The notes below the pieces were generated by a model, which did no database searches, was not told the DNA's origin, and saw nothing but the letters and a program-made list of their open reading frames with translations. 47,797 nt of DNA from Heliobacteriaceae bacterium (GTDB lineage: Bacteria; Cyanobacteriota; Vampirovibrionia; Gastranaerophilales; Gastranaerophilaceae). Position 1 is the stretch's first letter. The number at the start of each line of letters is the position of its first letter. This document shows positions 1 to 47,797 of the stretch, piece after piece. The translations under genes and the position numbers were made by a program. The stretch is from NCBI GenBank assembly GCA_031265495.1, contig JAISCP010000084.1:1-47797 (forward strand), read 5' to 3'.

Positions 1-418
1 TCTATCAATTTCAATTAAACTGATAGACCCTGAATCAAGTTCCGGGTGACGTGGAGATTGTTGAATGTTTTTTACTAATAATTATGAGTTTAAAAATGAG
101 AGATTACGGACAAAAACGCTGGAAAAACTCGAACCAATTCGTATTCCAGATAACCTCATAATTTTAACGGGACAGTTGTGGAACTTGTTTCAGCATCTGC
201 ACATAACAAAAGCACACCATAACCTATATAATCTTGAACGGCCAGATTGTTTCAGGATGACAGGAAGGTTGTTGACGGGGATGTTCTTTTTTTCCATACC
301 TCAATACCTCCAGCCCTCTATACCTCTTAATCACCTATTTACTAATAATCATGTAACTAATTACTTAACATGTACACAGAAGGAAGCCAATAAATAATCC
401 TCAATCCTGTCTGCTGTT
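1..418. repeat. Gene-free mosaic of decayed repeats
   Basis: This stretch holds no convincing gene. An open frame at 65-397 is built from repeat pieces and has no family features. Recognisable fragments are R4-type pieces (GAAACAAGTTCAG relatives near 30-55, 195-210 and 245-265), TTTACTAATAAT R6-like tracts and, at about 345-372, the R8 terminal sequence ATCATGTAACTAATTA that also ends the MITE-like element at 25395-25678. It reads as nested, decayed mobile repeats. Confidence 0.6.
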
Positions 419-2053
419 TTAAGGCTTAACAGAACTTATATCAAGCACCATTTTCTCAAATTCTTCGCGTGGAACAGTAATGATTTTTGAGGTGTCCCAA
501 GGATTAATAAGACAAACATTTTCTTTGTCAATACTTTTAATCATATATGTATGTTGACCGGTAATTTCTTTTGAATTCTTGTATGGTGTCTTTTGCAGTG
601 CATCGCCCCAAAGCGCACACGTCATAGATATATCTTTCTTAGTTGAAAGATAATCAACAATATCTTGAAATATTTCAAAATCCGCCTGTTGTGTTTTTGT
701 ATGTTCTCTACATAGTACAGACCGATTAATTATCCGGACAGGTTGACCTGAATTAATAGTTTTATTAAGACTTTTTATGTATTTTTTTATCGCTTTTAAA
801 TATTCTTTCTCAGCAGAAGGGGCTCTACCAAACATATTCAAATCTAATACAAACCATTTTTTCAATTCTGCATCGTAAATTTCTTTATTTTCCACGTCCG
901 CAGATACGCTTTTCTTATTTTTAAAAAGTTCAAAAACTCTTATACCAGAATTACCATTAATAGACGGTTCTCCTGAGTCAGGATCTCCATTTTCACCTAT
1001 TTCATCAAAATATTTTTCTATTGCTATTTCTAATACACGCATATCGGTATCACCACCAGAACGGGTAATTTGTCCCTCATTTGCTTCTTTGAATGTTACT
1101 GTATACTCTTTTCCGGCTTCAGGTATAAAAACTTTAAAACATTCATTTTTTCTGTCTATTTTCATACAATCTTTTAGTATTTTCTGACCTTTTTCAGTTG
1201 AGGCAAAAGCTTTGGTACCTGACAGCAGCCAACAATCTCCAAAACTTTCATTTTGCTTTGTATCATAATCTATTTTTTTATTCATATCGCCTAAATTATA
1301 GGCTTTCAAAGCTTTTTTGTCTTCAACTGTTTCTTTTATTTCGTTTATTAATGCATCAATGTCTTTTGTATTGTAATATCCGATTTTTGACCCATATGAT
1401 TTTACAAGCTCATCAAATTTCCGGTTGAATTTGTCAGATAATTCTCTAAATGTATTCGGGTCTCTGGACGTTACATCTTTCATTTGGTCAATTAAAGCAT
1501 CTTTTATATGCGCGGCATACGCAACTTTGTCCTTCTTGCTAAGTCCGACTTCATCAAAAACAGCTTCGACCAAAGTTTCATTTTCTTTTTCATCTTTGGA
1601 TTTAGCCTCGTAGCTGTTCATAACATCCAAAACATTTCCGGAATTTATTTTCTTTATATTCTCTCCCATTGCGGGACCGGTTGTCGGTAAACCCCATGAA
1701 GTTTTAGCGTGAATGTCATTCCACAGCTCATCTGTAATTATTTGATTACGCTCTATCTGCGCTTTAAACAATTCTCTGAATTCCTCAAAGAAAGCGGGGT
1801 TGTTTTTAATTAAACTCTGCGCCTCCTTGTTTGAAAGTTTTTGCGCATCCCCGTCAAGCGCGGCAGCTGACTCTATCGCCTGTTTCAAAGCAGCCGTTTC
1901 TTCAGCGTCAAGGATGCCGTCTTTGTTTTTATCATAACTTGCAAAAATTGAATTCATTTTGTCCGTTTGCTTTACTCCGCCTTTAAGCTGCGATAAATCA
2001 TAATATTGGTTCAGTTGCTCAATTTTTATAAGTTCTTTGTTTGTATCTGTCAT
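419..2053 (-). CDS. Calpain-like cysteine protease with N-terminal EF-hand
   Basis: Predicted papain-fold cysteine endopeptidase of the calpain (C2) family, 544 aa. All three catalytic residues are visible in calpain order: Cys274 in GDCWLL, His501 in GQHTYMI and Asn517 in INPWD. Residues 41-52 form a canonical EF-hand loop (D41, N43, D45, G46, L48, D49, E52), so calcium binding is likely. Residues 90-260 are charged, probably helical, and match nothing I recognise. There is no signal peptide or membrane segment. The ATG follows AAAGGGG at good spacing. The gene stands alone and is divergent from the radical SAM gene. Calpain-type proteases are known from eukaryotes and scattered bacteria; the substrate and cellular location here are unknown. 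Fold assignment is fairly sure; activity is inferred from the intact triad. Confidence 0.85.
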   Translation of the reverse strand: MTDTNKELIKIEQLNQYYDLSQLKGGVKQTDKMNSIFASYDKNKDGILDAEETAALKQAIESAAALDGDAQKLSNKEAQSLIKNNPAFFEEFRELFKAQIERNQIITDELWNDIHAKTSWGLPTTGPAMGENIKKINSGNVLDVMNSYEAKSKDEKENETLVEAVFDEVGLSKKDKVAYAAHIKDALIDQMKDVTSRDPNTFRELSDKFNRKFDELVKSYGSKIGYYNTKDIDALINEIKETVEDKKALKAYNLGDMNKKIDYDTKQNESFGDCWLLSGTKAFASTEKGQKILKDCMKIDRKNECFKVFIPEAGKEYTVTFKEANEGQITRSGGDTDMRVLEIAIEKYFDEIGENGDPDSGEPSINGNSGIRVFELFKNKKSVSADVENKEIYDAELKKWFVLDLNMFGRAPSAEKEYLKAIKKYIKSLNKTINSGQPVRIINRSVLCREHTKTQQADFEIFQDIVDYLSTKKDISMTCALWGDALQKTPYKNSKEITGQHTYMIKSIDKENVCLINPWDTSKIITVPREEFEKMVLDISSVKP

Positions 2054-2305
2054 ATGTACCCCTTTACGCCTTCACACAATATCGCCACGAATGCGCAATG
2101 ATATTTATAACGGCACGCGGGCTGAAAAACTTTATACAGCTGATTTTATCCTGTCCTGTTCTGTAAGGTATTATCCGTTATTTTGCAGCTGTTTTAAAAT
2201 TGTTGTTACAAAACTTTACAATATTACCGGCTAAATCTAAATTGCTCCGTTGTCGGATTTTATTTGCAAATTCTCCAAATACAATTGTTAATAAAGGAGT
2301 AAAAA

Positions 2306-3160
2306 ATGAAAACAACTATTTGTAAAGCACCCGCAAGTGAACTAAAAGAATTGAATAACCTTTTTATAGAGCTTACGCAGAAAAACTGTAATCAGCGCTG
2401 TAAACATTGCTATATCGACTTTCCTTTGAGTAAAAAAGTGAAAGATTTTATTTCGCCTGATATGGTTAAACAAGCGCTTCAGGACACAAAAGACGACAAA
2501 ATTATATGTGTTTACCTCACAGGCGCCGAACCCATGACCCACCCTGATTTCAACAATATACTGCGCCTGTGCTTAAAACGCACCAATGTCTGCATCCACA
2601 CAAACGGAACCTTCATTAACGAAAAAAAAGCACGGTTTTTGAAAAAAGTTGAGGAAGAAAGTAATTTTGAAATAATTTTTAAGCTCAGTATGGACCACTG
2701 GGATGAACTTAAAAGCGATGATTTACGGGGACGGGGAGCTTACAGGCAGGCGGTTTACGCGCTGAAAAGTCTTGTTAAGTACGATTTTAATATTATTTTG
2801 TGTATTACAAATTACTATAAGGAAGACAAAAAAGTTCTCATTGAACAATTTCGGCAGATTTGCGCAAAAAACGGGTTTGCGGCAGAGAAGCACAATTTCG
2901 TCATAAATGAATATTACGACAGAAGCAATCCGGTAAAAGAATTTGACGGCGAATGGAGCAGCCTTGACTGCGAATACGGAAGAATTCTTACAGCAAAAGG
3001 AGTTTACACTTGTCCGTTTTTAGCTAACGACCACCGCGGACGCTGCGGAACAAGTTTTAAAGATTACTCGGTAAAAACAGCGCTTGAAACAGACTGCTGT
3101 GCAAGCTGTATTAAAAATAAAGAACTGCTGTTCGGAATAAATTACAAATTATTTGAATAA
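2306..3160 (+). CDS. Radical SAM protein with SPASM-like C-terminus
   Basis: Radical S-adenosylmethionine enzyme of 284 aa. The cluster motif CNQRCKHC (Cys28, Cys32, Cys35; Cx3Cx2C) binds the [4Fe-4S] that cleaves SAM, and a GAEP-type motif follows near residue 73. The last 65 residues hold Cys222, 236, 247, 264, 265 and 268, the spacing expected of a short SPASM/Twitch domain for auxiliary clusters. Such enzymes often modify peptides, but no precursor-like peptide gene is seen next to it, so the substrate is unknown. The start is clear (AAAGGAGTAAAAAATG). Its 3' end overlaps the convergent pilO-like gene by 19 bp. Confidence 0.85.
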   Translation: MKTTICKAPASELKELNNLFIELTQKNCNQRCKHCYIDFPLSKKVKDFISPDMVKQALQDTKDDKIICVYLTGAEPMTHPDFNNILRLCLKRTNVCIHTNGTFINEKKARFLKKVEEESNFEIIFKLSMDHWDELKSDDLRGRGAYRQAVYALKSLVKYDFNIILCITNYYKEDKKVLIEQFRQICAKNGFAAEKHNFVINEYYDRSNPVKEFDGEWSSLDCEYGRILTAKGVYTCPFLANDHRGRCGTSFKDYSVKTALETDCCASCIKNKELLFGINYKLFE

Positions 3161-3762
3161 TTAAGCGCTTTTTGTGCATAAAGCACAATCTGCGTGTTGA
3201 TTAACAGAATTTTTTTGTTCTTGTTATAAGGAACTATTTCTATTTTGTTAATATTAACAAAGTGTTCATGCTTGTACAAATCCCTTAAAAAGGCAAGAAA
3301 AGTGCGGTAATCCGCTACGATATCCAAAGATAAAGCACAGGAACTGTATTTATCAGAGGCGTTTTTTACAAAATTATCCCACTGTGCATCATATTCATAA
3401 CTGATAGAACGTGTTTTAATATGATTATTTTTAAGTATTTTCAAGACATTCGCAATTTCTTCCGCCATAATAGATTCAGTATCTGCGCCTGCATCAATTG
3501 GTTTATAAAAATCTCTGTAATCACTGCCTTTATTTCTGGGTTTATTCTGCACAGCTTCTTCTGCCCTTAACCCGGCAAGTTTGCGTTCGGTTTCTTCAAA
3601 AACCGTAGTTTGGGACTTTATCTCGCCGGAAACTTTAATAATTTGGTTAATTTTAGGCAATGTAACCGTAATAAGCGCTGCGACAATTATAAAAGAAATT
3701 GTCAGAATAATGACAGCTACTATGAATCTTCTCAAGTAATATTTATATTTTTTCAAAAGCAT
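3142..3762 (-). CDS. pilO: PilO-like type IV pilus assembly protein
   Basis: Inner-membrane protein of 206 aa placed as PilO: a short basic cytoplasmic N-terminus, one membrane helix (about residues 12-34), a coiled segment (about 40-70) and a small C-terminal alpha/beta domain. With PilN it would form the periplasmic alignment complex linking the pilus motor to the envelope. Sequence similarity alone is weak; the assignment leans on architecture and on the position 3 nt downstream of the pilMN gene. The ATG touches AGGAG with no spacer, so the TTG two codons later, with 6 nt spacing, may be the true start. Confidence 0.6.
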   Translation of the reverse strand: MLLKKYKYYLRRFIVAVIILTISFIIVAALITVTLPKINQIIKVSGEIKSQTTVFEETERKLAGLRAEEAVQNKPRNKGSDYRDFYKPIDAGADTESIMAEEIANVLKILKNNHIKTRSISYEYDAQWDNFVKNASDKYSSCALSLDIVADYRTFLAFLRDLYKHEHFVNINKIEIVPYNKNKKILLINTQIVLYAQKALNYSNNL

Positions 3763-3765
3763 CTC

Positions 3766-5475
3766 CTATTCAACGGGTTCCAGATTAGGAACACTATTTG
3801 GCGGCGACGGATCCTGCGGCAGGGTTTGCTGAGTTTGCTGGGCTTGCTGCGCCTCTGCCGGTTTTTCACCTTCTTTTGACGGAGGTTTTAATTCTTCTTC
3901 CGTCATATTTGTTATCTCAAACATATAAATTACTGTCGAATTTGAAGTTAACGCCGCCACGTCATCAGCGGAATCCGAGAATAATTCCAGTTTATGCAGT
4001 CTTAATTTACTGTTAATTAAAGAATCTTTTAAATTTTTATAGAACACATAGACATCCTCAACATTGGATGTTTGTCCTTTAATATCAATTTTGCCGTCAT
4101 CTTTAACAACAAAATACGTAAGCCACAAACCTTTCGGAACAGTTTCGCCAAGCGCTGAATATGATATGAGTTTTGTACGGTTATTGGCGGAAATTTTTTC
4201 CGTTTCCCTGTTTGAATTAAAGCGCGAAGAACCTTTGCCTGCAGACACATTGTACTGCGCAAGCATTTCCGTTGTTTTTGCAACGGTATCATCAAGTTTT
4301 GCCTGCTGCTGATTTAACACAACCGGAAAAATCCACGTAACAGCTGACGAAATTGCAATAATCGCAACAGCAACAATTGTTGCGACTTTACGGGCAGCAT
4401 TCGGGGAAACCTCAAACGTCATTTCTCCTATTCGCAGAGGAATCGGAGTATCATCATTTTCGCTTGCATACTCAGCGGCGGAAGTCGCAATAAACGTAAA
4501 TTTCGCCGGCAGCTGAACAATAAAAGAAGCGCCTGTTCCAATAGCTTCAAGAGAAACTTTTACGGCTCTGTCGGGCAGAATATCCAAATTAACGGGAACT
4601 ACGTCCTGCTTTTTGTGTTCATTGTTCTCAATAAACAGTTTTGTGCCGTCAAAAGGAATTTTTTTTGCCAAAAGCTCAGCGCTGACCAGATTTGTTTCGG
4701 AAATTATATACAGGTAACTTGCCGGATAATTCATCAGAGTAATCTGCGCCGAAGAATTCAAAACATTATAAACTTCTTCGCTCTCAAAAGATTTAATTGG
4801 CAGAGGTTCCTCGTAATAATCCGCAATCATCTGGTTAACCATAGGGCATAAATAGTATCCGCTTTGGTTAACAACCATCAAATTCCATTTTACGTTTTCT
4901 CGCATTTGTTCTGCAGCCATGCCGCTGAAAGCCAGCGCTCTTATGATAGAGGTGAGAGAAATCTCAACTCCGATAAGAGACGCCCCCAAATCGGCAAGAA
5001 TAGTCTCTATTTTATCAACCGCCTTTTTCTGGATAGCTGTGTAGAGTACTTTACGCATGCCTTCAGTTTTGGCGCCGGGCACGTCCATCCATTTAACAAG
5101 AGGGTCGTCTTTTCTGAAAATATAAACCTGTTCAACTTCGGAAATTAGTATTTCATTAATATCCTCGTCGGGAAGCTTACCCAGAAGTTCCTTTGTACCA
5201 AAGTGAACCACCGGCATATTGAGTACAATCCCGCTTTTTATATTGATTCCGGATTCTTCAAACAAACTTACCAGCGAATCCTTGAACTCGTTATAATCAA
5301 CTATTTCCTTCAGCGATTCGTTATAATTCAGAGGTTTTACGTTGTAGTTTTTGACAGTCTTTGTCTGCGCGTCAAGCTGTATAAGCTCCAAGCCAACTCC
5401 GGGCGTAACAGACAAATACACAGTCTCCCTGCTGCCAACACCTAATTTTGCTAAAATTTCATTTAATTTCATCAT
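3766..5475 (-). CDS. pilMN: PilM-PilN fusion, type IV pilus alignment protein
   Basis: 569-aa protein combining two normally separate pilus proteins. Residues 1-340 resemble PilM, the actin/FtsA-like cytoplasmic ATPase fold (VYLSVTPGVGLELIQLD at the start). A single membrane helix (about 362-388) then leads into a PilN-like periplasmic part: a coiled segment and a ferredoxin-like domain (about 450-530, with IPKGLWLTYF-type and DIKGQTSNVEDVYVFYKNL-type signatures). The last 45 residues are a Pro/Gln-rich tail. PilM normally binds the N-terminal tail of PilN, so the fusion would make that contact permanent. No strong Shine-Dalgarno is visible. Cotranscribed with pilO from a promoter near 5516-5545. 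Confidence 0.7.
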   Translation of the reverse strand: MMKLNEILAKLGVGSRETVYLSVTPGVGLELIQLDAQTKTVKNYNVKPLNYNESLKEIVDYNEFKDSLVSLFEESGINIKSGIVLNMPVVHFGTKELLGKLPDEDINEILISEVEQVYIFRKDDPLVKWMDVPGAKTEGMRKVLYTAIQKKAVDKIETILADLGASLIGVEISLTSIIRALAFSGMAAEQMRENVKWNLMVVNQSGYYLCPMVNQMIADYYEEPLPIKSFESEEVYNVLNSSAQITLMNYPASYLYIISETNLVSAELLAKKIPFDGTKLFIENNEHKKQDVVPVNLDILPDRAVKVSLEAIGTGASFIVQLPAKFTFIATSAAEYASENDDTPIPLRIGEMTFEVSPNAARKVATIVAVAIIAISSAVTWIFPVVLNQQQAKLDDTVAKTTEMLAQYNVSAGKGSSRFNSNRETEKISANNRTKLISYSALGETVPKGLWLTYFVVKDDGKIDIKGQTSNVEDVYVFYKNLKDSLINSKLRLHKLELFSDSADDVAALTSNSTVIYMFEITNMTEEELKPPSKEGEKPAEAQQAQQTQQTLPQDPSPPNSVPNLEPVE

Positions 5476-5515
5476 ACTATAAATAATTCTGTTTAATTGT
5501 ATACACTATTTTTTT

Positions 5516-5545
5516 ATTATACAATACTTTCAGCAATCTACACAA
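5516..5545 (-). promoter_or_regulatory. Probable sigma-70 promoter of pilMN-pilO
   Basis: On the minus strand TTGTGT (5540-5545) and TATAAT (5516-5521) are separated by 18 nt. The predicted start gives a leader of about 35 nt before pilMN. The -10 is perfect and the -35 has four of six matches. Confidence 0.5.
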
Positions 5546-5581
5546 ATTTAACATAAATTTACACTAAATGACGGAGAGAGA

Positions 5582-6487
5582 ATGAAGCAAATTATCCAAA
5601 ATATAAACAGATTAAAAAGAGAGAAGAATGCGGTAATTCTGGCGCACTGCTACCAGAATATTGAAATTGACGAGGCTGCGGATTTTGTGGGCGATTCCCT
5701 GTATTTGAGCCGTATGGCGGCAAAAACCGACGCTGATATAATTGTGTTTGCGGGTGTATTTTTCATGGCGCAGACAGCCAAAATTCTCAGCCCGAAAAAG
5801 AAAGTTCTTCTGCCGCGTCTTGAGGCCGGCTGTTTTATGGCTGATATGATTAACGTACGGCAGCTGAGGGAATTCAAATCAAAGCATCCGGGCATACCCG
5901 CAGTATGCTATGTGAATTCAACAGCTGAAGTTAAGGCGGAATGCGATATATGCTGCACAAGCTCTAATGTTGTAAAAATTGTCAAGAGCCTTAACACAGA
6001 CAAAGTTTTGTTTTTACCGGACACATATCTGGGGAAATGGGCTGAATCACAGCTGAATGGAGTTGAAGTAATGACTTTTCCCGGATTTTGCCCGACGCAT
6101 CTGAAAATAAGACCCGAAGATATTTCGCGTGCACGCGCAAAACACCCGGACGCCCTTGTTCTTGCGCATCCCGAATGCCACATGGAGGTGATTAAATCAG
6201 CGGATTTCACCGGAAGCACTTCACAGATTATGGATTTTGCCGCCAAAAGCAATAAAAAAACCTTTATTATTGCAACTGAAAAAGGCGTTGTCGACCGTTT
6301 GCAGCGGGATTATCCGCAGAAAGAATTTATTTTGGTAAAAGATGACATTGTATGTCAGCATATGAAGTGGCACACTTTGTCTGATATTTATAATGCACTT
6401 GAGCTTGAACAATACGAAATTGAAGTCGGCGGAGAAATTGCCGGGAAAGCCTTAAAGAGTATTAAAAGAATGCTGGAGGTATCATGA
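5582..6487 (+). CDS. nadA: Quinolinate synthase NadA
   Basis: Condenses iminoaspartate with dihydroxyacetone phosphate to quinolinate in de novo NAD synthesis; cytoplasmic [4Fe-4S] enzyme. The 301-aa length is normal. The three cluster ligands are Cys84 (EAGCFMADM), Cys170 (PGFCPTH) and Cys258 (DIVCQHMKWH), and the N-terminal block ILAHCYQNIEIDEAADFVGDS is typical. No nadB or nadC lies beside it in this window. The start ATG follows GGAGAG, and the stop overlaps the rlmB start by 4 nt (ATGA), indicating translational coupling. Confidence 0.96.
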   Translation: MKQIIQNINRLKREKNAVILAHCYQNIEIDEAADFVGDSLYLSRMAAKTDADIIVFAGVFFMAQTAKILSPKKKVLLPRLEAGCFMADMINVRQLREFKSKHPGIPAVCYVNSTAEVKAECDICCTSSNVVKIVKSLNTDKVLFLPDTYLGKWAESQLNGVEVMTFPGFCPTHLKIRPEDISRARAKHPDALVLAHPECHMEVIKSADFTGSTSQIMDFAAKSNKKTFIIATEKGVVDRLQRDYPQKEFILVKDDIVCQHMKWHTLSDIYNALELEQYEIEVGGEIAGKALKSIKRMLEVS

Positions 6488-7248
6488 GCGCCGATAAATA
6501 TTCAGACGACATTATCTGCGGTAAAAATTCCGTTCTGGAGGCGCTCTTGTCCGGACGGGAAATAAATAAAATTATTATCTCAAAAAGTCTTCACGGCGAT
6601 AATAAACTCAAAAAAATAATCGAACTGGCAAAACAAAACGGAATTGTATTCCAATTTGTTGCAAAAGAAAAATTTTACTGCTATAATGAACTTACCCATC
6701 AGGGTATAATTGCTTATACTGCACCAATAAAGTACACGGATTTGGATGAATTCCTCAAGCAGCCGCACCGGAATGCGTCTCTCGTAATTCTCGACGGAGT
6801 GGAAGACCCGCATAATTTCGGCGCCATAATCCGAACCGCTGTTTGCGCGGGGGTTTGCGGGATAATAATCCCGGCACACAGAAACGCTCAGGTTAATTCC
6901 GTTGTAGAGAAAACCAGCGCCGGCGCCGTAAATCATATTCCGGTAATAAAAGTCAATAGCCTCACCGGCGCCGTTCAGAAGTTAAAAAATAACGACTGGT
7001 GGATAATTGCGGCAGACGCAGGAGCGGAAGATAATTACTATAACACAGATTATTGCGATATGAATTTCGCGCTAATCATGGGCGCCGAACATGCCGGCGT
7101 TTCAAAATCGCTTTTAAAATTATCGGACTTTAAGGTCAAAATCCCTATACACGCGGATTTTAACTCCTTAAATGTTTCAAATGCATTCAGCGCTATAATA
7201 TTTGAAAGCGTAAGACAAAAAACACTCATCTTAGAGACTAGGGGCTAG
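6484..7248 (+). CDS. rlmB: 23S rRNA 2'-O-ribose methyltransferase, RlmB/TrmH family
   Basis: SPOUT-fold SAM-dependent methyltransferase of 254 aa. An N-terminal L30e-like RNA-binding domain (residues 1-80) precedes the catalytic domain with the three TrmH motifs: DGVEDPHNFGAIIRTA (about 108-123), LIMGAEHAGVS (about 199-209) and IPIHADFNSLNVSNAF (about 221-236). By family it most likely methylates G2251 of 23S rRNA, although TrmH-family members vary in target. It is coupled to nadA by ATGA. The last residues, LETRG, and the TAG stop come from an R5 repeat (GAGACTAGGGGCTAG), so the native C-terminus has been replaced. Confidence 0.9.
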   Translation: MSADKYSDDIICGKNSVLEALLSGREINKIIISKSLHGDNKLKKIIELAKQNGIVFQFVAKEKFYCYNELTHQGIIAYTAPIKYTDLDEFLKQPHRNASLVILDGVEDPHNFGAIIRTAVCAGVCGIIIPAHRNAQVNSVVEKTSAGAVNHIPVIKVNSLTGAVQKLKNNDWWIIAADAGAEDNYYNTDYCDMNFALIMGAEHAGVSKSLLKLSDFKVKIPIHADFNSLNVSNAFSAIIFESVRQKTLILETRG

Positions 7249-7406
7249 AGACTGGAGACTAGTATGAACCGTTCAGCATAGCAAGCAGAACCGGTAGGTA
7301 ACACTAAGAGACTAGGGGTTAGAGACTAGAAACTAGTATTTTCAACCCTATTTACTATTTACTAAACACTATTTACTAAATTGACTTGAAAGGCTATAAA
7401 AAAAAA
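7230..7406 (+). repeat. R5/R6 repeats and decayed R7 unit upstream of the sigma gene
   Basis: Two R5 units (GAGACTAGGGGYTAGAGAC, about 7232-7265 and 7303-7340) flank a short decayed R7 piece (AACCGTTCAGCATAGCAAGC). Next come an R6 tract (TATTTACTATTTACTAAAC) and the R7 3' terminus TTGACTTGAAAGGCTATAA (7381-7399), whose GAAAGG is the ribosome-binding site of the sigma gene. Confidence 0.7.
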
Positions 7407-8405
7407 ATGAAGAAGGCAATTGAAAAATACAGCATAATGTCAGAGGAAATTTCTGACGACAATATAAACTTTGAAGAAATACCGGTTGAAGAAGACGAAG
7501 ACGTACTGCAATCCGTTGAAGACCCTAAAATTCAGGAAAGCATTACGAGCATAAACGCTGATGACAGCGTACGGATATATTTACAGCAAATCGGGAAAAT
7601 CCCTCTGCTTTCCGGCGAAGAAGAACTTGAGCTGGCAAAAAAAATATACAACGACAAAGACGATTTTTCCAAAAACCTGCTGGTAAACGCAAACCTGCGT
7701 CTTGTGGTAAGCATTGCCAAAAAATACATCGGACGCGGACTTTCATTCCTTGACCTTATTCAGGAAGGCAACATGGGGCTTATGAAAGCGTCAGGAAGAT
7801 TTGACTACACAAAAGGTTACAAATTTTCAACTTACGCAACATGGTGGATTCAGCAGTCCATAACCCGCGCAATCGCTGACAAAGCAAGGATTATCCGGCT
7901 GCCTATCCACATGATTGAGTCTCTGGGCAAAATCCGCCGCACAACAATCGACCTTACAACAGAAATGGGCAGAACTCCGACAAAACAGGAAATAGCCTGC
8001 CGCTTGGGAATTACTTCCGGCAAACTGACTTCTATAATCAAATCCGCACAATCCACAATAAGCATGGAAACTCCTGCAAATTCTTCGGAAGACTCCTCTA
8101 AAATCGCCGATTTTATTATTGATGAATCCTCTGTGGCGCCTGACAGCAGAGTTTCGCAGGAAAACCTTTTTGACGATATACGTAAAATGCTTAACCAGTT
8201 AAGCCCGAAAGAACGTGATGTCCTGATTTTGCGTTACGGGCTTGACAATAACGGAACGAAAAAAACGCTCGATGAAATCGGCTCTCAATACGGGGTTTCG
8301 CGCGAACGCATACGGCAGATAGAAAACCGCGCCATTGCCAAGCTCAAAAAACTTTGCAAAAACAAAAAGCTTTCCGTCGGGCTAAAAAACTACTTCGGCG
8401 GGTAA
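7407..8405 (+). CDS. rpoD: Primary-type sigma-70 factor (RpoD/SigA)
   Basis: 332-aa sigma factor of group 1/2. After an acidic 50-residue N-terminus come region 1.2 (about 53-69, [17 protein letters not shown]), region 2 (about 91-170, with the -10 recognition block [20 protein letters not shown] and RIIRLPIHM), region 3 and the region 4.2 helix-turn-helix [21 protein letters not shown] large region 1.1 is missing, as in short cyanobacterial SigA proteins. It directs RNA polymerase to TTGACA/TATAAT promoters of the kind seen in this window. I chose ATG 7407; an upstream in-frame TTG at 7386 lies inside the repeat that supplies the Shine-Dalgarno. Whether it is the housekeeping or a group 2 factor cannot be decided from one gene. 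Confidence 0.92.
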
Positions 8406-8513
8406 AACTTTCTGCTTTTCTTATTAAAAAGTGTAACAGTTTCATTTTTCAATAGCAAAAATCATCTTAAAATGGTTTTATTATATAAGTGTACTAATAA
8501 GGAGGTTAAACAT

Positions 8514-8732
8514 ATGGTTAATGAAGTACCGCCTATTCAGCCGTTTAAAACGGTAGTTTATACAACTGCAAACGGTGAAAACTGTTCAGCAACAAAAAAC
8601 GGTAATGTTGTCACAATAACAGGTGACCAAAACGGCATAAGACAAATGCCTATTGATAAGTTCGTTAGTGAAGAACTTCCAAAGGTTAATCTCGAAAGAA
8701 CGCCCGGCCAAGATACTTTTAATAAACAGTAA
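8514..8732 (+). CDS. Small hypothetical protein (72 aa)
   Basis: Start chosen at 8514 because GGAGG stands at 8501-8505; an upstream in-frame ATG at 8472 lacks such a site. The protein begins MVNEVPPIQPF, has a beta-rich middle (VVYTTANGENCSATKNGNVVT, split here for reading at residues 13-33) and a polar tail. No signal peptide, membrane helix or known family. It may be cotranscribed with the next gene 16 bp downstream. Function unknown. Confidence 0.6.
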   Translation: MVNEVPPIQPFKTVVYTTANGENCSATKNGNVVTITGDQNGIRQMPIDKFVSEELPKVNLERTPGQDTFNKQ

Positions 8733-8748
8733 TAAAACCGGAGTAAAA

Positions 8749-9072
8749 ATGGATATTGGTTATATACAAGCCGTAAACGTTTCGTTTGCAGCCGACAATA
8801 TTGAGATACAGCAGATTTTACGCAAAATTTCCGCTGTCCGGTATGATATAGAAAAAAATCGAATCAGCAAATATAAAGGCGAGCAAATAATCCGTAACCT
8901 TAAAGACAAATTGATAATTCTGCGAAACAATTCCAAAAAAAATATTGCCGAAAAAGCAGTTAAAACTTCCGGTAACAATCTTCAAAATCCGGCTAAAGAT
9001 AAAAATCTCAAGTTAAATGATAAAATGAACAATCAGGCGGGAATTAATAACCGTGTACTGCATGGATTGTAA
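8749..9072 (+). CDS. Small hypothetical helical protein (107 aa)
   Basis: ATG 8749 is preceded by CCGGAGTAAAA, so this start is preferred to the upstream in-frame ATG at 8653, which lies inside the preceding gene. Residues 15-65 are predicted helical (IEIQQILRKISAVRYDIEKN, then a basic segment). The remainder is Asn/Lys-rich and probably disordered. The start MDIGYIQAVNVSFAAD and the basic helix recall flagellar anti-sigma FlgM-like proteins only loosely; I do not assign it. A strong hairpin terminator follows directly. Confidence 0.55.
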   Translation: MDIGYIQAVNVSFAADNIEIQQILRKISAVRYDIEKNRISKYKGEQIIRNLKDKLIILRNNSKKNIAEKAVKTSGNNLQNPAKDKNLKLNDKMNNQAGINNRVLHGL

Positions 9073-9079
9073 TTATAAG

Positions 9080-9110
9080 GCGCCGGTTCCTACGGAACCG
9101 GCGCTGTTTA
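9080..9110 (+). terminator. Intrinsic terminator after the two small genes
   Basis: An 11-bp perfect stem (GCGCCGGTTCC and its complement) with a TAC loop at 9080-9104, followed by TGTTTAT. It closes the upstream cluster. The same stem recurs at 9498-9522 with loop ATA, so this hairpin is itself duplicated. Confidence 0.75.
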
Positions 9111-9163
9111 TAAAAATTTACGGAATAGTCCCCTTACGCATGGTTGGAATTTACGCAAGTACT

Positions 9164-9250
9164 CCCTCTCCTTACAGGAGAGGGCTGGGGTGAGGTGGCG
9201 GTTTGGTGATTTGTTTGCCCCCTCTCCCTAGCCCTCCCCCGTATGAGGGG
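9164..9250. repeat. R1 inverted pair (REPIN-like)
   Basis: A plus-strand R1 unit (9164-9195: CCCTCTCC, loop, GGAGAGGG, CTGGGGTGAGG) is followed after about 22 nt by a more diverged minus-strand unit (9218-9250). Hairpins lie outermost and GTGAGG tails face inward, the geometry of REPINs. Confidence 0.7.
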
Positions 9251-9273
9251 CATTGTTAACTTTGCATTGTTTC

Positions 9274-9372
9274 GTCATTGCGAGGAGGGCGTCAGCCCGA
9301 CGCGGCAATCCAGTAAATTCAACGTTTTTGACTGGATTGCTTCGTCCTCATTACATTCGTCCTCGCAATGAC
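9274..9372. repeat. R3 imperfect palindrome
   Basis: A 99-bp copy bounded by GTCATTGCGAGGAG and CCTCGCAATGAC. The halves contain GCGGCAATCCAGTAAATTC and GACTGGATTGCTTCGTC and would fold into a long hairpin. It is flanked by GTTAACTTTGC and AAAAGTTAAC, which are themselves inverted, so R3 sits in the centre of a larger nested palindrome. Confidence 0.8.
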
Positions 9373-9414
9373 AAAGCAATAAAAAGTTAACACTCTCCGT
9401 ATGGGGAGGGAACC

Positions 9415-9498
9415 AATTTATGTGAAGATAAAAAAATGATAATTGAATTAGACGGCTCACAACATTTGGATAATGAAAGTTATGATGCAATAAGAAAG
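9415..9498 (+). pseudogene. DUF559 endonuclease fragment
   Basis: About 20 codons remain of a DUF559 (Vsr/PD-(D/E)XK-like) gene: the frame from ATG 9436 reads MIIELDGSQHLDNESYDAIRK and matches the core active-site block of the intact copy (residues 56-77, EIDGGAH...YDTKR). The upstream codons YVKIKK also fit. Both gene ends are missing. It lies directly beside R1-like GGGGAGGG sequence on its left and a terminator hairpin on its right. Confidence 0.7.
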
Positions 9499-9522
9499 CG
9501 CCGGTTCCATAGGAACCGGCGC
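9498..9522 (-). terminator. Intrinsic terminator of ispH-rpsA
   Basis: An 11-bp perfect stem GCGCCGGTTCC with loop ATA (plus-strand reading). On the minus strand it starts 7 nt after the rpsA stop and is followed by TTTCTTATT. It is nearly identical to the hairpin at 9080-9104. Confidence 0.75.
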
Positions 9523-9528
9523 TGTTAT

Positions 9529-10590
9529 TTACTTAACAATATCCTTAACACTCAAAGCAATCCTGTGTTCCTGCGGTGTGAACTTCTTAATCAGAACTTC
9601 CACAGTATCACCGACTTTGAACATATTAAACGGGTTAACATTCTCGTCCGACATCTCGGAAGCAGGCAGCAGAGCTTCAACGCCCGGAAAAATATTTATA
9701 AAAGCGCCAAAGCCGGTTACTTTATTAACTGTTCCGGTAATCACCTGTCCTTCTTTGAATTCACCTTCAATCTGCTGCCACGGGTCTTCTCCCATACGCT
9801 TCAAACTCAATGAAATTCTTTTCAATTCATTGTCAATTTTAATAATTTTAACCTCAACGGTTTCTCCTAAAGAAATCACATCTGACGGGTGTTTAATTCT
9901 TGCCCATGATATTTCGGAAATGGGCAGTAAACCGTCAATGCCGTTAATATCAACGAAAGCGCCGAAGTCGGCAATTCTTACGACTTCACCTTTTGCTGAC
10001 GCGCCTTCTTCCAATCCTGCCAGAATTTCATCAACCACTTGGTCGCGCTGTTCTGCAACAGCCTGCCTTTGAGAGAATATTAATTTATTTTTCTTAGGGT
10101 CAGCCTCAAGAACCTTAACCTCAATTTTTGTATTAATCATGCTGTCTGACGGAATTCCGTTACGCAGCTGGCTTGAAGGGATAAAGCCTTTCAAATCGGC
10201 AACGTCAACCAACACGCCGCCCTTAACAACGGAAACGACTTTGGCAAGTATTGTATCGCCCTGCTGCTTGGCGTCATTAAGCTGCGCCCAAGCTTGTGCA
10301 AACGCAAGCCGTTTCAGCGATAAAAGCATTTGTTCCTCATCGTTTTCTTCTCTAAGTACATAGAATTCTTTAAGGTCGCCTATTTCAAGGCTTGGCGCTT
10401 CTTCTGCGGGTAAAATTTCTTTCAGAGGCAAAAAAGCTTCTGTCTTAGCGCCTCTCACACTCACGAGGAAGCCTTCATTTTCTTTTTTGATAATCGTACC
10501 TTCCACGATATCAGCTACCGCGCAGGACTTTGAGAAAGATTCTTCCAGTAATCTTTCAAATTCATCTGTTTTGTCAATTGTCAATGTCAT
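9529..10590 (-). CDS. rpsA: Ribosomal protein bS1-like, four S1 domains
   Basis: 353-aa RNA-binding protein with four OB-fold S1 motifs at about residues 27-96, 110-180, 196-265 and 281-350. The last two are the most canonical (GEVVRIADFGAFVDINGIDG and GTVNKVTGFGAFINIFPGVE). It helps bind mRNA to the 30S subunit. It is shorter than the six-domain E. coli S1 and fits the shorter S1 of Cyanobacteria and Firmicutes. The start has AAAGGA. It lies 31 nt downstream of ispH; ispH-rpsA adjacency or fusion is also known from Clostridia. Confidence 0.9.
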   Translation of the reverse strand: MTLTIDKTDEFERLLEESFSKSCAVADIVEGTIIKKENEGFLVSVRGAKTEAFLPLKEILPAEEAPSLEIGDLKEFYVLREENDEEQMLLSLKRLAFAQAWAQLNDAKQQGDTILAKVVSVVKGGVLVDVADLKGFIPSSQLRNGIPSDSMINTKIEVKVLEADPKKNKLIFSQRQAVAEQRDQVVDEILAGLEEGASAKGEVVRIADFGAFVDINGIDGLLPISEISWARIKHPSDVISLGETVEVKIIKIDNELKRISLSLKRMGEDPWQQIEGEFKEGQVITGTVNKVTGFGAFINIFPGVEALLPASEMSDENVNPFNMFKVGDTVEVLIKKFTPQEHRIALSVKDIVK

Positions 10591-10621
10591 TTTTATTTTC
10601 CTTTCTAAATATTGTTGTAAT

Positions 10622-11665
10622 TTATCTGTAATTTTTCAGTTTGCTGACTACTTTTTCAATAATAACCTGCGGCGTGGAAGCTCCCGCAGTAACCGCAATT
10701 TCCCGTGAATTATTTATCAGCTCCGCAAAGCCGTCCAATTCTTTATCATTTTCAATATGAATTGTTCTGGTAATATCTTTCAGAATTTCCGCCAAATGCG
10801 TTGTATTGGCGCTTTTTCTGGAACCGACAACTATCATTAAATCGCTGTTTTGGGCAAGCTCCTGAGCCTCACGCTGGCGCGTTGCCGTGCTTGCGCAAAT
10901 AGTATTGGCAACACTCAGCTCCTGCACAAGCGGAGTTAAATAATCAACAATAGAGTTAAGCGTTGAGAGTTTTTGTGTTGTTTGAATTACGACCCCGACT
11001 TTTCTGCATGCCGCAATCTCTTTTTCATAAGGCTTTAACTGCCCGACTGACGCCGCCACGACAACTTTATCGCTGCATAGCTGCACATTGGCTCTTATAG
11101 CAATAACTTCAGGGTGTTCGGACTTGCCCACGATTACAACGAAATAACCGTCTTTTGCAAGCTCAACGGCTTTTCTTTGAACCTTCTTAACGTCAGGGCA
11201 GGTCAAATCTACCGCTTCAAAGCCGGCTTGCTCAATTCTGTCAATAACTTCCGGCGCTTCACCGTGGCTTCTTATGACGCAAATCCCGTCACCGCACGCA
11301 GGAACTTCATACAGCGTCTTAATCCCCAATTCTTCAAGCTCGGTAATTACATCGGTATTGTGGATTAACTCCCCGAGTACAAAAACATTCCCGGCGGAAT
11401 TTTCGGCTTTAAGTTTTTTAACGGTCTCAACGGCTCTTTTAACCCCGTAGCAAAAACCGGCATGTTTAGCTAAATTTATATTTTTTACATAATCCCAGCT
11501 GAGAGTCTGACCTGAATTTATCTCAAGGATTTCTTTATTTTTCGGCAACTTTAAATTGTCTTCTTTCCGATGAACTCGCGGAAATTCCGCTGTATTAACA
11601 TTAAACACCAAAGACAATAATAAATCAAGTGCAGTGTTAACTTTGTATTGATAACTGCTGTACAT
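10622..11665 (-). CDS. ispH: 4-hydroxy-3-methylbut-2-enyl diphosphate reductase IspH
   Basis: Last enzyme of the MEP isoprenoid pathway, making IPP and DMAPP; cytoplasmic iron-sulfur enzyme. Cluster ligands are Cys72 (GFCYGV), Cys156 (DLTCPDV) and Cys257 (TICAST), and TATRQ follows. The family core begins near residue 62, so the 60-residue N-terminus is unusual. The start ATG lies in R8-like sequence (ACATGTACAGCA), and no good Shine-Dalgarno is seen. A TTG at residue 40 is an alternative start. First gene of a two-gene unit with rpsA. Confidence 0.92.
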   Translation of the reverse strand: MYSSYQYKVNTALDLLLSLVFNVNTAEFPRVHRKEDNLKLPKNKEILEINSGQTLSWDYVKNINLAKHAGFCYGVKRAVETVKKLKAENSAGNVFVLGELIHNTDVITELEELGIKTLYEVPACGDGICVIRSHGEAPEVIDRIEQAGFEAVDLTCPDVKKVQRKAVELAKDGYFVVIVGKSEHPEVIAIRANVQLCSDKVVVAASVGQLKPYEKEIAACRKVGVVIQTTQKLSTLNSIVDYLTPLVQELSVANTICASTATRQREAQELAQNSDLMIVVGSRKSANTTHLAEILKDITRTIHIENDKELDGFAELINNSREIAVTAGASTPQVIIEKVVSKLKNYR

Positions 11666-11687
11666 GTCAAGTAATTACATGGTTCTT

Positions 11688-11880
11688 AGTGAATAGGAAT
11701 GAGGGAACAGGAAAGAGCCTCCTCTGTCATGCTGAACTTGGTTCAGGGTCTCTTTGTTTTATTATTTAATATTAAATTTCTTATTTCATAGAGATGCTGA
11801 AACAAGTTCAGCATGACAGGAAGGTTGTCCGGCATGACGCGGACTGTTTTCTCTTTCCTGTTCCCTCATTCCTATTCACT
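11688..11880. mobile_element. MITE-like element with 30-bp perfect terminal inverted repeats
   Basis: The left end AGTGAATAGGAATGAGGGAA continues to 11717 and is repeated perfectly in inverse at 11851-11880 (R6-type sequence). Inside, two R4 palindromes (TCATGCTGAACTTGGTTCAG at about 11729 and GCTGAAACAAGTTCAGCATG at about 11796) are also inverted. It is 193 bp long with no coding capacity. No target duplication is evident by eye. Confidence 0.7.
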
Positions 11881-11888
11881 TAAAAATC

Positions 11889-11937
11889 AATAAAACCCTC
11901 ATCCGCCCTACGGGCACCTTCTCCCAGAGGGAGAAGG
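11889..11937 (-). repeat. R2 hairpin repeat
   Basis: Minus-strand R2 unit: CCTTCTCCC loop GGGAGAAGG, then TGCCCGTAGGGCGGATGAGG and GTTTTATT. It contains two adjacent hairpins. It is followed by R7-5' sequence (AACCTTTCAAC in plus orientation) that runs into the secF stop codon. Confidence 0.8.
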
Positions 11938-11956
11938 GATTAAACCATTCAACTAT

Positions 11957-12904
11957 TCAACCTTTCAACACTATTGACTTGGCTGTTTTGTCATTCCAAA
12001 AATCAACAAGTATCGAGCAGAAGAATATACTTGAATACGTTCCGGCCGCAATACCCAAAATCATCGTCAGAACAAAGTCTTTTGTAGTTACCCCGCCCAG
12101 CAGATACAGCGCGCCGAGCGTTAATAATACCGTGAGAGAAGTATTAATGCTTCTGGCAAAAGTCTGGTTAACAGACGCGTCTACAATTTCGCCAAATGTC
12201 ATTTTTTTAGAGTAATATCTTTGGTTTTCTCTTATTCTGTCAAAAACAACGATTGTGTCGTGGACGGAAAAACCCATTACGGTCAGCAACGCCGTAATAA
12301 ACAGCCCGTCAACCTGTACGTTGCAAAATAACCCCAGAATTGAAAATATACCTATTACAAAAAGTATATCATGCGCAATTCCTAAAATTGCCGCAAGTGC
12401 ATAATCAAACTTAAATCTGAATGAAAGATAAGCGATAATACCCAAACATGCCAGCGTTACCGCTATCAGAGAGTTTTTGAATAATTCTTTGCCCAGCGTA
12501 GGCCCCACAGAGCTTACCTGAATTAGTTCCGAGTTCTCATATTCTCGCTTAATCACCTGCGTAACTTTATCGCCTAAATCGCTGTCTTTATCAATAAACG
12601 TTGTTCTTATAGATATAATTGATTTTGCGCTTCCATCGTTCAAAACCTGCAAATACGGGTTTTCAACCCCGATTTTATCCAGATTTTCGCGGGTTTGCGC
12701 AAGGTCGTCATTTGTTACTTTTTTGCCGGCGCGGTATTGAAGGATTGTTCCGCCCGTGTAATCAATTCCTACTTTCAGCGGAATATGGTTTTCATAAGTA
12801 ACGGATGTGTAAATTATTGCAATAATACCCGGCAGCAGGAACAGCGCGGACAGAGCTATCCACAGCCATCTGTATTTTACTAAATGAATAAAGTTTTTCT
12901 TCAT
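11957..12904 (-). CDS. secF: Protein translocase subunit SecF
   Basis: Inner-membrane partner of SecD that uses the proton gradient to complete protein export. 315 aa: a first membrane helix (about 13-33), a periplasmic domain beginning GIDYTGGTILQYR, then five helices with the RND-type signature HDTIVVFDRIRENQ (about residues 210-223). The start has AAAGGA. It lies 37 nt downstream of secD in the unit dapA-secD-secF. The last residues, VLKG, and the TGA stop are encoded by the repeat sequence GTTGAAAGGTTGA, so the C-terminal end has been altered. Confidence 0.95.
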   Translation of the reverse strand: MKKNFIHLVKYRWLWIALSALFLLPGIIAIIYTSVTYENHIPLKVGIDYTGGTILQYRAGKKVTNDDLAQTRENLDKIGVENPYLQVLNDGSAKSIISIRTTFIDKDSDLGDKVTQVIKREYENSELIQVSSVGPTLGKELFKNSLIAVTLACLGIIAYLSFRFKFDYALAAILGIAHDILFVIGIFSILGLFCNVQVDGLFITALLTVMGFSVHDTIVVFDRIRENQRYYSKKMTFGEIVDASVNQTFARSINTSLTVLLTLGALYLLGGVTTKDFVLTMILGIAAGTYSSIFFCSILVDFWNDKTAKSIVLKG

Positions 12905-12941
12905 ATTTTTCCTTTCTTGGTATGAAAATTTAGTTGAAATC

Positions 12942-14249
12942 TTAGTCTAAAACTCCGAATTTTGCTTTTTCCCGTTTGGTTTCGGCCGCTGTGTAGCCTG
13001 CTCCGATGTCTTCTTTTTTAAGCCCGAACATTCCCGGATATTTCAGCTCGCCTGTTCCGAAAATCAAGTGCATAAAGTTTTTGGTAATTGTAATTGCGCT
13101 GAACATTGAAACAACAACCCCGAGTACAAGCGTCAGCGCAAACCCTTTAACAATACTTGTACCGAGACAATACAGGATTATACAGGTAATAATCGTTGTC
13201 ATGTTAGAATCAAAAATACTTGTGAATGCGCGGTCAAAACCGGAGTTAATGGCCGTGAAAAGATTTCTGCCGGAACGCAGTTCTTCTTTGGTTCTTTCAA
13301 AAATAAGTATATTAGCGTCAACCGCCATTCCGATACTCAGAATAAAGCCCGCAATACCGGCAAGAGTGAGGGTTACAGGTATTACTTTAAACAGTGCAAA
13401 TAGGATTAAGCTGTATATTACCAGCGCAATATCAGCGATAAGTCCCGGAACTCTGTAATAAGCAATCATAAACAGCATAACCAGTCCGATACCTGCAAGT
13501 CCTGCGAATTTAGATTTTTCAATGCTGTCTGCCCCGAGCGTAGGCCCAACGGTGTTTTCTTCCACAACTTTCGCCGGTACGGGCAGAGCGCCTGCGTTCA
13601 AAAGGTTAACCATTCTCTGTGCGTCCGCGTATTCAAAGCCGCTGTCGCCGCCGGAGATTTGCGCTTTCCCGCCGTAAATCGCCTCTCTGATGACCGGCGC
13701 TGACTGTAAATCACCGTCAAAGAAGATTGCCATCTGCTGTCCGACAAGAGTTTTTGTTAAATCAGCGAACTTCTTAGAACCCGCTGCGTTGAATTCCAGA
13801 GAAACAACCCAGTGTCCGGTCTGGTCAGTGCTTAGAATTGATTTGGACAAATCCTGTCCGGTAAGCCCTGTGGAAACCCAAACCGGTGCGCCTGAAGCGT
13901 CTGTTCCTTCTTTTTTGAACTCAAGCTGTGCAGTGTCGCCGATAAAAGCTTTTGCTTCTTTCAGGTCGGTAACATTCGGGATTTCTATAATAAGTCTTTT
14001 TTCGCCTGCCTGCTGGACAACCGTTTCGGCTACACCGAGTTTATTCACACGGTTTTCTATGGCAAATTGCAGACGCTGCATAACTTCAGGTGTAATTTTT
14101 GCTATTTCACCGCCTGTCTCGGCTTCAAGCACAAGCCTTGAGCCTCCGACCAAATCCAGTCCGAGTTTTGTCGGCTTAACCGCAATCACCGCAGCGGATA
14201 TTATCGTAATTACCACAATAGCCCAGAACATTATTATTTTATTTTTCAT
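12942..14249 (-). CDS. secD: Protein translocase subunit SecD
   Basis: RND-family membrane protein of 435 aa. One N-terminal helix (about 5-24), the P1 domain starting GLDLVGGSRLVLEAE, a P1-head region, and five C-terminal helices with the signature AVDANILIFERTKEELR. Works with SecF downstream of SecYEG. It is compact, like cyanobacterial SecD, and shorter than the 615-aa E. coli protein. The Shine-Dalgarno AAGGAG is at good distance. It lies 21 nt downstream of dapA. Confidence 0.95.
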   Translation of the reverse strand: MKNKIIMFWAIVVITIISAAVIAVKPTKLGLDLVGGSRLVLEAETGGEIAKITPEVMQRLQFAIENRVNKLGVAETVVQQAGEKRLIIEIPNVTDLKEAKAFIGDTAQLEFKKEGTDASGAPVWVSTGLTGQDLSKSILSTDQTGHWVVSLEFNAAGSKKFADLTKTLVGQQMAIFFDGDLQSAPVIREAIYGGKAQISGGDSGFEYADAQRMVNLLNAGALPVPAKVVEENTVGPTLGADSIEKSKFAGLAGIGLVMLFMIAYYRVPGLIADIALVIYSLILFALFKVIPVTLTLAGIAGFILSIGMAVDANILIFERTKEELRSGRNLFTAINSGFDRAFTSIFDSNMTTIITCIILYCLGTSIVKGFALTLVLGVVVSMFSAITITKNFMHLIFGTGELKYPGMFGLKKEDIGAGYTAAETKREKAKFGVLD

Positions 14250-14270
14250 TTATATCTCCTTCAACGGATG

Positions 14271-15158
14271 TTATTTAATTTTGTCAAGAACTTTAAACAA
14301 TTCTTTTTTTTCTTTTTCGTCCAGTTCAACAAGCGGACGTCTCACGTAATCTTCTATTAAGCCTTTATGAGCCAGCGCTGCTTTTACCGGAACAGGGTTC
14401 GGCGCCATGAATAATTTTCTGAACGCCGGATATAATATTTTATGCATATTCAAAGCAGGAATAAATTCCCCGCATTTATAGTTTCTTATCATTGATTTAA
14501 TTTCGCTGCCGAAAATATGCGAAGCAACCGAAACCACTCCTCTTGCGCCGAGAGAAAGCATAGGCAGCGTAAGGCTGTCATCGCCGGAATAGATTACAAA
14601 ATCTGCAGGACAGATTACTTTCATTTCCGACACCGCGTCCATATCAGGGTAACTTTGTTTAATTGCTGCGATGTTCCGGTATTTTTCCGCCAAATGAGCA
14701 ACCGTTTCGGGAAGCATATTAACGCCGGTTCTGCCGGGAATATTATATATGATAACCGGTAAATCCGTACTTTCCGCAATTGCGCTGTAATGTTCAATTA
14801 TACCCTTTTGTGAAGGCTTGTTATAATAAGGAACAACTACCAGAACAGCGTCAACATCTTCTTTTTTCGCCAGTTTAGTTGTGTTAATAGCGGTTTCCGT
14901 AGAGTTAGAGCCTGTATTCATAATAACTTTAGCTCTGTTTGCAACAGCTCTTTTTACAGTGCTCAAAAGCTCAATTTCTTCCTCATGAGTTAAGGTCGGA
15001 CTTTCGCCTGTTGTTCCCGCAACAAGAATCGTATCTGTGTCGTTATTAATCAAATGCTTTGCAAGCGCTTCCGCCGCGCCGTAGTCAACCGCGCCCTTGC
15101 TGTCAAACGGCGTAACCATTGCCGTGATAACTTCTCCCGCGTCATATCTGTATGCCAT
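14271..15158 (-). CDS. dapA: 4-hydroxy-tetrahydrodipicolinate synthase DapA
   Basis: First committed enzyme of diaminopimelate/lysine synthesis: pyruvate plus aspartate semialdehyde. 295 aa, TIM barrel. Schiff-base Lys167 (AAIKQSY), Tyr138 (IIYNIPGRTG), Tyr112 and the GTTGE motif with Thr49-Thr50 are present. Start chosen at the second Met because GGAGG lies inside the four extra codons of the longer frame. First gene of dapA-secD-secF. The product supports peptidoglycan synthesis along with alr elsewhere in the window. Confidence 0.95.
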   Translation of the reverse strand: MAYRYDAGEVITAMVTPFDSKGAVDYGAAEALAKHLINNDTDTILVAGTTGESPTLTHEEEIELLSTVKRAVANRAKVIMNTGSNSTETAINTTKLAKKEDVDAVLVVVPYYNKPSQKGIIEHYSAIAESTDLPVIIYNIPGRTGVNMLPETVAHLAEKYRNIAAIKQSYPDMDAVSEMKVICPADFVIYSGDDSLTLPMLSLGARGVVSVASHIFGSEIKSMIRNYKCGEFIPALNMHKILYPAFRKLFMAPNPVPVKAALAHKGLIEDYVRRPLVELDEKEKKELFKVLDKIK

Positions 15159-15183
15159 AAAAACCTCCATGTCTGATGAGAAA

Positions 15184-15192
15184 ATTATAACA
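15184..15192 (-). promoter_or_regulatory. Extended -10 promoter of dapA-secD-secF
   Basis: The minus strand reads TGTTATAAT, an extended -10 (TGnTATAAT), about 25 nt upstream of the dapA start codon. No clear -35 is needed for this class and none is evident. Confidence 0.5.
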
Positions 15193-15316
15193 TAAAAAAG
15201 GCCGGCATTATTTATAAAGAAATGTAACGAAAATTATCATTTTTTTCTGATTTCCGTAAAGTTTGCAGGCATTTTGGCCGATAACATATTATAAGTAAAT
15301 TAGATAAGGAAAAATT

Positions 15317-16834
15317 ATGGGTATGGCGGCTTCACAGGCCAGATTTCTCGGTTTAACGGCTCGAAAGACGAACGTTGAATACGAGGGACAGCAGATTAAC
15401 CAGCAAAGAACAGCGCTGGGTAATCAGTCTGCCAATTATTATAACCAAATGCTGGGTATGTCTGTTCCTAAACCGCCTTCTGTGAACGATTTTACCAAAA
15501 CAGTCTATTCTTTTGAAGACGGAAGCCTTAAAAATACTATTACTTCCTTGATTGCCAAAGCAGGCGGAGAGTACACCGTCAGTTATTTGAGAGAGTGGCA
15601 GGATGATTTTTCCGTAATCGCGGGGACTTCTAATCTTGTGACTAAAGCAAGCGAGATGAGCGCCGCCGATGCAACTATTTACACTACGTTTACAAGCGCT
15701 AACGGTGCGGGCGGGTGTTACAGTGCCGCTAAAACTTACAGCCCCAATAATAATAACGACGAAATAGCAAGCCATACCGTACACGTACTTAACCACATGC
15801 TTCCGGGCGGTACTTATTTGACTTCCGGCGGCCAGGTTCTTGAAGTATTTGATGACCCTACTTTCGCTTCGACAGACCGCAGTCCGGCGCCCGGACATGA
15901 TGCTTGGGATTCTCATTACTGGACAGACAATTCCAGCGAAAGCGCCACGCTTATGAATACGATTGCAACAAGAATCGCAGGAAAAGATATCGTTCAGGAT
16001 ATAGTAGATTTGTTATACGACGCAAGGACCGCCGGAAAAAGCGGAATGGACCTTAACCAGAACAATCCCGGTGCCCTTGCTTTAAGAACAAGCATACAGC
16101 AAAGACTGCTTCAAATATGCGAAACCGACCTTAAAAATTCATTATCCTCGACAGAATACTACGTCGGTGCAGACCGATTGAGAGCTCTCGGCACGGTTCC
16201 GACACAGGAACAAATTGATAGTGATGAATATTTATCAACACTTACAGCTGAGCAAATTGATAAACTTATTGCCGAAGAAATGCTCTATTCCGCTAAGTTG
16301 CAGGGAAAGTACGGCTCTGATATTTACATGGTGCGTTACGTCCAAAACACAAGCACCGGAAAATGGGAACCAAACTTCTACAAAAAATCAGATTTGCAAA
16401 AGACAACCTATGACGACTACACCAATATAAGCCATTCAAAAATCCAATACTACGCAATAGGCAGTGAGAAAAAGACTGATGAAGCAAAAGGGATTAATGC
16501 AAGATTAGAGCAGGACGCTACGGGCAGAATTATTAACATCACCATGAACCCGGGTGACGCCAATGAAGTTAAATATGCCTTAACCACAAACACAATAACA
16601 GATCAGGCAGCTTATGACGATGCAATGAACCAGTATGAATTTGATAAATATCAATACGACCAGACTATCCAGGAAGTAAACGCTAAAATTGCAATTATTC
16701 AGGCAGAAGACAAGAACCTTGAATTACGTTTGAAACAACTCGACACGGAACAAAACGCAATTTCAACCGAAATGGATGCAGTGTCTAAGGTTATTGAGAA
16801 GAATGTAGAATCTACGTTCAAAACCTTTGGGTAG
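15317..16834 (+). CDS. Long helical protein of unknown function
   Basis: 505 aa, no signal peptide or membrane helix. The N-terminus (GMAASQARFLGLTARKTNVE to about residue 48) and the C-terminus (about 435-505, ending VIEKNVESTFKTFG) are long heptad-rich helices that could pair, around a more globular, Asn/Thr-rich middle. That arrangement recalls axial proteins of flagella or type III secretion, but no family motif is recognised. I have a recollection, not checked, that this N-terminal signature recurs in several gut Melainabacteria proteins. Its start has AAGGA, and a possible -10 (TATTAT) lies about 20 nt upstream. Monocistronic, divergent from dapA. Confidence 0.75.
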   Translation: MGMAASQARFLGLTARKTNVEYEGQQINQQRTALGNQSANYYNQMLGMSVPKPPSVNDFTKTVYSFEDGSLKNTITSLIAKAGGEYTVSYLREWQDDFSVIAGTSNLVTKASEMSAADATIYTTFTSANGAGGCYSAAKTYSPNNNNDEIASHTVHVLNHMLPGGTYLTSGGQVLEVFDDPTFASTDRSPAPGHDAWDSHYWTDNSSESATLMNTIATRIAGKDIVQDIVDLLYDARTAGKSGMDLNQNNPGALALRTSIQQRLLQICETDLKNSLSSTEYYVGADRLRALGTVPTQEQIDSDEYLSTLTAEQIDKLIAEEMLYSAKLQGKYGSDIYMVRYVQNTSTGKWEPNFYKKSDLQKTTYDDYTNISHSKIQYYAIGSEKKTDEAKGINARLEQDATGRIINITMNPGDANEVKYALTTNTITDQAAYDDAMNQYEFDKYQYDQTIQEVNAKIAIIQAEDKNLELRLKQLDTEQNAISTEMDAVSKVIEKNVESTFKTFG

Positions 16835-16993
16835 GCTACACGCATTACATTGGGTCAACAACCGAAGTATCGCTATAAATACAAATTTAATATGACAAGC
16901 ACAACCGAAACAGCGCTTTTCATAAAAAAGTTTGCAGGCTGAGCTTAGGCAGTGTCGACATTCATTTAATCCAAAGATACCTTCTCCCGCCGC

Positions 16994-17091
16994 GTCATTG
17001 CGAGCGACCGGCGGGAGCGCGGCAATCCGGTAAATTCAACGGTTTTGGCTGGATTGCTTCGTCGCTTGCCGTGCAAGCTCCTCGCAATGAC
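16994..17091. repeat. R3 imperfect palindrome
   Basis: A 98-bp copy from GTCATTGCGAGCGACC to CTCCTCGCAATGAC. It is followed by the link ATGCAAAGTTAACAATG and then an R1 unit, the same neighbour order as at 9218-9372 but mirrored. Confidence 0.8.
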
Positions 17092-17112
17092 GAAAAAATG
17101 CAAAGTTAACAA

Positions 17113-17305
17113 TGCCCTGCGGGAGAGGGTGCAAACACTTAGCGAAATCGTAGGTTGAGCTTAGTGTTTGGGGTGAGGGGGCAGGCACAGCGCGGCACGA
17201 TATGTGTTCTGCCCCAAATTTATTCGACTTTGCGCCACCTCACCTGAATTTCTAAATTCACACGCTGTGTTCATTAAGAAATTTTTCCTCTCCTTACAGG
17301 AGAGG
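17113..17305. repeat. R1 inverted pair (REPIN-like), long variant
   Basis: The plus unit (17113-17181) carries an extra hairpin (ACACTTAGCG...TGAGCTTAGTGT) between GGAGAGGG and GGGGTGAGG. The minus unit (17234-17305) ends TCTCCTTACAGGAGAGG. Tails face inward. Between 16835 and 17373 nothing else is recognised except this pair and the R3 copy. Confidence 0.7.
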
Positions 17306-17373
17306 AATTCAACACTTCAACCTTGCCGAGCGGCTGCATGGTTATTTGTCTGTTTTCATGGTAAAATAAAGCC

Positions 17374-17949
17374 ATGAACCTGAATAATTTAGACAAAAAA
17401 CAGAAAGCATATCTTGCGGGATTCGGCGCACTCGTCGGGGTGTTAGTATGGGCTTTCATTTCCGCCGGCGTTATAACCCATAATTTCAACCGCTCGCAAA
17501 TTCAGTCGGACAAGCAGGAAGCGCTTATTAACGGCATAATCCTTACCGAAACCAAAAATGATATGAAATATTGGGAAATCTACGGTGAAACGGGAAAATA
17601 TGACAGCCGGAACGAAGTTGCAATGCTTAACAATGTTGTAGGGAATTTTTATAAGGATAATAAAGTTACAATGAGCTTTGAGTCCTCAAAAGGAACTTAT
17701 GATTCGGTAAACAAACAAATTACTCTGTTTGAAGATACATTCATAGTTTTAGAAAACGGTTTAACCCTCCAAACAGACAAATTAACATGGACAGGAACCG
17801 ACAAGCCTGTTTTTGCACAGGGGAACGTTAAAATTACGAGCGGCAGGGAACTTCTTGCGCTTACGGATTCTGTTGAGATAAGCCCGAATTATGAAAAAAT
17901 TAAACTTAAAGGACATTCCGTTTCAAAAATTTACAAGGAGAAAAAATGA
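17374..17949 (+). CDS. lptC: LptC-like LPS transport protein
   Basis: 191 aa: a short cytoplasmic start, one membrane helix (about 12-34), then a periplasmic beta-jellyroll with the LptC/LptA pattern of repeated short strands (GETGKYDSRNEVAMLNNVVG, then SFESSKGTYDSVNKQITL). It would pass LPS from the LptBFG transporter to LptA. lptB, lptF and lptG are not in the window. No clear Shine-Dalgarno. The stop overlaps the next start by 4 nt (ATGA), so the pair is coupled. Confidence 0.8.
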   Translation: MNLNNLDKKQKAYLAGFGALVGVLVWAFISAGVITHNFNRSQIQSDKQEALINGIILTETKNDMKYWEIYGETGKYDSRNEVAMLNNVVGNFYKDNKVTMSFESSKGTYDSVNKQITLFEDTFIVLENGLTLQTDKLTWTGTDKPVFAQGNVKITSGRELLALTDSVEISPNYEKIKLKGHSVSKIYKEKK

Positions 17950-18959
17950 TTAAAAAATTAATTGAACAACTTAAAACTTTAAAGGTTTCGGGGGCAGCCC
18001 TTGTTTTTGTATTAGCTGCCGGCATTTTGGCGGCGCAGGCTTCCGATTTGATTATAGAATCAAAAACCCAGAGTTATACAGAAAATGAAAACAGAATAAA
18101 ATTTGACGGAGACGTCAGAGTCGTGATTGACAACCTCAACGTGCTGAGTGACACCGCCGATGTAAGCATGGATAAAAAACAGAAACTCGATACCGCAACT
18201 TTTTACGACAAACCTTATGCTTTTGAGATTAAAAAGAACAAAAAACGCGAAGTTAAAGCAAATATACTGAAGGTTTCGCTGATTACAAAAATCGTGAGAG
18301 CCGAAGGCGATACGCAATCGGTTGTTTTTGACGGAAAAGTTCCTATTGTGGTAATTAACTCTGATATTCAGGAATATAACACCCAAACAGGAGTTATGAC
18401 AGCCGAAGGCACGGTTACGATTATGTACAAAGAGCTGGAAACCTTCTCTGATACGGCGAAAATCAAAACCGATAAAAACGGTGACTTGCAAAACATTGAA
18501 CTTATCGGGAATGCAAGAATAAAAAGCCAGGAAGGAGAGTCTTTTGCAGACCGGTTTGTTTATAATGAAGCGTCAAAGGTTATGACGGCACACGGCAACA
18601 CGACGTCTAAAATGGTAATGGAAGACGGTCAGAAGCTGGTTTTGAAATCAACTTATCAGGAATTCCTGCAGAATAAGAATATATTCAACGCAAGCGGCAA
18701 TGTTCAGGTCTGGTATCAGGATTACTACGCTGTCGGGCCTAAGATGACGGTTTATCCCGATGCTAAAACAAACAAAGCCAATGAAATATATCTTACCGGG
18801 CGTTCCAGCATAACTCAGGGAGTCAGAACAATTTATGCGGACAAAATTAAAATGACGCTTAAACCTAAAGACTTCCACGCGGACGGAAACACCAGAACAG
18901 TAATCCGAAACATAGGCTCCGGCGACGGGAACGACTCTAACATGGGACTTGGATTATAG
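17946..18959 (+). CDS. lptA: LptA/OstA-like periplasmic protein, two repeats
   Basis: 337 aa with a cleavable signal peptide (helix about 14-30, cut after AQA). The mature part holds two OstA-type beta-jellyroll segments (about 36-130 and 135-310) built of strands such as YTENENRIKFDGDVRV and TGVMTAEGTVTI. It is twice the length of E. coli LptA, in keeping with OstA proteins of Cyanobacteria-related lineages. Likely forms or extends the periplasmic LPS bridge. Its ATG overlaps lptC by 4 nt, and a TPR gene follows after 12 nt. Confidence 0.75.
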   Translation: MIKKLIEQLKTLKVSGAALVFVLAAGILAAQASDLIIESKTQSYTENENRIKFDGDVRVVIDNLNVLSDTADVSMDKKQKLDTATFYDKPYAFEIKKNKKREVKANILKVSLITKIVRAEGDTQSVVFDGKVPIVVINSDIQEYNTQTGVMTAEGTVTIMYKELETFSDTAKIKTDKNGDLQNIELIGNARIKSQEGESFADRFVYNEASKVMTAHGNTTSKMVMEDGQKLVLKSTYQEFLQNKNIFNASGNVQVWYQDYYAVGPKMTVYPDAKTNKANEIYLTGRSSITQGVRTIYADKIKMTLKPKDFHADGNTRTVIRNIGSGDGNDSNMGLGL

Positions 18960-18971
18960 AGGTGCCGCAGC

Positions 18972-19781
18972 TTGAAACGGATAGAAAAAGCATTTGAATA
19001 CTACAAACAGGGAAACTGGCAAAAGGCAATAGATGTTTTCAGTTCTGTGCTTGAAACCGGACCTGACAGCGCGGAAATTCACAATAACATGGGAATTTGC
19101 TACCGGCAGCTCGGCGATTTAGAGCAAGCTGAAAAGCATTATCTGCGCGCGCGGGAGCTTGACCCGAAAATCCCGCAGGTTTATATAAATCTGGCGGATA
19201 TTTATTACGTGATTAAGGATTTTGACAGCGGAATACAGCTTTTGTCACAGGGGGTTTATGAAATGCCGGAAAACCCGGTCTTACGCCACTATCTGGCAAG
19301 GTTTTACATGGAAGACGCCAAGTTTGATTTAGCTGTTGACGAGCTTGAAAAAATTCTTGAAAACCAGCCGGAAAATTATGACGCTTATTACGATTTGGGC
19401 AGAGTTCATTTTGAATTGGGGAATTACCATCTTGCCGTTGAAAATTTTGAAAATGTAATCGAATACAAAGCTAATGAATATATTCATTATTTTCTGGGGC
19501 AGGCTTACGAGGCAAATAACGAGACAGACAAAGCAATTTCAAACTACTTAAAAGCAATTGCGTTCGACAACGGCTTTAAACCGGCATACAAAAAACTGGG
19601 AATACTTTTTCTTGCGCGTGAAGACTACGAGGATGCCGTTGAGTATTTTGAAGACTATATGAAAATGGATGTTCCCGATGCAGACAAAATAAAAGAGCTG
19701 GTAGAAAGAATTAAGATGAAAACCGGAAATACCCTCTCCCTGCGGGAGAGGGTACGAACACTCGGCGAAACCGCAAGTTGA
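18972..19781 (+). CDS. Tetratricopeptide repeat protein
   Basis: 269 aa, about seven TPRs from residue 1 to about 245 (for example AEIHNNMGICYRQLGDLEQA and YDAYYDLGRVHFELGNYHLA). TPR arrays are protein-binding scaffolds. The TTG start follows AGAGGTG; no in-frame ATG lies near. It is downstream of lptC-lptA, so a role in envelope biogenesis is possible but not shown. The last 17 residues, beginning NTLSLRERVRTLGE, and the TGA stop are encoded by a plus-strand R1 repeat that has replaced the native gene end. Confidence 0.85.
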   Translation: MKRIEKAFEYYKQGNWQKAIDVFSSVLETGPDSAEIHNNMGICYRQLGDLEQAEKHYLRARELDPKIPQVYINLADIYYVIKDFDSGIQLLSQGVYEMPENPVLRHYLARFYMEDAKFDLAVDELEKILENQPENYDAYYDLGRVHFELGNYHLAVENFENVIEYKANEYIHYFLGQAYEANNETDKAISNYLKAIAFDNGFKPAYKKLGILFLAREDYEDAVEYFEDYMKMDVPDADKIKELVERIKMKTGNTLSLRERVRTLGETAS

Positions 19782-19886
19782 GCATAGTGTTCGGGGTGAG
19801 GGGGAAAGTGTTTTAAAAATTAAGATAAAAAAGAGTAATAATAAAAAATTGCCACCTCACCCCAGCCCTCTCCTGTAAGGAGAGGG
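19732..19886. repeat. R1 inverted pair upstream of the DUF559 gene
   Basis: A long-variant plus unit (19732-19804) inside the 3' end of the TPR gene and a short minus unit (19852-19886) are separated by 47 nt, tails inward. The minus unit ends 26 nt before the DUF559 start codon. Confidence 0.8.
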
Positions 19887-19912
19887 AGTCAAAAAAGAAT
19901 AAAGGAGTAATT

Positions 19913-20284
19913 TTGAATAAAATAAATATTCCAAAAGCAAGACAATTAAGAAAAAATATAACGGATTCCGAATTAAAACTATGGCAAATTCTTCGCAATA
20001 GCCAATTGTTTTACAAATTCAGACGACAATATCCAATAGGTAATTACATAGTGGATTTTATTTGTCTTGAAAAAATGTTGATCATTGAAATTGACGGCGG
20101 TGCGCATAACGAAGAAAGACAATTTCAATATGATACTAAAAGAACTGAGTATTTGGAAAGCAGAGGATTTACGGTAATCCGTTTTTGGAATAATGATGTA
20201 ACGGATAATTTGGACGGAGTTTTTGAAGTTATCCAAAGCCGCCTCAGTCCGTCAAGAATCCCCTCTCCCTGCGGGGGAGAGTGA
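19913..20284 (+). CDS. DUF559 (Vsr-like) endonuclease-family protein
   Basis: 123 aa. Core of the DUF559/PD-(D/E)XK nuclease family related to Vsr: FRRQYPIGNYIVDF with Asp48, then IIEIDGGAH with Glu59, Asp61 and His65, then YDTKR with Asp74 and Arg77, and GFTVIRFWNNDV. These positions fit a metal-dependent nuclease centre. TTG start with AAGGAG at 6 nt. The last residues, IPSPCGGE, and the TGA stop lie in an R1 repeat. The gene is enclosed by inverted R1 copies (19852-19886 and 20300-20334), forming an element of about 480 bp. DUF559 proteins have no firmly established function; a role in moving the hairpins is my inference. Confidence 0.85.
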   Translation: MNKINIPKARQLRKNITDSELKLWQILRNSQLFYKFRRQYPIGNYIVDFICLEKMLIIEIDGGAHNEERQFQYDTKRTEYLESRGFTVIRFWNNDVTDNLDGVFEVIQSRLSPSRIPSPCGGE

Positions 20285-20334
20285 GGGGACGTCAAAATCC
20301 CCTCTCCCTGCGGGAGAGGGCTAGGGTGAGGGGG
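20261..20334 (+). repeat. Two R1 units downstream of the DUF559 gene
   Basis: A shortened unit (20261-20288) and a full unit (20300-20334: CCCTCTCCCTGCGGG, AGAGGGCTAGGGTGAGG) in direct orientation. The full unit is an inverted match to 19852-19886, extending through GTGAGGKGGCAA. Confidence 0.85.
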
Positions 20335-20355
20335 CAATCAAAAAAAAGGAGTAAA

Positions 20356-21447
20356 ATGAAAAAAAGTAATTACTGGATAGCTTTTTCGTCAATAGAACAG
20401 ATTGACAGTACGTTTGTGCAAAGATTATACAATTATTTTGGCGATATTGAAGCGGCATATAAGGCTTCGGCACGGGATTTGGAACAGATTGAGGGCCTGA
20501 ACATTAAAAAAGCCAAAAAATTTATTGAACTGCGCAGCAAAATTAACCTTGAGAAAACTGTCGATGAAGTTGTAAAACGCAATGTGAAGTACCTAACGTT
20601 TGAAGATGAAAAGTATCCGCAGATGCTTAAACAAATTAATAACCCGCCTGTTGTGCTGTACTATAAGGGAGATTTGGATATTTGCAATTTGAACAGAACT
20701 CTTGCCGTTGTAGGCTCAAGACGCGCCTCGTCAAACGCCAGAAAAGATTTGGCGCATATCATATCAAAACTGGGCGGCACGGATATCTGCGTAGTTTCGG
20801 GTCTGGCATCGGGAATTGACACAACAGCGCATGAAGCGGCTCTGGATAATAACTTAAAAACAATAGGCGTTATTGCCAGCGGGTTTGATTATACTTATCC
20901 GGCGGCGAACAAGCGGCTTTACGAAAAAATTCAGGACGGAAACGGCGCGGTGATAAGCGAATACTATCCGACGTTTGAACCGTTGAAATTCAGGTTTCCG
21001 CAAAGAAACAGAATAGTTTCGGGCCTTTCTTCGGGAACTCTTGTTGCGGAGGCATCGCTGAAAAGCGGAGCGTTGATTACCGCAAACTTAACTCTGGAAC
21101 AGGGTCGTGAATTAATGTGTATTCCGGGATTAATATCCAACCCGAACACGCAGGGGATTTACAAACTTCTCAAAAACGGCGCGGCAATCGTAACCTGCGC
21201 TGACGATATTCTGAACACTTTAGGGTGGGAAGTTCAGACAAATAAACAGCTTGTATTGGAAGTTTCGGATTTGCCTGAGGATGAAGAAAAAATCTTCAAA
21301 GCGATTGAAATCGAGCCTAAAGGCGTAGATGAACTTCTGGCGCAGACCGGAATAAAACTTGATAATTTGCTTACGTACTTGACAACAATGGAGCTTAAAG
21401 GCATAATAGAACAAGCCGGTACAGACAGATATAAAAGAGTGCATTAA
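20356..21447 (+). CDS. dprA: DNA processing protein DprA
   Basis: Loads RecA onto incoming single-stranded DNA during natural transformation. 363 aa: an N-terminal helix-hairpin region (about 1-60), a Rossmann-like DNA-binding core (about 105-300) with VVGSRRAS (118-125) and SGLASGIDTTAH (148-159), and a C-terminal winged helix (about 310-363). The ATG at 20356 is chosen for its AAGGAG; the longer frame runs back into an R1 repeat. It lies 14 nt upstream of topA, the common dprA-topA pairing. With type IV pili genes in the window, competence is plausible. Confidence 0.95.
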   Translation: MKKSNYWIAFSSIEQIDSTFVQRLYNYFGDIEAAYKASARDLEQIEGLNIKKAKKFIELRSKINLEKTVDEVVKRNVKYLTFEDEKYPQMLKQINNPPVVLYYKGDLDICNLNRTLAVVGSRRASSNARKDLAHIISKLGGTDICVVSGLASGIDTTAHEAALDNNLKTIGVIASGFDYTYPAANKRLYEKIQDGNGAVISEYYPTFEPLKFRFPQRNRIVSGLSSGTLVAEASLKSGALITANLTLEQGRELMCIPGLISNPNTQGIYKLLKNGAAIVTCADDILNTLGWEVQTNKQLVLEVSDLPEDEEKIFKAIEIEPKGVDELLAQTGIKLDNLLTYLTTMELKGIIEQAGTDRYKRVH

Positions 21448-21461
21448 AGCTGGGTTGAAAT

Positions 21462-23765
21462 ATGGCAAAAGCAAATACGGATAAAAATAAGACAAAAAAG
21501 GCGTCAGGCAGCTTGAAAAAAACCAACGCGGCGCCGGCGCGCGAAAAAGCGCTGGTGATTGTTGAGTCGCCTGCAAAATCCAAGACAATAAAAAAGATTT
21601 TGGGGGATAATTTTACTATTGAAGCGAGCTTCGGGCATATCCGGGATTTCCCTAAAAATGTTCTGGGTTTTGATGTACAGAAGGGTTTTGAGCCGAGCTT
21701 TATAGTAATTCCCGAAAAGAAAAAAGTTGTCACAAAGCTGAATGAAATGGCAAAAAAGGCTGATAAGATTTATCTTGCATCCGACCCTGACCGTGAAGGA
21801 GAAGCTATTGCCTGGCATGTCCGCGAGGTTTTGAATGTTCCCGACAGCAAAATTTTTCGGATAGAGTTCAACGAGATTACGCCCAAAGCAGTCAAGTATG
21901 CGGTGGAGAATTATCGCGCAATTGATATGGATAAAGTTAAGGCACAGCATACCCGCCAGATTTTGGATAAACTCGTAGGGTATAAATTAAGCCCCATTTT
22001 GTGGAAAAAACTGGGGAATTACAGGCTTTCGGCGGGACGCGTCCAGTCTGTTGCGCTGAGAATGATTTGCGAACGGGAAGAAGAAATTGAAGCATTCATC
22101 CCGCAGGAATACTGGTCAATTACAGCGGAACTCGATAAAGACGGAAGCGCTTTTGAGGCGGAACTTTCCAAATACCAGGATAAAAAAATTGAAATTCCCA
22201 ACGAAGAAGAAGCTCTGAAAATTGTTGATTATCTGCGCGATAAGTCAACGAAATATGAAGTTTGCAAGGTTACTGATAAGCAGACGCAAAGAAAACCGAC
22301 CGCGCCTTTTATCACATCAACTTTGCAGCGGGAAGCCAGCTCCAAACTGGGTTACGGCGTTTCAAAAACAATGCAGATTGCGCAGAAGCTCTACGAAGGT
22401 ATTGAGCTTGAAAGCGGGTCTGCGGGGCTGATTACTTACATGAGAACGGACAGCGTAAGAATATCCGATGATGCGCGCGACATGGCAAAAGACTTTATTT
22501 TGGCGAATTACGGACAGAAATACTACCCGGAAATGCCGAATAATTATGTAAAAGGCAAAAAAGAGAACGTTCAGGACGCACACGAGGCAATCCGTCCGTC
22601 ATACCCCGAGCGCACGCCGGAAAGCATAAAGGAATATCTTTCAAATGAACAGTACCGCCTGTATAAATTAATTTGGACTAAATTTATGTCCTCTCAGATG
22701 ACAAATGCAAAAGTCGCAAACAAATCTGTGGAAATCAGCGCCGGCGAATATACACTGCGCGTCAGTACAAGCAAAATCTTATTTGACGGCTTCCTCAAGC
22801 TCTACAATGAAAGCGAAGAAGAAGTTGAAAACAAAATTCCCGATTTGGAAAAAGGCGACAGCCTGTCTTGCAGAAAGGTCACTCCTAAGCAGCATTTCAC
22901 CCAGCCTCCGCCGCGATACTCGGAAGCCGCTCTTGTTAAGGCCCTTGAAGAACACGGAATAGGACGTCCGTCGACTTATGCGTCTATTATTACAAAAATT
23001 CAAACCAGAGGTTATGTGGAAAAGCTTGAGAAAGCGCTTGCACCGACTCTGCTCGGGCGTACTGTTTCTAAACAGCTTGTAACGCAGTTTACGAATATTA
23101 TGGATTATAAATTCACTGCGGGCATGGAAACCAGACTGGATAACATTGCCGCGAAAAAAGCCGTTTGGAATAAGGTTTTACAAAATTTTTACGAGCCGTT
23201 TATGGTTACGGTGAACGAGGCAATGAAGGATGATACAAGGGTTACTATTGAAAGCGGGGTGGATTGTCCGAACTGCGGCAAGCCGATGGTTTTGCGTACA
23301 AGCCGTAAGGGTTCGCAATTTCTGGGCTGTTCGGGATTTCCCGAGTGTAAAACAATGATGCCGCTTAACGCACAGGCACAGCAGGCAAACGAACCTGAAG
23401 TCTGTGATATTAAATGTGAAAAATGCGGCGGAGACTGCATTTTTAAAGTCGGGCCTTACGGGAAATATATTGAATGCACGGCATGCCAATTCAGAAAGCC
23501 TTACCGCAGGTCAACCGGCGTAACCTGTCCGAAATGCGAAAAAGGCGATATTGTGGAGCGCAAATCCAAACGGGGAACCGTTTTTTACGGATGCAGCAAG
23601 TATCCTGACTGTGATTTTACGCTGTGGAATGAACCCACAGGAGAAGTTTGCCCCGAATGCGGCGCGCTGCTGGTGAAAAAAGCTCTCAAAAAAGGTACCA
23701 CAATAGAGTGTTCCAACAAAATGAAAGGCTGTTCTTACAAAAAAGAGGTTGAAGAAAATGAGTAA
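21462..23765 (+). CDS. topA: DNA topoisomerase I
   Basis: Type IA topoisomerase of 767 aa that relaxes negative supercoils. The Toprim domain is at about 30-140 with Glu35 (VIVESPAKS) and D108, D110, E112 (SDPDREGE). Catalytic Tyr326 lies in GLITYMRTDS. The C-terminus holds four zinc-ribbon units (first Cys near residues 598, 641, 681 and 723), each with CxxC pairs. The N-terminal 28 residues are Lys/Ala-rich. It overlaps aroE by 8 nt. Confidence 0.96.
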   Translation: MAKANTDKNKTKKASGSLKKTNAAPAREKALVIVESPAKSKTIKKILGDNFTIEASFGHIRDFPKNVLGFDVQKGFEPSFIVIPEKKKVVTKLNEMAKKADKIYLASDPDREGEAIAWHVREVLNVPDSKIFRIEFNEITPKAVKYAVENYRAIDMDKVKAQHTRQILDKLVGYKLSPILWKKLGNYRLSAGRVQSVALRMICEREEEIEAFIPQEYWSITAELDKDGSAFEAELSKYQDKKIEIPNEEEALKIVDYLRDKSTKYEVCKVTDKQTQRKPTAPFITSTLQREASSKLGYGVSKTMQIAQKLYEGIELESGSAGLITYMRTDSVRISDDARDMAKDFILANYGQKYYPEMPNNYVKGKKENVQDAHEAIRPSYPERTPESIKEYLSNEQYRLYKLIWTKFMSSQMTNAKVANKSVEISAGEYTLRVSTSKILFDGFLKLYNESEEEVENKIPDLEKGDSLSCRKVTPKQHFTQPPPRYSEAALVKALEEHGIGRPSTYASIITKIQTRGYVEKLEKALAPTLLGRTVSKQLVTQFTNIMDYKFTAGMETRLDNIAAKKAVWNKVLQNFYEPFMVTVNEAMKDDTRVTIESGVDCPNCGKPMVLRTSRKGSQFLGCSGFPECKTMMPLNAQAQQANEPEVCDIKCEKCGGDCIFKVGPYGKYIECTACQFRKPYRRSTGVTCPKCEKGDIVERKSKRGTVFYGCSKYPDCDFTLWNEPTGEVCPECGALLVKKALKKGTTIECSNKMKGCSYKKEVEENE

Positions 23766-24594
23766 ATTTGCACTAATAGGTTTCCCCTTGGGGCATTCAA
23801 TATCCGGCGTTATCCATAAAGCGGGCTTTGAAAGTCTCGGCGTCAATGCGGATTACGAAATTCTCGAAACGCCTCCCGATGATTTGGTCAGCCGGCTTAA
23901 ATACCTTAAAACACAGGATTACAGCGGTTTTAACGTAACTATTCCGCTAAAATTGCCCATATCGCTGTTTGTAAACAGTGTTGACAGGTACGCAGACCTT
24001 GCGCGGGCGGTGAATACGGTTAAAATAGAGGCGGACAAAACCATGTCCGCATATAACACGGACGTAATCGGTTTTAGAAAATCAATAGAGGATGTAAGTT
24101 TGTACAACAAGAAAGCGGGAATTCTCGGAACCGGCGGAGCGGCGCACGCTGCGGCTGTTGCAATGAGTGAAATGAACGTTAAAGAAATAGTGTTTTTTAC
24201 CCGGAACATCCCGAATTCCATTGATACAATGAATTATATGCGCAGAAAGCTCCCCGACATAACCTTTAATGTTTACCAGATTGAGCGCATAAGCAGCCTT
24301 GAGGATTACGCAATACTCGTGAACGCAACTCCGGTCGGCATGCTTGGCAAAGCGGCTGATATGAAGCCCGTTTATTACAATACTCTTTCCACAATGAATA
24401 AAGACGCCGTTGTATTTGACCTCATTTATAACCCCCGTAAAACATTATTGCTGCAAGATGCGCAAAGTTTAGGCCTGAAGACTGTTAACGGGCTGGATAT
24501 GTTAATTTATCAGGCAGCGGCAGCGCAGGAAATCTGGCTCGGCAAAAAGCCCGACGTAAAAGCTATGAAGATTGCCGCGCTTGAAGCAATTTAG
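23758..24594 (+). CDS. aroE: Shikimate dehydrogenase AroE
   Basis: NADPH-dependent reduction of 3-dehydroshikimate in aromatic amino acid synthesis. 278 aa. Catalytic Lys65 (GFNVTIPLK) and Asp102 (YNTDVIGF), the nucleotide loop GTGGAAHA (124-131) and the C-terminal GLDMLIYQAAAAQEIW are present. The ATG at 23758, inside the topA end, is preferred to the TTG at 23749; AGAGG serves as Shine-Dalgarno. Coupled to topA by overlap. Confidence 0.95.
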   Translation: MSKFALIGFPLGHSISGVIHKAGFESLGVNADYEILETPPDDLVSRLKYLKTQDYSGFNVTIPLKLPISLFVNSVDRYADLARAVNTVKIEADKTMSAYNTDVIGFRKSIEDVSLYNKKAGILGTGGAAHAAAVAMSEMNVKEIVFFTRNIPNSIDTMNYMRRKLPDITFNVYQIERISSLEDYAILVNATPVGMLGKAADMKPVYYNTLSTMNKDAVVFDLIYNPRKTLLLQDAQSLGLKTVNGLDMLIYQAAAAQEIWLGKKPDVKAMKIAALEAI

Positions 24595-24616
24595 AGTGTT
24601 AATTTTGCAATGATAT

Positions 24617-24685
24617 GTCATTGCTGTGCATGTTAAGCAATCCGTAAGAAGTTTTACCGGATTGCCGTTTCGGGCTGACGCGCTG
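24617..24685. repeat. Degenerate R3 copy
   Basis: GTCATTGCTGTGCATG, AAGCAATCCG and ACCGGATTGCCG with CGGGCTGACGCGCTG remain of the R3 palindrome; the right terminus is lost. Confidence 0.55.
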
Positions 24686-24825
24686 CTAAATAGAATTCAC
24701 CTGACGAACCAATGTAAACTTTTGTAACGCTGTAACTCATATAACTGGCAATTTCTTTGTATTTGAAATACTTTATATAATTAATAGTCAGTAAAGTGTA
24801 CTGAAAAAAAGAAAGAGGTATTATT

Positions 24826-25320
24826 ATGAGTGGAGATGACATGTACGTAAATATCGGCGGAGTTAGATACTCCAAAGACGACATTGTAAATGTACGGGAA
24901 GAACGACGAGTTGATAAGGATGGTAAATCTTTACCTCCGATTTTTACAGTTAAGACCAAAACCGGCAAATTTGAGTATACCCAGCAGGAGAATGCAGAGG
25001 TTTCCGGTAATAGAATATTTGGTTTTATAAACCTTCATTTTCAGGATACTGACAAGAAATCAAATAACTATAAAATTGAGGGCTGCCAAAATTCTAGTTT
25101 TGCCTTGCAAGAGCCTACTATCACAACGAGTCGTTCAGATGGCAATCGTAATAATACTTTTTATTTGCTTAATGAGAATACTGAGGTAATGCAGAATAAT
25201 GAGGTAACGATGCGTACGCGAGGTATTTATCGCCAAAAATATAATGGCGATTTAGATAGAAATTCATTACTTGTTACAAACGAAAATAATAATGAAAAAC
25301 ATTTAGATGAAAAAGGTTAA
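24826..25320 (+). CDS. Hypothetical protein (164 aa)
   Basis: Soluble, strongly polar protein without recognised family. It starts MSGDDMYVNIGGVRYSKDDI. The N-terminal half looks beta-rich (IFTVKTKTGKFEYTQQE) and the C-terminal half is Asn-rich and probably disordered. Shine-Dalgarno AAAGAGG is present, and an A-rich possible promoter (TATAAT near 24775) lies upstream. It has its own strong terminator. Codon use looks more AT-rich than neighbouring genes, so acquisition by transfer is possible. Confidence 0.65.
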   Translation: MSGDDMYVNIGGVRYSKDDIVNVREERRVDKDGKSLPPIFTVKTKTGKFEYTQQENAEVSGNRIFGFINLHFQDTDKKSNNYKIEGCQNSSFALQEPTITTSRSDGNRNNTFYLLNENTEVMQNNEVTMRTRGIYRQKYNGDLDRNSLLVTNENNNEKHLDEKG

Positions 25321-25341
25321 AACCTGAATTTATTTCAGAAC

Positions 25342-25367
25342 AAAAAAAGCCCTTACGGGCTTTTTTT
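25342..25367. terminator. Bidirectional intrinsic terminator
   Basis: Stem AAAAAAAGCCC, loop TTAC, GGGCTTTTTTT. The A and T tracts make it active in both directions. It ends the 24826 gene and could also serve the rpoBC transcript beyond the MITE-like element. Confidence 0.85.
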
Positions 25368-25394
25368 GAGAGTGTTCATTTTCTATTGCTTTGT

Positions 25395-25678
25395 CATTGC
25401 TGTACATGTTAATTAGTTACATGATTATTATTAAATATGATTGTTAAAAACCTGCCATAACCTCCCTGACAAAATTACACTATAATCTTATACAATCCTG
25501 AACGATCGGATTGTTTCAGGTTCTGACCGCCGGTAAAATATCCAATACCTTTAAGCTTTACTTCCCCGTACAGAAGGCAGATGCTGAAACAAGTTCAGCA
25601 TGACAGAACGGTTATGACAGGTTTTTAACAATCATATTTACTAATAAATCATGTAACTAATTAACATGTACAGCAATG
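25395..25678. mobile_element. MITE-like element with 68-bp terminal inverted repeats (R8)
   Basis: The left end CATTGCTGTACATGTTAATT extends to about 25462 and is found inverted at about 25610-25678, with one indel and a few mismatches. The interior (about 150 bp) carries an R4-type palindrome (CCTGAACGATCGGATTGTTT...) and GCTGAAACAAGTTCAGCATG. 284 bp, no coding capacity. R8 termini also occur singly near 345-372 and 11652-11680. Confidence 0.8.
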
Positions 25679-25714
25679 GCGTGAACGCTTTTGGCTGGTT
25701 ATGTACTATAAGTC

Positions 25715-28700
25715 TTATTCTATAATATCAACGCTGTCTTCAAGGATTTCATCACTGATTTCTTCGTGAAATTCCTCGCCGAGTTCTTCGTCTTCAAGGA
25801 TAAAATCAGGAGCGCCGAACATGCCTTCAATTTCTTCCAAAATAGCGGAAGGTTTTCTTGCCTGATTTTTCATTGCCACTGCACGTTTTCTTTCTTCGCG
25901 TTCTTTTTCTTCGTTTGCATTGGTCAGGTGGTGGAAACCTGTACCGGCAGGGATTAACCGTCCGATAATAACGTTTTCCTTCAAGCCGCGCAGTGCATCG
26001 CGTTTACCGTCAACAGCCGCTTCCGTAAGAATTCTGGTCGTTTCCTGGAACGAAGCCGCTGAAATGAAGCTGTCCGTGTTTAATGACGCCTTTGTAATAC
26101 CCAAAAGCATATATTCACAAGTTGCAGGCTGCCCGTCAGTTTCCTTAGCTTTCTCATTCTCTTTCTCAAAAGTTTGAAGCTCAATCAATTCCCCCGGCAG
26201 TAATATTGTATCGCCGCCGTCAGTAACTTTAACTTTTTTGGTCATCTGGCGGACGATAATCTCAACGTGTTTGTCCGCAATTTCAACACCCTGAGAGCGA
26301 TATACGCGCTGAACTTCATCCACAAGATACTGTTGCGCCGCTTCGGGGCCGTTAAGCCGGATTACATCGTGCGGGTTCAGAGGACCGCTTGTTAAAGGCT
26401 GCCCTTTTTTAATCTTTTGTTTATCCTGAACGATTATGTTTGCATCAATTGTGTACTTAATTTCAACTCTGCCGTTTTCATTAGCAAGATAAAGTCTCGG
26501 TAAATCTTCATCAGTTTCAATTTCCGCAACCCCGTCTTCTTCTGCAAGTATAGCGGAATCCTTCGGCTTTCTTCCTTCAAGAAGCTCCTCAACACGGGGA
26601 AGACCCTGAACAATATCGCCGGTCTTCTGCCGTTCAAATACCAATGTTGCGATTACATCGCCCCGCAGAACGAGCGCGCTGCTTTCAACCTGTAACATTG
26701 TACCCTGGCTGATTAAGTAAGGACGGCCGATGCGTATAACTATTTCGCCTTTGTTAACCGCGATTATCTGACCGGAAAGCGTTGACTTTTCCCCGTTGTC
26801 GGAAATTATTGCATCAAGTCTTACAAAATCGCCTTTTTTAACAGTTGCCTTACCGGAAAGCGGAATAGTCGTTTCATAAGTTTCACTGGTTAAGAGCAGT
26901 CTTCTTGCTTCGGTTTTTTCATCATTGATTGACGCAACGCCGTTATTAATTGCAAGAACCTGAGTTTTGGCAACCGGCGTTTTCGGAGCAATTGTTTCGC
27001 CGTCATGCACCAGAAGTTCGGTTTGCAGAGAGGACAGCAATTTTGAATTGCCTTCAAATTCACGGCGGACAATCAGGTTTTCCAGCACAACTATGCGCAG
27101 GTTTTCTTTTTCATCCAGCTCCACCATACCTTTAAGATGAGACAGATAACCCTGCATTTGAAGCACAAGGCTCGTTCTCGTTATGGTTGAACCGTCAAGA
27201 TTTCTCACTCTTGCGCCGTCTTTATACTGCAGCTGGGTTACCGGAACAATGTCAATCAGGTTATCCGAAGTGTTAAAGTTGATAGAAACTTCTTTTTGTT
27301 TAACTTTCAGCACCTGAACCGGTCTGATAAGAATTTGTATCGGCTGATTAGAAATATTGTCATCATCAAGAGTCAGATTTGCGTCAAGTTCTTCGTCCAA
27401 ATCATCAATATCCAAATCATCAATGGAAGAATCCATAATAGTTACGATTGATGTAGCTTTCGCTTTAATACCTTCCGCAATTACGGTTCCTTTTTTGAGT
27501 ACTTCGCCTTCATCAACTTTCAATTCGCTTACGCTTGAAAGCGTATGAATTTCACCCGGACGAACTGTTATCTCGTGAATAATATCATTATACTCTTTGA
27601 ATTCAACAATACCGTCAATATGGCAGTATACATCCTTTACAATCTCTGTTCCCGCCGTAACCTGCGCCCCGTTTTCCACCATTTTTAAGTTTGAATCTTT
27701 ATTAACCTGATGGATTTCTTCGGGAATAAACACAACCGAACCCGGTTTTGTAATAATCTGGTTATCGTCAACTTCAACATCAATATACTTAATTTCACCG
27801 GAAGAAGTTACCGCACACTCATCATCGATAAGTTCGGCGATAATCATACCGTTCTCAACCGTTGTATCGACAGGCGCTTTAACAATATATCTTTCGCCGG
27901 TTGCGCCGACTGTCCATATTTGTTCTTTCTTGGTTTGTTCAAAAGCAGCGTTTTCGGGAATTAAAGACGCAATTACAATTGTCAATTCTTTACCCTGAAC
28001 AATCTTCTTAATCTTTTTACCTTCAAACTTAATTTCTTCTATGGCAAGGTCTTCCCCAAATCTTACTTCGCCGCCGTGTTCGGAAATAGTAAGAGTTTCG
28101 GCAAGCTTTTCGCCTTCGCTGATTTTCTGTTCATTTTTAACGAGGACTTTGGAGCCGCCCGGAAGATTATAAACATCCCCGCCCAGAACCCAGATAATAC
28201 CCTGTTTATTTGTGGTTCTGGATACATTGCCCTGTCTGTCCTTTTTCTCATCGGCAACGAAATCTTCATACAAAACTTCGCCGCTGAGGTCAGACGTAAT
28301 ATCTTTTGTAGCCTTTTCCGTCAAACGGCTTCCGTCTCCCTGATTGACAGGTTCGTAAGATGCAAGTCTGAAACCTTTATCTATTTGCTGTCCGTTTGTA
28401 AAGAACACTGTTGAACCCGCAGGAATATGGTATTTTTCCGTCTTTTTAGCGCCTTTAACTTCAACTTCCGCTTCATAATTCGCTACATTTACAACATCCC
28501 CGTGGCGTGTTCTTAATTCGCGTGTTTTAAGACTTGAAACAACTTCGCCGGCAATTTTTGACTCAACGTTTTTCATTGCGCCGGAACCTTTAAACACCCC
28601 GCCTGTGTGGAACGTTCTCATTGTAAGCTGGGTTCCCGGCTCCCCGATTGACTGCGCCGCGATAATCCCGATAGCTTCTCCGACATCCACAGGCTTTTGG

Positions 28701-29635
28701 GTTGTCATTGCCCAGCCGTAACATTTCCGGCATATACCGTATTCCAGACCGCAAGTCAGGCCTGAGCGGACTTTTAGTTCATCCAGCGTCAAATGTGAAA
28801 TTCTTTTAATATCATCACGATCCATTGTTGTGCCTTCTTTAACAAGAACTTTGCCGCCGGCGTCTTTAATGTCCTGCGCAACAGTACGTCCCAAAAGTCT
28901 GTCAATTAACGGAACAATAACATTCTCGCCGTCTGTAATCGGCTTCATAAGGATTGATTTTGAAGTACCGCAGTCAATATCGCGGATAATAACATCTTGC
29001 GCAACATCAACCAGACGTCTGGTCAGATAACCGGAGTCAGCTGTTTTTAACGCTGTATCTACAAGACCTTTTCTTGCGCCGTAGGAAGAAATAATATATT
29101 CGGTTACGGACAAGCCTTCTTTAAAATTGGATTTAATAGGGAGGTCAATGATTTGCCCCTGCGCATCCGCCATCAGACCGCGCATTCCCACGAGCTGCGA
29201 CACCTGTGACAGGTTGCCTCTTGCGCCGGAAAACGCCATCATATAAACAGGATTAAGGCGGTCAAAATTCTCTACAACGCTGTCGGTTAATTTAGAAGTT
29301 GTCTCAGACCATGTGTCAATAACTTTTGTATATCTTTCAACTTCGGTAATATCACCTTTCAGGTATCTGTTTGTTGAAACTTCTATTTCTTTTTCAGCTT
29401 CCTGAAGCAGGTCTTTCTTACTTTGAGGAACCTCAAGGTCTGCAATGGAAATTGTGGTGCCTGATTTTGTCGCATACTTATAGCCGAGATTTTTCAGGCT
29501 GTTAGCCAGTTCTGCGGTCTTAGCGCCGCCAAATTCAAGATAAATCCGAGACAAAAGTCTGTTAAGAGCTTTTTTGTCCATTTGTTCATTGATAAAATCC
29601 AGAGCTTTTTTTGAATTTGCGTATGTGTTATTCAT
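25715..29635 (-). CDS. rpoC2: RNA polymerase beta' subunit, C-terminal part (RpoC2)
   Basis: 1306 aa, carrying the C-terminal half of beta'. A zinc site is formed by Cys222, 295, 302 and 305. The bridge/trigger region IAAQSIGEPGTQLTMRTFHT lies at about 325-344, and its continuation TGDIVQGLPRVEELLEGRKP at about 1005-1024. The roughly 650 residues between them are an insertion in the trigger loop (SI3), built of repeated beta-rich segments, compared with 188 residues in E. coli and about 640 in Cyanobacteria. The tail is acidic. The split from rpoC1 plus giant SI3 is a hallmark of the cyanobacterial lineage. It is third in rpoB-rpoC1-rpoC2; its Shine-Dalgarno region (CTTGAAAGGATATAAAAG) is an R7 terminus, with a second AAAGGA nearer the ATG. 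Confidence 0.97.
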   Translation of the reverse strand: MNNTYANSKKALDFINEQMDKKALNRLLSRIYLEFGGAKTAELANSLKNLGYKYATKSGTTISIADLEVPQSKKDLLQEAEKEIEVSTNRYLKGDITEVERYTKVIDTWSETTSKLTDSVVENFDRLNPVYMMAFSGARGNLSQVSQLVGMRGLMADAQGQIIDLPIKSNFKEGLSVTEYIISSYGARKGLVDTALKTADSGYLTRRLVDVAQDVIIRDIDCGTSKSILMKPITDGENVIVPLIDRLLGRTVAQDIKDAGGKVLVKEGTTMDRDDIKRISHLTLDELKVRSGLTCGLEYGICRKCYGWAMTTQKPVDVGEAIGIIAAQSIGEPGTQLTMRTFHTGGVFKGSGAMKNVESKIAGEVVSSLKTRELRTRHGDVVNVANYEAEVEVKGAKKTEKYHIPAGSTVFFTNGQQIDKGFRLASYEPVNQGDGSRLTEKATKDITSDLSGEVLYEDFVADEKKDRQGNVSRTTNKQGIIWVLGGDVYNLPGGSKVLVKNEQKISEGEKLAETLTISEHGGEVRFGEDLAIEEIKFEGKKIKKIVQGKELTIVIASLIPENAAFEQTKKEQIWTVGATGERYIVKAPVDTTVENGMIIAELIDDECAVTSSGEIKYIDVEVDDNQIITKPGSVVFIPEEIHQVNKDSNLKMVENGAQVTAGTEIVKDVYCHIDGIVEFKEYNDIIHEITVRPGEIHTLSSVSELKVDEGEVLKKGTVIAEGIKAKATSIVTIMDSSIDDLDIDDLDEELDANLTLDDDNISNQPIQILIRPVQVLKVKQKEVSINFNTSDNLIDIVPVTQLQYKDGARVRNLDGSTITRTSLVLQMQGYLSHLKGMVELDEKENLRIVVLENLIVRREFEGNSKLLSSLQTELLVHDGETIAPKTPVAKTQVLAINNGVASINDEKTEARRLLLTSETYETTIPLSGKATVKKGDFVRLDAIISDNGEKSTLSGQIIAVNKGEIVIRIGRPYLISQGTMLQVESSALVLRGDVIATLVFERQKTGDIVQGLPRVEELLEGRKPKDSAILAEEDGVAEIETDEDLPRLYLANENGRVEIKYTIDANIIVQDKQKIKKGQPLTSGPLNPHDVIRLNGPEAAQQYLVDEVQRVYRSQGVEIADKHVEIIVRQMTKKVKVTDGGDTILLPGELIELQTFEKENEKAKETDGQPATCEYMLLGITKASLNTDSFISAASFQETTRILTEAAVDGKRDALRGLKENVIIGRLIPAGTGFHHLTNANEEKEREERKRAVAMKNQARKPSAILEEIEGMFGAPDFILEDEELGEEFHEEISDEILEDSVDIIE

Positions 29636-29639
29636 ATTT

Positions 29640-29824
29640 ATTATCCTTTTCTTTTATATCCTTTCAAGTTAGCTTTACCTTTTGCCGCCTTTTAAAGATT
29701 TTAGTTTTGTTTTATAAGACTCTGCCTTTATCCGGCTTCTGTCAGTTGTTACCTGTCTGTTTTGCTTTTTTTGTTTCTTCCTTCTCCGAGAAGGTGTCCG
29801 CAGGACGGATGAGGGTTTTATTGT
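29640..29824 (-). repeat. R7 unit and R2 hairpin between rpoC1 and rpoC2
   Basis: Read on the minus strand: an R2 hairpin (29780-29824), then an R7 unit (AAAGCAAAACAGACAGGTAA, GCCGGATAAAGG, GGCGGCAAAAGGTAAAG) ending CTTGAAAGGATATAAAAG (29652-29669) just before the rpoC2 start. The R2 copy lies in plus orientation. Confidence 0.8.
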
Positions 29825-31534
29825 TTACGCCAGCGCGTTTCTTACTGCCTCGTTGAATATAATTCTTCCTGCCGTTGTTTCTATTCTTTCGCTTTGCTCG
29901 TCACGCACAATTATTTTGTCATGAAGTTTAATTACGCCGGCTTCAAGCGCGGAAACCGCATCTCTAAAGTCGTAGAAATAGCCTTTCGGCTCCATTTCAG
30001 GGTCTTTTAGTATTGTCAGGTAATACATACCCAAAACCATATCCTGAGTCGGAGTGATAACAGGTTTTCCGGTTGCGGGAGCCAGAATATTGTTAGTTGC
30101 AAGCATTAACATTCTTGCTTCTGTCTGCGCCTCAATGGACAGCGGAACGTGAACCGCCATCTGGTCTCCGTCAAAGTCTGCGTTAAACGCGGTACAAACC
30201 AGCGGATGAAGCTGAATTGCGCGGCCTTCCACGAGTTTTGGTTCAAAAGCCTGAATACCCAGCCTGTGAAGGGTCGGAGCGCGGTTCAGAAGTACCGGAT
30301 GCCCGTCTATTACTTCTTCCAGTATATCCCAAACCACAGCTTCGGAACGCTCTATTTTCTTTTTAGCTGATTTAATATTTTGGACGTATCCTCTTTCAAT
30401 CAATTTGTTTACAACAAACGGTTTAAACAGCTCAATAGCCATTTCTTTAGGCAGACCGCACTGGTTTAATTTAAGCTGCGGGCCGACTACAATAACCGAA
30501 CGTCCCGAATAGTCAACCCTTTTACCGAGCAGGTTCTGTCTGAAACGCCCCTGTTTGCCCTCGATAATATTAGAAAGTGACTTCAACGCACGGTTATTAG
30601 GCCCGACAACCGTTCTTCCGCGCCGGCCGTTGTCTATAAGAGCGTCAACCGCTTCTTGCAGCATACGTTTTTCGTTTCTTATAATAATTTCAGGCGCGCC
30701 CATTTCCAAAAGTCTTTGCAGGCGGTTATTTCTGTTAATCACACGTCTGTAAAGGTCGTTTAAGTCTGAGGTTGCAAACCTTCCGCCGTCAAGCTGAACC
30801 ATAGGTCTTAAATCAGGAGGAGTTACCGGAAGAATATCCATAATCATCCATGTCGGGTCTGTGTTTGAAGAAATCAGAGAATCCAGCAGTCTTAACCGTT
30901 TGATTAACTTACTTTTTCTCTGAACGGAAGTAACATGTCCGGCTAATTCCGTTCTTATTTCTTCCGCAAGCTCTTTTACGTTAACTTCCGTAAGAAGCTC
31001 TTTAACAGCCTCCGCGCCGATTCCTACTTTAAGTTCCGAATCCTCATTTTCAGCCATGTAATCTTCGTATTCTTCTTCGCTCAGCAGTTGAAGCTTTTTG
31101 AAACTGCTTTCACCGGCGTCAAGAACAACATAATTATTGAAATAAATAACCTGTTCAAGGTCTTTCAAGGTCATATCAAGGAGGAGGCCCAGATATGAAG
31201 GAATACCTTTAAGGAACCAGATATGCGAAACCGGCGCCGCAAGTTTAATATGACCCATTCTCTGGCGTCTTACTTTAGAGTCAGTAACTTCTACTCCGCA
31301 CCGTTCGCAGATAATACCTTTATGTCTTACACGCTTATACTTGCCGCAATAGCATTCCCAGTCTTTTGAGGGGCCGAAAATCCTTTCGCAGAAAAGACCG
31401 TCTCTTTCCGGCTTCAGCGTGCGATAGTTAATCGTTTCCGGTTTTGTTACCTCGCCGTAAGACCATATAAGTATTCTGTCCGGTGACGCGATACTTATTC
31501 GTATATAGTCAAAATAATCAATACTTGTTGTCAT
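29825..31534 (-). CDS. rpoC1: RNA polymerase beta' subunit, N-terminal part (RpoC1)
   Basis: 569 aa, carrying the N-terminal half of beta' (cyanobacterial gamma). The zinc-binding domain has Cys61, 63, 76 and 79. Clamp and rudder follow, and the catalytic magnesium site is NADFDGDQ with D453, D455 and D457. It ends naturally after [10 protein letters not shown] with a full gap and separate start to rpoC2, so this is a real gene split and not a frameshift. The start ATG directly follows an R7 terminus (TTGAAAGGGTATAAAAAAA), which is its only visible Shine-Dalgarno. Confidence 0.97.
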
Positions 31535-32104
31535 TTTTTTTATACCCTTTCAAGTCAATGTTAGTGTTTTTCGCCTTTTTACAGTTTTACCTTTAGTTTT
31601 TGCATTTTACCCTTATCCGGCTTCTGCCAGTTGCCTCGCAACTCCTTTGCTTGTTTTGTTGAACGCGCTTAGCGGTTTTTTATCATCAGCTTTACCCATT
31701 GCCGGCTTTTGTTAGCTGCTACCTGTCTGCTTTGCTTTTTATGCCCTTTCAAGTTGGTTTTACCTTTTGCCGCCTTTTAAAGGTTTTACCTTTATTTTCT
31801 GTATTCTGCCCTTATCCGGCTTCTGCCAGTTGCCTCGCAACTCCTTTGCTTGTTTTGCTGAACGCGCTTAACGGTCATGCTAGTTTCTAGTCTCTAACCC
31901 CTAGTCTCTGATATGAGGGTTTTGTTGTTTTTTTGTTCGTTTCAAGTCAATGTTAGTGTTTTTCGCCTTTTATTTGTCACCCTGAACTTGTTTCAGGGTC
32001 TCTTTGTTATCCGGCTTCTGCCGGTTGCTACCTGTCTCCTTTGCTTGTTTTGCTGAACGCGCTTAGCGGTTTCTAAACCATTCAACCCTTCAACCTTTCA
32101 ACTG
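31535..32104 (-). repeat. Array of three R7 units with nested R2, R4 and R5 between rpoB and rpoC1
   Basis: Read on the minus strand from rpoB: R7 5' part (CAGTTGAAAGGTTGAAGG), unit 1 interrupted by an R4 palindrome (GAAACAAGTTCAGGG), ending near 31927-31951. A truncated R2 (AACCCTCAT) is interrupted by R5. Unit 2 ends near 31733-31757, and unit 3 ends at 31535-31560. Each unit has a GTTGCGAGGCAAC or CCGGCAGAAGCCGG hairpin and ends in CTTGAAA(G/C)G. This fills a 570-bp gap inside the rpoBC operon. Confidence 0.8.
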
Positions 32105-35100
32105 TTACAGTTCTCCGAACGTTGCCGGCGTTTCAAAGAAGTTGATGTTCAACAGCTCTGAATCTATATCAGACAGCGTTCTTTTCGGCGCGGAACGTCT
32201 CATGTCGTCCATGTCCGTCATTAAATCGACTTCAACGCCGTCTTTTTTAGCAACGGTAATATCCAAACCTATACTTTGCAGTTCGCGAACCAATACTTTG
32301 AATGATTCGGGAATGCCCGGTCTCGGAATATTATCGCCTTTTACGATTGCTTCGTACGCACGGTTTCTGCCGTTAACATCATCGGATTTAATCGTCAACA
32401 TTTCCTGAAGCGTATATGCCGCGCCGTAAGCTTCCAGCGCCCAAACTTCCATCTCTCCGAAACGCTGTCCGCCGAATTGGGCTTTACCGCCCAGAGGCTG
32501 CTGCGTTACGAGTGAATAAGGGCCTGTGCTTCTTGCGTGGATTTTATCATCAACAAGGTGGACAAGTTTCAGGATATATGAAAGCCCGACCGCAACCGGC
32601 TCATCAAACATTTCACCTGTTCTGCCGTCTATCAGTCTTACTTTACCGTCTTCATTAACCCAGCCGCACCCGGACTCTTTAATACCGCGCAGCAATTCCG
32701 CTTTTGTAGCTATTTCAGACTGGTTGTCTCCGTATCTTTCATCGAACGATGGCGATTCATAGAGGCTGCCCGTCAAATACGACGCCAGACCGAGCAGAAG
32801 CTCGTAAGTCTGCCCTACATTCATACGCGAAGGCACACCCAGCGGGTTCAGGACAATATCAACAGGCGTCCCGTCCGGCAGGAACGGCATATCTTCTTTT
32901 GGAAGAACCCGCGATACAATACCTTTATTCCCGTGCCGTCCGGAAAGCTTATCGCCAACGGAAACTTTACGCTTCTGGGCTATGTAAACTCTGATAACAG
33001 TGTTTGCGCCCGGCGGCAGTTCATCGCCTTTTTCACGGTCAAATACTTTTACGTCAAGCACCCGTCCGCCTTCTCCGTGAGGAACTCTCAGGGAGTTATC
33101 TTTAACGTCTCTTGCTTTTTCCGCAAAGATTGCACGCAACAGTTTTTCTTCCGGCGGATGTTCGCTTTCGCCTTTCGGGGTAACTTTACCCACGAGTATA
33201 TCATCCGCGTAAACTCTTGCGCCGATACGGACAATTCCGCGTTCGTCAAGGTGTCTTAAAGCATCTTCCGAAACATTCGGGATTTCTCTTGTAATCTCCT
33301 CCGGCCCGAGTTTGGTTTGTCTTGCATCTATTTCAAGTTTCTCAATGTGAACGGATGTGAACACATCGTCATGAACACAGCGTTCCGAAAGCAAAATCGC
33401 ATCCTCGTAGTTGTAGCCTTCCCAAGGCATGTACGCCACGAGAACATTTTTACCTAACGAAAGCTCGCCGCCTTTTGTGGAAGCTCCGTCTGCAATTACG
33501 TCACCCGCCTTAACTTCCTGGCCTTTTTTTACAATAGGCGTCTGGTTAATACAAGTGTCCTGGTTGCTTCTTACATATTTCATCAGCTGGTGCAGGTGAG
33601 GAGCGCCTTTTTTATCACGGATGACAATTTCTTCTCCCACAACTCTTTCCACAACACCGTCTGTTTCCGCAACGGCAACCATACCGGAGTCTTTTGCGGC
33701 GCGGGCTTCCAAGCCTGTTCCGACAACCGGTCTCTGCGTAATCAGCAGCGGAACAGCCTGACGCTGCATGTTTGAACCCATCAGGGCGCGGTTTGCATCG
33801 TCATGCTCTATGAACGGTATAAGCGATGTTGCAACAGATATTATCTGAATTGGCGAAACCCCTACGTAGTCAACCCTGCTGGACTCGCCCATTGTAAATT
33901 CGGAACGGTAGCGAACCGGCACATAATCAGCTTTGAAGCTGTTATCTTTATTCAACTGGACGTCTGACGGCGCCACACGGAAGTTCTCGTCTTCGTCAGC
34001 GGTTAAATAGTGAACTTCATCAGTTACAACACCATTTTTAACAACAAAGAACGGCGATTCAACAAAACCGTAATCATTAACTTTCGCGTGAGTGGCCAGA
34101 GAGCCTATCAAACCTGCGTTAGGGCCTTCCGGCGTTTCTACCGGGCAAATCCGTCCGTAGTGCGAAGGGTGAATATCACGAACCGCAAAACCCGCGCGTT
34201 CTCTCATTAAACCGCCCGGCCCGAGAGCTGAAATTCTTCTCTTATGCGTTAATTCGGCAAGCGGGTTGGTCTGGTCCATAAACTGGGACAGCTGTGAAGA
34301 ACCGAAAAATTCTTTCAAAGAAGCAACCAAAGGCTTTGTATTCAGGAGGTTCAGCGGCGTTAACGTTTCGGAATCCTGCAAAGTCATTCTTTCCTTAACA
34401 ATTCTTTCTATACGTGAAAGCCCTACTCTGAACTGGTTTTGAAGAAGTTCTCCAACGGAGCGTATTCTTCTGTTGCCCAAATGGTCAATATCATCAACCG
34501 TTCCTTCGTCATAAGTCAGGTTGATTAAGTATTCAATTGATGCGACAATATCCTGAACAGTGAGTGTTCTCTGGCTTGCCGGAACATTCAGGTTTAGTTT
34601 TTTGTTCAATTTATAACGTCCGACTCTGCCTATGTCATATTTTTTCTCGTCAAAGAAACGCGCTTCCAAAATGGAACGTCCGCCTTGAGGAGACGCAGGG
34701 TCGCCCGGTCTGAGCTTTTTATAAACTTCCACAAGAGCATCATCCGTTGTTTCGGTCATATCCTTATCCAGAGTCTTTTTCAGGAACTCAAAATGGGTAA
34801 ACAAAGTTTCCATCTCGGAAACCGTAATTCCCACAGCTTTTAACAGTGTTGTAGCAAGGATTTTTCTGTTTTTATCAATTTTAACATAGATTAAGTCGTT
34901 GGAATCTGTTTCTATTTTCAGCCATGCGCCTCTGTTAGGAATCATTGTCGCGTTATACAAACGTTTTCCGGCAGGTGAAATTTCGCGTTTGAAATAAACG
35001 CCCGGTGAACGTACGATTTGCGAAACTATTACACGCTCCGCGCCGTTCACAATAAACGTACCTTTGTCGGTCATGGTCGGAATATCGCCGATATAGACTT

Positions 35101-35422
35101 CCTGTTCTTTAATTTCCCCGCTGTCGCGGTTGACAAGCCTTACTAATACACGTAATTGTTTTGCATAAGTTGCATCATGAATTCTTGCTTCTTCAATTGT
35201 GTATTTCGGGTTATCAAAAGTATAGTTAGGCAGAAAATGCAGTTCCAGCCTGCCGGTATAGTCTTTAATAGGGCTGAAAGAGAGCAATTCTTCTTTCAAA
35301 CCTTCTTTTAAAAACCATTCAAACGATTTTTTCTGCACCTCAATTAAATCCGGTAAATCATCCAATCTGGTGTGGGGAATACCCATTGGAGTTACTCGTT
35401 TTGCATATTTTGTTTCAGACAT
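32105..35422 (-). CDS. rpoB: RNA polymerase beta subunit (RpoB)
   Basis: 1105 aa, the compact cyanobacterial-type length without the E. coli lineage insertions. The rifampicin region (about 374-405) reads [11 protein letters not shown] then [13 protein letters not shown], with the sensitive-type residues D383, H393 and S398. The C-terminal part carries the flap and the [20 protein letters not shown] block that contacts beta'. First gene of rpoB-rpoC1-rpoC2; the ribosomal genes rplJ and rplL that usually precede it are absent. Start ATG follows GAGG. Confidence 0.98.
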
Positions 35423-35534
35423 TAAATTACCTCGTCCACATTATTATTCTACGTCCGGAAAGGTTAAAGACCTACCGCTTAAAGGGTTTCCGTATCCTTT
35501 AGCTCCAGTCCGGGGCAATGCCCCATATCATTCA

Positions 35535-35562
35535 ATAATAATACATCAAGATAAATAGTCAA
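35535..35562 (-). promoter_or_regulatory. Probable promoter of rpoB-rpoC1-rpoC2
   Basis: Minus strand TTGACT (35557-35562), 16-nt spacer, TATTAT (35535-35540). The leader of about 105 nt includes a GGGGCATTGCCCC hairpin (about 35514-35526). A separate promoter would explain transcription without upstream rplKAJL. Confidence 0.55.
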
Positions 35563-35635
35563 GGCATTTTTTAATATTTTTTTTTAAAATGTTAATTTTT
35601 TGTAACATTGTGTTAAACACTTGATTTTAAGCTGT

Positions 35636-35641
35636 TATAAT
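35636..35641 (+). promoter_or_regulatory. -10 box close to the 35652 start codon
   Basis: A perfect TATAAT ends 10 nt before the ATG, implying a leader of about 3-4 nt. A weak -35 (GTTAAA, 17 nt upstream) is possible. No Shine-Dalgarno lies between. Confidence 0.45.
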
Positions 35642-35651
35642 TAATATTAGT

Positions 35652-36218
35652 ATGAAAAAAGTTATTATTATTTTATGCCTGTTTATTACGGGATTAGCGG
35701 TTTACAGCGCGGACTTGGCCGGCGGGGTTGTTTTTGACTGGGCAGATATTAAGCAGATTGAACGCGATACGCGTATTGAGCAGTTTAGGAAAATTCTTTT
35801 TGAACAAGATTTCACTGTTGAGCGTCCTTCCGTAAAAAAAGATTCCCGATACAAAGAACATGTCATGCTTGTATCAGACGGGATTACCGAAACTGACGAC
35901 GTTAATTTATGCGCGTTTTATAAAGGGAAATTTCTTTACGCATACGCGGTACAGTACAAAAACGACCCTAAAAAAGTTTATTATTACAGTCTTTTGGGAA
36001 AACTGTACTATTTTGATATAATGTCCGGCAATTATCCGAATTTCCCTTACACCTCAAGACAGTACAGGGCAAACGAAAAACCGGTAAGCGTAATATATTT
36101 TGTCTCGCATGATATGCAGTACATGTATGCGCCGGACGGGAAGTTCACCGGATTTTGGTACAAGGACAAAATGTTCAACAGCAAAGGCGGACAGGTTTTG
36201 ACAAGAACCAATTACTAG
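35652..36218 (+). CDS. Exported protein of unknown function (188 aa)
   Basis: Signal peptide at residues 1-20 (KKVIIILCLFITGLAVYSA, cut before DLAGG). The mature part is alpha/beta with many aromatic residues (KKVYYYSLLGKLYYFDIM). No lipobox and no recognised family. It stands alone, divergent from rpoB. There is no Shine-Dalgarno, and a TATAAT close to the ATG suggests a leaderless or nearly leaderless mRNA. The stop TAG merges into an R7-5' repeat (GGGTTGAAGGGTTTAATGG). Confidence 0.75.
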   Translation: MKKVIIILCLFITGLAVYSADLAGGVVFDWADIKQIERDTRIEQFRKILFEQDFTVERPSVKKDSRYKEHVMLVSDGITETDDVNLCAFYKGKFLYAYAVQYKNDPKKVYYYSLLGKLYYFDIMSGNYPNFPYTSRQYRANEKPVSVIYFVSHDMQYMYAPDGKFTGFWYKDKMFNSKGGQVLTRTNY

Positions 36219-36677
36219 GGTTGAAGGGTTTAATGGTTAAAAATTGCTCTCTCATTGAGGAGAGTGGAAACTTTGCATTGATTTCTTACCTTACGTACTC
36301 TCTCCCTGCGGGAGAGGGGGCAAACACTTAGCGAAACCGAAGGCTGAGCTTAGTGTTTGGGGTGAGGGGGCAAACCCTTACAAACAACCTCCGCGTCATG
36401 CTGAATGACCGGATTCCGGTGTTTCAGCAATGGTAACAAACTATTGATTCGTCATTGCGAGGACGAATATAATGAGGACGAAGCAATCCAGCCAAACCGT
36501 TGAATTTACTGGATTGCCGCGTCGGGCTAACGCCCTCCTCGCAATGACGAGACGGTTATGGTGTGATTTGCCATATGGCAGACCCTGAAACGAGTTCAGG
36601 GTGACAGGGAGGTTAAGGCGGGCTATCCTTTGCTGTTCCCTCTTCCCTATTTACTATTAACTCCTATTCCCTAATAA
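36219..36677. repeat. Repeat cluster: R7-5', R1 (long), R4, R3, R6
   Basis: In order: an R7-5' fragment (36219-36240), CTCTCTCATTGAGGAGAG and the AACTTTGCATTG link, a long R1 unit (36299-36370), an R4 palindrome (about 36396-36430), an R3 copy (36451-36548), an R4 copy with GAAACGAGTTCAGGGTGACA (about 36584-36605) and R6 tracts (about 36625-36680). No gene is seen here. Confidence 0.75.
36451..36548. repeat. R3 imperfect palindrome, inverted relative to 9274
   Basis: A 98-bp copy from GTCATTGCGAGGACGAAT to CCTCCTCGCAATGAC, with the CGGGCTAACGCCCTCCTC arm at the right instead of the left. Confidence 0.8.
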
Positions 36678-36884
36678 CTACTTATGTTGAAAGCTTATGC
36701 TGTACCCGAGTACATCAAGAATAATCTCAAATTCTTTCAGAGTTATTGTATTATTCTTTAATTTTTGCGAAAGATTTTGTACACTGAAATTTTTGTTTTT
36801 CTTTTGGCTTATTATGCCTGCCAGTTCAGTCAGTGTGTAATCCTTATCTATTAAAAGTTTTCTAATCTCGTTACTTATATTCAT
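36678..36884 (-). CDS. Small helix-turn-helix protein (68 aa)
   Basis: An all-helical protein with an XRE/lambda-repressor-like arrangement: YTLTELAGIISQKKNKNFSV would hold the first helices and VQNLSQKLKNNTITLKEFEI the recognition helix and next helix. Likely a DNA-binding regulator. Divergent from the prepilin gene at 36994; a perfect 11-bp-arm palindrome lies between them in the pilin promoter, a likely binding site. No Shine-Dalgarno is evident before the ATG. Confidence 0.7.
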   Translation of the reverse strand: MNISNEIRKLLIDKDYTLTELAGIISQKKNKNFSVQNLSQKLKNNTITLKEFEIILDVLGYSISFQHK

Positions 36885-36914
36885 AGCACAAGATTACTAC
36901 ATTATTAATTAATG

Positions 36915-36943
36915 TTGACAATTTTAAATTAATAATTTAAAAT
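36915..36943 (+). promoter_or_regulatory. Promoter of the prepilin gene 36994
   Basis: TTGACA (36915-36920), 17-nt spacer, TAAAAT (36938-36943): a consensus -35 and good -10, about 50 nt before the start codon. Confidence 0.7.
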
Positions 36944-36944
36944 T
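36920..36944. promoter_or_regulatory. Palindromic operator candidate in the pilin promoter
   Basis: AATTTTAAATT, AAT, AATTTAAAATT: two perfect 11-nt arms around a 3-nt centre. It covers the spacer and the whole -10 box, so a bound repressor would block RNA polymerase. The adjacent divergent HTH gene is the natural candidate regulator. Confidence 0.55.
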
Positions 36945-36993
36945 AAATATATAGTTTAAGTGTTGCGATTTAAAGGTTTATGGAGGTCATGAG

Positions 36994-37644
36994 ATGGCAA
37001 AAAAAGGTTTTACTCTGGCAGAGGTTTTGATTACACTGGCTGTTATCGGTGTTGTTGCGGCGCTGACTATGCCAAGCTTGATAAGTAAAACACAATCCGT
37101 TATTTTAAAAAACCAGTTTAAAAAAGCTTATTCCGTTTACGGGCAAAATCTGCTTAAAACAGCATTAATCGATTTTGACGGCGATACCGGCTGCTATTAT
37201 TCAGAAGGCGAAGAAAATAACGAGGAAACCAGAAGCATATCCGGATGCATCGAATTTTACGAACAGTTTGCCAAAAACATGAATGTAATAAAAACCTGCA
37301 GCGGCAGCGCCTTAGCAAACGGCTGTATTCCTGTATATAATAATTATGTTGTCAACAGCGGCTGCACGGGGTTTAGCCTTGAATACGTTAACAATAACAA
37401 TAATGCTTATATTCTCAGTGATGGCAGTATAATGATACCTTATAAACACAGCGGCAACGAATGGCCTCTTTTTATGTTTGATGTAAACGGAATGAAGGGA
37501 CCTAACAAAATTGGACACGATGTTTTTGGTCTTGGCATATTTTTACGTAAAAGTTCCGGAGCATATCTTTTGGGTAGCAATATTTTAGGATGTTTGCCAA
37601 GAGACGGCGCTCTTTTTACAAGCATGGATGATATTAACAAATAA
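36994..37644 (+). CDS. Type IV prepilin-like protein
   Basis: 216 aa. Class III leader MAKKG cut before FTLAEVLITLAVIGVVAALT, with Glu5 of the mature chain, then a hydrophobic helix to about residue 30. The C-terminal domain has several Cys (near 67, 84, 103, 110 and 123 and 197), likely disulfide-bonded outside the cell. Processed by a prepilin peptidase and assembled by the pilus machinery, of which pilMN and pilO are in this window; it could be a major or minor pilin or a type II pseudopilin. GGAGG at 7-nt spacing. Convergent with lipA, overlapping 11 bp. Confidence 0.85.
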   Translation: MAKKGFTLAEVLITLAVIGVVAALTMPSLISKTQSVILKNQFKKAYSVYGQNLLKTALIDFDGDTGCYYSEGEENNEETRSISGCIEFYEQFAKNMNVIKTCSGSALANGCIPVYNNYVVNSGCTGFSLEYVNNNNNAYILSDGSIMIPYKHSGNEWPLFMFDVNGMKGPNKIGHDVFGLGIFLRKSSGAYLLGSNILGCLPRDGALFTSMDDINK

Positions 37645-38470
37645 GTTCCGCAGCTTTGTACGAGCTTCTGACTAACGGCCCGATTTGATGATGTTTTATA
37701 CCGATTTCGTCCGCAAGAGTCCGTAATTTCCCGAATTCTTCCGGCGTGTAGTATTTCGCAACTTCATGATGATTCTTTGAAGGCTGAATATACTGCCCGA
37801 CAGTAACAATATCACATCCGGTGTCATGTAAATCCCGCAGCGTCAACTCTATTTGCCCGAAGGTTTCCCCAAGCCCGGCCATTAAACCGGATTTGGTAAT
37901 CAGCCCGCTTTTTTTAACATACCTTAAAACATCAAGCGACCGCTGATAGCGCGCCTGCGGACGAACCGTTTCGAACAAATCTTCCGCTGTTTCAATATTA
38001 TGGTTAAAAACGTGCGGCTGCGCCGTGATAATAACATCAAGCGCCCTTGTGTCACCCTTAAAATCAGGTGTGAGAATTTCAATTTTGACTTCAGGAGTTA
38101 ACTTTTTGATTTCACGAATACATTGCGCAAAGTGTTCCGCTCCGCCGTCAGGCAGGTCGTCACGCGTAACAGAAGTTATTACGGCGTAGTCCAGACCTAA
38201 ATCACGCACTGCTTTTGCAATGTTTACCGGTTCAGACGCGTCAAGAGGTTCGGGCTTGGCACAGGAGATGTTGCAGTAGCGGCAGTTTCTTGTACAAACA
38301 TTCCCCATAATCAGGAACGTAGCCGTGTTTTTTGTATAACACTCATTTTTATTAGGACAGCGGGCATTTTCGCAAACAGTGTTAAGCCCGTTATCTTTTA
38401 AAATCCTGCGTACATTCTTTGTTTTGTCTGTGTCAATTATCGGCCGTTTTAAGTATTCAGGCAGTCTCAT
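37634..38470 (-). CDS. lipA: Lipoyl synthase LipA
   Basis: Radical SAM enzyme inserting two sulfurs into octanoyl groups to make lipoate. 278 aa from the ATG with AAAGGA upstream; a longer frame adds 8 residues. Auxiliary cluster Cys33, Cys38 and Cys44 (CENARCPNKNEC); radical SAM cluster Cys59, Cys63 and Cys66 (CTRNCRYC); C-terminal RSSY serine ligand. lpd, whose partner enzymes carry lipoate, is 1.2 kb away. No lipB seen. Confidence 0.96.
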   Translation of the reverse strand: MRLPEYLKRPIIDTDKTKNVRRILKDNGLNTVCENARCPNKNECYTKNTATFLIMGNVCTRNCRYCNISCAKPEPLDASEPVNIAKAVRDLGLDYAVITSVTRDDLPDGGAEHFAQCIREIKKLTPEVKIEILTPDFKGDTRALDVIITAQPHVFNHNIETAEDLFETVRPQARYQRSLDVLRYVKKSGLITKSGLMAGLGETFGQIELTLRDLHDTGCDIVTVGQYIQPSKNHHEVAKYYTPEEFGKLRTLADEIGIKHHQIGPLVRSSYKAAELIC

Positions 38471-38499
38471 TAAAATTCCTTTACAAATATACAAATATA

Positions 38500-38528
38500 T
38501 TTAAAGAATACAATAAACATGGTATAAT
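38500..38528 (+). promoter_or_regulatory. Promoter of the 38552 gene
   Basis: TTTAAA (38500-38505), 17-nt spacer, TATAAT (38523-38528), followed by AAGGAG and the ATG at 38552. Confidence 0.6.
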
Positions 38529-38551
38529 ATGAAAAAATCAAGGAGAAGAAT

Positions 38552-38908
38552 ATGAAAAAAATCGTTACTATCTTGAGTTTACTTATGTTTGCGCCTATAG
38601 CGGCTGCGGATGTTGACGTTACAGATTTGAACTACTTTGAAGTTGACTCGTCAATTATGCAGGAAATTAACTCTTTTAAGTATGTTCAAAATGACAGCGG
38701 AATTCAGGACAGCAATAATTATAACCGAAATACCGGCAATCAAGCCGTACAAATTACCCCTGCCGCAAATACACCTGCCGTGAAAACAGTAACCGTAACG
38801 ACAAAAACAACAGCCGCAAAAGTTCAGCGCCAAAACAACAGCCTGAGTAATACAAGCAGTCCTTACAACTTCGGGCGGTCAGATTACGTTTACAGACCAA
38901 GATATTAG
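38552..38908 (+). CDS. Small exported protein (118 aa)
   Basis: Signal peptide at residues 1-19 (KKIVTILSLLMFAPIAAA, cut before DVDVTD). The mature chain is short, rich in Asn, Gln and Thr, and likely disordered, with a Val/Thr stretch (VKTVTVTTKTTAAKVQ) and a C-terminal YNFGRSDYVYRPRY. No known family. Consensus-like promoter and Shine-Dalgarno suggest real expression. Function unknown. Confidence 0.7.
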   Translation: MKKIVTILSLLMFAPIAAADVDVTDLNYFEVDSSIMQEINSFKYVQNDSGIQDSNNYNRNTGNQAVQITPAANTPAVKTVTVTTKTTAAKVQRQNNSLSNTSSPYNFGRSDYVYRPRY

Positions 38909-39318
38909 GTAGTGTTGTGTATATGTCATTTCCGTAACTTCTAAATTTGTCCCGCCTCCGTCACGTCATCCTGAACTTGTTTCAGGATCTGGTCACCGAT
39001 AAAAATATACAATTTCTGTAAAGTTTTCTTACCCGTGCAGATAGATGCTGAAATAAAATTGAGAAGATAGTGCGATTTTGTGCCGGATCCAGAAACAAGT
39101 TCAGGATGACGTGACGGTTATGGTGTGAGAGTATGTTTATTCATTCCTATTTACTTAATCACTCCTATTAACTATTTACTAACTACTATTTACTGATATC
39201 ATGTAAATAAATGTAAAGATATTAACGTATAACCGGCAAATTTTTGACCCAATGGTTTTTGATATATATTATAGCGTTAGTGATTATTCAATAGAATTTA
39301 AAGTGAAAGGTAGTATCA
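38909..39318. repeat. R4/R6 composite repeat region and promoter of the next gene
   Basis: An R4 palindrome (CATCCTGAACTTGTTTCAGG, about 38968) and its inverted partner (GAAACAAGTTCAGGATGACG, about 39093) bound about 140 bp containing TACCCGTGCAGATAGATGCT, related to the core of the MITE at 25395 and to 42330-42460. R6 tracts (ACTATTTACTAACTACTATT) follow to about 39200. No gene is seen. Confidence 0.7.
39244..39272 (+). promoter_or_regulatory. Promoter of the 39319 gene
   Basis: TTGACC (39244-39249), 17-nt spacer, TATTAT (39267-39272). GAAAGG precedes the ATG at 39319. Confidence 0.6.
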
Positions 39319-39723
39319 ATGTTTATATTCGCAATACCAAATACTGACCCTGCAGTAGGTCCGGTAAGACCGGGCGGAAAACAGCAAATATCAATTTACA
39401 AAGACGGCATTAGAAGAACTATAAATTCAACATCAAAGGATGTTGATAAATACTTATCGGACAGAAAAAAAGCCGGGGCTTATGCAGGGGCAGGCATGGC
39501 GGGAATGCTTGTATCCATGATAGGCGGCATTCTGTTAGAAAATCAGGCAAAGGTTAAAAAAGCTTCAATAATAGGCCTGGGCGTGAGCATGGCTTCATTG
39601 ATTCTTGGTCTGAGTGCGTACGGAGTAAAGATAAACAGAGCGCAAAAAGAGCTGTTAGCGGGTCAGGAAAACGTACCGGCTGCGCCTGAGGAGCCCGAGA
39701 ACAACCCGGACTCAGCGGAATAA
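39319..39723 (+). CDS. Small protein with two membrane-like helices (134 aa)
   Basis: A polar N-terminus (about 45 residues), then two Gly/Ala-rich hydrophobic helices (about 53-72 and 82-102), then a Glu/Pro-rich acidic tail. The helices are Gly-rich (GAYAGAGMAGMLVSMIGGIL), recalling glycine-zipper membrane proteins. No signal peptide. Own promoter. It overlaps lpd at the convergent ends by 12 bp. Function unknown. Confidence 0.7.
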   Translation: MFIFAIPNTDPAVGPVRPGGKQQISIYKDGIRRTINSTSKDVDKYLSDRKKAGAYAGAGMAGMLVSMIGGILLENQAKVKKASIIGLGVSMASLILGLSAYGVKINRAQKELLAGQENVPAAPEEPENNPDSAE

Positions 39724-40944
39724 GCACTCAAATATCCCCTCAGAATAAGTAGGATGCGCAAAACAAACTTCTTTGAGTTTGTCTGTTGTGATGTTGTTCT
39801 GCATTGCAATTAAGATTTGGTGAATTAATGCCGATGCTTCTTTTGAAACAATGTGTGCGCCCAGAATTTTACCCTCGCGCGAAAGTATTTTTATGAACCC
39901 GTCCGTGCAGTTATCACAATGGGATTTGCCCAGCGCAGATATTAATAAGCCTGATTTTTGGTAGGTTCCCTGCTCCAAATCCTGCTCCCGCGCCCCAATC
40001 CATGCGATTTCAGGACACCCGTAAACCACCGACGGCACAAGCGATTTGTCGAATTTAATCCCTTTAATTTCCTCAATTGCCTGCTTAGCCGCAAAATGCG
40101 CAAGTTGAATTGAACCGCACGCATCCCCCAAATATACAACGCCGTCTTCTGTTTTTTCTTCACAAGGAATACGCCCGACAGCAGCTAAAATAATTTGAGC
40201 GTCTTTAAAATCCTGCCGGATGTCACCGTTATACGACAGGACGGTTTTTATATTTTTCGCTTTAAAAATTCTTTCAAGCCGTTTTGAAACCTCAAAGTCC
40301 GCAGCGGGCAAAAGCCTGTCAGCAACCTCGACAACCGTAACCTCAACCCCGAAAGCCGCAAAAATTCTTGCCCATTCCGTGCCGATTGAACCGGAACCCA
40401 CAATTACAATGTTTTTCGGCAGCTTTTTTAAGTTCAAAATATCATCGGAACTTAAAATAAACTCATGGTCAAATTCAAGCCCTTTAAGCGGGCGCGGTTT
40501 GGAGCCGGTTGCAGCAATAATTCCGCCGCATTCGTAAAGCTCTCCGTCTGCGCTGATTGTGTTTTTACACTGAAGCTTTGCCTCAGCCGAAACTATTGTT
40601 ACGCCGGCGTTTTTTAAAGACAATTCCAAACTTTTTCTTATTTTTTCAACTGTTTGATTTTTGTATGCCATGACTTTTTCAAAGTCAACACTAATGCCCC
40701 CGAACGTGGACGAACCGGCACATGAATTAACAAAAATTCCGACATCTTCGCAAGATTTCATTTCCTCATAAAGCTCTGCCGCGTGCATAACAGCTTTTGT
40801 AGGTATGCAGCCTTTATTCAGACAAACCCCGCCGATTAAATCTTTTTCAAACATGACAACATTCAAACCTTCCGAGCGTGCATGAAGCGCCGCCGTGTAA
40901 CCGGCAGGCCCGGCGCCGATAATACCTATATCATATTTTTTCAA
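39712..40944 (-). CDS. lpd: Dihydrolipoamide dehydrogenase
   Basis: FAD-dependent E3 component reoxidising lipoyl groups of 2-oxoacid dehydrogenases or glycine cleavage. 410 aa: FAD loop IIGAGPAGYTAAL, redox pair Cys41-Cys46 (GGVCLNKGCIPTK), NAD loop VGSGSIGTEWARIFAAFG, and the catalytic dyad His397-Glu402 (HPTYSEG). It is shorter than the usual 460-470 aa, chiefly in the central region. TTG is chosen as start because it gives MKKYDIGIIGAG with GGGGGT upstream; an ATG five codons earlier is possible. No E1/E2 genes nearby. Confidence 0.9.
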   Translation of the reverse strand: MKKYDIGIIGAGPAGYTAALHARSEGLNVVMFEKDLIGGVCLNKGCIPTKAVMHAAELYEEMKSCEDVGIFVNSCAGSSTFGGISVDFEKVMAYKNQTVEKIRKSLELSLKNAGVTIVSAEAKLQCKNTISADGELYECGGIIAATGSKPRPLKGLEFDHEFILSSDDILNLKKLPKNIVIVGSGSIGTEWARIFAAFGVEVTVVEVADRLLPAADFEVSKRLERIFKAKNIKTVLSYNGDIRQDFKDAQIILAAVGRIPCEEKTEDGVVYLGDACGSIQLAHFAAKQAIEEIKGIKFDKSLVPSVVYGCPEIAWIGAREQDLEQGTYQKSGLLISALGKSHCDNCTDGFIKILSREGKILGAHIVSKEASALIHQILIAMQNNITTDKLKEVCFAHPTYSEGIFECLFR

Positions 40945-40990
40945 TATATTTACCCCCATTTACTCTTCATTGGTAACTTTTTACTGGTTT

Positions 40991-41068
40991 GCCATTGCGG
41001 GCGAAGCAATCCGGCCAAAACCGTTGAATTTACCGGATTGCCGCATCGGGCTGACGCGCTGCAATGAC
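40991..41068. repeat. Shortened R3 copy
   Basis: A 78-bp copy from GCCATTGCGGGCGAAGCAAT to GCTGCAATGAC in the gap between alr and lpd, flanked by GGTAACTTTTTACTGG and AATAAAAGTTTCC. Confidence 0.7.
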
Positions 41069-41096
41069 GTTATCAATAAAAGTTTCCGCTCTCCGT

Positions 41097-42227
41097 TTAC
41101 TCCTGTCTTGTATACACGCGCGGCAGCCGGACTTTCAGGCTGCATGTAAGCGTATAATTAATAGTATCAAGAATTTTTGCCCAATTATCAATGGAATTAT
41201 TTTCATCTGACAGCGTTATAATATCGCCTTCTTGAGCGCCTTCCCCCGTTATATCAAACATCATCTGATCCATTGTAATATTACCGATTTGCGGAACTTC
41301 CCGGCCGTTAAGCATACCGGAAATCCTGTTAGACAATTCCCGCCGAACCCCGTCCGCATAACCTATCGGAACAGTAGCCGCTTTTATTGTCCGCTTTGCG
41401 GTAAACGTATGCCCGTAGCTTACCCCTTCATTTACCGGAACTTCGTGAATATGGACTATCCGCCCTTTAAGCGAAAGAACCTGTCTTAAATTAAGTGTTT
41501 TACAGGCGCAATCCGGCGGCAAATCAGGCAAAAGCCCGTAAACAGATATGCCTGCGCGAACCATGTTAGTATGTGCAATATCATAACACAGCAGTCCGGC
41601 GGAATTTGCAGCATGCAGCAGCAAACCCGCAGTATCAATCCGTGAAATAATCTCATCCCATTTTTTAATTTGTATTTGTGTTTTAACCCTGTCCTGCGCG
41701 TTTGCAAGGTGGGTAAAAATCCCGCGTAATTCAACAAAATCCGCATTCTGAACTTCTTTTATAAACCCAACGGCGTCATCGGGCAAAATCCCTATTCTGT
41801 TCATACCCGTATCAATTTTAACGTGGACTTTCGGCTTTATTCCGAGTCTTTCGTAAGCGCGGCGGCAGGCATTCAGATGTTCAACAGAAAAAACGGAAAT
41901 CGTTAAATCCGCGCTTACTGCGCTTTCCACAGCCCAAACAGGCACAGCGCCCAAAACAAGAATTTCGGAATTTATCTTTGCCTCGCGCAAATCCACTCCT
42001 TCGTCAATCGAAGCAACTCCGAGCATATCAACGCCTGAGGCAAGAAGCGTCGGCGCAAGCATTACCGCGCCGTGTCCGTAAGCGTCCGCTTTAACCACCG
42101 CAAGAAGTTTTGTTTTTGCCGGCAGAACCCTGCATATTTCTTTAACGTTGTGTGCAGCGGCTTCAAGGTTAATTTCAACCCACGAATCCCGATGAATATT
42201 TACATGCGACTGGCGAATATTTTTCAT
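41097..42227 (-). CDS. alr: Alanine racemase
   Basis: PLP enzyme giving D-alanine for peptidoglycan. 376 aa: PLP-Lys46 (AVVKADAYGHG) and catalytic Tyr271 (EGVSYGHTF), with the C-terminal beta domain. Start set at 42227; the longer frame (25 more residues) is translated R6 repeat and gives a false membrane-like segment. A TATAAT lies 6 nt before the ATG and no Shine-Dalgarno is seen, so the mRNA may be leaderless. Lies upstream of lpd on the same strand, with a repeat-filled gap between. Confidence 0.94.
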   Translation of the reverse strand: MKNIRQSHVNIHRDSWVEINLEAAAHNVKEICRVLPAKTKLLAVVKADAYGHGAVMLAPTLLASGVDMLGVASIDEGVDLREAKINSEILVLGAVPVWAVESAVSADLTISVFSVEHLNACRRAYERLGIKPKVHVKIDTGMNRIGILPDDAVGFIKEVQNADFVELRGIFTHLANAQDRVKTQIQIKKWDEIISRIDTAGLLLHAANSAGLLCYDIAHTNMVRAGISVYGLLPDLPPDCACKTLNLRQVLSLKGRIVHIHEVPVNEGVSYGHTFTAKRTIKAATVPIGYADGVRRELSNRISGMLNGREVPQIGNITMDQMMFDITGEGAQEGDIITLSDENNSIDNWAKILDTINYTLTCSLKVRLPRVYTRQE

Positions 42228-42634
42228 AAAACAATTATAGCAGGAAATAGAGGTTAGTAAATAGTAAATAGTGAATAGTAAACAGGAAAGAGGGAACAGC
42301 AAAGGATTGCCACAGAGCCCACCTTAACCTCCCTGTCATGCTGAACTCGGTTCAGCATCTGCCTTCTGCACGGGGAATTAAAACTCAAAGGTATTGAATA
42401 TTTTACCGGTAGTCAGATCCTGAAACAAGTTCAGGATTGTATAGGTTATGGTGTGCTTTTGCCATGTGCATTTCCTGAAACCCCGGAGGTGCAATCCGGT
42501 CGTTTAGCATGACGGGGAGGTTGTTGATGTAAACTTTATTACTAAAATTTTCCGCTTGCAATTAAATATTTACATGTTAGACTTAATATTGTCAGAAATC
42601 ACTAACCCGAATACAATTTCAAATAGTCATTAAT
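42228..42634. repeat. R6/R4 composite repeat upstream of rpsE
   Basis: R6 (about 42252-42300, TAGTAAATAGTAAATAGTG), then an R4 palindrome (ATGCTGAACTCGGTTCAGCA, about 42338) and a partner (CTGAAACAAGTTCAGG, about 42419), enclosing CTTCTGCACGGGGAATT. This is the same ~150-bp composite seen at 25465-25610 and 38960-39125. From about 42540 to 42634 the sequence is unique AT-rich DNA. Confidence 0.65.
42234..42261 (-). promoter_or_regulatory. Probable leaderless promoter of alr
   Basis: Minus strand TTTACT (42256-42261), 16-nt spacer, TATAAT (42234-42239). Transcription would begin at or next to the A of the alr ATG. The -35 hexamer belongs to an R6 repeat tract (TTTACTATTTACTAACC). Confidence 0.5.
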
Positions 42635-42663
42635 TTGACATTGTTTTGGTGTATTCATAAAAA
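42635..42663 (+). promoter_or_regulatory. Promoter candidate of rpsE-rpmD-rplO-secY
   Basis: Consensus TTGACA (42635-42640), 17-nt spacer, TAAAAA (42658-42663, four of six). A second TATAAA lies at about 42692. This gives rpsE its own start within what is usually a longer operon. Confidence 0.5.
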
Positions 42664-42708
42664 TAAGTATTGTACGGTTTGTATATAAAATGAAAGGTAA
42701 AAAAATAA

Positions 42709-43434
42709 ATGAGTTTAGAAGACGAATTAGAAGAAACCCCTGCTGAGGAAAACTTAACAGAAGAAAATTCACCGGAAGAAAGCTCTGTACAGGAAAAAGC
42801 TGAAATTGAAACGGCAAAAGAAGCGGAAATTCAGGAAGAAGTAGAAATTGAAACGGCAAAGGAAGAAGAAATTCAGGAAGAAGTAGAAGTTCTACCTGCT
42901 GACAAGCGTGGAAGACGCAGAAAACAAAGAGACAGATATGAAGAAGAAAAACCGCAGTCGGAATGGATTGAGCGTGTTGTTCAAATCCGCCGTGTTACCA
43001 AAGTAGTCAAAGGCGGTAAAAAATTGAGTTTCAGAGCAATTGTTATTGTCGGAAACAAAAAAGGTCAGGTAGGCGTGGGCTGTGCAAAAGCTTCCGAAGT
43101 TATCATTGCAATCCAGAAAGCCATTGCGGACGGAAGAAAAAACCTTATTACGGTGCCTATTTTCAAAACAACTATACCGCACCCTGTCACGGGGCGTTCC
43201 GGCGCAGGCTCGGTTATGTTAAGACCGGCGTCGCAAGGTACGGGGATTATTGCGGGCGGAGCGGTTCGTCTGGTGCTTGAACTTGCGGGGATTGAGAACA
43301 TACTTTCAAAATCGCTCGGGTCAAAGTCACCGCTTAATGCAGCGAACGCAACTCTGGAAGCGTTAAAGAGTCTTACTCCGTTTAGCGAAGTTGCTAAGCG
43401 GCGCGGGCTTACAGTGGCGGAACTGCTTAACTAA
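42709..43434 (+). CDS. rpsE: Ribosomal protein uS5 with long acidic N-terminal extension
   Basis: 241 aa, against about 165-175 for typical uS5. The conserved protein starts near residue 83 ([20 protein letters not shown]) and is complete, including [15 protein letters not shown] and [17 protein letters not shown]. The first ~62 residues are very acidic and contain two near-perfect copies of a 15-residue unit ([14 protein letters not shown] and [14 protein letters not shown], residues 32-60), encoded by a tandem DNA duplication. A basic patch ([11 protein letters not shown]) follows. Part of the 30S decoding centre and mRNA entry. First gene of the group here; rplR and earlier spc genes are not upstream. 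Confidence 0.93.
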
Positions 43435-43843
43435 ACAGAGACTGGGGGTTAGAGGACAGGTAAAACAGTTGAAAGGTTGAAAAGTTGAATGGTTTAGAAA
43501 CCGTTAAACACGTTCAACAAAACAAGCAAAACAGGCAGGTAGCAACCGGCAGAAGCCGGATAAGGTAAAATCAACGCAAGACTAAGTAAAATTGCAAAAG
43601 GCGAAATACACCAAAATTAACTTGAAATAGTATAAAAAACAATAAAACCCTCATCCGCCCTACGGGCACCTTCTCCCAGAGGGAGAAGGAAAAAATAGAA
43701 ACCATTAAGCACGTTCAACAAAACAAGCAAAGGAGACAGGTAACAACAAGTAAAAGCCGGCAATAGGTAAAATTGACAAGTAATGAAGTAATTCCCGGCA
43801 AAGGCGGCAAAAGGTAAAACCAACTTGAAAGGATATAAAAAAG
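43435..43843 (+). repeat. R5, two R7 units and R2 between rpsE and rpmD
   Basis: R5 (43436-43460), R7-5' (GTTGAAAGGTTGAAAAGTTG), R7 unit 1 (about 43497-43640, CCGGCAGAAGCCGG hairpin), a minus-strand R2 (43640-43689) and R7 unit 2 (about 43700-43843) ending CTTGAAAGGATATAAAAAAG directly before the rpmD ATG. A 409-bp gap where most bacteria have fewer than 20 bp. Confidence 0.85.
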
Positions 43844-44035
43844 ATGGCGAAGACACAATTAAAACAAGTGAAAATTAAACTCGTAAGAAGTTTAATCGGC
43901 TCGTCCGAATCCCAGCGCAAAATTGTTAAAGGATTAGGACTAACCAAAAAAGACCGGATAGTTGAGCATTACAACAGCCCGACAATAATGGGCATGGTGA
44001 ATAAAGTTTCACATCTGGTGCAAATAGTAGAATAA
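43844..44035 (+). CDS. rpmD: Ribosomal protein uL30
   Basis: 63-aa large-subunit protein, the usual bacterial length, with KIKLVRSLIGSSESQRKIVK and LGLTKKDRIVEH. Notable because many Cyanobacteria lack rpmD; here it is intact between rpsE and rplO in canonical order. Its Shine-Dalgarno (GAAAGGA) is the end of an R7 repeat. rplO follows after 19 nt. Confidence 0.95.
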   Translation: MAKTQLKQVKIKLVRSLIGSSESQRKIVKGLGLTKKDRIVEHYNSPTIMGMVNKVSHLVQIVE

Positions 44036-44054
44036 ATAATAAAGGAACTAAAAA

Positions 44055-44510
44055 ATGACAATCACATTAGAAGATTTAAGACCTGCAGAAGGCGCTGTCC
44101 ACAAGGTTAAACGTGTAGGCAGAGGCCGTTCTTCGGGACGGGGTAAAACCTCTTGCCGCGGACATAACGGTGAAGGACAGCGTTCGGGACGTTCGGCAAA
44201 AAGAGGATTTGAAGGCGGCCAAATGCCGGGTTACAGACAAATGCCGAAATTGAAAGGTTTTAACAATATTCACGCTCTGAATTACGCACAAATTAACGTG
44301 GGCAGAATAGACGCGCTAAAACTAAAAGAGATTTCTCTGGAAACACTTAAAGAAGCGGGAAAAGCTCATCCTTCAGCTGTCGGCTTGAGAGTACTGGGCA
44401 GCGGCGAGATTAAAAAAGCCGTAACGGTAAAAGCTGACCACGTAACACCTTCCGCTAAAGAAAAAATTGAAGCGGCAGGCGGTAAAGTTGAATCAGGGAC
44501 TAGGGGTTAG
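44055..44510 (+). CDS. rplO: Ribosomal protein uL15
   Basis: 151 aa. Basic Gly-rich N-terminus (VKRVGRGRSSGRGKTSCRGH), then GFEGGQMPGYRQMPKLKGF and a C-terminal globular domain ending AAGGKVE. The final residues SGTRG and the TAG stop come from an R5 repeat (GGGACTAGGGGTTAG). AAAGGA precedes the start. Normal partner of rpmD and secY. Confidence 0.95.
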   Translation: MTITLEDLRPAEGAVHKVKRVGRGRSSGRGKTSCRGHNGEGQRSGRSAKRGFEGGQMPGYRQMPKLKGFNNIHALNYAQINVGRIDALKLKEISLETLKEAGKAHPSAVGLRVLGSGEIKKAVTVKADHVTPSAKEKIEAAGGKVESGTRG

Positions 44511-44967
44511 AGACTGGAAACCAGAACAGTTGAAGGGTTGAAAGGTTTAAAAACCGTTAAACGCGTTCAACCAAATAAGCAAAGCAGGCAGGTAATAACC
44601 AACAAAAGCCGGCAATGGGTAAAGCTGATAAGTAATGAAGTAATTCCCGACAAAGGCGGCAAAGGTAAAACTGACTTGAAAGGATATAAAAAACAAAAAA
44701 AGCAAAGGAGTTGCGAGGCAACTGACAGAAGCCGGCTAAGGGTAAAATGCAAAAATTAAAGGTAAAACCTTAAAAGGCGAAATACACAGACATTGACTTG
44801 AGGCGAACATAAAAAGCAAAACAGATGCGAGCGGATAAGGCTTGCAGATATAAATGAAAAGTAAAAAAATACCGCGAGTGCGTAAAATCAAACAAAGCCG
44901 GTAATTCGGCAGTAAAATAAGTAATAAGGTAAATAAATGAAAGGCGGCTATACGACAATCGTAAGCT
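44496..44967 (+). repeat. R5, two R7 units and unassigned sequence between rplO and secY
   Basis: R5 (44496-44520), R7-5' (GTTGAAGGGTTGAAAGG), R7 unit 1 ending at 44672-44693, unit 2 (with AGTTGCGAGGCAACT hairpin) ending at 44793-44816, then about 150 bp of related but decayed sequence. A short ORF (ATG 44938, 25 codons, preceded by TAAGG) overlaps the secY start in another frame and could be a leader peptide. Confidence 0.75.
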
Positions 44968-44979
44968 GTGTTAGAAAAG

Positions 44980-46317
44980 ATGGGACAGGGAATGAAAATG
45001 CCGACCACGGATGATTTAATATCAATGTGGCATGCCTCAGGGCTAAAACAAAAGTTAATATTTACTTTTTTGATGATTTGCGCGTTTAGATTGGGAGCGC
45101 AACTGCCTTTGTACGGTATTAAAAACGAGGTTTTTGCCAATATAGCTGCGGGAAATAATATTATAGGATTTTTGGATTTATTCTCTGGCGGCGCGCTGGG
45201 TAAGGTTTCCATATTCGCGCTGGGGATAGGGCCTTTTATCACTGCGTCCATTATAGTCCAGCTTGTTTCCGTTGTAATCCCCTCGCTTGAAAAACTGCAG
45301 AAAGAAGAAGGTGAAGCCGGCAGAAGAAAACTGTCACAGTATACAAGGGTGTTCACGGTTGTATTGTCAATATTTCAGTCGGTTGTGTTCATGTTATTTC
45401 TGCGGCATTTACCGGAGGCGATTTTGCCGAACGTAAATCAAGGAATGTTTTTCCTCAGTTCCGTTGCGGTGCTTACAGCCGGTTCTGTTCTTGTAATGTG
45501 GATTTCAGAACTTATTACGGAAAAAGGAATTGGCAACGGCGGTTCGTTGATAATTTTCGTGGGCATTTTATCGGGAATTCCTATTTATGCCTCGAAAACT
45601 TCCGAAATGGTTGCGCATAACGGCGCCCTGCAGCTGGGACTGGCCGTACTGCTTGCAATATATTTCGCGGCAATGATTGCGATTGTGGTTATGCAGGAAG
45701 CTGTTCGTAAAGTTATTATAGTGAACCCTAAACGTCAGGTAGGCAATAAAGTTTACGGCGGAATGAACTCTTATATACCGTTTAAGCTTAATCCGGGCGG
45801 AGTTATGCCGATTATCTTTTCTATTGCCATTTTGCTGTTTCCGTCAACAATATTGAGCATTGTAGGGCAGGCAAACTTCAAGTCCGAAACCGTTAAAATG
45901 ATTGTTGTACAATTAAACCAGATTTTAAGTCCGAGCGGCCCTGCTTATTATGTTTTATATTTTCTGCTGATTGTGGGTTTGACATTCTTTTACGCCTCAA
46001 TCATGCCGAACATGAACCCAAAAGACATAGCGGATAATCTAAAAAAGCACGGCTCGTCAATTCCGGGTATTAAGCCCGGAAAACCGACTTCCGAAGCGCT
46101 TGATAAAATTCTTTCCAAAACGACATTTATCGGGGCTGTCGGGCTTGGTATAATTGCGTTAATTCCGAATGCGGCGACTTATGTTACGAATATAAGAACT
46201 TTGCAAGGTATCGGGGCAACATCTCTTATCATCATGGTCGGGGTTGCGCTTGACTTGATTAATCAGGTCAGAACACATTTGCTGGCAAGGAATTACGAGT
46301 CGTTTTTAAAAGAATAG
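44980..46317 (+). CDS. secY: Preprotein translocase subunit SecY
   Basis: Central channel of the Sec translocon; ten membrane helices over about 445 aa. Typical blocks include LGAQLPLYGI, LDLFSGGALGKVSIFALGIG and GIGNGGSLIIFVGI. Start uncertain: ATG 44980, ATG 44992, ATG 44998 or GTG 44968 are in frame and none has a clear Shine-Dalgarno; the short overlapping ORF upstream may provide coupling. Canonically last in this ribosomal cluster; adk and map do not follow. Works with SecD-SecF encoded at 12-14 kb. Confidence 0.96.
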   Translation: MGQGMKMPTTDDLISMWHASGLKQKLIFTFLMICAFRLGAQLPLYGIKNEVFANIAAGNNIIGFLDLFSGGALGKVSIFALGIGPFITASIIVQLVSVVIPSLEKLQKEEGEAGRRKLSQYTRVFTVVLSIFQSVVFMLFLRHLPEAILPNVNQGMFFLSSVAVLTAGSVLVMWISELITEKGIGNGGSLIIFVGILSGIPIYASKTSEMVAHNGALQLGLAVLLAIYFAAMIAIVVMQEAVRKVIIVNPKRQVGNKVYGGMNSYIPFKLNPGGVMPIIFSIAILLFPSTILSIVGQANFKSETVKMIVVQLNQILSPSGPAYYVLYFLLIVGLTFFYASIMPNMNPKDIADNLKKHGSSIPGIKPGKPTSEALDKILSKTTFIGAVGLGIIALIPNAATYVTNIRTLQGIGATSLIIMVGVALDLINQVRTHLLARNYESFLKE

Positions 46318-46327
46318 AGCCGAAAAT

Positions 46328-46357
46328 TTGACAAGATTTGACTAAGCATTGTAGAAT
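46328..46357 (+). promoter_or_regulatory. Promoter of the poly-G ORF
   Basis: Consensus TTGACA (46328-46333), 18-nt spacer, TAGAAT (46352-46357), then GGAGG (46376-46380) and ATG at 46388. Confidence 0.6.
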
Positions 46358-46387
46358 AATCATGTAATGAATAATGGAGGTATGGTT

Positions 46388-46684
46388 ATGGATAAAACAA
46401 TTAAAAGCGGCTGTAATGCAGTAGTAGCACCACTTTCGGGGGGGGGGGGGGGGCTTTATAACGGCTTCCTGCAAGGCTTCCCGGTTGTAAGAATTTGTCC
46501 TTCTCCCTTTGGGAGAAGGTGGTGCGTAGCGCCGGATGAGGGTTTTATAGGAATTAATAACAATAAAACCCTCATCCGGCTTTCAGTCACCTTCTCCCAA
46601 AGGGAGAAGGAATTAAACTATTCCCTATTTACTAACCACTATTCACTAATAAATCACTTCACGCACCGAACGTGGGCGGCGTAG
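46388..46684 (+). CDS. Short ORF with a 16-G tract, probably phase-variable or truncated
   Basis: Good promoter, GGAGG and ATG introduce MDKTIKSGCNAVVAPLS, followed by 16 consecutive G (46438-46453). In the present length the frame continues (LYNGFLQGFPVVRIC) and then runs into an inverted R2 pair and R6 repeats, ending at 46684, so only about 38 residues are likely native. One fewer or one more G would end translation at once or after about 12 codons. No family recognised. The native 3' end appears to be lost to repeat insertion. Confidence 0.45.
   Translation: MDKTIKSGCNAVVAPLSGGGGGLYNGFLQGFPVVRICPSPFGRRWCVAPDEGFIGINNNKTLIRLSVTFSQREKELNYSLFTNHYSLINHFTHRTWAA
46438..46453 (+). repeat. Homopolymeric G tract (16 G)
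   Basis: The only long mononucleotide G run in the window, placed 50 nt inside an ORF with its own expression signals. Such tracts slip during replication and are classic phase-variation switches. The exact count may also be affected by sequencing error. Confidence 0.8.
46499..46610. repeat. R2 inverted pair (REPIN-like)
   Basis: The plus unit (46499-46548, CCTTCTCCCTTTGGGAGAAGG-type stem then GCGTAGCGCCGGATGAGG) and minus unit (46562-46610) are separated by 13 nt, stems outermost and GATGAGGGTTTTAT tails inward. The clearest complete pair in the window. Confidence 0.85.
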
Positions 46685-47631
46685 CTCTTGGCGTTGCGGG
46701 CCTGAGTGCCATCACGAAAGTACTGAAACCATGCGTCGACTGTATTGCTCTCCAAAGAGGACCAGAAGTAGTCTGACATTCCCAGTATATTGTTATTTGC
46801 ACTATTATATTGGTATATAGCGTTTAGTTCTTCCTTTGTTGGAAGGTGCATGCCCAAGTCGGCACAGGCTTTCTTTGCTCCTGCCCAACGGTTTTTTGCA
46901 CAAGAAACATTGGTGCTGCCCCTAAGGTCATAAGAAATATCAGCCGAACCGTCACAGGTGTTTATCGAGCTGTATGCTACATCTGATGCTGATACGCATA
47001 AACTCCCTATCTTTACTCCGACGCAGGTGTCGAATGGATTTGCGTTTAATGTGTAAACATCCTTACCTAACTTGTTTGGTTTTGCTTTACCGTTTATGTC
47101 ATAGACCAGACTCAAACATGATGTTGTCTGTGCGCCCGCTGCTCCTATATCCAGTACAGGGCAATCAGGGTTATAGCTTAGGATTGCCGTATAACCGTTT
47201 ATCAGACCTAGCCCTAAGGCTTTTGTGCGCCAATTCCCTTCATTTAAGTCACTTGAATTCTTTAAGTCCTTTGTTTCTACTGTTTCACTGCCGTCACCGT
47301 TTGTTATTGCAGGTGCAAAACAGTTTGACGGATCTGTGTCACATACTTGTAATATTTTCAGATATTTCTTTAGTTCATCCACGAATGTTTCTGTTGTAGT
47401 ATAACCGTTTAAGACTTCTTTTACATTCATTTGGCGGGTTGCTTCTTCAAGCCGTCTGTCAAATACTTCTTTTGCCGTTGAATATGACTTCTCCTGCCAG
47501 TTTGCCATTAGTGCAGGCATGGTCAACGCGGCTACCACTCCGATTACGGTTAGCGTTATCAATACTTCCGCCAGTGTAAAGGCTTGACACGTCATTGCGA
47601 GCGACCGGCGGGAGCGCGGCAATCCAGTCAA
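46654..47631 (-). CDS. Prepilin-like protein with DUF1566-like C-terminal domain; 5' end in repeat DNA
   Basis: 325 aa from a TTG at 47631. The class III cleavage region is TCQA before FTLAEVLITLTVIGVVAALT with Glu5, then a pilin helix. The C-terminal ~70 residues (NRWAGAKKACADLGMHLPTK, DYFWSSLESNT, HVRCVK) resemble the DUF1566/Fibrobacter-type lectin-like domain. No normal start exists: an R3 copy (47591-47687) ends exactly at the possible ATG 47595, no Shine-Dalgarno is seen, and the frame stays open without start codon to the window edge. That upstream frame contains a second cleavage-like box, AAFTLGEQAQ. Whether the gene starts beyond the window is undecided. Confidence 0.75.
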   Translation of the reverse strand: MTGLPRSRRSLAMTCQAFTLAEVLITLTVIGVVAALTMPALMANWQEKSYSTAKEVFDRRLEEATRQMNVKEVLNGYTTTETFVDELKKYLKILQVCDTDPSNCFAPAITNGDGSETVETKDLKNSSDLNEGNWRTKALGLGLINGYTAILSYNPDCPVLDIGAAGAQTTSCLSLVYDINGKAKPNKLGKDVYTLNANPFDTCVGVKIGSLCVSASDVAYSSINTCDGSADISYDLRGSTNVSCAKNRWAGAKKACADLGMHLPTKEELNAIYQYNSANNNILGMSDYFWSSLESNTVDAWFQYFRDGTQARNAKSYAAHVRCVK

Positions 47632-47687
47632 GACTGTTGATTTTTTGGATTGCTTCGTTGCTTGCTGTGCAAGCGCCTCGCAATGAC
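47591..47687. repeat. R3 imperfect palindrome inside the pilin leader
   Basis: A 97-bp copy from GTCATTGCGAGCGACCGG to CGCCTCGCAATGAC, in frame with the pilin on the minus strand (encoding RHCEALAQQATKQS and TGLPRSRRSLAMT). Confidence 0.85.
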
Positions 47688-47741
47688 GAACTAACGCGGC
47701 AGGCTGAGCCTGTTCTCCTAGCGTGAAGGCTGCTATATTTT

Positions 47742-47792
47742 CCCTCTCCCTCTGGGAGAGGGTGCCCGCAGGGTGGGTGAGGGTTTTATTGT
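47742..47792 (+). repeat. R1/R2 hybrid hairpin at window end
   Basis: The stem CCCTCTCCC loop GGGAGAGGG is of R1 type, but the tail TGCCCGCAGGGTGGGTGAGG and GTTTTATTG is of R2 type. The two families thus share a plan and can exchange parts. Confidence 0.75.
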
Positions 47793-47797
47793 TATTA

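Follow-up and report, generated by a model that had tools for sequence, protein, structure and literature searches.

Intrastrand triplex motifs bracket genes of the DUF559 nuclease family: a probable relic of the pairing in a Heliobacteriaceae bacterium and its occurrence in other genomes

Intrastrand triplex motifs (TMs) are present in many copies in more than 260 bacterial genomes and are associated with genome instability (Holder et al. 2015, PMC4666352). Remnants of transposases or integrases near TMs were sought in that study and never found, and the origin of the motif was left unanswered. Another system of short repeats is that of REP and REPIN with RAYT (TnpA-REP) (e.g. Di Nocera et al. 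2013, PMC3733652), in which tagged palindromes, often in inverted pairs, have a single-gene partner. The protein family DUF559 (YcjD) was placed earlier in the PD-(D/E)XK superfamily near Vsr (PMC1189080), and a DUF559 protein of Caulobacter was described as Vsr-like (PMC12907096). A description of DUF559 paired with TMs was not found in the openly searchable papers, among which 14 name DUF559 and none of those listed treats repeats of this kind.

The window, i.e. the whole stretch of 47,797 nucleotides of contig JAISCP010000084.1 that was analysed, contains a dispersed repeat, R1, which is composed of a C-rich arm, a loop, a G-rich arm, 2-4 nt and a G-rich tag, GGGTGAGGG. By its sequence, R1 is identified as the published motif (TM or TMECO, PIT elements): both have the same build, with the G-rich third strand (GGGTGAGGG) following after 3 nt. 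When compared with the TM consensus, CCCTCNCCC N3-6 GGGNGAGGG N3 GGGNGAGGG, the unit at 20300-20333 showed a strict fit and that at 9164-9195 a relaxed fit, as its stem contains a T-A pair. Holder et al. (PMC4666352) also reported inverted pairs of TMs, at 5 sites in E. coli K-12, and found no mobility genes beside TMs, whereas TMs bracket DUF559 genes here. Triplex formation in vitro was demonstrated for E. coli TM oligonucleotides (PMC4666352), while the repeats of the window are known from sequence alone. The bare R1 hairpin occurs in 102 copies in this genome and the compact form of hairpin plus tag in 9; several other R1 subfamilies carry a second small hairpin in place of the 3-nt linker. 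The features of the window and the in-frame insertions discussed below are listed in Table 1.

Table 1. Repeats and DUF559 sequences of the window, and loci with DUF559 inserted in frame
Feature	Position or locus	Strand	Basis or remark
Terminator hairpin, copy T1 (GCGCCGGTTCC TAC GGAACCGGCGC)	9080..9104	.	One of two genome copies
Left terminal inverted repeat of gene-free R1 dimer (GGAATAGTCCCCTTACGCATGGTTGGAATTTACGCAAGTACT; GGAATAGTCCCC...AGTACT)	9122..9163	+	
R1/TM unit, left (hairpin CCCTCTCC-TTACA-GGAGAGGG, CTG, tag GGGTGAGG)	9164..9199	+	Pattern match
Spacer of 17 nt between inverted R1 units (GGTTTGGTGATTTGTTT)	9200..9216	.	Conserved in C39 copy
R1/TM unit, right: tag, N3, 5' hairpin part (split by R2)	9217..9249	-	Unsplit in C39: GCCCCCTCTCCCTAGCCCTCCCCCGTATGGGGAGGG
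R2 repeat (about 150 bp, palindromic) in apex of right R1 hairpin	9250..9396	.	
3' half of right R1 hairpin (the 'R1-like GTATGGGGAGGG arm' of the earlier note, 9399-9410)	9396..9410	-	
Stub of right terminal inverted repeat of R1 dimer, cut where DUF559 fragment starts	9411..9420	.	
DUF559 fragment (CEDKKMIIELDGSQHLDNESYDAIRK)	9421..9498	+	Profile matches, alignment, shuffle scores; both ends truncated, predicted non-functional
Terminator hairpin, copy T2 (GCGCCGGTTCC ATA GGAACCGGCGC)	9498..9522	.	
R1/TM unit upstream of intact DUF559 gene	19851..19889	-	TM pattern match, identity comparison
Intact stand-alone DUF559 gene (TTG start, 123 aa)	19913..20284	+	132.8-133.3 bits, PF04480
R1 hairpin overlapping 3' end of intact DUF559 gene	20261..20283	+	
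R1/TM unit downstream of intact DUF559 gene	20300..20333	+	Fits strict published TM consensus
TM-flanked in-frame DUF559 in PriA	L064, L068, L079, L088, L189		
TM-flanked in-frame DUF559 in IspE	L001, L062, L083, L089		
TM-flanked in-frame DUF559 in other host proteins	L067, L080, L082		

The DUF559 fragment, read in the frame from 9394, scored 25.8 bits against PF04480 (E 1e-5, all of Pfam) and thereby exceeded the curated gathering cut-off of 20.6 bits, the alignment being confined to profile positions 49-78 of 109. A profile search of the whole genome recovered it as C90:9418-9507 (+) with 25.3 bits (E 1.9e-5). All seven invariant residues (I58 E59 D61 G62 H65 D74 R77) were retained in an alignment of 14 rows, comprising the fragment and 13 intact relatives. 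The fragment reached a position-specific score of 30.2; among 300 shuffles the highest value was 14.1, and unrelated six-frame stretches of the window attained at most 17.1. Nothing else came near its DUF559 score in a six-frame scan of the window with the intact gene set aside. Chance similarity in intergenic DNA would be favoured by the shortness of the match, which covers 26-30 residues (26 codons in the fragment); the R and K of YDAIRK at its end possibly stem from bases of the flanking terminator repeat, which leaves an uncertainty of a few codons as to where the homology ends on the 3' side. Against this stand the cut-off, the much lower scores of shuffles and of other frames in the window and the complete set of invariant residues, by which a chance match is effectively refuted; we consider it almost certainly wrong. 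The DUF559 core remnant (MIIELDGSQH...YDAIRK) that an earlier note on this DNA had placed at about 9436-9498 is therefore real and correctly named, and by itself ordinary.

Absent from the fragment are about the first 47 codons and about the last 30 profile positions. Of the complete catalytic core (D47, E58-x-D60, H64, D73 in A3 numbering) it has lost D47 together with the N- and C-terminal parts, and judging from its sequence it is dead and not a functional DUF559 member. Alignment with the intact DUF559 genes of this genome bore out homology but not descent from either of them, since the fragment reads LDGSQHLDNE--SYD against IDGGAHNEERQFQYD and LDGGQHNDEKKITYD. As its residues differ from both, the fragment probably represents a third DUF559 type. 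A match in C129 was also considered as a third element and rejected, being a DUF559-like segment within a 1041-aa frame that resembles a large helicase-type protein and not a stand-alone gene.

The sequence on the left of the fragment is a gene-free inverted dimer of R1, the inverted pair that the earlier note had recognised. The TM pattern at 9164-9195 (+) was expected 0 times in shuffles, and over 39 nt the left TM has 100% identity with the TM that lies upstream of the intact gene. The right TM is inverted relative to the left one; its tag lies at 9217, and the hairpin starts at 9232. Gene-free inverted dimers were observed in the window (9164-9410), in C39 (97% identical) and in C47 (83%). 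The left inverted repeat also precedes R1 in the C47, C32 and C65 copies, and the C39 copy ends on the right in an imperfect inverse of it. With imperfect outer inverted repeats of its own, the R1 dimer is, as far as its sequence tells, a repeat in its own right with its own ends. In C39, the right R1 unit is without R2 and the right inverted repeat comes after it in full, indicating that the additional R1-like arm of the earlier note, though present, is the second half of the right hairpin, split by R2; a third R1 unit could thus be ruled out. The C39 copy runs on as AACCAATTT joined to TAACCATGCTTAAGTGGACT, and the window sequence diverges at this junction, so that the window copy of the dimer stops at 9420, where the DUF559 sequence starts.

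R2 gave 84 matches in the genome, with about 40 near-full places. In most to nearly all of the copies inspected (window 9250-9396 and loci L022-L028, L031-L033 and L035) R2 (GTTAAC...GTCATTGCGAGG) sits in the apex of an R1-type hairpin, and R1 palindromes seem from these positions to be a target of R2. The apex sequence (e.g. CCTCAAGGGG or CCATATGGG) was duplicated over about 9-11 bp in several copies. In a comparison with MITEs, which have terminal inverted repeats and a target-site duplication, the R1 dimer showed imperfect outer inverted repeats, but a target-site duplication could not be established for it. The whole block is flanked by a 25-nt terminator hairpin, GCGCCGGTTCC-NNN-GGAACCGGCGC, of which exactly two copies exist in the 2.05 Mb genome (<=3 mismatches). 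As the hairpin occurs at these two places only, the block appears to lie between two copies of a local duplication. The stem of the terminator is a perfect 11 bp, and the two copies differ in the loop.

R2 copies were found at many contig ends, and a join across R2 could therefore be an assembly error. Evidence against misassembly is that the two half hairpins rebuild the C39 sequence, that the same unique terminator is present on both sides of the block, and that the convergent arrangement of the S1 and sigma genes is common to the window and to the relative G002. At the locus itself, G002 carries a half copy of R2 at the convergent gene boundary. The search covered two genomes of the same genus, G001 and G002, and 29 further members of the family; in none of them was a DUF559 core or a full R1 hairpin detected up to about 1.5 kb downstream of S1, indicating that the block is particular to the lineage of this genome. 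The missing parts of the gene, which the earlier note proposed to seek at the orthologous loci, were thus not recovered, as no relative examined carries DUF559 or R1 there. A DUF559 gene ancestral to the locus had no support in the 30 relatives plus G002.

The intact DUF559 gene of the window is itself surrounded by R1, its final codons falling within an R1 hairpin. The tags point outward around this gene and inward in the gene-free dimer; deletion of the gene from this intact copy would consequently not yield the dimer. Inward-tag copies are the commonest type around DUF559 elsewhere.

A total of 107 DUF559 loci, 30 from this genome and its relatives and 77 from a GTDB-wide scan, were examined for repeats at their flanks, the genome-wide statistics being derived from searches plus individually retrieved loci. 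GC-rich hairpins were present within 100 bp upstream of the DUF559 domain in 24/30 and within 100 bp downstream in 19/30 loci of the genome and relatives; the corresponding values in the wide sample, which is biased toward the sequences most like the query, were 58/77 and 56/77. Outside this lineage (48 loci from Pseudomonadota, Chloroflexota, Nitrospirota, Omnitrophota, Stahlbacteria, Patescibacteria-type groups and others) a hairpin was located within 100 bp upstream in 39, downstream in 37 and on both sides in 33, at a background of 6.1% per 100 bp. The hairpins were confined to the first 100-200 bp on each side and fell to a few per cent, or background, farther out. The layout was conserved as hairpin, near-fixed gap of 2-4 nt and G-rich tag, and the flanking units were inverted in 51 of 62 decidable pairs (p 3e-7), with tags inward in 40, outward in 11 and direct in 11.

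The association could also be observed at the level of whole genomes. Among 117 relatives, TMs were present in 33/38 with a strong DUF559 match and in 11/79 without (p 1e-14), and this held within genera. Because part of this co-occurrence is made up of the TMs flanking the DUF559 genes themselves, two TMs were subtracted per gene copy; the values were then 15/38 and 11/79 (p 0.004). The link between R1 and DUF559, which the earlier note had drawn from two loci, is therefore real and general, extending with mostly inverted hairpin flanks into many phyla. The 11 genomes carrying TMs without a detectable full DUF559 gene include some with more than 20 (G002, G047 and G091), indicating that the gene is not needed to keep TMs and that another mobiliser is possible. 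These three genomes contain 26-42 compact TMs and no full DUF559 match; G002 is only 57% complete.

In E. coli K-12, ycjD (DUF559) lies at 1351407-1351760, and the published TMECO no. 9 at 1351204-1351239, 168 bp away and downstream of the gene, a distance with a chance probability of about 0.003. A decayed TM overlaps the 3' end of ycjD. The gene is unmentioned in the main text of the TM paper (PMC4666352). In locus L245, the E. coli K-12 TM sites near ycjD are at 3206-3240 and 3397-3419. Together, the consistent TM bracket and the TM near ycjD suggest a testable role both for the TM repeat and for DUF559 as a family of unknown function.

Profile comparison matched DUF559 with PDB 3hrl (E 4e-35) and with the homing endonuclease 3r3p (I-Bth0305I; E 4e-5). 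A structure prediction for the protein of the intact window gene (pLDDT 84) likewise matched 3hrl and 3r3p and, more weakly, Vsr 1cw0; its nuclease fold is thus related to 3r3p by sequence and by structure (TM-score 0.64-0.79). A further likeness to the EDxHD homing endonucleases is that DUF559 occupies one site in a conserved gene across genera. It differs from them in consisting of the catalytic domain alone with TMs at its flanks, and no intron or intein was evident at these DUF559 genes.

The conserved gene in question is one of two host genes which we take to be priA and ispE, on the basis of sequence motifs. In PriA, TM-flanked DUF559 stands in frame immediately ahead of the Walker A motif (LLHGVTASGKTE) in 5 relatives of 4 genera, while other relatives have a short loop at this position and the loop of L176 has a scar encoded by R1, EGEGRVRGQN. 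The PriA copies group as a single clade (100/99), although in some of these genera there are also relatives that are empty, a pattern that fits either homing to this position or a single old insertion followed by losses. In IspE the inserts take two positions, an internal and an N-terminal one, the latter seen in this genome too (C50). Across the loci of Table 1, most of the host proteins with such inserts are conserved ones. Rickettsia palindromic elements are palindromes inserted in frame in protein genes; palindromic repeats occur in frame in coding genes here too, but the insert in the present case also carries a nuclease domain. A nuclease domain in frame in PriA or IspE would matter for annotation and for the survival of selfish DNA in conserved genes. 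In L082, a PrmA-like gene was observed with tandem in-frame repeats coding for PLEGGSKSSISGWG, i.e. translated R1 units.

A TM bracket is the normal state of DUF559 genes; the fragment therefore most likely represents the remainder of a TM-bracketed DUF559 element, and its best reading is that of a relic of a nuclease-plus-repeat element resembling REP/RAYT. The block at 9122-9498 is probably a relic pile, made up of the gene-free R1 dimer, the R2 repeat in the apex of its right hairpin and the DUF559 fragment abutting it. A TM-bracketed copy, or a piece of one, may have arrived beside or together with the R1 dimer, and a deletion may then have fused dimer and gene at 9420/9421; a single event of this kind can account for the break point that the 5' part of DUF559 shares with the right end of the dimer. 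Loss of the gene's 3' end would have taken place at the duplication of the terminator, and R2 would have inserted into the right hairpin. Alternatively, the fragment might be a scrap gained during the repair or duplication that copied the terminator, beside an unrelated R1 dimer, and would then not stem from a TM-bracketed element at this site. This agrees with a terminator that is duplicated around the block and nowhere else in the genome, with relatives of which none tested has DUF559 at the locus, and with the independence of the dimer as a repeat that has ends of its own; nor is the fragment at its own locus tied to a specific intact element. However, the fragment joins the dimer exactly, and a distance of less than 100 bp from such repeats is general among DUF559 genes, so that we regard a mere scrap as rather unlikely. 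The earlier note suggested a decay of autonomous copies into repeats that lack the gene. Gene-free dimers do exist, and the suggestion is compatible with the data but no more: the tag direction of the dimer differs from that of the intact copy, the dimer is independent, the fragment probably belongs to a third type and the relatives tested are without DUF559 here. The relic in the window is a further trace of the pairing, the main interest being the general pairing to which it led.

As regards the pairing itself, DUF559 could, tentatively, be the missing mobiliser of the TM/PIT repeats, a widespread selfish single-gene element with TM ends that parallels RAYT and REP, inserts in priA and ispE and leaves gene-free dimers and scars. 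In the mechanism that we consider most likely, the small nuclease, Vsr-like or similar to a homing endonuclease, would recognise TM repeats as the ends of its element; cutting or nicking at TMs followed by host repair would copy the gene to new places, and the same process in trans would copy gene-free TM pairs, which we infer to descend from gene-bearing elements. Insertions that keep the frame would be tolerated even within conserved genes such as priA. A clean target-site duplication could not be established for the DUF559 element. In contrast to REP/RAYT, the tag is GGGTGAGGG-like, neither GTAG nor CGTC being found on the R1 palindromes, and the partner is a PD-(D/E)XK/Vsr-like nuclease in place of an HUH Y1 transposase. 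If DUF559 were instead a passenger caught between TMs that are spread in trans by RAYT/Y1 or another transposase, the TMs of DUF559-free genomes would be accounted for, as would the overall correlation of Y1/RAYT transposases with TMs (24/38 vs 20/79), and R1 itself seems to be a target of R2. Yet Y1 adds little once DUF559 is considered (p 0.03 in DUF559-free genomes, none in those with DUF559), TMs were present in 14/15 Y1-free genomes with DUF559 vs 6/64 without, and the genome of the window (G000) gave no match to Y1/HUH (PF01797), all of which weakens RAYT as the sole driver. Capture of a single gene family at most loci across phyla would also need a reason, and the passenger role seems improbable to us. 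More improbable still is a gathering of TMs and DUF559 at insertion-tolerant sites, such as gene ends and loops, with no functional link. The block does stand at a convergent gene boundary where G002 has half of an R2 copy, and this genome has many copies of both R1 and R2, but mere tolerance of the site is hard to reconcile with hairpins that fall to background past the first 100-200 bp of either flank, with mostly inverted pairs, with the near-fixed gap between hairpin and tag, and with hairpins flanking DUF559 even in the reading frames of PriA and IspE.

Two other dispersed repeats were also observed in the window. One family (TTATCCGGCTTCTGCCAGTTGC..., up to 140 bp) is located at 29.6-32.1 kb and 43.4-44.8 kb, with direct and inverted copies around large genes. 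The other repeat, which is palindromic (GTCATGCTGAACTTGTTTCAGCATCT), occurs at 181-200, 11725-11826, 25579-25613, 36580-36614, 38964-39119 and 42334-42449.
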